Assembly (NCBI GenBank): GCA_950295325.1
Contig: OX485805.1
Span: 50,244,758-50,308,757 of the forward strand
Source: Polytrichum commune
Taxonomy: Eukaryota; Streptophyta; Polytrichopsida; Polytrichales; Polytrichaceae
Length of the DNA stretch: 64,000 nucleotides
Reading direction: 5' to 3'
A model generated the notes under the pieces. The model was not told the origin of the DNA, searched no databases, and saw only the letters and a list, made by a program, of their open reading frames with translations. Positions 1 through 64,000 of this stretch are shown here, in pieces; the first letter of the stretch is position 1, and each line of letters opens with the position of its first letter. The position numbers and the translations under genes were made by a program.

Positions 1-1293
1 ATGTGTTCATGTAAGTTTTCTTGGGTTGTCAGACCCCTACATATGTTGAAATGTTGGAAGTGTGCACACTTACCTTAATGCACCTCTTACCAAAGGATAC
101 CAGATTATTTACAAGCATCAAGCATTACTCAATCTCAATCATGTAGTTCATTAAACCAAGGCCCACCATCCAACTTGGAGACATACACAAAATGGACACA
201 TTTAATGGTGTCCATCCACAACCATTGCATGCAACAATGGGGAATGTTGGATGATGGCCTCAACGCCTGCAAATTGTTGCTCCCTTGTGTATAAATAAGT
301 AGTATGGGACCATGTCGTCCCAACTTGTTGAACCCGCGCATGTGAATTTATTTCTTGGGCCATCTCCGCAGTGTCCATTGAACTTGCCTCCGTCGGCAAC
401 CAACCGTTTCAAAGATGGTGAGGAATGGTAGGGCAATGGCCCCCACCTCTTAACACATGCTCTATTGTGTATCAGATTCCCCGCATCGCAACAAGAGGAC
501 CAATATGATAGGCATTGGCAAGGCATGCCACTTATCAATATTTCCAAACCTAGGTTATTTGCATTTTGTCGATTGGTCAAGGGGTTGCCACATTGAATGG
601 GCAAACCATCTCCTGGCTCAGTCAAAGGTATAACATGTTTACGAAAATTGAGGAGATAGTTGTTCATCATGTTAAAGTTGTTAAACTCCCATGTGAAAAG
701 CTTGAGGTGTAGAAATTTCAAGCTATATTGAACACAACCATATTGGGGTAAGTGTATCTATGATTGCGGAAGCACCCATAGTTGCACCATCGACCCCTAT
801 AATTATGCACCTACCACACCCAAATTTTGGATTAGAGATTTGCTCTCTTAGTTGCTCCTCGGGCATATGCTTCCGATGTTGAAACTTCCTACTCAACTGT
901 GTGATTTGCAACAATAAGTACAATGGTCACAATAACGTGAACAATGAAGACAAAGATCCACCATCTTCCTATATATGTTCAATTTGAAACAATTTCAGAC
1001 TCCACTTGTAGAAATGATGATTTTTTAGTATCTTAAAATCAACCTAAGTTTGGACAACTTGATCCTATATATATATATATATACCTTTCTTCACTACAAA
1101 TTATTCATCTAACTTAATAGTTACACCCACCCTAGATCCATGTACCCTATATTTACCCTAAATGAAATGCCCATGAAGGTCTGCAACCCGATATAGTTGG
1201 GCCTTCAAAGCCTCCCAATGACAACATCTCAGACATCCTAGACAACTAGATTGAACTTTCCAAGCCAGATTCTTGTTTGAATTTCTTAAGTAC
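1..1293. other. AT-rich spacer with weak minus-strand coding traces
   Basis: No gene can be assigned here. The minus strand has short open frames at 202-399, 260-721 (153 codons) and 723-923. They could be the worn remains of one coding sequence, for example a transposon protein, but I recognise no domain in them. A (TA)n run lies at 1066-1083. Confidence 0.3.
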
Positions 1294-1296
1294 TAA

Positions 1297-1795
1297 GAGC
1301 CACTTCACACACAAGATTGAGAGCCCGTGACCATTCCACTTCAAGCACTCTCATTGGTGGAAAAGGCGGAGCCGGTCCAAGTTCGCTTCACACTACGCTT
1401 GAGGGACCAACGGAGTATGTGAATGCAAGATGGATGTAAAGTCTTCATGAATTACTACATGGCACCGAATGGATCATGTTTGATGGTTACTTGGACTCTT
1501 TTCAAAAACCACCTCTTGGAGGTAGGTCTAACACAAAATCAGGAGACCATGACACTCCGAAAGCTCACAGCCGTGGATTTATTCTATTTTATCATGTGTG
1601 AGGATCCCCATGAATAGACATTCATTGAAATAGCATTTGGTTGAGAGCCCGGTCACATATGACTTCACACTACACTTGAGGGTCCATGACCACACTGCAT
1701 GATTTTGGAGGTGTGTGGGGACGGCCTTTGGAGACTTTCTTTTGGGCTCTCACAATTTCATGGTCACGGCCCTTGACTCCTTTGTGAAGTGGCCC
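1297..1795 (+). mobile_element. Harbinger/Tourist-like MITE, copy A
   Basis: This is a 499-bp element flanked on both sides by TAA (1294-1296 and 1796-1798). The termini are inverted: it opens with GAGCCACTTCACACA and closes with TGTGAAGTGGCCC. TAA/TTA target duplications and a GGGCC-type terminus fit non-autonomous PIF/Harbinger elements. Related copies lie near 18.4-18.77 kb, 20.54-21.39 kb, 32.29-32.79 kb and 49.68-49.83 kb. A 64-codon open frame at 1423-1617 is also seen in the 21-kb copy but does not look selected. Confidence 0.8.
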
Positions 1796-1798
1796 TAA

Positions 1799-4317
1799 GT
1801 AGCATCAGAATCTACTATTGTACGTATTGGAAGCGTTTTAATGTAAACTCGATATATGTGGACACTCCAATGGTGGTTAGGGCTCATGGCCCCCAATGAG
1901 GAGGTTGTGGATTCTATTCCCCATGCCGGCATGGTGCTCACCACCTTAGTCCACCCAACTATGGTGGGGGGTCCTTGGACCTTGTTGTATTGGTACCTCA
2001 AAGCCCTTTGGGGGGATACCATGTCCGGTATCTTCAAGGCACTAGTGGCTAGCTAGGAACTAGTATTGTGTGTCACTATAGTGTCCATCCTCAAAAGGGG
2101 AGAGTAGTATTGCCCCAATGTCCCCCTTGTCCGGTGGGCATCCGATGGTCATTGACATTATGAACGGACACTTTATTCATGCCGGCCCCTTGCTAAAAAG
2201 GGACCGGAGTTTCTATCTTGTCATCTATCTATCTGGACACTCCAATGCTTTCAACTTCTTTATATCGTTAGGAAATTAATTGTGTGTTTGTTGTGAGTTG
2301 TCATTTCATTGTTTCATGTGATCGTAGTGAAAAGTTGTGTGATATTTGTTGATGTATGCGATGCTGGTGACTTCGTTCTGTTTAATATCTTAAACTTCGG
2401 TCGAAATATCTTAGTGAATGGAACGATGTGCACCCATGGAACCACATGATTTGTGTACAACTAATATGGATCTACGAAGCTTGGAAGTTTTTGATGAATG
2501 CATACTCACTTATGTGACTGGAAACCAAGAGATATCAAACTATTTAAGCATATGAAAAAATAAAAATAAAAATAAAAAACTCTTCTAGAAATCATTTGAT
2601 CCCAAAACAAACATAAATTCCTTAGAACAATCATTGGTGTTGTATGTTGATACCATGCATTTCACCTGCTAATTTGGGTGTCAAATCGATATGCACTTGG
2701 ATCAAATGTATGCTTAGTGAATACCACATGGCCACATGGCATCAGTGTATCGACTTGCAATATCTCATCAATACAAGTAGCAAACCACCTAACACGTACA
2801 TTGACTATTTTAGATTGGAACTTGGATCATCACTACACACTTTCAAAGGTGAAATCTACATGTTAAACGATTGGAATAACATCATGAATGTTCATTTTGT
2901 TTCAGAGTATTTGTGATTGTTCTCATCGCAATGTTATCTTATACCAATACTTGCAAATAGTTATACCCCAATAATATTATGTTAAGTAGATGCCTAAACT
3001 TGTTACTTGGCTAGCCGATGCCCAAGTACACATAGGGCCCAAAGACAAGCTACAACCCATCAATTCTTGGCAATGTCTATCTATCTATCTATAAACTTGT
3101 ATTGATGTCGGTAGACCAAACACGGATGTTGGCTTGTTGTTACTTAGGTGTCTCTAATGAACAATTATTATGTTGAATATTGTTTGTTTTGTAAAGATGG
3201 CCAAACATAAAAAGGGATTCTGCTACAAAATTCTTGGCCCCATGGTTGATTATGAGTTTGTGGTGATACAATGAATTCAGATAAAATGTTTATACTTGAA
3301 CCAAACCTTGGGTTTACAACACAATCTACTGTTACAAAAGAATAAATGACAATGGTGTACTTACATAAAATAAGAGCTCAACAATCTATGACATTGTTGA
3401 TGACACCTTGTTTTCCAAAAAGTCCAATTTCTGAATCCCAAGAGGTGCACCTATCATAACACCTATGAGTATATGTGAATGCACAAAAGGGGTATTAATT
3501 TGAACTTTTCTACACTCCGTATACATATATATATATGCTACATAATTATAACATGTGTTTATGTAAACCCTCTATATACAAGTTTTTGTTTTGTAAAATC
3601 AAGCAATAAATGTACAAATTCAATGATAAACTACAAGTGACAATATGCATACTTTAAAAAAAATCTATATATGTGTATAGTCATTAACATAAGTATACAC
3701 ATATACTTTTGAATAACAATCAATCTCTATCATTTGTATAATCTAAAACCCTAGCATTCATAAATAGAGTTGTTGAAAACTTTGTCATCCATGGAGTGTA
3801 GCTCATAAGCATGTAAGTCTACAATATATGTCATCAAAGTTAATGCATTTATTTCTATAAATCTACCACCAAATGATTTGTAAGATCATAAGTTTCACTT
3901 ATAGTTTGTTCCTTTTTGATACCAACATAAACACATCTCCACGCTTGATCCTAGAACTTGCAACAATTGCGATGCCTACATGCTTGATCCAAGTTGTTGC
4001 ACACGTCGGAAGTTTACCAATGATACAAAAAAATACTGAGAGAAAACCCACTTGGGAATCAACACGTTCATAATTTATGCTCCCCGTGATTTAACGAAGT
4101 TATCAATCACCTACAACTACATGCATCAACCACCAAGAAGCGCTGGCCATTCCTCTTGCAACCCTAATCAAGAAGTGGCATGTTTCTCAGCTCAATCACC
4201 CCTTCCAAAACCCTAATACTACCTCTTCCATATAGACATGGATGAGATAAGAAAATGAGAAAATTGTATTCATCCTTCTTCCATCCAAAATTAAATACTT
4301 GTCACATAAAGTCAAAA
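1799..4317. other. AT-rich spacer, no gene seen
   Basis: I see no supported coding region. Simple TATC repeats occur near 2221 and 3075. A fragment near 3541-3565 resembles part of the 61-bp tandem unit that starts at 4318. Confidence 0.5.
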
Positions 4318-4470
4318 CATAAACACAGGTTATAATAAACATAGGTCACAATAATTATAACATGTGTTTACGATTTGTCATAAACACAGGTTATAATAAA
4401 CATAGGTCACAATAATTATAACATGTGTTTATGATTTGTCATAAACACAGGTTATAATAAACACATGTAA
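4318..4470. repeat. 61-bp tandem repeat, about 2.5 copies
   Basis: Units begin at 4318, 4379 and 4440 (partial) and are almost identical. Each unit contains an inverted pair: ACACAGGTTATAAT on one side and ATTATAACATGTGT on the other. Each unit could therefore fold into a hairpin. Confidence 0.9.
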
Positions 4471-7400
4471 CTATTGGAATTTTAGAAAACCACATGAGAT
4501 AAAAACAAATAGGGTCAATTTAATTCATTTAGGATAAAATTTATAATCTTATTAGATCTACCATAGCTGCATTGGAAATTTGTCCCCTACATGATTATAT
4601 GTAAAATAGGGTGCTAGATAATTCCTCCATTTTAGTAATCCATGGAAAAAAATAGGGTCATAGATATAGGATCCCTCTAAAATTGTGTAGTCGGACCAAT
4701 ATAATAACTATGGGTTTGACTACTTGATAGTTCCTGTCCAAAATTGAATAAAGCGTGTTAGTATGGAGGGAAATGATGTGGGATTTTATTTTTGGGAATA
4801 AATGTGTTGGTGCTCCTCAACAACCGTTGGATTTTGCAACAACGTTGAACACGTGGGACCTTGCCGGATGCTTAGAACCTGACAACCTCCACCGTCACCC
4901 TCAACCATTTCTTGCTATCAGTTTTGGTTTTGTCGCAACCTCAGTCCTTGATCGTCAAACTCATTTTTTAATTTTTTAATTTTAAAAAAATTCTTATTGA
5001 CGCAGATTGATGGTGCAGAGTGGCCAATTCCTTTGCAATGTTTTTTTGTGTGTATTTGGTTTAGGGTTTAGCTTTCATGGCTCATCTCTTCTTTGTTGGT
5101 TTTGTGATTACGAGTTATTTTTGGGGTTGGTCTTGCAAGGTTTGAATTTAGGGTTACAGTTTGGCATGGGAATGAAGAAGATCAAGGTGTATACACTTAT
5201 TGATGAATGAGCATCTCCAAAGTGCATTGGAACTGTGAAGGGGGGGGGGGGGTGGAGAATCCTTAGCTGACCTAAGAGTGCGCTTAGAAGAAAAGAAGGT
5301 TTTAAAGTTTGAATTCTAGTATTGGGATCCAGATGAATGTTGTAGAGTGACAACCAATCTTGAATCCCTTAATGACCATGAGGAAAAGGTTTCATGATAC
5401 TTGCCCTCTACGAGGAGGTTGAAGATTTGGCATGTAAACAACAACGCCTTGGACACTTCATGGACATAATTTAGAGTAATAACTATGTACGATTTATATA
5501 TTAAATTTTTTGTTAAAAATTAGCCTCTCCAAATAATTACAAATACATATAGGGTTTTAAAAAATACGTCAAAGCAAATTTTTTTATCTACAAATAGTGA
5601 GAGAAAAATTATTGAGAGGTGCATAAATATCAACCCGTTAAATACCTCATTAACGCATGTGATTACGAAACATAAGGGGAGGTGATCGCCTCGAGTAGTA
5701 ACCATGGCTAAGAGGGAGAGGTAAATCATTCATATGTTCCACCCGATTGACAAGGACAATAGATTACCGAGTGTTGCAAGTGAATGAAATTTTTAAATGC
5801 CCAAGTTTTGAATGCATCCAATTTCCTAGGATATTATTTTTTATGACTATTTTTCTTTTCACTTGGGCCATCTGACGTGATAATTCCCGAAAACATGCCT
5901 GAATATTTCCAATTTTTTTCTACCCAACATGCTACAGCCTAGAATAGTAGATACTAAAAAGCTCTAGCCAAAGCGCCATTTTTTTTTGTAAAATGGAACT
6001 ATATGTAATAGAGTGGAAAACATAAAGGAATGACTTGTTTGATCATCTAAGAACAAGAGTAATCTTCACTTTGACTAGGGACAAGAGGTTTAGCTAATCT
6101 ACAAACATTGCAAGGAAAATGGGCGCACCTTCAATACCTTGAAATTGCTAACAATCTTGTACTATCCATACTTTTAACACTTTGGGAGAAGTAGGATGTA
6201 GTTATGATTTTGGCTATAACAAAAACCAAGGAAACAATCGGGGAAGACTTAAAAGATGATTCGTATAACATCTAGGTGTCACAAATAAGTTTTACTAGGA
6301 CGATGACATGATTGTTTCCGATTATTTCACATTTGAATTGATAATTGAGTAATGATTCATAAGGTAAAGTCTCACAAACTCTCAGATCAACACATATGAT
6401 TGTGGCGGTCACTCACCTCACATTATTTACGCGGGCAATAATATGGCAGTGAATTCATTTTATTTGGAACAAGTGCGGTACACGATCACAGGCATAACCA
6501 TTGACAATAATCTTGCATAGTATCCCATGTGAGTTTCATTACCAAAGCCAAGGGCACTTTGGTGTTGGCAATAGTCTTGGATTTAATTAGCCCTTTTAAT
6601 GTAACTTGAACTTACAAAGTAGACATCCTTACGGGATTTATCATCTTCTTTGATTAACCTTTCAATTGAATTACATTGTCAGACAATTGTCTTACCTCCA
6701 TTTTGGTCACCGGGATTAATCCCTCATTGTTTAGGACAATGACCCAATCAACATTCAATCATCCCATTCCATAATTGTCTTCTCAATAAGTTTTACATAC
6801 TCTTCACAGTCAATAGACTTGTCCTATTGCCCTTTCAACTTTCAGGTTGTGAAAGGTTAGTGTGGTAGATAGTACAAGAAACTCTAGTTCACAAGTCTTC
6901 ACAACAATTTCCACCCTTAAATTTGTGAAGAATGACAAGACCATAGTCTTGTTTAATACTCAATGGTATTATTTTGATTCCTCCATCAACTCGTAGTGGA
7001 AGAAACACTACCTTATTACAACGACAATAGACTTCTTTAAAATTCTCAAATTCCATTCCAACAAATGTCCTTGTAAGACATGAGTAATCCCCGACTTTTT
7101 CTCCTATGCTAATTGTATTTATCACACAAGTTTGTTTATGTCTTCCTACATATCCCAAATTTTTTTTGATTGAACAACATCATTTAGAATGACAATGGCA
7201 TGATTAATGTCACAAAGTTTCTCACCTTTGCCTTCATAATATTAACCTTCAATTCCTTAAGGACATAGATGTTTTCAAATAAATTGGAGATCACAACACA
7301 AGGCTATTATGAAAGGGCTTATGAATGTTTCTCAATTGTAATTCCTCCAGTAAAATTAAATTCACCTACAACTAAGTGCAACCTCTGTAGGGCTTTACAT

Positions 7401-10200
7401 TCCAAACAATACATTCATATTATAATCTATGCACTTCTATAGTTCACTCACATATTCAAGAAAATATGCAAACGAGCACAAGCCCTCTAATTATGACTAT
7501 ATTTCACTTAATCATCAAATCATTCAATCGAAGATGGTTACCATTTCCTAATCACTCTCAAGCTTGCTCTCTTGTACTACAATACATTCAGTATTGGTCC
7601 TCCTATCTCAAAACATCCATCAATGAGATTACAATAGCAAATTAAAGATCGTAGTCTTCAATTATGTAAAAAGCTAAACCTTTAACATGATTTCATATAA
7701 TTATAAACTTCTCAAAGGCAGTATAGGTGGTTACAAAGGTAATGGACTAAGGACTAACTCCTCTTTCAATATGACCATTAACAATCACTGCTGAGAAATG
7801 TTCACAACTCAAAGGATCAATCTCAAACCCCCTTCCAAATATAAGATCTTACACAAGTCAATGGCCCTCCCAACACAAGATAATTATATTTAGATTATTG
7901 CCTCTTCATATCCAATCACAAAACAATAATAACTCAACACCCTTAATCAATATTGATATTCACACAATAAATAAGTTAAAACGAAATCGACCAATGCAAA
8001 CACTATGGTATACAAATTTACTTATGGTATAAATCAAACAATAACCTAGCAATTTATGAATCCTTCATATATATGCTAACATACAAGAGACCATGGCCCG
8101 GGGAAAAACACACACACACACACACAACCCCACATCGAGTTTTCAGACTATATCCCCACTTTTGTTCTAACTACGTCCTTTTCTAAAATGGTCTCCTACA
8201 TATATCTTTTCACATTCATGTATCAAAATTCAAGAAAACTTTCCTTATCAAACTATGGTCTTCCTTTACATATACCTTTTGCAATCTCAAGCCTTAGTTT
8301 GTTCAAACCCTATTGATTCATTCATTTCTAGTTCACTTTTGGGCTTTATTCTCACTTACTTCCTGATTGTGCTTTGAAAAGCAAAAAATTGAGTACCACA
8401 TGGGAGGAAAGCTAAAATGTGCATTTTAAGCCAACTTACCTTAGCTATATTCTATCATCAAAGCCTCCATGCATTGGGTCCCACATAACAAAGACTTGCC
8501 ACATTAGTGCTATGGAAATATATGACCCTTTCTATGGTAGTAAAGTGAGTGAGCCTACTTTGATTGCCCAATTATCTTTGGAGGCTTTGGAAATGCTTTC
8601 ATACTTTCTTGCCATATGCCTCCAAATGAAAGGCCCTCCATACCATACTTGGTGGGCAATGAGGAATTTTGCTTATCTATGGTGAAACAACCAATACCTT
8701 ACAAAGTTCAAATAACACATGAAAGCAATAAACTTTTGCTTGGTCTGGTGGGCATACTCTAAGAACAAGCTCCAAAATAACATGTGATCAAGAGAGTTTA
8801 TACCATGTGCTCACAATGTGTTGATTGTGTCAAGTTTATTGTTCAACATAAACTGGGGAACCCATATGAGCATTATCCAAAAACAAAAAAACAAAAGAAC
8901 TCTTTGATATAGAATTTGATATTCATACGAGCACCATAAACATGAGAAACAAGACTAAGGTCTTCACTTGGATTTGCCAATTGTATTGTAAGTAGTTGAA
9001 TGTTACACATCTGAGGAGAAGTGGGCGCATAGCGATTAAAAACAAAACAATTAGGCCTGTATACATTACATGCATCGGGTCCCAAATTAAGACATTTTTT
9101 ATGATGAGAAAAAAAAATCATAGTGGTAATCATGTTGGTTTTTATGTTTCATATGATTAGGGAGACCCATATGAACATTTAAGAAGAAGTTACCTTTCAC
9201 ATCGATAATGAATAAACAAATCATATGAGTTCCAAATAATATCATGAAATTGGTTGTGGCCTCAACTTGGATTCGTTAATCACCTCGTGCTAATCACACA
9301 TTTAATATCATAAGAGAAGTGGGTTAAATAAATGAATAAAGATAATAGGGGTTTTAAGGCCCACTAAGCGCGGGTTTACATGAAGATCCAGGTCCAAATC
9401 AATATTAGGACCCTAAACACTCCTTAATGGACCTTACTTCTACATCTGATATTGGACATGAAAGTGATGCCATGTTAGCATATTGATGTTGTTTCCATAC
9501 CTCGGATAGGCTACCCCCTAGTGTAAACTTCTTGGGATAAAATTTATGCTCATGACCAATAAGATTGCTTGATTTCGGGGTTTCTTTGGTCTTGGATGCT
9601 AATGTAAACTTGATGTTGAAAGTGCTCAAATCAATGTTGAATAGCTCATTCAAGTAGGTTAACCCTTAACTTCCCGAGAGGCCATTCTTTGGCTTATGAA
9701 TGACTCTTGAAGGCAAATTCATCCAAAAGAAAGTTACTAGGAAGGTCACAATGGGTATCATCATGATCCTCGTGAAATTTTGTTGTCAATGGCGATGATC
9801 CCATTCCAATATGAAAAGATGGTTTCACAATTATTAAAAAGTCAAGAATGAACCAACTTTTCCCTTTGTTTATATGTTTCTATATATAGCAAACTAATAT
9901 TATTTTGATTGAAATTATCAATTTTCTATGGACTCTTTTTCTTACCTCAAAGCATATAGCTATTCTTACTATAATCTTGAAGGTTTGGACTATAATTTTG
10001 TTGCATATATTTATCGCAATTCCTTGAAGTTCAATGATTCTAAATCATTCATAAAAAATCATGAAATCCACATCATGTTGCTACCATATTGATAATGATC
10101 TTAAAAATACTAGCAATAACTTCCCTTTTAGATACAATAAAAAACGAGGTCTAGAAAGCTTAGTTTCTAGATGACCCAATGAAACTACAATGCGCTCAAG
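4471..10200. other. Long AT-rich spacer, no gene recognised
   Basis: Only short open frames are present, with no recognisable domain. The longest ones include a minus-strand frame of 89 codons at 6889-7158 and a plus-strand frame of 88 codons at 8419-8685. A poly-G tract lies at 5240-5252 and a (CA)n microsatellite at about 8108-8126. The composition matches the rest of the intergenic DNA. Confidence 0.5.
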
Positions 10201-10560
10201 GAAGTTAAGGGTTAAGGGTATGTGGGTGTTATTTGGTTCGTTTTCCATGTTCTCCAACTTCTATCGATTATATTTACATGACGAAACTCATGTTGCAATA
10301 GCAAATCTACAACGAAACATCTACATAAATCTACAACAAACAAGTGCATGTTTGTTGACTTCGTAAGTGGATACATAGGTCCTCCCGATTGCATTCACTA
10401 TTGAGTGTAGAGGAGTTCATTAATATTTGAAGCCGTAGTCCAATTCCTTTTAAGCATGTGACCTTTATGATGTTTGCTCTTTGCTCCTCCTGAACCACAT
10501 ACCAATCAAATATAGGTAGGAGTCCGATTAAGAAAAGGAGCCACTTAAGACCCATCTACC
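10200..10560. repeat. Dispersed repeat R1, copy 1
   Basis: About 360 bp is clearly similar to 20158-20538 in the same orientation, with small gaps. The shared block runs from a TATGTGGGTGT motif to a segment ending GACCCATCTACC. No termini, target duplication or coding capacity could be assigned, so the repeat class is unknown. Confidence 0.7.
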
Positions 10561-10699
10561 TTAACTTGTGTGATAGCTACACTTAATATGATATTTAGGG
10601 TCATATGGTATTTTATGTCACTATGATAACTTTTCGGATGACAATTCTTCAAACCTTGGACAACTGGCCAACTAGCATCACCTAGCTAAATTTCTTGGG

Positions 10700-10815
10700 C
10701 CCCTATTTGTCACTTAGCTTTAGCTAGCTAGGTTCACCGAACCTATGATTCTTACTTAGCTTTAGCTAGTTAACTTTTCTGGAACTCTCATTTTCACTCA
10801 GCTTCAACTAACTAA
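10700..10815. repeat. Degenerate AGCTAGCT-type array, left
   Basis: Three degenerate units of about 45 bp each carry TTAGCTTTAGCTAG or a variant, followed by a GGAAC/CGAAC-like segment. Similar units reappear at 11212-11345 on the far side of a 132-codon open frame, which suggests subterminal repeats of one element. Confidence 0.5.
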
Positions 10816-10819
10816 AAAG

Positions 10820-11218
10820 TTGTGTGACATGCATATTCATTCTAACCCAAAGAGAAATCTATTCAAACAAAACAAACAATACATAATTGGTTGTATTGCT
10901 CTAGGTTGGCTCTGTATTTTCATGTTGTTGTACAAGGAAACTGAAAGGCTTAGAATCAACAGGTATAGTCGGCTTCCTCACTTTCGACCGACAATGGTGA
11001 TAGATCATCATCATAGATCATCATCTCCTTCATTTTCATTATCATCGGAATCGTCAATGTCATTTGGCAATTCAAGACGAGATAGAATCAACGTGTTCCA
11101 AATTGATGATTTGACGATATCTGTTGTATTAATAGGGATCATGCTCTTGTTCGGTTTCAAATCATCGTTCCTTCAACGAGTCCATGTATGTTTAGTGTAT
11201 ATTATAGATTTTAGCTAG
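10820..11218 (+). CDS. Doubtful ORF with two hydrophobic spans
   Basis: This 132-codon open frame starts with ATG, and I do not recognise it as any family. It shows two hydrophobic stretches, at about residues 22-39 and 98-116. A basic segment and a serine- and histidine-rich segment lie between them. It sits between two AGCTAGCT-rich arrays, so it may be a passenger of a mobile element or a chance open frame. No promoter, intron or neighbour supports expression. Confidence 0.2.
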   Translation: MCDMHIHSNPKRNLFKQNKQYIIGCIALGWLCIFMLLYKETERLRINRYSRLPHFRPTMVIDHHHRSSSPSFSLSSESSMSFGNSRRDRINVFQIDDLTISVVLIGIMLLFGFKSSFLQRVHVCLVYIIDFS

Positions 11219-11345
11219 CTATTAGTTGACTTCAGCTAACCAACTCTTCTCGCCCGGACTATGGCACTAAATTTTCGCTAGCTATTCTTTTGAGGCACCG
11301 GATTTCTGCGTAGCTCTAGCTAGTCGGAGCTTCTAGCTAGCCAAA
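11212..11345. repeat. Degenerate AGCTAGCT-type array, right
   Basis: About three units contain AGCTAGCTA or variants with CCCGG/ACCGG-like spacers. They mirror the array at 10700-10815 across the intervening open frame. Confidence 0.45.
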
Positions 11346-11568
11346 TAGCTGCCCACTTAGGTAGCTGTCCAAGGTCTACACTTCTTCTTAAGAATAAGTG
11401 ATGAAATATTGTCATGGATGATGGATGAGTTCATCTAGTGGCCAAAACCCTACCCACCTTCGTTCTCTTTTCAGCAACTGGTGATGAGATGATGTTGCCC
11501 ATGGATGGATGAGATATGACTTGCAAGAGTGTAGAACTGCACAAGGAATGACAAATAATGTTGGGATA

Positions 11569-11682
11569 ACATTTAGTGTTGGTGACACTAAATAAGTTAA
11601 GTACACCGCGGTTGGCAATTAGCATTGAGCAAGGCGATTAGAGTTGGTGACACTAAGCGATATCGTATTTAGTGTGGCAGCA
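11569..11682. mobile_element. Hairpin-ended MITE remnant upstream of NTRC
   Basis: Two small palindromes built on TTTAGTGT / ACACTAAA lie about 60 bp apart. One is ATTTAGTGTTGGTGACACTA and the other is an ACACTAA...TTTAGTGT hairpin at about 11651-11677. The same motif forms the ends of the elements at 13999-14202, 19004-19197 and 45804-46030. The remnant lies about 500 bp upstream of the NTRC start codon. Confidence 0.4.
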
Positions 11683-12179
11683 TGGGAGTGCGTTTGCGTT
11701 TGGGGTGAGGGGGCGAGAGGAGTGGGGTCAAAGCAAGCGAGGGGGCGGAGCGGAAAGGGAATCCACATGTGAAGTGGGCCTGGGCGATACGTATCGCCGC
11801 TGGATAAGGTTTTTACTGACCCTCTGCACCCTGCAAATGCCCAATCTCGCACACCCACCTGCTATCCCCAATTCCTGGCTGCAGGAAAAGCAAAATTGAG
11901 CCCCAATTTTTGTTGGGCTTCGCGCCTCGATTAGCAATTGGGGCAACGAACACTCGAGGGTTCAAGGGAATCGATTGAAGCGGGGGCGGAGGGCTGTTGG
12001 GTTTCCTCGATTGAGCCTCCGGATTCAGGGTTTTGGGTGGGGATGAACGTTGGGGGAGTCTGGGGGGGTTGCGGGATTGTCGCCAAATTGGGCTAAGGGT
12101 TGTCATTATTCCTCCAGCGGAATTTGGTTGAGTTTTGGGACTTTGGGGATTGAGGTTGTTGTTAGATTAGGTTGGAGAG

Positions 12180-17750
<5,571 letters not shown>

Positions 17751-18399
17751 TCCGTACGGGGATTCTTCTTTTAACCTGTCCATCGGTGTTTCAAAATGAT
17801 CAGGCTCTTAACAAAGTTATGACGCGTGATTTGGAATTGGCACACTTGAGCTGATGTAGTTTTACAAGATATTATTTTGCCTCAGATTATGCTGAGCCTG
17901 TGCAGCAGAGTAAAATGAATAGTTTCTGGTCGTGATTGACCATAGGGTAGTTTTGAGGGTTGTATCATTGACGGAGGAGATCCTAGTCGCTTCAGCAAGT
18001 TGCTGACCTTGGAACGACTCCAGATTTATCATGCCTACTTAGTTGTCAATTCAACATCCAAGCATAGGGATAGTCATCTCTCAGCAGGGTTAGGGTTGTG
18101 AAAAAATTACTATATCTCTACCTGGATGGTGGAAGGAGGTAGTTTCTTTGTCTGTCGGTCTTTCTCTAGATTGTTAGGCTTTTAAGTTGTGTTGCCCTCC
18201 TGGCCACATTTCCGAGCTGGAATCTGATAGTTGTAGTGAGAAATGTAGCAAAGGTTGTACAAGACGAGTCTCAAGGCTCTCAAATCAAGCAATCAATGAA
18301 GTATCCCTCATTGGGGTTGAGAGCAACTGCTTCAGCCTTTATCAATCCTTTTAGGACAAAGACCCATGGGCACCTCACCCTAGAGCTTGAGGCCCTAAG
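17751..18399. other. NTRC 3' flank
   Basis: This stretch should hold the NTRC 3' untranslated region. I see no further gene. Confidence 0.5.
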
Positions 18400-18772
18400 A
18401 GGGCAATGGATAATGTTTCATGGAGTCCTACATGGCACTGCAATGGATAATGTTTCATGGTATACTGGACTTTGTGGCAAGCTGACCTCAAAAAGGTGGG
18501 TCCAAGTTAACTTAACACAAAACTGGTAGAAACCATGACACTTTAAATCTCACATGCCTGATTTATTATAGCTTGTTGTGTAGAAGGGCCCACATGAATA
18601 GGATGCTAATGAAATACCATTGAGGACCTGGTGGTGTATGTGTTTACACTACACTTGAAGGCCCGTGACCATAAAACTGAGTTTTGAGTTTCCATGATAC
18701 TGTCTTCGGATGATTTTTCAAGGGCCCTCACAATTTAATGGTCATGGTTCAGGGCGGTAGTGCGAAGTGGCC
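18400..18772 (+). mobile_element. Harbinger-like MITE, diverged copy B
   Basis: The segment aligns with copy A (1297-1795) across its middle and right end. It finishes with GCGAAGTGGCC followed by TTA. The left end is eroded. A 21-bp stretch is repeated at 18404 and 18441. Confidence 0.6.
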
Positions 18773-19003
18773 TTAATCTGTTCCAAGGCTTCACTGGATT
18801 CTATGAGTTTTGCTACTTCTTCTGCAAGTTTAGAGTTTTAGTTCTTTGGATTACTATTGCATTTTGCACCATTCCTGCACTGCTATGTGTGGGGTCATCA
18901 TGTATTGACCTGAGAGCCCTTTTCACAACAAAGATGGTGCCCTTCAATCAATCAACTAAAATTTGAAGTGACAACACCACTTGTCACGAATTTTATCTTA
19001 GAG

Positions 19004-19197
19004 CTACACTAAACATCTGGTTTAGTGTGGCATTAAAATTGGTGTGCCATACTAATTAGAGTGGTCTTCATGGCTTGTCATGTAGCATCAAGTGTCATAT
19101 GCCACCCAATTCAGTTGCCACCTAGTGATTGTAAGACAATTAGTGTGGGTTGATGATGAGTAGTGTGAGCAACACCAAATAAATTTTTGAGTGTAGT
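19004..19197. mobile_element. Hairpin-ended MITE, intergenic copy
   Basis: This copy opens with CTACACTAAACATCTGG, itself part of a palindrome, and closes with GAGTGTAG. The interior matches the NTRC intron 2 copy at 13999-14202. Confidence 0.7.
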
Positions 19198-20157
19198 GAA
19201 GAAATTGATGTGGGCGCAATAAGGACAAATTATGATGTGACATGATTGTTGAACTTGCCATGGTTCTATAGTTTATGCAAGAACTGGGGAGTGCTCAAGA
19301 TTGTATCAAAAGCTTTGAGCACAACTTTATGAAATTCGCTATCAATACAAATTTTGAATAAAATGATCCATTTGAAGAAAACTTGAAATAAAACCTTCTC
19401 AGTTATACTGAGCGCATTTGAAGTGCCTTCTTATGTATTCAAACCCATGCGATTATCTCCACTTACAACTACTTGCTGAATGAAAGTGAATGCTTTTCAT
19501 TTTGTAGATCACACATGGAATGAAGGTTTTGACTATAAGAGTGGAGATACTTGGCCGAGTACTTGAATATGGAGAATACACGTACAAAACGGAATTGTTT
19601 AAGATTTACAAAGTGTGAAAGGCGACAATGATGGAGAAATGAAAGCATGTAAGGAGAAGAGAATTCTCTCGGTTCCGACCACAACCCTCTTCGGGAGAAA
19701 ACACAAAGCTCATGCAAAGACATCAACTTCAAAGGCACGACCAAATAAAAACACAAAGTGGACTTGAACTTTAGGTTGACAATATATTGTAGATTGAGCA
19801 CATATCCCATAGAGATGTTTAAACTCGTGTTACAAATTTTTTCATATTCACGTTCAAACTCAACTTTACACGATTTCCAAGCTCTTTAGATGCAAAGTTC
19901 AAAAGACCCAAAAATCTTAAATCTTAAACCCTCAATACTCAATGACTTTCAAAATATTGATGATTTCTCAATGTGCATCTTTGCACTTAGATGATTTAAA
20001 ATAAAATAAGATGCACTTCATTTTGGACATACAACAACAAACTACAATTATCTATAAGAATATTCTAATTCTCTTGCATGATATCAAAAATTCGAATGTG
20101 TTGCAAAAATGTCATGTACTCCAAGCCAAATCCTTAAAAGACCCCAATGAGAGATAA
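19198..20157. other. AT-rich spacer
   Basis: A minus-strand open frame of 113 codons lies at 19469-19810, but it has no recognisable domain. Nothing else is supported. Confidence 0.4.
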
Positions 20158-20538
20158 AAGTAAGATATGTGGGTGTAATTTGGTTTGTCTTTCATGTTAT
20201 CCAACTTCTACATATTAGATTTATACAACATACTTGTGTTGCAATTACAAACTACGATGAAACATACGTAAAAACCGGATTGAAAATCATACCTCCCTTG
20301 ATTTAGTTATGGTCATTGGAAGTGCATGTTTGTTAATTTCTGAACTCGATACGAAGGTCTTGCCAATTAGTGTTCACCATTGAGTGTAGAGTAGTTATCA
20401 ATATTTGAAGACATAGTCCAATCTCTTTTAAACTTATGTCTCAATGATTTTTTTTCTCTTTGATCCTCACTGAAACATATACCCATCAAATTTAGGGTTC
20501 CAATTAAGAAAATGAGCCACTGAAGACCCATCTACCTA
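20158..20538. repeat. Dispersed repeat R1, copy 2
   Basis: About 380 bp is similar to 10200-10560 in the same orientation. The match stops at the left end of the Harbinger-like element that starts at 20540. Confidence 0.7.
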
Positions 20539-20539
20539 A

Positions 20540-21390
20540 AAGCCACTTCACACATGAGCCAAGAGCCATGACCACAAAATTGTGAGAGCCCAAAAGAAGT
20601 GTCAAACTTAAGGCTGTCCCTCGGGGGGGGGGGGGTAGTCATTGGTTGGAGTAGCAATATACGTGCAAACAAATGATAGGGTATTTTAAAAACATGGGGG
20701 CTAAAAATTATAAATGGACTTAAGAGTAATATAGGGTATCAAAAATGGCATTGGACATCTTTAAAGTATTATAGGGTATGGAATAATAGGTAATTTGGAA
20801 TTATAAGTAATGCAAGCCATTTTTCTATTAACCCAAAGTAGAAATTTACATAATGATAGCATGTGAAAAAAAGAAGAGAATTGAAAGTAATACCCCCCTA
20901 TAAAATAGTGGTTGTTCGCACCTATATCCTTAACTTTTTAACACACTGCCCCCCCCAAGGGCTGTCCCAAGACACTTCGAAAACCATGTAGTGTGGTCAC
21001 GAACCTTCAAGTGTAGTTTGAAGCCCTATGTGACTAGGTCCTCAACCAAATGCTATTTCAATGAATCTTTATTTGTGCGGGGTCCTCCCACATGATAAAA
21101 TAGAATAAATCAAAGGTTGTGAGGTTTCGGAGTGCCATGGTCTCTCGGTCTTGTGTTAGGCCTACCTCCAAGAGGTGGTTTTTGAAAATAGTCCAAGTAA
21201 TCATGAAACATGATCCATTCGATGCCATGTAGGAATTCATGTAGACTTTACATCCATCTTGCATTCACTTATTCAGTTGGTTACTCAAGCGCAGTGTGAA
21301 GTGAACTTGGACCGGCTCCACCTTTTCCACCAATGAGAGTGCTTGAAGTGATATGGTCATGGGCCCTCAGTCGAGTGTGCGAAGTGGCCC
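20540..21390 (-). mobile_element. Harbinger-like MITE, copy C, with a nested insert
   Basis: The ends are AAGCCACTTCACACA and TGCGAAGTGGCCC, next to TAA on the left and TTA on the right. It matches copies A and D in minus orientation, apart from an inserted 340-bp element at 20620-20959. A 68-codon open frame at 21058-21264 (-) corresponds to the one in copy A. Confidence 0.8.
20620..20959. mobile_element. MITE with poly-G termini nested in copy C
   Basis: The insert is bounded by GGCTGTCC at 20612-20619 and 20960-20967, an 8-bp target duplication (9 bp if the next C is counted). Its ends are CTCGGGGGGG and, inverted, CTTGGGGGGG. Undisrupted copy D shows the empty site at the same place. An 8-bp duplication suggests hAT; a 9-bp duplication would suggest Mutator. 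Confidence 0.75.
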
Positions 21391-21393
21391 TTA

Positions 21394-22713
21394 GAAGAGA
21401 AGGAGGAAACCAGAGAGTATTAGTATTTCAAAACTAACACAACCTTGGTCGTTTGCCGGATATTTTCCCACATATTGTCCGGTATCCACCCGTCCGGTTT
21501 TCTGAAAAATTAACCTCCGCCTGCCCGCCTGCCCGACCGGGCTGCCGCTTGCCCGGAGCAAGGAAAGAATACCGTACTGTGCCAAGGGTCGGGCAGCAGG
21601 TGAGTATAAGGTTGGCACTCTCCGATGCCCTTTCCCGGATCGGGTATTGAAATCACGATACCGTCAGGGTATCTAGTTGCCAGGGTATTGAGAGGTAATA
21701 GTCTCAACGACGAGCTATATGTTGTGTTCAGTGAAGTTCTCCGGACACCAAAGAGGCGGGGTTTCGTTTCCTCTTCGATTTCAATCATTACTCCCTACCG
21801 GCATCTTCTGAAATTATGTGCACGTTCTCGGCGGTAGATTGATTAGTCTTTAGAAAGGTACGTGGTGATTTCTCTCGCTCAGGGTGAGGAGCAATTCATG
21901 CTTATGTGTTAATGTGGTTTAGGGTTTCAAGGGCTTCGAGTGTCGGAGAGGGCGACACGGGTTTTGAAGGGGAAGTTTCAGCTGCTAATTTGAACCTTCG
22001 GGGGATTTTACTATCCTAGTTGTGGAATTCGAGCTCCGCAGTGTGTTCGGTGCCTCGACAAGAGGTGGCGTGGAAAGAAGCACGAATAAGAGGGCGGAGT
22101 GTTTTTGGAGGACAGAGGGTTTATTTCCTCTTCAGTTGCAACCGTCCCTCGAGTCTCTTTGCACAAAATTATGAATCAATAATATCAATAATATCAATAA
22201 TAATAATGTTCATGTTTTGGACAGTATATTAGTGTGAGAAAGGTGCGGCGTGTTATTCCTTGGCTCGGGTTAAGGGAAATTCACGTGCTCGCGTTTTAGG
22301 GTTCACTGTGTGGAAGAAAACGAGCTGAGCTTTGGTTTGAGTGATGTCACTTGCTATCGCGAATTTGTGAGGGCCTGGTTGTATCGCTATCTTTTGAATT
22401 TAATCTCTGCCTTGTATTTGGAGTCCTTGACTAAGCGGTGGCGTGGGGAGCAAGAAACGGGGCGGACAATTCCCCCAAGCAGGGTTCTTAGACAGTTGTA
22501 GCCAACACATTTGCGTTTACTCTGTGCTTTTAAGGGTTCGATTGTTGAAATATCGTTGGCAGTAGTAGCAGGACGAGAGTGTTTATGGAGGTTCAAATGA
22601 ATTGGTGAGTTTGGCTGCGGAGTTGTTGTGAGTGTTTTGGCCAGATTTGTGCTTGCCGTATTTGATGAGTTGACGTGTCATTTTTGAGGCAGAAATTAGA
22701 GGTGTTCGTCAAG
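21394..22713 (+). promoter_or_regulatory. STA1 upstream region and probable 5' leader
   Basis: This GC-richer stretch precedes the STA1 start. A CCGG-rich block spans about 21450-21660. A good splice donor (AAG before GTACGT, at 21858) and an acceptor-like GAGGCAG ending at 22692 suggest a leader intron. That would remove the in-frame GTG upstream of the ATG. No TATA element is claimed. Confidence 0.35.
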
Positions 22714-25700
22714 ATGCATCTCTTCATAAGGAACCTCTCAGGACGCACTCTCTCTCTTGTGCTCCCTGGCTCTGCGGCGCCTACTGTTGGAACACTTCAA
22801 GAGTGCATTGAAGCACGGGAACACATACCTGCATGTCATTACCATATTGTGTATGTCAACAAGCATTTATCAGATGACGATTCTATGCTTGAAAGCTATG
22901 GTGTCAGCGATGGTTCCACTCTCTATATGGGTGGTAAACTCCTAGGGGGTATGCAAGCGCCGGTTGCCCCAAAACCTCGACTGGACTTTCTACACTCCAG
23001 GCCCCCAGCCAACTATGTGGCCGGATTAGGGCGTGGTGCTACAGGGTTTACAACCAGGTCTGATATTGGACCTGCAAGAGCAGCACCTGATTTGCCTGAT
23101 AGAACTGCCACTACTATCGGTGGAGCAGCAGCAGCAGCAGCCCCTGCAGGAGCTGGAAGAGGAAGAGGGAAAGGAGGGAACGAGGAGGAGGAGGAAGAGG
23201 CAGAGGAAAAAGGGTATGATGAGAATCAGAAGTTTGATGAATTTGAAGGGAATGATGTTGGATTATTTGCTTCTGGTGAGTATGATGAAGATGACAAGGA
23301 GGCTGATGTTGTATGGGAGAATATTGACAAGCGGATGGATTCAAGGAGGAAGGATAGGAGAGAAGCTCGCCTGAAGAAGGAAATTGAAAAGTATCGAGCT
23401 TCAAACCCAAAAATTACGGAACAGTTTGCAGACCTGAAACGGAAGCTTGTGACTTTGTCTGCAACTGAATGGGAAAGTATACCGGAAATTGGAGATTATT
23501 CTTTAAGAAATAAGAAGAAAAGGTTTGAGAGCTTCATTCCTGCGCCAGACACTCTGTTTGAACGTGCGAAACAAGAGCAGGAGCATGTGACAGCGTTGGA
23601 TCCTCGTTCCCGAGCTGCAGGTTTAGAGACACCTTATGGTCAGACACCTGTCACTGACCTTACGGCAGTGGGTGAAGGGAGGGGCACAGTTATGAAGCTG
23701 AAGCTTGATCGTCTCTCTGATTCTGTCAGTGGGTTGACTGTTGTAGACCCAAAGGGTTACCTCACTGATCTCAAGAGTATGAAAATTACAAGTGACGCAG
23801 AGATTTCGGACATCAAGAAGGCTAGGTTGTTGCTCAAGTCAGTCATCCAGACTAACCCAAAGCATGCTCCAGGGTGGATTGCAGCAGCTCGATTGGAAGA
23901 AGTTGCTGGGAAAATTCAGGCAGCCCGGAATTTTATTCAGCATGGTTGTGAAGAGTGCCCTATGAATGAGGATGTTTGGCTTGAGTCTTGCCGGTTAGCC
24001 ACTCCCAACAATGCGAAAGCGGTGTTGGCACAGGGGGTGAAGGTTATTCCTAACTCTGTGAAGTTGTGGATGCAAGCTGCGAAACTTGAAGGTGATGACA
24101 TTAGCAAGTCACGTGTGTTGCGCAAAGCTCTTGAACACATTCCAGACTCTGTCAGGCTATGGAAAGCAGTAGTGGAACTTGCAAATGAAGATGATGCTAG
24201 AATTCTTCTCTCTCGTGCTGTCGAGTGCTGCCCTCTTCATGTCGAGCTCTGGCTGGCACTTGCTCGTCTTGAAACATATGAGAATGCCAAGCGTGTCCTG
24301 AACAAGGCACGTGAAACATTGCCTACAGAGTCGAGCATTTGGATCACTGCTGCAAAGCTTGAAGAGGCCAATGGGAATTCAAGTATGGTGCTTAAAATTA
24401 TTGACAGAGCTGTGCGTGCTCTTCAACTACGTAGGGTTTCTATAGATAGAGAGGCGTGGATGAAGGAGGCAGAAGCAGCAGAAAGAGCTGGCTCAGTGGT
24501 AACTTGTCAAGCAATTGTCAACACGACTATTGGTGTTGGTGTAGAGGAAGAGGATAGAAAGAGAACGTGGGTTGCAGATGCTGATGAATGCAAGAAACGT
24601 GGCTCTATTGAAACAGCTCGAGCAATATATGCTCATGCTCTCACCTTTTTCCCAGGAAAGAAGAGTGTTTGGTTACGTGCTGCACAGCTGGAAAAGAGCC
24701 ATGGTACTTCCGATTCTCTGGACGCCATGTTGAAGAAAGCTGTTGGGTACTGCCCTCAGGCTGAAGTTCTGTGGCTTATGGGTGCCAAGGAGAAATGGTT
24801 AGCTGGTGATGTTCCCTCAGCTCGGGCTATTCTTCAAGAGGCTTATGCTGCTATACCAAACTCAGAAGAGATATGGTTAGCGGCCTTTAAACTGGAGTTT
24901 GAGAATCATGAACCGGAGCGAGCTAGAATGCTACTAGCAAAGGCCAGAGAAAGAGGAGGCACAGAGCGTGTCTGGATGAAGTCTGCCATAGTTGAACGAG
25001 AAATGGGGAATGCAAGCAAGGAGAAGGAATTGCTAGAAGGAGGACTTCAGAGATTTCCAGAGTTTCACAAGCTTTGGCTTATGCTTGGGCAGCTTGAAGA
25101 GCGCATTGGGCAGTCTGATGTGGCTCGTGAAGTCTATGAGCGGGCTTTACGCAAATGCCCCCACAGTACTCCTCTTTGGTTGTCTGCAGCTGCCTTGGAA
25201 GAGAGGGTTGGTGGTTTGAGTAAAGCACGTGCAGTACTCACAAAGGCCAGACTCAAGAATCCACACAATGCAGAACTGTGGCTGGCTGCCATCCGTGCAG
25301 AGGCTCATGCCGGGAACAAGAAGGAGGCAGAATCGTTGATGGCAAAGGCATTACAAGACTGTGCCTCCAGTGGACGCCTTTGGGCTGAGGCTATTGATAT
25401 GGCGCCACGGCCACAACGCAAGTCAAAGAGTGTCGATGCTCTTAAACGCTGTGACCAGGATCCGCATGTCATTGCCGCTGTTGCAAAGCTATTCTGGCAG
25501 GATCGTAAGGTAGACAAAGCAAGAAATTGGCTCAACCGGGCTGTGACACTAGCACCTGATATTGGTGACTTCTGGGCACAGCTGTACAAGTTTGAGTTGC
25601 AACATGGAGGTGAGGACCACCAACACGATGTCTTACAGAGATGTCTGGCTGCGGAACCCCGACATGGCGAGAAGTGGACTAAATGCTCCAAAGCAGTGGA

Positions 25701-25776
25701 GAATGCACATTTGCCAACAGATGAGATTTTGAAGAAGCTAGTATTAGCATACTCAAAGGATGAAGCAGAGATATGA
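22714..25776 (+). CDS. STA1: PRP6-type U4/U6.U5 tri-snRNP splicing factor, intronless
   Basis: This is the plant homologue of yeast Prp6 and human PRPF6, which bridges U5 and U4/U6 in the spliceosome. Reading from ATG 22714 gives 1,020 residues, close to Arabidopsis STABILIZED1. Residues 1-79 form a ubiquitin-like region ending LLGG. The PRP1 N-terminal domain follows, with [28 protein letters not shown] and later [18 protein letters not shown]. From about residue 370 to the C-terminus it is a solenoid of HAT/TPR-like helical repeats with recurring W-x-x-A/L-x-x-L-E patterns. The frame also opens 13 codons upstream at a GTG, but ATG 22714 is better. It directly precedes the conserved ubiquitin-like start, and a likely leader-intron acceptor lies just before it. 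The 3.1-kb frame has no intron and no break. It is expected to be nuclear and broadly expressed. Confidence 0.97.
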
Positions 25777-27561
25777 GAAGCTTTGTTTCTCACTGAGTCC
25801 TACAGTATCTCTGTTTTCTGCCGTTCCAATTTTTGCAGCTTCTAAGACCATATGGTACTTTCTCAATCTTTCTCATTCCTTTGTCATGGTCAGATTAATT
25901 TGCAAATGAATATTTTGTAACATCTGATGTCTCGAGTGTGGCCAGTGTTCAGCGCACTATTATTGTCTTCCTTCCGCTTTTACGTGGCTAGGATCTTGAG
26001 CAATTTCAGGAAATTGCTTTAGGTTTCCAAGAAATTTCCCACAGGATGATACAGCCTCCTGTCTCACTTTATTTTCTTAAAAGAATATTTTCTGGCTTTG
26101 TTAAGTTTTTCCATACTTGTATTTTTTACTCTGCCTATTTGACCTTTCTTGCTTTTTGAGGATCTGAACTCTGGTGTTAGGGAGGAGGGTGACTATCTGG
26201 AGGGTTGATAGCTTTGCATATGAATAATAAATTTCAGGTGGTGCTCCTGAGAAGTGGAGTAAGCAGTATTTGGAGCTGCAACTCTTACAAGCACCTAACC
26301 AATCACCATTGATGTACAGGTTGGTTTCTGAGGAGGCTCTCAAACTCTCTATATCAATTTAAAGTGTAGTAGGTGTGGTCTGTCAATTGCCAGCTCTGAG
26401 CTCCTATTAGGATGATCAAATTGATTCACTGGGGCCACATAACTCTTGATCCTCCCCAGTCCCTGAACGAGGTGCTAAATCTTTTCCCTGCAATCTTCTG
26501 TTCTTGGGTTTCTATTCTCTCCAGCCTGTTTAGTTGGGGGCCGACAGTCAGCATCAGTTTTAGCCCTTATTATAGTTTATGTTCAATTCCAAATCACATC
26601 ACATGTTACTCTTTTTTAGGATAGAGAGTGTTTGCTGAGGTCAGTGACTGCCCACTTGCATCTTACTGTTCAGCAACTTAGTAAGTGATTCGTTGATTTA
26701 TAAAGATGGACTCAGAATATTCTTGTAGCTTGCAGCATTGTACCGGCTACTTGAAATCTAGGATATGTTCTCCACTATGAAATTCCAAGAGCCACAGGCT
26801 TAGCAAACTGTTTCATTGAATGGGCTGAGTATTTGTATATGGACTCGTGCAGGTGCTGAGGGTGACAATTGCTAGCCAAGTGAGTATCAGCTGTACATCA
26901 ACATTTTTATCTCACAAATGCATTTATGGTGTTTAAAACATGTATGCTCGTGTAAATGGCAGTCTCAACACATTACACACAGTTGTATATAATGTGGCCT
27001 TGATTGAAGATTATGCAGAGGAATCTCATGGTACTGTAAGGTTTCTTCTGGAATGCCTTTATTAGAATCTGTGTCTAATGCCAGAAAAATCGCTGAAATT
27101 TCTCAAGGAGTTTGACTTCAGCATTGAATGTTTGACTAGGAGTTCCGGAAATCAAGTTTATAGATGGTGCTCCAAGCACCATTGTCAGGGTATTTGTTGA
27201 TGTTTTTGAGTGTAGACACGTCCAATTAGGATATCTGGTTTGTCATTTCTTGTTTGTCATTCCTATCATACACAGATAATCTCAGCACAAACAAGAAAGC
27301 AAAAATAGTAGTTGAATGTAGAGACATGCATGCTACAGCCAAAGCAGATGTGCTGCCATCATTGCCTTTCCGAGTTGATTTTTATGAAAAAGGCAAATGC
27401 ATTGGATTGGAAATGAGGGGTTCATAGCAACAGGCACCAACAATTTTGTAAGGTGGTTTGTGTGATTACAGTAGGTAGCTTTCTTACATCAAGTGTTCAT
27501 CAATGAACCCCGAGGGCTTGAGGCCTTGATCAATGATGATTCCAGTTCCAATTGCTCTCGT
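25777..27561. other. Spacer between the convergent STA1 and pectate lyase genes
   Basis: This stretch contains the STA1 3' flank and the 3' flank of the minus-strand pectate lyase gene. No other coding region is supported. Confidence 0.5.
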
Positions 27562-30500
27562 TTAATTGGGATGCAGATTCTTGGCCATGTTGATGAAATT
27601 CTGTGTGGAACATTGTCGGAGTTTCTCACCGAATAGAGCACCCGCACAAGCTGGCATCACTAAGTTGAGTATATGTGTAGGTGCAACTGGGGGGTTCATG
27701 GCTTTGTCCCCATACATTGGTGGTCTCTCTGTTGCACCCGGAAGTATGAACTCATGAAATGTGGTTCCGTTCACAAAGAGATTGTTGGAGCTCAAGATTG
27801 AAGCGCTTTGGTCAAAGTTTGTACCCACTCCTGCAAACCATGGTGTGACTTCCACCCTACGACTTGCCACAAATGCATTGTTTTCGGATATGATTTTACC
27901 ATGAACTCGGGCACCTAAAGCATAGTACCCCCAGTTTGTGTAGAAATTGTTGAGCACATGGCAATGCCCCCACCTGTGTCACAGTGAGCAATACAAATCA
28001 GACATAATATGTGATGAAGAGATGCTATATTATGTCGACATGAATAAATATTGAGGTGAACTTCTGTGAGCACAAAATGGGTGGCCACAGAAATGACCAT
28101 TCTAAAGTAAAGATGATCTAGTAAGATATTCCAAGTGATCTCTGAGTATGGAAGTGAGGCTCATCTTCAATGTCAGCACAATCACTCTAGGGAGTGCTGT
28201 ATGTTCCATGCTATGATTTGCGAAACCTTTAAGTTTTGAAGCTTTTTGGGAAGCAGATCAAACTTACGAGATATTGTTTGTGTACTACTCAATAATTTGG
28301 AAGGAACTTATCAAGAAAAATACTTGTGAACTTGTTTTGTATCTAGCTGCAAAGTTTTAATAACAATGACAGAATGTTTGGCAATGCTACCAACCCAATA
28401 GAAAATCTCCAATACAGGTAGAAAATTTCCAATAGAAAGTTTCTAGTTATGCACATTAATTATAGAGGACTCACATGCATGTCCCTAAATCTTGGATTGG
28501 ACTAAGTTGGTGCACCCATCCTAGTATGACAAGCTAAAAATCCGTTTATTTTAATTTATCTAAAAAATAAAATCCAACACCAGTCGTTTAGCATGTAGCT
28601 TTAAGCCTTTAAAGAACTTGGCTGACTTTAGGGAACCCACCTGGAGTTTGATCTGAAGAAGTTATGGATAACTCTAAAGTGCACTAGATGGGCAACTTGA
28701 AAGGTCACATAGCATTACTCAATGCCTTCATGGTGTTTTGTGGGCCATGGTTGAGATTCTAGAATATTCCATTAGTTATAGTACGAACTCACAAAATATT
28801 TTAGAATCTTAGCCACGGCCCACAAAACACCATAAAGACATTGAGTAACGTTATGCACCTTTGACATTAATTCAAGAAAATATTCATAATGTATTGAAAT
28901 TGACCTGCAATGTGGCATTCTCTGCATGGAGTCCTTGAACCAATTTCTATATACTGTAACTCTCATGTCTTCATCTTCTTTATCATTGTCCGAAGCTCCG
29001 AGTAACATGTTGAAATTGAAGTTTGAGAGATGTGAATTTGATATTGTTACGTCCGTGGATCCTTGTAAAACTGACACCAATCCTAGCTTCGCTTCAAATG
29101 AGGTGACATGGTCCACCCAAATTTTGGTAGAGCCCGCAAATATGTGGACTGTGTCACTCTCACCAAGTGCGCTCACTTGAATGTTATGAAGGATGACATT
29201 TGCTATACCGCACAACACTAGATTTCGGCCTGTAGTTCAAATAAAGAGATGAAAATGAGATTAATTAGTGTGTGATGAGCTTTTTAACATGCATAATGAT
29301 AATGATAATAGTACTTAAAATGCCACAATGACCTAATATACTGAAGCATTGTTTTTGGAGAGTTTTTGATGGATATTGAGAGTTTTTTTTACATTATAAT
29401 TGTACTAAATTCAAGGGATTGAAGTGAATATATATATATATATATATATACACATACTTTTTTTCCAACCATACATGTGGCATGTTTTAGGAGGACCTAT
29501 TGGATATGTGGGTTGAGATCTAATTGGGCAACATTGAAGCTTATTTGGGGGGATGGAAAATTTAACAAGTTGCATGTCAGTTTCTTAAAATTTGACAAAC
29601 CCTATTGGGTCTTAGTGGATGACTATCTTGTTTACTTGAAAAAAATTTAGCGTCATTCCACCCTAATGAGATTTTTTCTAATAATTTTTTTTAAATGAGA
29701 TTTCTTTATTAATGTTGCAATGCTGGATTCCTAACACAAAACTCAAAATTGATGGCACATTATTTGTTGGTCGTAAGGATCCCATTAAATTAGGAAATGC
29801 TCCTACACTGATTATGCCCAAAAACCTCCCCAAACGTTGGCTTGGAGATCATTGATGTATAGCTAAAACTGTGGACCAATTTGGGCTCTTTGTTATATTT
29901 ATCTAGGCTACCTCATATCAGCTTCGTGAACAAACATGTCCACCCATGGTATTTTGGGGTTGACCTCGAGCTTATTTCCACAAAAATACATGTGAATGGA
30001 CTATAGACTACGAAAAAATAATAAAAAGTTGATCAAATCATCATGATTTCGAGGCTGTTGTCTTCTATATTTACAGTAAATAGATCACATGGCATTTTCC
30101 AACCTGTTATTGTTACATTGTATCCACGACCGTCGATTGTTGTTTTGCTTTTCAACCAAAGCATGTCTTGAAGGACAATAATGAGGTTGTGTGAGAATGT
30201 TATCCAAACACCACCCGTTGTTGAGCCACCGAGATTGACACCATGACGCAATGAGCCCATCGAAGGGTTTTTTGGGTCGTCTTCGTCGTTAGTCACGACA
30301 TAGGATCTTCCGTGTAAACCACCCGTTACGCCATATGCAAAACCGTAAGCACAACTTGGCAATCGTCTACCTTTCCCGCAGATGGAGAAAGGACAAATCG
30401 TTGGGTCGATTGCAGTGCATGCTGGCGAATTCTCCTCATTTGCTACAAACAATCAATAAACAAAGCTTGAGAATTCAAGTAAAACATATCTAACATAGAA

Positions 30501-31462
30501 TGTGAACTATCCTCTCCAGTTATTAATAACCATGGTAATCTTTTTGGGAGCTTTTTTGGGGGCCTTTTGGCTCTAGAGGTGCATACAATGTTGATGTGAG
30601 CCATTGCCTCAATTCGAGTCTTGGTTGGATTTTACAGCTTGAGCTAAGTTTATCACGACATGTTGATGCAGTCAAACAATAGATGAACTTAGAATGAGTA
30701 TGGTGCGTTGGTGTGAGTGAATATCATGGGTCGTTTCTTATTTATACGAATGGGTACCAAAGTTTTTAGATTGATTTAGAGTTTCACATACTTGGAGAAG
30801 CCTTTGGATCTTTTGGATTCGAAATGGATACATTTTGTAGGCTATCAATCAAACTTTTGGTTTGAATAATATTGGCAAACGCAAAGCTTGTTTGTAGTTG
30901 TCTAAGCATGACTCGAACTTTTGACAAGATATGTGTGATTAGTTGCATCTTTGAGGCTGAATATGTCACCTGCAATTCACATAAGTCCATCCAATCTTAG
31001 GATTCGAAGAGAGACTATTGTGCAAGCATTACAAATATTTGATGGTAAATTGCATTATTATCAATATATTTACATTGGAGGTCAAAGTTGGGCAAGTTGT
31101 GAGTTGCATACATTTCGAAACGAGATGCTGCTACCGCATTCAAGAAGAGTTTGTTGTGCGCTTGACAATACTTCCATAGATTCGAGCAATGATGTTAGTC
31201 GTAAATGGTTGGCAATCAAGCTTAATTTTTTATTGCTATCGTCTAGACGCTTGGCACAATCTCCTTCAAGAATTTCCCCCATCGTGGACGCACGTTGTAG
31301 ATTGGTTATTATCTTCTCAAGGGCATTCAAAGTGTGCATAAACTCACTTGTTTGTGGTGTGTTTGTAGTTTGTGCATCCAAAAAGTACACTCTGCTCAAT
31401 AGCATTAATCCAAAGCATATCAAAGTAGACATTGCCATTGGGTGTTGTGAAACTCTCAACAT
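27562..31462 (-). CDS. Pectate lyase-like protein (PL1), 5 exons
   Basis: Pectate lyases (family PL1) cleave demethylated pectin by beta-elimination in the wall. Exons read on the minus strand are 31462-31112, 30969-30792, 30442-30104, 29229-28905 and 27973-27562. All are GT-AG and phases agree, giving 534 residues. The first ATG precedes a hydrophobic signal-like segment (about residues 11-28). Residues 30-150 are helical, with a DC...L-S-S-A-Q-Q-T-L-L-E-C pattern resembling a pectin methylesterase inhibitor domain. The parallel beta-helix part has GRGYNVTITG, WVDH (327-330), QGST (345-348), LLGASD (365-370), RMPHCR (393-398) and NNFYTNW. The usual D-G-L-V-D calcium-binding motif reads L-G-L-V-S at 338-342, so both aspartates are missing. 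The catalytic-region arginines at 393 and 398 are kept. It may be a non-catalytic or altered paralogue. Confidence 0.88.
28700..28865. repeat. Long imperfect hairpin in pectate lyase intron 4
   Basis: Two inverted arms of about 65 bp (about 28700-28767 and 28793-28862) are separated by about 25 bp. Both arms contain ATGGTGTTTTGTGGGCC, or its complement. The hairpin lies wholly inside the intron between exons 4 and 5. It may be a small fold-back transposon. Confidence 0.85.
29421..29450. repeat. (TA)n microsatellite in pectate lyase intron 3
   Basis: A run of alternating T and A lies within the intron between exons 3 and 4. Confidence 0.9.
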
Positions 31463-32288
31463 TCTCAATCTAATGGATTATGAATATGTTTGCCAAAAAA
31501 TAATATGAAGTTGCACTACATAATCTAGTTGTTCATCATCGCTCTAAATTGCGAGAGTTGTGAAAAGGCTATCAAGAAACTTCTTGACTTCAAACGTGAC
31601 TTCGTTGGCAAATCAAGTGGAAACCATTCATTTGATTCGCACGAATCACGGTAATCACGTGATTTGTGTGACACTTTATGGACTTCATTCCATGTCAATG
31701 GATGCTCATGCGTTATTGGGTCATTCTCCAACCAATTTCAAATCTCTATACCTCCTTTTAGTTTGAGACTTTTTGATGGGATAGAATTATGTGATTAAAA
31801 TGATATATGCAATTTTCTTTTGAGAGCAAGGCATATGGTGAAAACAAGATTACTTCTTCCAAAATCATGGTCAAAATCATGTGTATGGTACAAAACAATT
31901 AGTAATCCTTCTAAAGCCATGTCCAATGTCTTGGGATACAGGGTCCATGAAAATAAGTAGAAATAAAAAACAATGAACATATTATCAAATAGTGAGTACA
32001 AAGAGGCTTTAAAATTTTTCACCCTCCACACTTACTTAATTTTGAGACCCAATTTCAAAAAAATTATTGCAACCATTTCATGTAAATTTGTGTCACTAGT
32101 TTGTAGTGATTTTCAGTATTACCATTTCAACTCTCTATCGGCCATTCACCTTGTGTACCCATACCTCACATTTGCCACAACCGTTCACATCTGTAAGTCG
32201 GCCACTATTTGGTATCTTTCACATCTTTCACATCTGGTGGCCTTTAATTTCCAAACAATTATCATGTCCATTTACAACCATTCACATC
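31463..32288. other. Upstream region of the pectate lyase gene
   Basis: This AT-rich stretch must hold the promoter of the minus-strand gene. No defined element was recognised and no other gene is seen. Confidence 0.4.
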
Positions 32289-32291
32289 TTA

Positions 32292-32786
32292 GGGCCACTT
32301 CACACATGAGCCAAAAGCCGTGACCATGAAATTGTGAGAGCCCAAAAGAAAGTGTCCAAAGGCCGTCCCAACACACCTCCAAAATCATGTAGTGTGGTCA
32401 CGGATCCTCAAGTTTAGTGTGAAGTCCTATGTGATCGGGCCATCCACCAAATGTTATTTCAATGAATTTCCATTCATGCAGGTCCTCACACATGATAAAT
32501 TAGAATAAACCAACGGTTGTGAGCATTTGGAGTGCCATGGTCTCCCGGTTTTGTGTTAGGCCTACCTCCAAGAGGTGGTCTTTGAAAATAGTCCAAGTGA
32601 CCATGAAACATGATCCATTTGACGCCATTTAGGAATCCATGTAGACTATCCATCATGCATTCACATACTCTGTTGGTCCCTCAAGCGTAGTGTGAAGCGA
32701 ACTTGGACTGGCTCCGCCTTTTCCACCAATGAGAGTGCTTGAAGTGCAATGGTCATGTTCTCCCAGTCTCGTGTTTGAAGTGGTCC
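32292..32786 (-). mobile_element. Harbinger-like MITE, copy D (cleanest copy)
   Basis: This 495-bp element is flanked by identical TTA duplications at 32289-32291 and 32787-32789. It starts GGGCCACTTCACACATG and ends GTTTGAAGTGGTCC. It aligns along its whole length with copies A and C and lacks the nested insert of copy C. Confidence 0.88.
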
Positions 32787-32806
32787 TTATACTAGAAGAA
32801 AATTTG

Positions 32807-33020
32807 TCCATTCCAACTCTCCGCTGCTACTTGGCTCTCACAATTCGCGGCAAGAAAATGCATAAAGAAATCATTTTGGTTGTCAACCGGAGGATTTTGG
32901 TTATCCGCTGTCCAAAAAATGCGGTCAAAAACTCCAATTGGACAACCAAAATGATTTCCTCATACATTTTCTCACCATGATTTGCAATGGCCAAGTCGCA
33001 ACGGATGGTTGTAATGGAAT
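32807..33020. repeat. Fold-back element with arms of about 90 bp
   Basis: The left arm (about 32807-32895) and right arm (about 32925-33020) are inverted and about three-quarters identical. Both contain GAAATCATTTTGGTTGTC or its complement. Only about 30 bp separate them, so the whole unit is one long hairpin. Confidence 0.8.
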
Positions 33021-33130
33021 ATGCCTCAAGTCAATAAAGAAAAACTGAAAGATCACAACATGTAACCAGTTAGATTTGGAAACACTAGGATTTTGACCGC
33101 TTATGCCCAAAAATCTCCATGGACATAGAC
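33016..33130 (-). repeat. Dispersed repeat R3, copy 1
   Basis: This is the reverse complement of a block at 36930-37050. The two share a GGTTACATGTTGTGATCTTTC-like core (CCAGTTAG-type variant here), a GGTTTTTCTTTA run and a TATTCCAT end. A third, shorter relative is at 46036-46096. Confidence 0.7.
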
Positions 33131-33239
33131 ATGTTGGATGAAACAGAGATTGGGTGAAATATGGACATGTTGGATGATAATCTCCAACTTGAGTCCTATC
33201 TAACTTCTATCATCTCCTAAATATGTATGCCCTTGTTGT

Positions 33240-33365
33240 GAATTTGAGTGTGGATTTCAATGTTTCTTAGGGTAGAATATATCTACACAATCCTAGCCTA
33301 ATGCCTAGGGGGTGGACTCTTCATTGGAAACCTAAATGACGTGTGTGGGTCACTATGAAATTAAA
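33240..33365. repeat. Dispersed repeat R4, copy 1
   Basis: This copy shares GGGGGTGGAC, a CCTAAATRACGTGTGTGGGT block and a following ATTAAACC with 46640-46730 in the same orientation. Confidence 0.6.
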
Positions 33366-34756
33366 CCCCTTTATAAGGGAAAAAATTATATACGTACTCA
33401 TGGCATGCAAAAAAAGGGACTCATGTATTTATATTAATCTTTTCAATTTCATGTGATAAATGCCTCCACTACATATACAAACTATACATCATGACTTAAA
33501 TGATCCTTTCTTACAAATGAACTCCACTTTCACTTTCCAAAGAGAAGGTCATTGAATGTTTTTCATCCATAGCATGTAACTCAAAGATTGCACCTAACAG
33601 ACAAAGATAAGAGCACAATAACTTAGCCATAATCTCGAGAGAAAAACTAAAAGAAGCCCATGAGAGCTCCAAGAGCCTCTAGTTTGTAAAAACGTAGAAC
33701 CCAAATGCAAACCCTAACTAGAGACTATGACCATATGAAAGCAATGGATGAATTTTTTCTCCAAACCTTAGGGCTCCGTTCTGTACATCTACCTTTACTT
33801 CATAAAATCTAATAGCCTTTTTAGATGTACACACTAGAGAAAAACAATACCTCTCCCCTTCTGTGTACTATGTACACTAATGCCTCAAATATTACCCCTT
33901 CTTACACCTACGTTAGTTCGTATGTGCTATGAAAAGTCCAATGTTTATATTGTAACACATGTTTACACTTTCTATTCTATTCTATTCTATTTATGATGCT
34001 TCTTTGCTAATATAGCACCTTACATAACATTTCGGTAGTGATGTTTATCGTGGATGAGGACTATTATTACATCACTTATTGCCGAAAGTTGAGTATATAT
34101 AGTTTCCCAAAATTGCTACACATCTATATCAATTTACTAGCTAGATTCAACTGTGGTTTATTCAAATATTAGGTTTGCACCATATAACATGTATTTGAGT
34201 GCATGTTCAAGAGCTTTTATATAGGACCAAGATACAATCAAAGATGCACGGAATGAATGTGTTGAATTGTCAATCGTGGTTGAGGACTATATCAAATCTT
34301 TCATGCGGCATCATTGTTGACACGGTATGAGGACAATTACAGAAAAACGGAACACATGAATATGAATCTAGATCGCCTGTGAAATGCAATTATAAGATTT
34401 GCTACGAACATGACTTGAAACGTGTTCAAGAGGCTATGGAGAACCAATAAATAAATAAAAAAGGAGAAGTTCGTGGACACAATGAGTTTGAGAGAATGAA
34501 ATCCTTGCCTAGAATTTAACGTTTCTCTTAAAAAAGTCGGTTCAATATATAAGTTATAGAATTTATAGTTACCTTATCAGTTGCAGTAAGTCGAGCACCT
34601 TATCGGTTTTGCCATAACATCCTTCAATGTGGTAAGTGATTGGTCGAACATGTGAAAGAGTTCATGTGGCATTAATGCAAATTCAATTTTGGCAAGCAAA
34701 GTGCCTATTTAACTGATAAGGTGCCATGGTATGGGCGTTCCAAAGACTATGCATGT
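33366..34756. other. AT-rich spacer
   Basis: No coding region is seen. A TTCTA-type pentamer microsatellite lies at about 33970-33991. Confidence 0.5.
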
Positions 34757-34922
34757 TTATAACCCACCCACACTTATTGGTGCGGGCCACCAGTGAATGG
34801 TTTCTACTAGTAGGGGCTACTTTTAAAGTTGGTTTAGCTAGTGAGAGTTACTGGATGCAACCAATGCTAGTACTCACCGTTCACTGGTGGCCTCCACCAG
34901 TAAGTGTGGGTGGGCTATTATA
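34757..34922. mobile_element. Small fold-back MITE with 43-bp inverted ends
   Basis: The left end contains CCCACCCACACTTATTGGTG followed by GGCCACCAGTGAA. The right end is its near-perfect inverse. The flanks are TTATA-like on both sides, which may be a TA-rich target duplication. Total length is about 166 bp. Confidence 0.85.
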
Positions 34923-36929
34923 AATTCAACCTAGACTCTACAACCCCATACAACCTTGTCCTACTCTTTATTCCCCTAGCCACAATTGTCATTAATACTT
35001 AGTTAGCGCCGAGGATCAGTTAGTGCAATTGTTTCAATGTCCACCCTAGGGGGATTGGTAATAAATGTAGAAACTACAATCTACATGCAATAAACTATAA
35101 GGTCTCCTATATTAATTATGGGTAAAGTTTGTAAAATAATTACATATAATATAGGTTGCTCTAGGTGTATGAAACATAATTATACGTAATATAGCATTTG
35201 ACATAATATTGTACATAGATTACCTAAGTGATACATATAGAATATCATGGGCATAAAGGGCTAGATATGAAGAATCATATACTTTGCACTTCATATATGA
35301 AGTATGGATGAATAATTTTTGTTTTCTTTGGTGGAAATTTGAGGATGGATGAAATCACTATTGAGATGTCTCCTAGGATTTCAAGGGGGTTGGGACATGA
35401 GAAAGTAAGGAGCTTTGTGAGTGGGGTTAGGGCATCACATTGAATACATCAGTTGTCTCTCCTCTCTTCTCCTCTGTTATGTTTTGTTTTGTGTTTAATA
35501 AGGTTCTCTCATCACTCCTCAGGTTAATCACCTACATAGCTTTGTTATGTAAATCTCGGATATTTGGCTTAAAGTTATGCAATTGGGTAGTGTCGAGAGT
35601 ACAGTAGTCCGGGTGAACTTCTTTAGTTCTCTTTGTCCATGTGACAATGGATCTAGATACATCTTCGTGAACCCTAATGAGACGAAATGAGGGTTGAAGA
35701 TGTGTGGGGAGTAATAGGCTTATGTTTAGAAAAAACAATGATTAGAAAGAACCATTATAGACATGATATTACTCAATGAATTATAGGTTCACTTCAGGTT
35801 CCAAGAGAACAAATATTGAGGTTTCCTTATGGGAACTATGGTGAGGTGTGAAGTGAGTATGAATGTGTTATTGTATTTGGTCTCATGAAAATCAATCGAA
35901 GCTTGGAATGCAAATTCTTGGTAGTTGGTTTTTGACAAGAACACGTTGATTTTGGTGTTTATAATATGAGATTCAAACAAATTGAATGATCTAGTGTTTG
36001 TTGATTCTAACCTGCATCAGGTTTACAACAAAGTTCTCCCAATCCTTTGATCGTACAAGTGCAAAACCAATTAAATCAAATAATATGCCTAGTTGATACA
36101 CTTCTATATTCTCAAAAAACCATGTCATGGCAAGATTCAAGCCAAAACAAGCTACACAGTTTTGACTAGATTTGGTGTGAATTGCAAGCAAGTCGTTGTT
36201 GGGAACCATAAGAAAGTCCCAAACATCATTAGTTTCCTCCATTACAAGACTACAACCTTGTATTTTGAAGCTTTGGTAAGCTCAAGTTGCGGTGAAATAC
36301 AAATTTATGTTCTTTTGTTGCTGGTGTTTGATTTTTGGATTGCAATCAAATCTCAATTTTTGGTTACCTAGAATCTTAAAGTATGGTATATTGTATTAAA
36401 AGAGAAAGGTGTGAATCGGAATGTAAGTGTTGGAGATTTGATTGTATTGAAAGAGTTGTGTGTGTGGAAGCAAGAAAAGGAGCACAAGAGTCAAGAAGAA
36501 GCTAGCCACATAAACAAACCTTTTTTTACCGCATATTGGATGGTGTATTTTGTTTCTTTGCCAATGTTTGTTAGTCTTTGACATAAAATTAGTGTTGATG
36601 TTGGTAGGAATAATTAGAGGCATTATGTAGGGTTTGTAATCATGTTGTGGTGATGGTCAATTAATGTCAGATGATGATGTAGGTCATAAATTTGTAAGGT
36701 GCCAAAGCAATTGAGCTGGACATATGTAGCTACATGTCTTCTTACAAAGTTTGTTCTTTTTTTTGTGGATTCCTCTTTAGGGTTAGACTTGGTTGGGAGT
36801 ATGGATACTTTGTTAAAATGTTACTTTAATGCTTTTTGGCTTGTCCTTTTATTCTCATAACATTGTTAGTTGTAGTTGTTACAAGTTTGTTTTTGGTTAC
36901 AAGCATTTGTGGACACCAAGAAATCCCGT
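34923..36929. other. AT-rich spacer
   Basis: Short open frames overlap on both strands at 35991-36371 (83 codons on minus, 92 on plus), but none is recognisable. No gene is supported. Confidence 0.45.
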
Positions 36930-37050
36930 TGAAGCAATGTCTAGGGAGATTTTTGGGCATAATGGTCAAAATCTGAGTGTTCCCAAGTTCAACCGGTTAC
37001 ATGTTGTGATCTTTCGGTTTTTCTTTAATAATTTGAGGTATATTCCATAG
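36930..37050 (+). repeat. Dispersed repeat R3, copy 2
   Basis: This is the inverted partner of 33016-33130. The match ends at TATTCCAT, exactly where the fold-back element begins next to copy 1. Confidence 0.7.
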
Positions 37051-38296
37051 ATTCCTCTAAATTGATGGGCTTGGGGTGCTACTGGTTTTAATTTATGGGC
37101 ATTGGGTGATGTACATGGACAAATGTACAAAGGTGGAAGCAAAGGAACATGGCTTTGGCTATTTTGTAGAATTGATTGCAAGATTGGTAAGAAAATCATC
37201 ACTTGTAGATATAATTAAATTATTTAGATTTTTGTAATGCATCTATCTAAATTCTTTTCACTTTGACAAGCAAGGTCAAACTAAGTATCTCAACACCTTG
37301 GTCACTCTTGACGTATTAGTTGACCTCATACTAGTTAAATGCCCATTTAACGAAGGTTTGCAGTTTAAATATCAAATAGCTATTGTATCAGCCTCATGAT
37401 TTTTTAGTTTAATATGGAGTTTGAAAGTTGATGTTTTACTTGTTTATGTACAAGCATTGGTGGTAGTTGATATTGCACTTATGGATGCTCAATAACTAAG
37501 TCACTTCTTTTTTGAGTTGCAGCATTAATAAGTGGAGGACCTGCAAGATCTACATGACTTCAAGTGTTTTGTAAATTTATGCGAATTCATAGCATATAAT
37601 TTTTTTTGAGGGCATGTGGGATCCTTGTAATAATGACTTTTAGACAAATATGGCCGCTAGCCTTGTAGCATGACACTGAGGTCGCTAATTATGTCAAAAT
37701 ATTGAAACCCCTAAATTTTGTTATTGAACTTTTTTTCTTCTTGTCTTCTTTTGTTTATGACATGTACATGAAATTCATTGTTGTTAATAATGTACTACTA
37801 TGTTGCTTTGTACCAGGCTTGAATGTGATTTCAAACCATAAACCTTGAGCCCGGAATTTTGCTTGTTCTTCTTGTTTTGTACAAATTTCTTCTTGCAAGA
37901 CTAATAGTTAATTATACACTTTAAGGACTTTGGGGAAATGGGAAATTTTCTTACATATTAGTAATATAGAGTACCACTGTAATTATTGATAGGGTGCCAA
38001 TAATCACAACAATTTACCATAATTTTGAAAATTAGCATGCCTTATAATCCATTCTAGTAGGTAAATGGCCCACCAAAAAATACTATATTATCGCACGTGT
38101 ATACTTAATCTAAGAGGAAGTGACATGCCATGTCCCCTCCCCTGCGGCGGGCGTTCACCCGTTTCAAATTATATTAGATAGTATGAATGAAAAGCATGAG
38201 AACTTAAAGATGTGGGGCTCAATGTACAACAACCTCATCAAGTTTTGACTCTTGGAATCCACCAGAAACGTGGTGCAACCCGAAGGGGTTGCCACC
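37051..38296. other. AT-rich spacer
   Basis: I see no supported gene, RNA or repeat structure here. Confidence 0.45.
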
Positions 38297-38299
38297 TAA

Positions 38300-38770
38300 G
38301 GGTCACTTTACACCTAGAGGCCAGGCCAATTCCCCTTGAGGCCGATTGCATGAAATTCAGCCCCTTTTGAGTTGGAGGCCGGCCTCAACTACACATTATA
38401 ATAAGATTATAATGGGGGCCAATTTTTCCATATGTAAAGGCCTTAGGGTCAAGAAGCTAGGCCAATTCAATAAATCTAGCATAATCCAATGGATCTAGCA
38501 TAATCCAACGGATATAGCATAATCCAACGGATCTAACATAATCTAGCATAGAGCCGTTCACATAATCCAATGGATATAGTTCGCTGAAAAAATCATATTC
38601 TATTAAAAAAAGTTTTTTCATTGAAATGTGGCATTGGCCCCGAGGCCAAGAATTGGCCCTCCATTTTGGGTGCACCCAATTCAACGAGCTCGGGTTGTAT
38701 CATACCATGCATTTTTTGATTAAATAATTTATACCACCAAATCAACCCGACGTCTAGGTGTAAAGCGGTT
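38300..38770. mobile_element. MITE with CTAGGTGTAAAG ends and an internal tandem array
   Basis: The left end, GGGTCACTTTACACCTAG, follows a TAA. The right end at about 38754-38770 carries the inverse, CTAGGTGTAAAGCGG. Inside, at about 38475-38580, a unit of about 20 bp (AATCCAAYGGATCTAGCAT-like) repeats about five times. Only the central 14 bp of the termini match well, so the exact borders are uncertain. Confidence 0.6.
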
Positions 38771-39413
38771 GGGGTTGATTTCAGCCTTAACTAAAAGCCT
38801 AATTGGTGTAGTGTGGTGCCCACTACCATGTGGGCCAAAATAACATATAAATACCTCATACTTCAAGCATGTAGAATTTTTTGTTACATTGATTTTGGGG
38901 GGGCGGTTTCATGTGTTGCTCAAATATAAGAGCCAATATCTTTCAGATATGATACCCAATTTGGGTGGTATGTGTGGTTTTAATTTTTTTAATTTTTTTA
39001 GGACAAGGTGACAGTTGTGCAAAACCTAACCACATGGTTTTGGAAAAAGCTTAGTGCACAAGTTCGTTGCTCCATTAGAAAGGGGAAATCTCCCAAAATG
39101 ACCTCATGTGGACCCTCCAGCTTTGAGGGTGATGGACTTCATTTAAATTTGCGCAAAAAAACCCAACTATTTGGGAGTAGCTCATTTGTCATACACATAA
39201 CATACTATGACAAAGTTGCTTACTTTCAAAAATTTGTGGGATGACCAAAATGGTTATGAAATGAAAAATTTCAAAGTATACTCTAGCTACCCCTTGGATC
39301 AAGGCCATGTCCATAGGTCAACTGAGCTAGCAAATGTGGTAGTTTAGTTCACATCCGTACTGATGGATTTGAAGAAAACAACGCCTATTTTGCTACTCAA
39401 TAGAAATTTCAAG

Positions 39414-39725
39414 CACTACACTAAATAAATTTTTTAATGTTGTTACCAACCTACCTTGCTCAACACTAATTTTCAATTCTTTGACAATTAGTGTTAGAAG
39501 ATATGCTAGAAGATATGCTGGAATTCTCCTTTAATCATTGTTATTATTATTTTTCATATCCTTACTAACACTAAATTCAAACATGCAACTTCCACATATT
39601 ACCATAGTTGATATTTAGTGTTTGAGTTTACATTTAATGTTACTTACTTTGATAGGGTTATTGATGTTTAGTGTATGCGTTTGTACTTAGTGTATCAAAC
39701 ACTAACTATCCTTTTTCGTGTAGTG
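39414..39725. mobile_element. CACTACAC-ended MITE
   Basis: This 312-bp segment starts CACTACACTAAA and ends with the inverse of CACTACACGAAA. Internal TTAGTGT/ACACTAA motifs link it to the hairpin-ended elements. The terminus resembles CACTA (En/Spm) elements, but no matching 3-bp target duplication is visible. Confidence 0.55.
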
Positions 39726-40249
39726 CTGGAGGTGCCCAAAAATGGAATGTGAAAGCTTGAGCGTTTGGGGGTCAAAGGGAGTTAAACTATCCTCATAAGT
39801 CAGTTTCTTATAGGATTTCAGTTACAGCAAATATCTACTAACTGGATCCGTAGGCTGTAATTTAATCAGGTCATTTGTTTGTTTTTTAAAAATATATCAG
39901 CAATTCTATCATTTTGAAGGTCATGTCAACTGTAAGTATATTTGTTGCAACCAAAATCCTGCAAGAAATCTCTACCGTATCAGACTTCCTGCATGTTTTC
40001 ACTCGTGTTAGGCCACATTTTTTGGACAGGTAAATCACATAAAATCTTCCATCGGTGGTAGGATTTGCTTGAAAGTGTGCTAGCCTTCGAAAGGTTTAGG
40101 GTGGTAGAACTGTCACTTAAGCAATGAATACACAAAATATTATTAGATTCAATTTGGGGATAGCATTTTGAAGGGGTGGCCACACACGTTCAAAAACGTC
40201 GGGTTTCAAAACGGAATTCGGTAAGCCAAGGTAAGAGTTGTAATACAAC

Positions 40250-41160
40250 TTTTTGGGCCATAGCCTGGTAGTAGGAAGGAAATACTTTTTCTTAATGATA
40301 AAGTAACTAAAATGATAGATGAAAGTTAGTTTAGGATGAAATAAGAAGGCTATAGCCCAAGGAAGTAGTTGTAGGAGTTACAACTGCCGGGAGCTCCGAG
40401 CTTGATGAACGAGCTATTGTAAGAGAGAAGGTACTTCTCGTTATATCTACTAAGCCATAGTCATGGAGAGTTAGGCTATAGACTACAAAGCTAGTTGAAT
40501 GTAGTGTCTTTGAAGTTAGATTAGCATAGGAGCATCACCACCTATGATAGGGGGATGTGGCCTAACAGATTGAGTTTGAATTGATTAAGTAAAGAGGATT
40601 ATATGATTGATACAAGTATGGCAATAGTATGTGTATGAAGTGCATGATCGAGTAAGAGTATTACAGGATTATGCTAGAGTACAAGGAGTGGAGAAAGCAC
40701 AACGTGAGGGAAATGAGTGAATCAATTTTGAGAAGTTGTTAAGTAGAGTGAATTAAAAGTGAGAGAATATATTTGAAGAATCAGAGTAGACGTGCTCAAA
40801 GATTGAGTAAGATTAAACTGGAAAGGAAGGCTATAGTCTGTATGGTGGAAGAAGCAGGGTAAGTTAAGTTGAAACACCACCCTATGTCAGTAGGAAGAGA
40901 GAAAAATGTTGCAGGAGATGTGTAGGTTATAGCCAGGGTTAGTGGGAGCCGAAGGGCAGTTGGCGGTTCGTGAGGGAGATAATCCCAGCGTGAATCAAAA
41001 TCACAAGAGGAGCTTTTGGAGAAGAAAGATTGACTATCACCTAAGTAAAAATGAAAAGAAGGCCATAGTTTGTAACGTAGAGAGGATGCCATAAGCATAT
41101 TTGCAAGAGATTGAGAAAGATATCGCAAGAGCAGTAGGCCATAGCCAAGAATATGTGAAT
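40250..41160. repeat. Scattered GGCYATAG motif region
   Basis: About eight copies of GGCTATAG/GGCCATAG or their inverse occur in about 900 bp. Examples are near 40257, 40343, 40451, 40474, 40827, 40927, 41061 and 41130. There is no clear period. No gene is seen in the interval, although short purine-rich open frames exist. Confidence 0.4.
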
Positions 41161-41279
41161 ATGGCCAGGGTTGTGAGTACCGAGGAGTCGGTGCACATAT
41201 GAATGAACCGTAGAAGCGGTTGAATTACATTAGTGCCCATAGAAGATGTCGCGCACCTCTCCATGAGGAATGCCCGAAA

Positions 41280-43830
41280 CACCATGGGCACAAGGGGGAC
41301 CCCGGAGTGACACCCGGGACTTGTGGCGCCGTTGGTGTCAGCCATAAACCCCCACCCTTATGCGTTGTAGTCCGGATGGGAGCCTATGGCTCACACTCAC
41401 TGCTCACTGTTCACCAACCCTTTGGCATGTGTGGAGTTTTCCCAGATGTCACACAAAACTCACAACTTTCATTCAATAGCACAAGGTACAAGCATTAAGA
41501 AATGCTCTTCCTAATCTAAGTTCCCATACCCACTAGCCCACGCTTTGGCTCATCAAGCTAAGCTTGACCTACATAATCTTAGACTATAAGCACTACGTAT
41601 TATGGCCAAGAGCCAAGACCTCAAATAACAACCAATTCCTTAATCGTTGCTAAAATCCTACTTAGCCTAGCCTAACCTTCCAATTAACCCCCAACACAAG
41701 CAACTCCATTCTCCTTAGTGTATGGGTTGGAGGCTACACTACCCATAGAATTCGAAGTTGAGTCGTTGCGGGTCGCCGTGAAGTCACGTCTCACAGATAG
41801 TCAGTCGTTAAGGAATCGACTGACAACATTGGAGGAGCCTGATGAAAGGAGAAGGATGGCAGCACGACACATCGAAGCCATCCAAAGGCGGAGAAAAATA
41901 ACCTTCGACAAGAAACACAAAAAGAGAGCACTAAGCCTAGGTATGATGGTGATGATTCAAGATGCTAGGAAACTTGACTTTCCGGGAAAGTTTGATGCAG
42001 TTTGGTTGGGGCCTTATCTTGTTCGGGAAGCATTCCCAAACAACTCGTTGCAATTGGAAACATTAAATGGGGAGAGCTTCCCAACACGTACGGCAAGCAG
42101 TCGATGTAAGGAATATCGGGCATGACTTGCTTGCCTGCGAAGCGAGAGATTCTGGGCCTATCCCCTGATGGTCGCCAGTTATGTGAGCCCCAATTATCGT
42201 TCACATGTGTTTTTAATTTTGCAAAACATTAAAACTTAGGTTTACCACTGCACTGAATGCTAGAACAGGTAATAAAGGGTTATGTTCTTTCGTATGGGTT
42301 GGAGTTGAATTAAGGCTTGGTAGTGAGTTAACAAGTGCTAAAGGCTAGGGAGAATTAATCTAGGACTTAATAGTGGGTGGTTGGGCTTAGTGTTAGAGGG
42401 TTCAATTGATTATTAAGGGGTTAGGCCTTAGGCACGTAAGTATGCCGGCGGCTGGGTTTTATTGACCACATTAGGATTGAGTAGTGATTGTTTTGAGGGA
42501 GGGCCCATGGGACCCTAGAGGAATGCGGGCTCGGTACTAGCAGGTGTTGGGTTGGCGGCTCGGCCAGCAGCTGCTCGTTGGGGAGGAGGAGACTAGGCAA
42601 AGACCGAAGGCGGAGCGGCGCGGCAACCTCCTCAGGCTGCTAAGGGTCTGAATGCTGGAGACCGAATTCGGCAAGGAACTGCGTATCAGCGAGAGATGGC
42701 ATTAGCCAGTGGCTGAGAGGGTGAGCTGGAGAATCCTCACATTGCTTGAAACCCCACATTGAGTCTGGGGCAACAAGCTGCGTTTGTCAGTCTCTGGGAA
42801 TCTGGAAGCCCCCCTGAATCTCTTTGAATTCCCGAATCTTAACTCGAAAAGTGTAAGGCCAGTGGAGGAATTGAGGGGCGGCTCGGAATGAGCATTGCAC
42901 CATTGCGGGGCTACGGGCTAGGAGCAGTGATCACAGTGAATTGGGCATCGGAGCACAACTCAGATTGATTGAAGGATAATGCGAGGAAGAAGAGGAGGCA
43001 GGTGGGGCTCACCTGTGGGTTCAGAACATTGACTGTGGCATCTGCGAAATCAATTGTCACCGAACGAGTATACATTAGATTGCGGGGGCTCAACAAGGCG
43101 TGGGTTCTGGTAGCCCAGTTGTTGGTATGGAATCTATGAAGAGCTGAGCTTGCAGGGTGATCTGAAGCCTTGACTCAGAATCAAGGCACCCTGGGACGAA
43201 TTTTGATAAGGATTGATCTGAGGAAGGATTAATGTGGGCGCCAAGGGCCAGGGAGAGGGTCTGCTGGCGAAGGAGGCTAGGCAGAGTCCGAGACGGGTGA
43301 TACAAAACATTCAACCCTGGAGGTCCAGCAGAGGGGGTTGAGGCAGGGCCGAACTAACGGCGAGCAATTGAAGAGGGACTGGTCGACCAGCCGACAGCAA
43401 TAGGGCCTTGGGGTTACCGAGTTGGGTTGTGGTAACCAACCTGGTTATATGGGCCTTGATAATTTGGTATTTAGGAGGAGTAGGCATTGCTCACCACGAG
43501 TGTGAGTAGTAGTGCTTCCATTTCATTAGGAGATGGGTTAGTAGTTAGGATAGTTTTAACTAGAGGGATTTTTGGGTTTTAAATGTGTGTGTAGAGTTCC
43601 ATTAGGGCACTTGGGTTAATCGTGACCATAGGGTGAATGAGTGTTTTTTCAACACTTGTAACCTCGTGTAATTGAATAAAAAGTATGTGTTGGGAATTGT
43701 GTTGCGGAGGCATCGAGTATTGAACTAAGGGCTAAGGGAAGCTAGCAAGTGCATGTGAGCCACATGCTCTCACCCGGACCACGACGCTTAAGGGTGGGGG
43801 TTTGTGTATTCTATAATGCCACCTCCGACC
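41280..43830. mobile_element. Fossil Ty3/gypsy LTR retrotransposon cluster
   Basis: An integrase C-terminal portion lies at about 41706-42125 (+), with the LVYGLEA and WLGPY signatures of plant gypsy elements. It is followed at about 42183 by what looks like the start of a long terminal repeat. A poly(A)-signal-like GAATAAAAAG lies near 43675. A segment at about 41340-41400 is the inverse of about 43745-43810, suggesting a second, oppositely oriented LTR piece. The cluster is broken, lacks gag, protease, reverse transcriptase and RNase H, and appears old. Confidence 0.7.
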
Positions 43831-43849
43831 TCTAGAATAAAATTGCAAC

Positions 43850-44170
43850 ACTAACATTGGGGCATGCGACCCTTGGGCAACCCCCAAAAATAAAATTAAG
43901 ACCCTATCAAAAATTAATGCATGCCCAATCTGTTTTGAAAAAAAAGTTGCTCTTGCATTCTTGAAGGTTGTCTTGTTCACAAAACCCATATTGAGTGCAC
44001 CTCACCTTCAAGGCCAAAAATCCAATATATATGTTCACTTCCTCTTAGTAAATAAATGATTGACTAGGATTTCATTCCCAAAGTGAGTTTGTCAATAGAG
44101 CATGTAATTAACTTTGGAAGTTAGAACTATGGAAAGTAATCCTCATTAGCATAGAGGTTTTAACTTTTTT
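43850..44170 (-). repeat. Dispersed repeat R2, copy 1
   Basis: About 320 bp matches 47430-47745 in the same orientation. On the minus strand both contain a short frame starting MGFV(N/D)K and continuing FKNARATFF. The repeat abuts the fossil LTR cluster. Its family is unknown. Confidence 0.65.
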
Positions 44171-45803
44171 CTAGTTACCATTTGAGAGGGCCTCTATCAT
44201 TTTGAAGTTGAACTTAAGATAATGTGCTAATTTTAATTATTCATTTAGCTGATTCCAAGTTTTCCTATTGTAGGAACAAGGGCCTAGTCAGATCTTGAAT
44301 GGGTCTCAATCCCGACTGAAAAAGTATAATTTAAAAACAAGTATGTGAACTAGAATGAATACATTTCCAAGGAATTCTCATCAAAGGAATGGCTTGATAT
44401 GAGGAGGTCTTTATCCAATGAAGACAATGACAATTCTACAGGAGAAATTCTTTGTTGTTTTTAAAATTCAATATAAATGTAGCCCCTAAATTGCATTTTC
44501 CTGAAATTGACTGAGTGTGTCAAGGGAGGAATTCAAAGGTGTCGCCGAGTCCTTGAAAAGCAGCTTATCATTCTCTTGGCGGAATTGAGAGGAAGGCCGT
44601 GAATGAACATCACATGTCAGCGGAAAAAACCATGACATTCCTTTTTCTTTTTCTTTCTATCATTCTCTCGACCCACATCACATTCCATCTTCCAAAAGGG
44701 TGGAAGAATCCTTACACTGAAGCTTGGTTGAACATGATAAGAGTAAGTGAGAATGATCATCCATTTCACAACATCATTCAACAATTGTTGCAGGTTGGGT
44801 AGGGCTGGGAATAAGTCAAATAGTGTTATGAACTATACCCTACTCTATTCTCTCTTATTAGTAGGTTCAACATGATAAACTCAGGTGAAGCACTCTCACT
44901 GATATTATTAGAATGGAATGGCGGCTGTTAGCAGTTGAATTATGTTAGTTCACATCAAGATAAACATAACTTTGATGTTTATCTTATCTTATTTTATTGC
45001 AACATAATCCTTGGGAATAAGCTTCTCATTCTCTTGAGAACCCGCATCACGTTTCATACGTAGTTCACATTGATTATGGTAGATAGTGCGGGCATATATA
45101 TAGTGTGACTTACCCTTCCCATTCCTATAGTGTGGTCCACAATGTACACCTTTACACATGAAAATATCGTGCAATCGAATCTTCAACCATTCACTATGTT
45201 TCATTCATTCACTATTGGTTGTGGGTATAGTATCGATTGAAAGAAATAGGGAATGTGAATCCAAAGAGCATAAAGTTATTTCTTAAGTTCAAGAATCAAG
45301 GAAGACAACATTAAAATCGACATACAAATGTTCTTGAAGGTATATGTAATTGATCTTGGCATGATCAATGTGGCCAAATCGCAAAGTCTTTAGAGGCGGT
45401 CTTGATGTCCTTAGAAAGCGTATGGGAAGCTCTAAATTATAAATTTCTAGTGTACGAAAAATGAGCAAAATTTGAAGGAGATACCATGATTTGTTTCTTT
45501 GGAATCCAAAGATATTATATTGTGAATTGATAATTGATGTGCACCCACAATAGAGGATTCCTCAATGTTTTGGAGATCGAAGAAGAGGAGAAGAAGGCCG
45601 GAAGAAGATCGGAAGTTAGGTCGTAATCTAGATTGTGAGATGACACTCGGAGGCAACACAACAACCAAGGTTCATCACCAAGTAGAGTGCTATATGCACA
45701 ATACAAGGTCAGTGCGAAGTTAAGAAGTTGTGAAGCTGGGAGTTTCAAAACTGAGAAGTGAGCTGAGGCTCGACATCTTGATCTAGAAGTGCTCCACCTG
45801 AAA
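44171..45803. other. AT-rich spacer with small unassigned ORFs
   Basis: A 67-codon plus-strand frame at 44599-44802 has a hydrophobic N-terminal stretch. A 71-codon minus-strand frame at 44989-45204 is also open. Neither is recognisable and neither has supporting context. Confidence 0.35.
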
Positions 45804-46030
45804 TACTACACCAAATATACTATTTAGTGTGACTTAGTATTCGGATTTACAAAGTGCTATATCTTTTTACTATTGAAGTAAATTCTTATCAAATAAAGTT
45901 GTCAATGTTCTATAATGTCCAAACTACCAATTTAACATTTGTTGGTAAAATATGAGATGCACAGTAGACAAGTATAGCATTGCGTAATTCCAAATAGTAA
46001 GTCACACTAAACATCATATTTAGTGTAGTG
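45804..46030. mobile_element. Hairpin-ended MITE with inverted ends of about 38 bp
   Basis: The left end reads ACTACACCAAATATACTATT and continues TTAGTGTGACTTA. The right end is its close inverse. Each terminal repeat contains its own palindrome (ACACTAAA...TTTAGTGT). It is related in ends, but not clearly in interior, to 13999-14202 and 19004-19197. Confidence 0.8.
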
Positions 46031-46035
46031 TTCTC

Positions 46036-46096
46036 AAGCCCAACCGGTTACATGCTGACATCTCTTGGTTTTTCTTTATTATCTTTAGACTCAAAT
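46036..46096 (+). repeat. Dispersed repeat R3, short copy 3
   Basis: This copy shares CCAACCGGTTACATG and GGTTTTTCTTTA with 36985-37035. Confidence 0.5.
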
Positions 46097-46639
46097 GGCT
46101 TGTTAGATTCCTACAAGTGGAGTGATCTCCGAGTTCAAATCCGAGTTCCCTCTTTGAAGCTCACAGCTTCCCCAAAGAAATTTCTTTGCCCTACCCAATA
46201 CTTGACCGATGCAAGTTCAATACATGTTCACATTAGGGTATTTCTTCCATCCAACACAACACACCCTTAACTAGAGCGTTGATTCCTCCAAAACGAATAG
46301 TTTCCCTTCCCATTGTTTACAATACGCCTTCAACTCTCATCAACTTAGAAATTCGGTGAGTTTGATTTATGCGTTGTTTGTGTGTTTCATCTTTTGATTA
46401 TGCATTATGTATGGAATGTGAACTTGATATTATTCAATGATAATTTGAGGTAGCATGTGCATCTCATATATTGAGCTACTAATATTTGTTCTTGTTTCTT
46501 GAGTTGAACTTTGAGATCTCATTAGTAACAATGACTTGATGGAATTTTATAAGTGAGGGTTCTTGAGCACAAGACAAAGTACTTCATAGGCTAATCATTT
46601 GTCTGGTTTGCTGAAGATTTGAGGGAGATATTAACATTT

Positions 46640-46730
46640 AAACGTTTAGGTATATATTCTTGTCCTCGGGGGGTGGACACTTCATGGGATACCTAAATAA
46701 CGTGTGTGGGTTGCTATGTGATTAAACCTT
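46640..46730. repeat. Dispersed repeat R4, copy 2
   Basis: This copy is similar to 33275-33365, including GGGGGTGGAC and ACGTGTGTGGGT. Confidence 0.6.
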
Positions 46731-47429
46731 CATCTTTGTCCATGATTACATGTTGTTTCTTGGGATCATCTTTGTTGAATCATCATAGCAGATGATGAAT
46801 GGTGATTTTGGAGGTGGTGTTTGAGTGTATGTTGCAACTTGAATTTCAAGGTTGAATTGACATAAGTAAAGGATTATGAAGCATAGCAATATACTAGACA
46901 TTCGAACAAGCTTTCATAGTTTTCCACTACTACATCATAAAAACATTCCCAAGGTGGCAACTCCTAATTTATGGTATGCATGATTTAATGACTTCTAATT
47001 TAATGCATTAATGCATTAATGCAGGGTTGCAAGCTTGTATAGGGTGTCCAAATGCTTGGCATTTCAAAAGCTATAATATACATGACCAAATAATTAAAAA
47101 AATCTCTCAAATAAATAGTAATGACAAATTTCCCCAGTACAAAATTTTGGTATCTTAAAATTAAAGAGAACAAGATTTTTTTTCAAATGGGTATCCTAGG
47201 GCAAGCCCATTCTTTTCAAAAGATTTCAAGGAAAATATCAAAATTTGAAAACCATATAAACAACAAAAAAAGGTCTTAGAGAAAGAGGATTTGAATAAAA
47301 TTTTAGAAGCCTAGATAGAGAGAAAAAAAGGTTTGGGACATGCCACCAAGTTCCAATGTCAAGGGAACTTGTTTTTAAACCGTGGAGGATGCTAACCTCT
47401 ACCCAACAAGCTTTTTGAAGGAGGGGTCT
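46731..47429. other. AT-rich spacer
   Basis: No gene is seen. An ATTAATGC short tandem lies near 47000-47022. Confidence 0.45.
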
Positions 47430-47745
47430 CTTGCTAGGATTAGGGCTAGGACCCGTGATCCACAACCCTTGGGCAACTTGAGAATTTTTTTTAACCCGAT
47501 TGAAAAACGCTACCTGCCTTGCCCAACGTCAAAAAGAAAGTTGCCCTTGCATTCTTGAAGGCCGCCTTGTCCACGAAACCCATAATGATTGCACCTCAAC
47601 TTCAAGGCCCAAAATCCAATATACATGTTCACTTCCACTTAGTGAATAGGCCATTGATTGGTATTTCATTCCCAAAGTGACACCGTTATCAAAACCTATA
47701 ATCAATTTGGATGTTAAGAATATGAAAAATTCCTCATCAACAATG
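47430..47745 (-). repeat. Dispersed repeat R2, copy 2
   Basis: This copy matches 43850-44170. On the minus strand it contains MGFVDKAAFKNARATFF. The frame then continues a short way and stops. Confidence 0.65.
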
Positions 47746-48304
47746 AGGTGATAATTCTTGTGACTCATCTGAAATGGTTGAAGGTTTGAAAGGACCAATG
47801 TTGATCTAGAACTCCATTCCTGATAACCGGGAAGAGGAGAATAACAGGTTGACTAGTTTGAGAAGACGAGAGTCACTAGTTTGGCATATACGAAACCCTA
47901 CCCCACCACATCTCCGCTACGTTTGGGTGGGTGGGTCCCTTTTAACACTAGAATCCGGTCCTCGGGCTGGCCCCAAGCGATGTATAAAAGTGGGCCTCAC
48001 GATCCTTGCAAGCTCAGATGAGCTAGTGACAGTGTTGTGTAGACAGTGGGATGTGGCTTAATGGAGTTCATAGTGGACCCTATCCTATATATTGCGGGAG
48101 CCTAATCTACAGTTACAGATTGCCGTTAGTCCAGTGTAGTCTCCCTACATTCCAATCTGCAAGGCAAGCTTCATTGATAGGGCTCTCAAAGCTGCCATTT
48201 GGCAAAGATATGTTGAAAACGCCAGACACATTGATGTGTAGGTTGCATGTGAGTTTAATTCCTGAGATGTGCTAGTGCAATTCCAGCATGTGTTCCAGCA
48301 TGAG

Positions 48305-48595
48305 GGGACTCCCTAAATACCCCTGACGAGCGTTGCAGCTGTCAGGCTCGGAGGCCAGGCTCGGTGGGGTTCATTTTTTTGGCCCTCCCCATTTTAGTCC
48401 CTTGGTGACTTTTTTTGGTTTTTTTTTGCTAAATTTGGGTCCTGCGGCCCCAAATTACCCTAGGGAGCCCCTTATGAGATCAAATAAGGCCCCACCCAAT
48501 TAAAAAAATAGGGGGCATGTTTTATCCCAACCCTGCCACCCCCTCCCGAACCTAGCCTCCGAACCACGCTCGATGGGGGTTTTTAGGCAGATCCC
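48305..48595. mobile_element. hAT-like MITE with 8-bp target duplication
   Basis: This 291-bp element starts GGGACTCCCTAAATACCCC and ends with the inverse of GGGATCTGCCTAAAAACCCC. It is flanked by AGCATGAG (48297-48304) and AACATGAG (48596-48603), an 8-bp duplication with one mismatch. Inverted subterminal blocks (CTCGGAGGCCAGGCTCGG and its partner) extend the ends to about 60 bp. Confidence 0.75.
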
Positions 48596-48603
48596 AACAT
48601 GAG

Positions 48604-49679
48604 CAATGTTTTCTCCTGGTACTTCATCCATGTGTTTGGCTGCTGGAGAGAGATCAACAGGTTACGTTGATGTAATGGGGATGTAATCACTCAATACAAC
48701 TGTATGATTTCTCTCTCAGCCAACCATATGCATGGAGGTTCTAGGACTGGCCGCGATGTGTTGGATTCCAGCACAACGTCCTTTTAAGTTTTGTATCAAC
48801 CCAGCCATGGCACTTGGAAATGTGTCTGTGGGCACATCAGTACCGGTGGCGAGGGATGGCACTGATGAAGGCGAAGATGAGGGATCTGTGGATAAGCATT
48901 GTAAGAGCGCGATCGGCTTCGAAGGTCAAGTAACTGCTTGCTTCAAAGTAGGTGGGGTTTCTCATGATCATCATGGTGTCATGACATGATGCCATGACCT
49001 TGATTGAAGAATATGGTTGAGTTTGTCATATTTATTTGTAGATCGGATTTTGACGATATGCACAGGACCTCATTGTAAGGATGCTTCGGTTTCGTTTGCT
49101 CGACTGACATGTTTCATCATTCCAGTGTGCAGATCCCAGTACTGATTAATTAATGCAGGTTCAAGTGTGGTTCTTGAGCTATTTGTCTGCGCAAATGTGA
49201 TGTTTCAGTCCACTGCCGGCCCCAATAGCTACGATACTTCCACCAATGCTACCAACTATGTAATATATTCGGACGAAGCCTGTATGAGCTGAGAGAGAGA
49301 TCATCATCAATGCCATGGTTGGTGAGGATGCTGGGTTAAACAGCAAATGAAGCTGCAAATGGAGCCACGACGAGCTGAGTCTTAATGTGTGCCTGGTTCG
49401 TGCGAGTCAAATTCAACGACATTGAATCTGCAAGATACTCGTTTGGCGAAATTCTGCCTGAGACCCAGCACGTGCGAGCAGGATGTAGGATTAATCTGAC
49501 CACGACTCTCCCTGTAAGATGGCCAAGAATATTATTACTCTAGTCTAGTACGTAGCATTAGTTCAAAGGAGTTACCACTTACCAGTGTGTCACAAGCTCG
49601 GTCTCCTATGCATTATTTAGTAGTCATAGAACAGTCAGATTCCTAGAATTGATTAGACGTCTTAACTTAGCCTTGGCCC
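48604..49679. other. Unassigned spacer
   Basis: The longest frame, 85 codons at 48732-48989 (+), is not recognisable. A minus-strand stretch near 49190-49310 would encode a Gly/Ile-rich hydrophobic segment, but no family could be named. Confidence 0.35.
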
Positions 49680-49682
49680 TTA

Positions 49683-49830
49683 GGGCCACTTCACACACGA
49701 GTCAAGGGTCATGACCATGAAATGGTGAGGGCCTTTGACTATCATCCAAAGGCAATACCATGGGTGTTGAGAAAGCCATTTCATGTTGTGATAGGCCCTC
49801 AAACATAATGTGAAGTGAGAATGGACCATG
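49683..49830 (-). mobile_element. Harbinger-like MITE fragment, copy E
   Basis: After a TTA, the segment opens GGGCCACTTCACACACGAG as in copy D. It keeps about 150 bp with internal deletions and lacks a clear far end. Confidence 0.65.
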
Positions 49831-50082
49831 TTGAGGGACCATTGTTTTTTTAATTGGTGGGAAAAGAGGGGCAACCCTATTTCACTAGTTACATATTGTC
49901 ATTTTTATTTTTGTTTTTCACTTCTTTTTGAGTTTAACATTGGTGAGGAAAGAAATGAGAATATGATGGATCATCTTCAAAGAAGAGGGAGGATTCTTGT
50001 CGAGAAGAAGTCTATAGGCGATGAAAGCAGCTTCTGGCTTCTGGTGAGGCCACGTTGCCTGTGCTTTCTTGACCATCGGATT

Positions 50083-50190
50083 TGACCGATGTAACCCTCC
50101 TCCCCTGATCTCCTCCGTTCCTGCCACCACTCATCCACTGCGTGTGCAGACAGACATATAGACACTCGCTCTCTTCACCTTCCCGATTAC
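50083..50190. repeat. Direct repeat flanking gene fragments, copy 1
   Basis: This block begins GACCGATGTAACCCTCC and ends in TCTTCACCTTCCCG. It recurs nearly identically at 53371-53494, about 3.3 kb away in the same orientation. The two copies bracket the DnaJ-like and SF3B5-like fragments. Confidence 0.9.
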
Positions 50191-50705
50191 GATTTCTTTG
50201 CTGATTCTCTTCGCCAGAGGTCATACTTATTAGAGACGCAAACCGTAATCAAGCTAGAGAAGATGTCCAGCATGTGGATTTCTTTGCAATGGACTATGGA
50301 GATCGATGTATGTAGGTGATTTTTAGATGTATCCAAGGATTGCACATAAGAGTGGCATGTTGAATTATTTGCGCACTGTGATGGTCCTCCAGCTTAGTTT
50401 CCTCTTAAACCCTAAACCTTTCTGCACCTGAAACCCTCAATCCAGAATTTGGCAGTGGATTCGGCCTTTTAGATCCTTCTTACAAAGACCGGGAGCTGAG
50501 AATCGTGGGTTTTCCCTCTACTTTGGTTGCAAAGTGATTACCAATTAGTCAATTTTAGCAGGCACATGTGGCTTTTCAGTTGCTTTGAAAGTAGAAGGTT
50601 GTGTTGAAGGCACAAAGGGTTGCATTATTGTGGAATTACAGGAGACGCTTGGGTGATACGGAAGTCACAAAATGTACTGGTTGTTGTTGTTGTTGTGGTG
50701 GTGGC

Positions 50706-51150
50706 AGGGTTCCAACTTCTGCAACGGCATCGGATATCAAGGAGGCCTATTACAAATGATCGCTTAAACAATATGTGATATTGTGCAACACAGTGCATTT
50801 GACCTATTGCACACCAATTTTACATCAAAGATTGATAGGTGGCATTTGTACTTACACGTTGTATTGCAGCCATCCAGATGAAAATTCTGATCCAGAGACC
50901 AAGGAGAACTTTCAAAAAATTGCTACTGCTATTGAGGTACTCAAGCGGAATGGTCATCCTTCTTCCTGGATTTTGCATTTGTGCTCCAAATTGGCATCAT
51001 TGAAGGCTTATGCTGGGCAGCTTGCTCCAAGCATAAATTCTGAATATGGTTGTTTTTGGGTGTTTGGCTAGATCTTGAAAGATTAAGTGAAGCGGGAACA
51101 ATATGACTATGAGATTGCTCATCCAGAGGAAGTTAGCCACCTCTTTTCCT
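50706..51150 (+). pseudogene. DnaJ domain fragment, DNAJC25/ERdj7-like
   Basis: Pieces of a J domain are visible in order. ATASDIKEAYYK at about 50718-50755 is followed by an in-frame stop and SLK. HPDENSDPETKENFQKIATA follows from about 50870, preceded by an acceptor-like TTGCAG. After an intron-like gap (about 50937-51071) come EILKD, another stop, and REQYDYEIAHPEEV. The HPD motif and the REQYDYEIAHPEE signature are typical of ER-membrane DNAJC25 proteins. Two in-frame stops and the lack of the remaining protein make this a pseudogene fragment. Intron-like gaps argue against a processed copy. Confidence 0.75.
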
Positions 51151-51918
51151 CAGGGCCATATTCAAATTGAATGTGTATATGTGCACGCTAGTCTAGTACA
51201 TTTGAGGTACATTTGCATACTAAAAATTCTGTGGGTCCATCAATCAGACAGGGCCAGAGTATTTGGGCTGCTCAATCCTTTGATGTAGGTTCCAATTAGA
51301 GATAGTTACGGTGAAGTCCTTGGTATTCCAAATCTAAGGGCTCGTGACCTTTATACTCTGGTCCAAATTCATCACCTGGGTTTTGAGACTTGTTTTTGCA
51401 AAACAAATAGTTGTGGTTTGGTGCATTTCTTGTGCCAAACTGCTAGTACTATCAAGCTTACTACAGTCCCCAAGCAGTATGTGCATTTCTCATGTTACCA
51501 CCCAGTTTTGGATACCGAAGTTGGAGTTTATGAAATTCTTGCTTCAGAATCGTTAGTTGCCTCCAAATGCTATCTTTTCGTCATGATGCCTGCAAGAATT
51601 AGCAGGTGATGCTGTGTCGATTTTTGAGTTCGTCAGAGTAGTACTTCTTCGATTTTTGTCACTTGTATTTTTGGATTGACGGTGCATAAATTCATCACAA
51701 GAGGAAGCTCTCACTCATCATCATATCATCACACACTTATTTGTCACTCCAATCCATCAGGTTTAGGGTTTAGCATCCGCTAGATTTTGCACTCTACAGC
51801 GTCTTGCATAATTCAAGTGTAATTCTGTAACATGAATGTGTTGTGTTGAAAAAAATTAAATGAATTTGTTGGTTCCTTGTTCCAGGAATCGCCACTGCTA
51901 AATTGTCAGTGAAGCATC
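51151..51918. other. Unassigned interval between gene fragments
   Basis: Open frames at 51344-51609 (+) are not recognisable. They may be diverged exon pieces or chance frames. Confidence 0.3.
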
Positions 51919-52161
51919 ATGCAGGTATTAATTCCTCTTTATCATCTTTTAACTCTATGAATTACCTCCCAATATTGTCCTTAAGAGTTCTTTCACCTTA
52001 GTGTAAAGCAGGAGACAAGCACGGTTTGAGCGAGAGGACCAGATTTTCTAATCCACACATGGAATTGTGCTCTCACATGGCAGGCCAGTAAACATCAACA
52101 GTCAACTTGAGAATCTACAGGCGAAGTATGTTGGAACTGGGCATGCTGATGTCAATCACTT
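51919..52161 (+). pseudogene. SF3B5 (SF3b10) splicing factor fragment
   Basis: SF3B5 is the smallest subunit of the U2 snRNP SF3b complex. Here ATGCAG (51919-51924) is followed by a GT donor. After about 160 bp an AG acceptor leads into GCCAGT and a frame encoding NINSQLENLQAKYVGTGHAD (about 52092-52151). A GTAAGTG donor follows at 52162. This matches the family start M-Q-A-S...NINSQL, but the bases for residues D-R-F are replaced by one base, which shifts the frame. No third exon is seen nearby. It is a broken 5' fragment that kept introns. Confidence 0.8.
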
Positions 52162-53370
52162 GTAAGTGTACACATCTCCTTGGACTGGACAATCCTGTTG
52201 TCATTGTGCAGGACTTATATACTTATGGATGAAGACTATCGGAATGTGTACTTGTGCATGTATATTGCACACAATGGATGCATGTCCATATCAACAAAGT
52301 AGCTTGTGCTACAGTATTTGTATTAGGCCGCACATGTAACATTCAGGTCCCTTAAGTGGGGAATTCTGAAGTTTTTTGCACATTTGATTTGAGAGCTGGT
52401 TCAAATCTATAAGTTTTTATTATTTCTTTTTCATTGTTGCATTTCTTCTGTATGATTCTTTGGTGGGGAAACTTGCACATATGATTATGAGATGGACTTC
52501 TTAGGATGATGAGAAGACAACCCACTTTGCAATTCTTCACCCATTTTTCTTGCCTCATTCTTGTGCAATTCTATTGGGCATAATCATTGACATTTTCCAG
52601 TTTTTCCGCCATATGTTTGATTTTTTTGTGAGTCGTCCTCATGTTGTAGTCTTCTATATGAACCTATGGTTGATATCACATGCAGTCATGGAATTCTTTA
52701 CAATATGCGGCACATAGTGTTGTTGTGGTTTTGGTGTGGTGGTGTCTTGATGAGTCTTGTGAGAATGTAAAATGGTCATTTACGCCGTCCAAGAGGTTGT
52801 CCAGATCTATATGCCAGTCCGAATTTGGTATGGACAGAGAGAGCGCGCGAGCGAGCGAGAGAGAGATTCAGGGGGGGGGGGGGGTTATTGTGGCTGACTA
52901 CCTCAAGTTTTGATTTTGAATGCCATAGTAATGGCAATCATGGATCTACTTGCAAATGGTCTGTGGGGACTCTATTCCTGTGCAATTTCTTGAAAGGAAA
53001 CATCACTTGAAAAAAAAGACTTGCTATGTCAGCCTTTCAGCATCTTCGGGGTTGTTTATGAAGTCTGCAACAAAGTCTGTAGTTTTAAGGGGAGCATCAT
53101 TAAGCTTGGAAGACAAGAGTGCACTACAAAAAAATTGAGTTTTTGCTCACTTCGTGTATGGATCTCCTTGTATCCGATTTGAGATGAATTTCTGGGTGTC
53201 TGAACATGGTTTCTATCGTCAATTGGTCTCTAGTTGATCGCCAGAGGTCATCCAATTACGCATTCTTTGTTCGGATTGGATCGGTGTCAGTAGGGTTTCA
53301 AAGTTGGGGTCTAGATTTGTGTGGCATAGAAAGATTGTGTTGTGAAAGTTGGGAGCCATTGGCTATTGGA
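52162..53370. other. Unassigned spacer
   Basis: No exon was recognised. A GA/GC-rich microsatellite at about 52838-52866 is followed by a poly-G run. A CACTACAAAAAAA motif at about 53132 could be a lone transposon end. Confidence 0.35.
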
Positions 53371-53494
53371 GTGTGACCGATGTAACCCTCCTCCCCTGAT
53401 CTCCTCCGTTCCTGCCACCACTCATCAATTGCGTGTGCAGACAGACAGACAGACATACATACAAAGAAGACATACAAACACTCTCTTCACCTTC
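53371..53494. repeat. Direct repeat flanking gene fragments, copy 2
   Basis: This copy matches 50083-50190 in the same orientation, with an expanded CAGA/CATA microsatellite in the middle. Confidence 0.9.
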
Positions 53495-54505
53495 CCGGAG
53501 TGTCTGTAGTGAGTTGAGAGAGAGAGGGCAAGGGAGGCACAAGATTTCCTGCAACCAAAGTTAGTCGGAGCAAGTAGAGAGACATTGCCCACCCGGCCCC
53601 CCACCCCCTTTCTCTTGCTTGCTTTTCTAGGCCTTCGGGGGTGATCAAGTGTTTGTTTTTGTAGTTTTGTTTTGTTTTGGTTTGGGTTTCTAGTTTGTAG
53701 AGTTTTAGGGGGGACTCTAGAGATGGGCAAAGGGTCGGGTGGGTGAAGGGTTGTTGTTGTTTCTTTTTGTTGGGGAGGAATCCTGTGTTATGCATTATAG
53801 TATGTTATACTGCTATGTTCATTGTGTAACAGCTGCCGAAATTCGCTCGAGATGTTGTTTCGTATGCAGAGCAACTGCTTGATTCAGTCATGGGAGGCTT
53901 GGAAGGTTTGATCAACATCTTAGATTCAGAGGGAGGACGTGGTTCACTTCACAATAAGGTCAGTGCCTCTATGTTGTCTAGCCAGAGGAGCAATCATTGA
54001 GCCCTTTTTTTTTTAAAGTGTTGCTTGTTGAAAATGACTAGATTAAGTTCAACTTAATCAAGCAAAGACACTTATACTATATCTTAGTCCTTAGTCAATT
54101 ATTTTTCTATGGTCTTGAGTGGGCCGGAGTGTGGTATTACATCTGATAACTGCTATCATATGTGCAGTTTCTTTTAGAGCAGGCTGCATTGCGCTTAAAC
54201 CAATTATCAAGAACTGGCATGACTGGTGTCAAGATGGCCAATCGGAATGTTGATGGTGATGTTGTGTGCACAATCACAGATTGGTATGTGGAGAACTTGC
54301 TAAAAGATGGAAAAGCTTCAAGAGTCATATTCTCTCCCTTGGATTAGTGTTTAGAAGCACAAGGCCTATTGGACGTGTGGCTGCAGAGTCAGTTGCAGAT
54401 TAGCGGAGCTGAAGGCATTTGTGAGGATTTGTGGTCCTTATGGTGTTGATAAGCTATGCGATAGCTTGGTGGCACAACTCACAACACTTACACACACTCT
54501 TGATA

Positions 54506-55796
54506 CAGTCTAACCTTGATAATGTCACCCTTGTTAATAAAACACCTTGATATTGTCACCTAAAAGTTTGAAACCGATTTTCATAGTGTAAAACTCCCTC
54601 GTTATTATCCCTATCACCCTTGGTAATGTCACTATTTTTTTCCAAAATCCGTAGTGTAAATGTGATAATACCAAGTATGGATGGATTGTATGTGATGGCT
54701 GGATGGACAGATTGTAGATTGATAGATAGTCAAGAAAGTTATAGATGGGTTTAATGCTTTTGTACTCTCCCATATCACTATCTTGTTCCTTCCACCAAAT
54801 GTGACTTCAGTTGTTTAGCCTTTGGATCAAGGAGTGATTGCAACATTCAAAATGTGCTATAAGCGCAAGCTTGTTGCCTAGACTTTGCAACAAATTGATA
54901 ACAACTCAAATGGAGATTTGGGGAAACTGAATGTTGATCTATTTCAAGCTATGCTATGGTGTGTGGCGGCATGGCATGAATTAGATGATCAAACCATTAG
55001 AAATTGTTCGAGAAAGTCCGCCATATTGCCTACAGAGTGGAATGCAGATATCAATAATTTTGATGAACGTTTGAAGTCCAAAATGGAGGAAGCAACTTTG
55101 GAATTGGGCAATCTCATCGCCGCATTGAATTTGGGTTTGGATGTCGAAGGCAAGCCTATAGAAAAGCTTTGTCCTTTGGAGTACATAAACATGGAAGGTG
55201 AAGATGATTTTGAGGTGGAATATTCTACTGAGGAGCTTGACAATGTGCAATTAGTGCAAGATGGCAAACATGTTCTTGATTCCATGGAAGTAGACCCATT
55301 GATTGTTGATAGAAGTGATGATGAGTCTAAAGTAGTGAAGCTAAGCGATGCACAAAAATATGCTAAAGATGTTTTGAATTTTATGGCTAGCCAAGGTTCT
55401 CAGATTTTCAACACTCTGGAGTTGTTAGGAATGGAAAAAAATCCATGACAAACTCATTAGAATTGGTGTTGCACATTTAACATCAACAAAACAATGTGAC
55501 ATTAGAAACTTCTTTGTCTCTAGTGAGAGGTCTTTACCTGATCTCAATGACACATTATGATGTGCTCTTGTTGTTATTCACAATTTTGAATTAGATTTTA
55601 CATTCAAAAACATTGAAGTCTCGTATTTGTTATTTTCTTTTTTACATTGTAATTTTATTTTGATTTTCTACCTATTTTTTGATAATATCACATTATGCAC
55701 AAATCTTCAAAACGTGACATTATCAAATATGTCACACCTTGTTTATATCACTCTTTTTGGTGAAACGGATGGTGTGACATTATCAAGGTTAGACTG
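54506..55796 (+). mobile_element. Tigger/pogo-type DNA transposon, internally deleted
   Basis: This 1,291-bp element has TA target duplications (54504-54505 and 55797-55798). Its 23-bp terminal repeats are perfect inverts and begin CAGTCTAACCTTGATAATG. Copies of GATAATGTCAC-like motifs recur inside both ends (about 54550, 54624 and 55707). It is placed within a NAP1-like exon. The transposase is reduced to its C-terminal part, so the element is non-autonomous. Confidence 0.92.
54819..55448 (+). pseudogene. C-terminal remnant of a Tigger-like transposase
   Basis: PLDQGVIATFK at about 54819 is the hallmark segment near the end of the DDE domain in Tigger/Jerky proteins. A stop follows. An open frame then runs from 54885 to 55448 with VDLFQAMLWCVAAWHELDD and TIRNCSRKSAILPTEW, which match the family's C-terminal helices. 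An acidic tail closes it. The CENP-B-type DNA-binding domain and most of the catalytic core are absent. Confidence 0.85.
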
Positions 55797-56276
55797 TACT
55801 TTCTTACGCTCAAATAAAGAGGTGCTGGAATCATTAGCTGGGAACATACACAGTCAACCGCACCGAGAGAATATGTTGCAGGAGTTGCAAGAGTTGGGAA
55901 CTTTGATGTCAAACACATTGCGTATTGGTCACATGCTTAGCATGCGTGCTCTCCTAGCCAAGGCCACAGCCCATGCCAGGTCTTCAGGACCAATACTCCT
56001 CTTTTATATTCCTGGTAAACCAAATCTCCTGCGGTTGTAAGCTGTTGCTAGTCGAGAAGCTGATGTAGCTCCTGCTGATTGGCTTCATTCAGGGTTTGGC
56101 GAAATTTGAGAAGTTTGATCGTGATTTTAACTCATGATCAAATGACAGAGTGGCGGAGCCTCTCTGCAGCCATAGATAGGTATACGGACGGCTGGCTGAC
56201 AGCAGGTAAAGTGTGTCTCATCTTTCATTCTGTTAGTATTATGTATTGTAATAGGGAGACCTAGTACAAGCGTCAG

Positions 56277-56428
56277 TACTGTAGAGGGTGCTCTATTTCA
56301 TCTTTACAAGTTATCATGAAATGTAGTTCCATGTGGGATGTAACTTGGTTCAACCAATGCATGAATCACACATGGCAATCTTGAGGAGGAAACAATTGTC
56401 TTCTATCAGAATAGAGCCTTCTACAGTA
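56277..56428. mobile_element. Small MITE, relative of the NTRC intron 7 element
   Basis: Its ends are TACTGTAGAGGGTGCTCT and the inverse of TACTGTAGAAGGCTCTATT. The 152-bp length and interior resemble 16700-16854. Confidence 0.7.
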
Positions 56429-58550
56429 ATGTCAATTTCTATTGTTACTTTACTCCCTGCAAAGCCTTGGCTTTTTGTGCCTCTAAAGTTTTCTGGCTAG
56501 CACTGCTTTGGATGTCAATCATTGCAGGTGTTGACATGATTCTAACAAGAAGATTGTGGGGTTGTTGTGGCTGGTTTAAGGTAGGGAGTTGTTGGATGAA
56601 TGCGAATGAATAATTCGAAGGTTGAACAAACAAGGAAGTGGTATTGGTTCATCCAAGACCACCGATTGTGACCCTATACTCACAACAATTACTTTTGTCA
56701 ACCATCACAACATTCTAATCACATCAGGAACCCTGGTGCCAAGCCTTGTGAAATGTTTGCTTTTCCGCCTTGACAAATACTTCCATCACCTTAACAATAA
56801 GTTCTCATACCTACACCTAATCTGAGATGTTCTTGTTTGGTTAATGCTCGTGAGTCTATGCACTTTTTATCAGTTTGTAAGGTTCTCAAAAACTTGAAGG
56901 TGGACTGTTCCATTCCCACCCTATCATGAAGTTTTGAAATCGGCACGGATGGGATTTACATGTAATACTCTTGTTAGCCTTTTATGTGTGAGCTTTTGGA
57001 ATCAACATGATATTATGGGTTTTTTAATCTTCTACAGTATATAGCTCTCGGGAGGTTGGCAAGTTGCAGTGTTTCCAATGGGTCAAGGAGCGAGTGGAAA
57101 GACTCCCTTAAAATTATGCGTGATTGGAGATGGAATAGATGAATGTGAAGTTGCTCATGTGTTAACCTAGCCCTTTGTGAACATAAATATTGGACCTCAT
57201 GCCATCCATCGGTTGCCAACTATGTCAATGGATATCTTGGATCACTACATTAAAGTTATCTATGATCCTGTAGATAAATATTCAGACTATGTCCATAGTG
57301 CAACTATGATTTTTTTAGCTTGCTGGGACCAAATGTTTTGTTGAGGCTGATGCCTTTGCTCTAATTAGGTGTATTTGGGTTGATTTGCAGGTCTTGTATC
57401 CTATCTTTATTTCACAGTTGGCAACCTATGTACACAAAGATAAGACGCCTCGTGTACATTCTCATTGTATCTGAAATTCAGAAGGCTAATGAAAGATTAT
57501 TGCAATAACAGGGTTTGCCAGATAGCATTGTGTGGGCAAGATTTCAATACCAAGAACAAATGTGAAACAATTCCATATTGTTTTGTAGTTGTTTTGATGA
57601 TTCTTTTGGTGTAAGCATCAATACCTATTACCCAAACAAACTCTCTGCTTTGCCAACTTCCTTGCGGACTTCTTTTCCCACCAGCGGTGGGCCTTTGGCC
57701 CCTAGCGGCTCGTTGCATCGGCTTTAAATTGGTATTTGCACAAGATTGTCCAACATGTGTTGATATGCAAGCATTGGCATTTAATGGAGAATGGAAAAAT
57801 GCCTTGAATTTGAGCATTTGCTTTAAGAATATGAAGATGAGTGATCATATAGTGTGGGTATTCGAGAGAAATGTAGGGTTCACTCATAGGTTTTTATTGG
57901 GTTGTTTCACGGAAAAAATGTTAAGCAAACAACTCGTGTATGTCACAATTATACATTCAAGTTCCTTTGTGATTGGTGCAATTGCAAGAGGGTGTGGTCC
58001 GGCAAAGCGGTCGGTTGAGACCGGAGATTTTGTAAGAATATTACGTGGAGGAATGGAAGGAGAACTCGTGTGCGCCTCTGTGGCGAAAAGCTTCATCACG
58101 ACACAATGAGGTAAATGGCATTGGCACCAATCCCTTCACCGTCACTGCGAGATCGGACGCCATCGAAAGGGTAGGCAGAGGCCTGTAAGGTTTGGCCATG
58201 CTCTCTGAAGTAATATGCGGCGTTTCCACCGAGGAGAGGGAAAAGGCCGGGGTAGTGGCCGATCAGTGGTTCGGAAGCGAGGGAGGTCGTAACATCGGTG
58301 GGGGAACGAGACAGAAAATAAAGGGTGGGAGCAGAGAGCGGGATTGATAAAACGGTCTAGGGGGAGGCAGTGATTCCAAGGTTGGACTTGCAACAACCGG
58401 CGAGGATTTTGTGAGGGACTCTCGCTTATGAATTGTTGGTAATGTAGCGTACTTCTGCAGCCAAAGGGGTGCCTCGTCCGCGAATCGACAATGTTTCCTA
58501 CCGGATACTAAGGCCGGCGGGCCGTGGAGTAGGGAGACCCATTTTCTGCA
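56429..58550. other. Unassigned spacer, GC-richer after 58.0 kb
   Basis: A 140-codon plus-strand frame at 57687-58109 and proline-rich minus-strand frames at 58041-58553 are open, but I recognise no domain in them. They could be an unplaced first exon or chance frames in GC-rich DNA. Confidence 0.3.
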
Positions 58551-59089
58551 CAAATCCGCGCGATCAACCGGCGGTAATGCACGAAAACGTCAGCTAAGTA
58601 CTCACCTCAGGATTAGTGGGTCAATTTAATCTCTTTGCTGGTTGTCGGAACACGGGATCGACAAAAACATCCGGATAAGCGTTTTTAGTGCTTACTCCGG
58701 CTGTCCGGATGATCCGAGTATCGTTCCAGGGACCCTGTGAAGTGTAAGACGGTCGCTCCTCTCCTTCCCTGCCTGAAAATCAACCTCCGGGCGGAATGGC
58801 CTTTCCGTTTCCGGATGGTTAGTTTGGAAATCCTCACTTCCGGGACTTGCCTTCCGGATGAACCACTAAACCTAAGACTTACTCCTACTCCTATCTCCTC
58901 AAATCCTACACTAGAAGAATTTCAGCAATCAACAACTATGTTTATAACTCTAAAACATGTCGTAAAGGACGAGAACTACTATATATATTTTAGTTATTAT
59001 GGACAAGTTATAACGGACATATAATTGTTGTGGACATGACATGGATACCACGTTAACTTCATCCAAAAAGGACATTCGTGATGATCCTT

Positions 59090-59700
59090 TGCCATGTGGC
59101 TCCGACGTGGTAGCCACATGTTGACTAGGTATACCTGATGGCATCCTTGTCATTATCCATGTGGCAGGGCATTCGACGATGTGGCATTCGCGTCATACCC
59201 CTCGTCAATATTACATGGACACAAATAATATGCCACATCACCTATTTAAAATACTATAATTAGTATTTTGAAAAGTGAGTTTGTGCCACATGTCATAATT
59301 TCATACGCACATGTGGCCAACCCATTCCATACAAATAATGCCACGTGTGAAAATGCGTAGTCATTCTTTAGATGGGGATATGACTTTGTTTGCCACCTGG
59401 CATACGCGTGGCGGTCATGCCGTGAACTGCGATGGCACATCTCTTTTGTGATTTGTCCATGTGGCAGTTAGTAATGTTGCCACGTATCATCAAGTGGTCC
59501 GATAAGTGCCATGTGGACTTCATTAAAGTTATAGAGTACTCATTGATGTGACACATCACATAGTTATTTGAAAACTCGACTTCAGCATCAACACATGTCA
59601 CTAAAAATATGACTACATACAAACGTTAATAGTCATTTATTTGTCGCATATATGGTGTTGTAATTGACACGTGTACACATGGTCCTATTACGTGTCACTT
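59090..59700. repeat. Cluster of GCCACATG / CCATGTGGC motifs
   Basis: About 14 copies of GCCACRTG or its inverse fall within about 600 bp, for example at 59091, 59113, 59158, 59284, 59339, 59459 and 59508. Both orientations are mixed. The arrangement resembles the subterminal transposase-binding repeats of CACTA elements. The core also overlaps the plant G-box CACGTG. Confidence 0.75.
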
Positions 59701-60092
59701 CAACGACTCAGAACATTGAATTTATGACTACATTGATTAGTAAAACGAGTCATACAGAGTCATTAATCTGGTTTGGAAGTCATATTTGACTATATCTGTA
59801 GTAGTTTTTAGGTCAGCAATGCGCAAAGAATGACTTCATTGAGTTATTGTTGTAGTCATTGCATATTGACTAACTATTGGACAAATCGTGTAAGTCATAT
59901 TGGTGTCGTTTGTGGATTTCAAAAAATGGTACATGCAAGTTTTAGGAAAGCGTGGTTCAATACATACAATAAATTCCACCTAACTCATCAAAAATGCCAT
60001 GGGAACATTGCATATTCCATTCAGTATCATCTGACAATCCTAACCCCTTCGGCGTAGTATGTTCCAAACCTATTCACTGTGCTCAAATACAC

Positions 60093-60395
60093 CTAAGCCT
60101 TCAAATGCTTCTGGCTCCATAACACGCTGCTACCTATCGCATCAACTACAACAACTTGATCCCCTCCTGGATGTGGAATCATGAGAGGGGCATCACCTTC
60201 TTCAGCATGTGTAACATCAATCTTGTAGAAGGGTTTCCGGATTGGTTTGAAATGAAATTTATCTACCCCACACACACCACTAATTGTTCCTAATGCCACT
60301 ATCTGCCGCGGACTCTTAAAATTAATCAAATTCACAACTTGGCCAATAGTAAACTGCCCCAACCCAACATCCACAACATGCAACAACTTCAGCAT
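60093..60395 (-). CDS. Transposon protein fragment, Tnp1/En/Spm-like C-terminus
   Basis: This 100-codon minus-strand frame reads VALGTISGVCGVDKFHFK, then GDAPLMIPHPGG and a closing VDAIGSSVLW. The order of conserved segments (TI.GV...K.HF, DAPLM.P, DA.GS.V.W) is that of the plant domain annotated as transposase Tnp1/En/Spm-like, found in CACTA-related and other plant proteins. The expected N-terminal part is not visible upstream. It is probably a fragment carried by the surrounding 1.5-kb insert. Confidence 0.6.
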   Translation of the reverse strand: MLKLLHVVDVGLGQFTIGQVVNLINFKSPRQIVALGTISGVCGVDKFHFKPIRKPFYKIDVTHAEEGDAPLMIPHPGGDQVVVVDAIGSSVLWSQKHLKA

Positions 60396-60631
60396 ATATT
60401 AATCACATAGCGTAAACCCATGGTATCTCCTCAAATCCTATAGCTTTATCCTCTAGTCCTAACTCCAGTGGTGATGTGGTTCATCCGAGGAAAATGCTCC
60501 GCTATGGCCACGTTCCCCCTCACAACCAGTCTGGATCAGCTTCATCCGGCATGGCACGTCACGCACGGAATCCGTCACGCGTGCCCGGAACTACAACGAC
60601 AGATTGATCTGGATCCGCCCAGGGTCTATAA

Positions 60632-60840
60632 ATCCGGGATAACTGGGCGATCCGTACCGCTTTCCGTACTACCCCTCCCAGATACTGTGGGACCTCATCA
60701 GAAGGTCGGATGGCGTAAGTCCAAGTACCCCTCGAGCCCCTTACCCATTCCTACCAGCGGCTATCCCACATAGAAGTTATACAGGCAAACGGAACTGCGA
60801 GGTTTCCTTCCCACTACACCTCAGAAGTGATCAACCCGAT
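60632..60840. repeat. Direct repeat pair, copy 1
   Basis: About 209 bp recurs at 60917-61125, offset by 285 bp, with roughly 93 percent identity by eye. The unit starts ATCCGGGATAACTGGGCGA. Confidence 0.9.
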
Positions 60841-60916
60841 CCGGAATCCTAACCTATCCGGTTTCTCTCCCTCTTCCGATAGACCTTTCTGGCTACAGGT
60901 GAATGGGGTCCAGTAC

Positions 60917-61125
60917 ATCCGGGATAACTGGGCGATACGTACCGCTTTCCGTACTACCCCTCCCAGATACTGTGGGACTTCATCAGAAGGTCAGATGGCG
61001 TAAGGCCGAGTACCCCTCGAGCCCCTTACCCATTCCTAACAACGGCTATCCCACATAGAAGTTATACAGGCATACGGAACCGCAAGGTTTCCCTCCCACT
61101 ACACCTTAGAAGCGGTCAACCCAAC
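60917..61125. repeat. Direct repeat pair, copy 2
   Basis: This is the second copy of the 209-bp unit at 60632-60840. The 76 bp between copies is unrelated. Confidence 0.9.
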
Positions 61126-61880
61126 CCTGTAGTCGGATCCGATCCGGGCCTTTCCCTCTGATGTTGTCCTGACTTCCTAACTCTCCTATTCTCCCTGATC
61201 CTTGGACACACTCCGGACTGCTCATGCACAAACACACTAGGGCTATAGAGAATCATAGTTTTATTGAGTTAGAGAGCACAAAACAACACAAAGGGGGAAA
61301 AAACCCTCTCATCAACTTCAGGGCCTCCTAAATAGTGGTCTTTGACCCCAAACTGAAGGGGCGGCGCCGTTGGCCGCTCTACCCTACCCTAACTGAGAAT
61401 GCCCTGGAATCGACGCGTTTGCGGAAATTCCGGATCTCAGATCCTACTTTTACGCTGATACAAAATTTGAACTGCCTAGTCCTAACATGATCTCTTATTC
61501 TTGACTACCCATCTGCCTAACACTACCTAACTCCCTAAATCAAGTGGTGCGGTGCTTCTTCGGTGTTGTCCCCGCCTTGGACTGGCTGGTCGTCCTTGCT
61601 GGCCCGCTAATTCCGGATGCTCCGCCACCTGGGGTAACTGTTTTAGTCCCGTACAATTGTCATCATTCCGGCCGCTTCGGAGCTGGCAGTTATTTAACGG
61701 TATTTTTGGTACGGTTCCGGCTCAGCTAAGAGGACCGTTTTAACCATTTTATGCGTTTGGTCGGACACACCAAGAGTTATTTCCTAAAACAGCTAAGTTG
61801 TGCTAAAGTCTCTTAGCTTAATCAAAACATCCTACCTATTTCCCTACTAAAGACCGGTTTGGCCGGTAATCCGGACTTCC

Positions 61881-62564
61881 TGTATGAGCCCAAAATGAGT
61901 GCTCATATTTGTTTAATGTTTAGAATTTATTTAGAATTGCATTTGTAGTGTTATTAAAACAATCAAAAGTATAAAAATAGTGAGGCTTGGTGTGGTTTAT
62001 ATTTTAGGCCTTAAGCCTATTTTATGTGGTTAAGTAGAAGCTTAGTGACATTAGGGAGTGTTTTGGTAGGTGAGTAATGTTTGATGAAGCAAGAGGAAGG
62101 GCCTTGGATTTAAATGTTTGAATTAGAACATGCTCTTGTTGGTTTAGAGGGTGAGGATTTAGTGGATAGGATAAGGTCCTACTAAGGTAGAGGACCCAAT
62201 TCTCGACTGAATTTCGGGTTTGGATAGTAAGAATGACAAGACAAAATGTTTATAAAATTTCAGTGCTCCGCAAAGTATGAAGAAGGCCTTCCCCAAAAAA
62301 AAATTTATTTTTCAATAAGTCTGTAATTACCTATGAATTTTCAAAACAATGGCACTAGAGTGACCATCTGATACACATAGAGTGGGTGCTGTTTAGAGAA
62401 GTGGGCACCCTGAAACTAAGCGCAGGTGACTTAAGCCTAAATCTGCAAAGCTAAAAAAAATTGCGGATGGTGTCAGATTCTCCTCCCTAAAGCGACCTTG
62501 CTGATGGCGGCAAGGATTGCATTTCCGTCCATATATGAGCTGGATACCCAGCAGTGGCCCCCCC
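61881..62564. other. AT-rich spacer
   Basis: A GAGCCCAAAATGAGTGCTC palindrome opens the stretch near 61888. It loosely resembles the putative LTR start at about 42183. No gene is seen. Confidence 0.35.
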
Positions 62565-62660
62565 ACTCTCCCCACAAGGTGTTTTCCCCGCCCCCCATTC
62601 CCGCCCACTCCCCCCCACAAGGTGCTTTCCCCGCCACCCATTCCCGCCCACCCCACCAAC
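62565..62660. repeat. Tandem duplication of a C-rich unit of about 44 bp
   Basis: Two copies of a unit run head to tail, each containing CACAAGGTG, TTTCCCCGCC and CATTCCCGCCCAC. Confidence 0.85.
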
Positions 62661-62981
62661 GACTCCATCCCAACGACTCCTTCTCCGCTCGCCTTCTCTT
62701 CTCGCCACCATTTGCCTTTGTCACCTTCTTGCTGTCACCTTCTTTCTGTTTTTGTCTTCTCTTGTGCTTGAAGGATTACTTCAAGGTTGTGTTGCTCGCT
62801 GCTGCCGCTTCCACTGTGCGAGGATGCGGTGGATTAAAGGGGTGAGGAACACCTGGGGTATAGTGGCGTTGGTGGAGGCGTTGCATGGTCCACGGATCCA
62901 TTGCGCCTGCATGTGTGTTTGAGAAACTCGGAGGTGTGATGGGTGGATGCAGCAGAGGTGCCCGAATCGGTGCAGGTCGCC

Positions 62982-63002
62982 GGGGGGGGGGGGGGGGGGG
63001 GG
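62982..63002. repeat. Poly-G tract of about 21 bases
   Basis: An uninterrupted G run. Its exact length may be a sequencing artefact. Confidence 0.9.
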
Positions 63003-63115
63003 CAGAGTTCGCTGCGCGGCGCCAAAATCTGCTGATCTGGTGCGGCGTAGTAGCCAGCCTCCCCCTGTCGCCAGCCTTGTGTCCACACAATCTCCGCAGC
63101 AGCTGTTGCCCAATC

Positions 63116-64000
63116 CTAGACGCCCCCAGCCCCTGCGGCGACTGCACCGAGATTTTCCGAGCCCAGCGACCCCCTGCCAGCTGCGGGTTGAGTGGACTGC
63201 GGCGCCTGCATCAGCCGAGTTTCCTCGACCCCTTTGGGCCCGCGCTTCAGGTACGCCCCTTCTGGCTTGAGCTTCGAGGTTTTTTTTTTGTTTTCAGCCC
63301 TTGCTTTCGCTCGATCCTCTTTCTCCTTTTGCTGCTGCTCTTTCTGTGCCTTGCGCTGCTCCTTTGTGGCCTCCTTCTCCTCCTTCCTTTTCAGTGCAGC
63401 AGCCGCAGTTGCTTCTTTTTGAGCCAAAATCTCCTCTAGACCCTTGCTATAATTTTTGGATGTTAGAATGATGCTCTGTGTGAAGTCCAGCAGAGGCTGC
63501 TGTCTCTTTCGTTTTTTGGCAGGGATTAGCTCAGACAATGACAAGAACTGCAGTATGTTATTATCGTTTGATGTCTGAACCTCTGCTAAGAATTCCGGAT
63601 CTATTGCAATGTGCTGCTTTGCTCTGTCATAGTTGCTCTTTTCTGGATTTTGGACGTCAACATAGAAATGCCGATTGACATTGGCTGCTCCTATGGCTGC
63701 AGGTTCCTCGATTCTGGTTCCAATGTGCTGCACCCCTCTGCAGCCCCCTGCAAAGGCTCTATACCCGCCCTGATCGTCATCGTCATCATCATGGTCTTCA
63801 TCTTGTTCGTGGTCGCCCTGGTCACCTAAAACCAACCCTCCAACAGAATTCCTGCCACCTCCAGATTCCTCGCCACGCACACATTCCTCGCCTCCTCCAG
63901 ATTTCTCCCCCTCTGATTCATCAATCACAGAGGGGACATAGCCCTCCTGCCCCTCTTCGAATCCTCTGCTTAGCTGCATGCTTCCTAGAACTGCATGTTC
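63116..64000 (-). CDS. Charged coiled-coil protein, partial; possible transposase-type tail
   Basis: The minus-strand frame stays open to the window edge, so the 5' end is missing; the first ATG inside is at 63979. From that ATG it gives 287 codons. It starts with a Gly/Glu-rich acidic region containing a DHDDDDDDQGG run. A segment reading KKRKRQQPLLDFTQSIILTS follows, and then a Lys/Glu/Ala/Gln-rich coiled coil of about 70 residues. The DFTQSIILTSKNY part resembles the tail of CENP-B/Tigger-type transposases and domesticated relatives, but this is recognition by pattern only. The 3' end lies in GC-rich DNA, where splicing could shorten it. Confidence 0.45.
   Translation of the reverse strand, partial: EHAVLGSMQLSRGFEEGQEGYVPSVIDESEGEKSGGGEECVRGEESGGGRNSVGGLVLGDQGDHEQDEDHDDDDDDQGGYRAFAGGCRGVQHIGTRIEEPAAIGAANVNRHFYVDVQNPEKSNYDRAKQHIAIDPEFLAEVQTSNDNNILQFLSLSELIPAKKRKRQQPLLDFTQSIILTSKNYSKGLEEILAQKEATAAAALKRKEEKEATKEQRKAQKEQQQKEKEDRAKARAENKKKTSKLKPEGAYLKRGPKGVEETRLMQAPQSTQPAAGRGSLGSENLGAVAAGAGGV

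Follow-up and report, generated by a model that had tools for sequence, protein, structure and literature searches.

What does a plant gene of the PL1 family encode when its frame is intact but most of the residues that bind catalytic calcium are missing? This question is raised by a gene on the minus strand of a 64,000-nucleotide stretch of the Polytrichum commune genome (the window, 50244758-50308757; the surrounding genome is 408 Mb). From the letters of the window, a sequence-only reading had described a pectate lyase-like protein with a PMEI-like N-terminus and without the expected calcium-site aspartates. The gene structure, the active site, the kinship of the domain and the N-terminal stretch are considered here, together with the functions that the product may have.

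Gene structure and the lyase domain

Five spliced exons between 27562 and 31462 yield a product of 534 residues followed by a stop codon, and each of the four introns runs from GT to AG with all phases matching (Table 1). The structure of the gene is thus intact and open. A hydrophobic peak lies at residues 11-23 of the product. Exons 1 and 2 are predicted to be part of the gene, based on the open in-phase frame, the splice sites and the hydrophobic start. Codon usage does not support these two exons, which score no better than chance frames (-0.19 for exon 1 and -0.32 for exon 2, against a chance mean of -0.16, sd 0.20, over 285 open stretches). Exons 3-5 score from -0.05 to 0.00, which is hardly supportive, and exons 1, 2 and 3 have a higher score in another forward frame, though that frame holds stops. 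Among the controls, 18 PL1 and PMEI stretches reach 0.20-0.63, whereas the window's splicing-factor gene reaches only -0.06, and hence the codon-usage test is weak. As the N-terminal exons lack codon-usage support, the predicted secretion rests on an unproved exon. The GC3 of the individual exons is 0.31-0.46 versus 0.51-0.81 in the 18 sampled PL1 and PMEI stretches.

Table 1. Exons and sequence features of the gene, in window coordinates
Feature	Position	Strand	Residues	Content	Basis
Exon 1	31112..31462	-	to 117	signal-peptide-like hydrophobic start (residues 1-30), then helix-rich N-terminal stretch	open frame, donor GTATGC
Exon 2	30792..30969	-	118-176	remainder of N-terminal stretch	in phase; acceptor TTGCAG, donor GTATGT
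Exon 3	30104..30442	-	177-289	PL1 domain begins	alignment to Jun a 1 and to further PL1 loci in the genome
Exon 4	28905..29229	-	290-397	PL1 core including the altered calcium site	PF00544 match
Exon 5	27562..27973	-	398-534 and stop		frame, splice site, aligns with PL1 paralogues
Cys69-Cys109 stretch	31136..31258	-	69-109	only two cysteines of residues 31-176	
ESD	29153..29161	-	313-315	replaces DGD; Glu313 for one ligand, Asp315 kept	
WVDH	29108..29119	-	327-330	kept	
LGLVS	29072..29086	-	338-342	replaces DGLVD	
Phe362	29012..29014	-	362	replaces substrate-binding lysine, Lys247 of B. subtilis Pel	
Arg393	28919..28921	-	393	kept; equivalent of Arg279 of B. subtilis Pel	

The sequence-only reading had named two profile families against which to search the 534-residue product, and one of the two is found: PF00544 (PL1) matches residues 272-432 with E 4.1e-23 and 82.6 bits against a curated Pfam cut-off of 24, while no PMEI match appears up to E 10. 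A TIG match in the product stays under its own cut-off (E 0.013). Among solved structures the top relative is Jun a 1 (E 7.8e-39), followed by VexL (6fi2, E 1.2e-32) and then by bacterial pectate lyases, and the fungal pectin lyase 1QCX is a weak sequence match (E 3.7e-6). The identity to Jun a 1 is 37% over 274 positions, and that to the paralogues of the same genome is 32-40%. Judging from this homology, the product would adopt the parallel beta-helix of PL1. Exon 4 folded with four bacterial relatives gave an uninformative model (pLDDT 64.8), for which a Foldseek search returned nothing at E 0.001 or better among 160 matches; VexL was the best (E 0.012), and among the best 50 of the 160 the PL1 lyases ranked lower, with probabilities of at most 0.99, amid unrelated matches.

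The altered calcium site

Pectate lyases of PL1 use calcium to neutralise the carboxylate of galacturonate and an arginine as the base, and Asp223 and Asp227 (primary calcium) as well as Lys247 and Arg284 (substrate) are highly conserved throughout PL1 (PMC10992409). The sequence-only reading had reported that the DGLVD motif is changed to LGLVS whereas WVDH and RMPHCR (residues 393-398) are kept. Both statements are confirmed, the loss of the aspartates in every alignment made and the two conserved motifs in the spliced product. That reading had not noticed that the lysine is replaced as well (Phe362), that a third ligand reads Glu313 and a fourth, Asp315, is retained, or that a loop is missing. 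In the numbering of B. subtilis Pel, taken via 2nzm, Leu338 stands at the position of Asp223, Ser342 at that of Asp227, and the retained Arg393 and Arg398 at those of the catalytic Arg279 and of Arg284. The seven active-site positions of this gene therefore read, in order, Glu, Asp, Leu, Ser, Phe, Arg and Arg. The phmmer pairings with 2nzm (residue 339 with 224, 341 with 226, and 396 with 282) come from match ends rather than from a printed alignment with 2nzm; the pairing of 362 with 247 assumes that no gap precedes it, an assumption supported by the ungapped match to Jun a 1 and the paralogues.

The same seven positions were also tabulated for VexL, Jun a 1 and the 17 further PL1 loci that the genome was found to contain. 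The equivalents of Asp223 and Asp227 are both kept in 16 of the 17 loci, L052 being the exception, and hence the loss of these aspartates is not a family-wide wobble. The first aspartate of the DGD motif is retained throughout (17/17), and the second is lost in L045 and L052, the same two loci that have lost the substrate lysine. Wherever the locus covers it, the first arginine is kept (16/16), and so is the second in all but one (15/16, with His in L055).

The replacement of two aspartates by Leu and Ser, of the lysine by Phe and of a further aspartate by Glu would neutralise the site that receives calcium and the galacturonate carboxylate, and a site so neutralised would not support calcium-dependent pectate lyase function. 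The joint loss of the two aspartates and the lysine, with the arginines kept, would fit a shift to an uncharged substrate, so that the product would bind, and perhaps cleave, methyl-esterified pectin. The reading that we prefer, at about an even chance, is a secreted PL1-fold protein which is not a calcium-dependent pectate lyase and whose most likely role is to bind pectin of the cell wall in its uncharged, methyl-esterified form. The secretion, the substrate, and the binding or cleavage are what we infer. Calcium-free cleavage is possible, because the catalytic arginine pair and one aspartate are kept, and the retained pair would suit a working enzyme no less than a binder. A weak calcium site might persist through Asp315 and Glu313. 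The earlier suggestion that the lost calcium site points to a binding protein or a calcium-independent variant is plausible for a PL1-domain protein without these ligands.

The strongest competitor to binding, though less probable, is an active calcium-independent PL1 lyase acting on methyl-esterified pectin in the manner of the fungal pectin lyases, in which a basic side chain such as Lys337 replaces calcium. In the pectin lyase 1QCX, Arg176 is the neutraliser and Arg236 the base, and pectin lyases seem to be calcium-independent because their substrate is neutral (PMC10992409). The present gene shares the PL1 family with these enzymes, whose base is an arginine and for which calcium is seemingly unneeded, keeps both Arg393 and Arg398, and has Lys337 directly before the lost aspartate position of Leu338. 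However, an arginine in place of calcium is described for 1QCX, which matches this gene weakly, and Lys337 is a candidate for such a role by alignment only. VexL, titled a periplasmic depolymerase, would provide a second parallel, as two of its ligand positions are occupied by Leu and Gln and a third by Asn; yet its lysine is retained and its second arginine replaced by Gln, opposite to what is seen in this gene, and the grouping with its clade is borderline disfavoured by the trees given below.

Kinship and recurrent erosion

In a tree of 34 rows, the domain joins 16 paralogues and Jun a 1 at 98/93, and the latter group stands at 83/88 without it. A 25-row tree, in which six active-site columns were masked in all rows except five bacterial loci, gives the same arrangement (94/87 and 86/94). 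The end branch of the gene is long, with 1.6 changes per column. By the AU test, the gene may lie inside the group of its own genome with Jun a 1 outside (p 0.095, not rejected) or together with L053 (p 0.095, not rejected), and holding it with the VexL clade is borderline disfavoured (p 0.0502). The gene thus appears to be a long-branched sister of the ordinary plant PL1s, in a position that is not exactly fixed.

The introns, compared with paralogue exons joined by script, agree with a plant descent of the domain. The phase-1 intron at codon 290 shares its codon with the L051 intron and lies about three codons away from the one in L052, and the phase-2 intron at codon 398 is two codons from a phase-2 intron common to 12 of the 17 paralogues; a phase-0 intron at codon 363, present in 11 of the 17, is absent here. 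A recent transfer from bacteria is rejected, since introns and trees place the domain among plant PL1s.

With the land-plant PL1s of the Jun a 1 type, the gene has in common the PL1 domain, WVDH, RMPxCR and intron positions; unlike them, it has neither the two aspartates for calcium nor the lysine, nor a loop of some 20 residues ahead of the calcium site, and it lies outside them in the trees on its long branch. The same loop, present in ordinary plant PL1s, is also missing from L053 and VexL. L053 differs from this gene in that it keeps all seven active-site residues. It reads WVDR, and it may be a member of group V of the plant PL1s, for which poplar sequences are described with Arg for His at a substrate-binding residue and, in three members, with no predicted signal peptide (PMC5487484). 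Similarly, VexL and its relatives in Achromobacter and Bordetella have the short loop and a partly eroded calcium site, but they are bacterial, have other residues eroded and are not sister to this gene in the trees.

Two further loci of the genome show an erosion similar to that of this gene. L052 reads DGS, TTNLIS and Met, and L045 reads DGT and Met (Gln in the raw stitch, Met after splicing); both arginines are kept in each. On the masked tree, the eroded state of the three genes needs three changes, and L045 and L052 as sisters are rejected (p 0.028). Erosion in L052 and L045 is apparently independent of that in this gene, as judged from gene models that are our own stitches and from a recurrence spotted post hoc. 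A wider proposal, which we consider doubtful, is that a PL1 lineage of long standing in land plants, which diverged ahead of the conifer-type pectate lyases and has no long loop of their kind, turned into a calcium-free pectin lyase (EC 4.2.2.10) for methyl-esterified pectin, and that at least two more PL1 genes of this plant, L052 and L045, did likewise independently, losing calcium ligands and lysine and keeping the arginines.

The long end branch, and a GC3 below that of the 18 sampled PL1 and PMEI stretches, could also mean that the gene is decaying under relaxed selection and that its active site is simply eroding. This is unlikely, as the five exons are open across 534 codons with in-phase GT..AG introns, and the conserved core persists. 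The 16 ordinary paralogues share 75 columns with a conservation of 95% or more. With uncovered columns scored as lost, 46 of these are retained in this gene, 58 in Jun a 1 and 35 in VexL, and L053 retains 42 of the 54 that it covers. Neutral drift would not leave 46 of 75 at a paralogue identity of 32-40%, and these columns together with the open frame argue for a domain maintained by selection. It is still less probable that the product is an ordinary calcium-dependent pectate lyase with ligands from other residues: Glu313, Asp315 and Glu335 are near the site in the sequence, but the gene has lost two ligands together with the substrate lysine.

The N-terminal stretch and the place of the gene among pectin proteins

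The PMEI-PME are plant pectin proteins with an N-terminal helical stretch. The present gene resembles them in the 40-residue spacing of Cys69 and Cys109, which is inside the range of 40-50 for the third and fourth PMEI cysteines, and in LS.A followed by a Cys ten residues past the Leu. It differs from them in the lack of a PMEI profile match and in carrying a lyase domain where they carry an esterase. As to the motifs named in the sequence-only reading, LSSAQQTLLEC is found at residues 99-109 as described, and DC is at 68-69 instead of 67-68. The pattern of letters is real; the homology drawn from it is not supported by Pfam, by the profile of the genome's own domains, by hhalign or by the cysteines, at the sensitivity that these comparisons offer.

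For the first 176 residues, Pfam gives no PMEI (PF04043) match up to E 10, and two unrelated matches below cut-off have E 0.07. The genome holds at least 14 PMEI domains over the Pfam cut-off. On a profile of 13 of its PMEIs, the mature N-terminus scores 3.2 bits (2.6 with the signal-like start), a value reached by 11 of 199 scored shuffles, versus 64.4-172.5 bits for PMEIs scored leave-one-out on the same profile. Likewise, scores on two-PMEI profiles with spacings of 40 or 47 are equalled by 192 of 475 and 201 of 481 scored shuffles, and hhalign against PMEI gives probabilities of 0.14% and 0.19%. Four cysteines and one proline are invariant in the 13 PMEIs, the first cysteine pair flanking the proline, and this pair with a proline between is absent from residues 31-176. 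A single-sequence model of exon 1 (residues 31-117) is one long helix with pLDDT 91.8 and pTM 0.54, the other four models having 61-72, and is uninformative. A search of the genome for further copies of the N-terminus found none, the sole non-self match having E 2.5. A PMEI origin of the N-terminus is therefore rejected by Pfam, the own-genome profile, the two sub-profiles and hhalign. That the gene is a genuine fusion of PMEI and PL1 whose inhibitor domain has diverged strongly, as the cysteine spacing, the LS.A-Cys likeness and the predicted helix of exon 1 would suggest, is highly improbable against these profile and shuffle results and the missing cysteine pair. In the preferred reading of a wall-located pectin binder, the N-terminus would be a lineage-specific helical extension rather than a PMEI.

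In the literature, the titles and abstract openings of the matched papers include none on a fusion of PMEI and pectate lyase. Across 30 PL1 proteins of poplar, most of the calcium residues are described as conserved, group V containing exceptions; by motif search, PtPL1-10 and group V lack the motif that carries the first two calcium residues, and PtPL1-7 lacks the one that carries the last two (PMC5487484). PtPL1-7 may be a precedent for the present gene, judged by its missing motif rather than by its residues. In peach, four aspartates are reported as conserved (PMC8990770), and a phylogeny of moss and other plants is reported to imply at least two ancestral PL1 genes (PMC4108027). Among the matches listed in the open-licence literature, none plainly describes a plant PL1 that lacks these aspartates; titles on inactive PL1 include none on a plant PL1, and titles and abstract openings on Vi antigen or polysaccharide include none on VexL.

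The domain belongs to a known family, and what may be new is the loss of the calcium site in an intact plant gene. Because calcium ligands and lysine have been lost together in three genes, the idea can be tested. A calcium-free plant lyase, or a pectin-binding PL1 protein, would act on esterified pectin without a prior esterase. If plants keep intact PL1 genes without the calcium site, some annotated pectate lyases are not pectate lyases, and gene counts overstate the lyase capacity.

Other PL1 genes in the Polytrichum commune genome

In the genome that holds the window, the calcium site is also eroded in a second PL1 gene, L052 (G000 C5:493000-501500). Its residues at this site read DGS and TTNLIS, Met replaces the active-site Lys, and the arginines are retained. 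Likewise, the PL1 gene L045 (G000 C5:32457000-32464500) has DGT where DGD is expected and a Met, at a splice junction, in place of Lys, and it retains the motif aspartates. Two more PL1 loci look incomplete or broken: there is a TAG within one of the matches of L055, and the stitched gene model of L050 is without one exon.

Other features of the window

For the open frame that resembles a retrotransposon polyprotein fragment, no Pfam match was found at E 0.001.

Protein-coding features and open frames around the eroded PL1 gene
Feature	Window position	Strand	Remarks
Pyridine nucleotide-disulphide oxidoreductase exons	14765-15755	+	Pfam match of first exon, the sole exon scanned
PRP6-type splicing factor	22669-25776	+	Single open frame; PRP1_N, HAT-type repeats, ubiquitin-like start
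189-codon open frame	30939-31508	+	Antisense to exon 1 of eroded PL1 gene
Retrotransposon polyprotein-like open frame	41688-42125	+	Resemblance by eye

VexL-like PL1 genes in bacteria

A VexL-like PL1 group, which includes many of the loci L072-L106, is carried by many Achromobacter genomes and by some Bordetella and related genomes. The survey covering this group comprised 51 PL1 loci, and in the tree seven VexL-like loci and the Rhizobiales member L102 form one clade (support 100/100).
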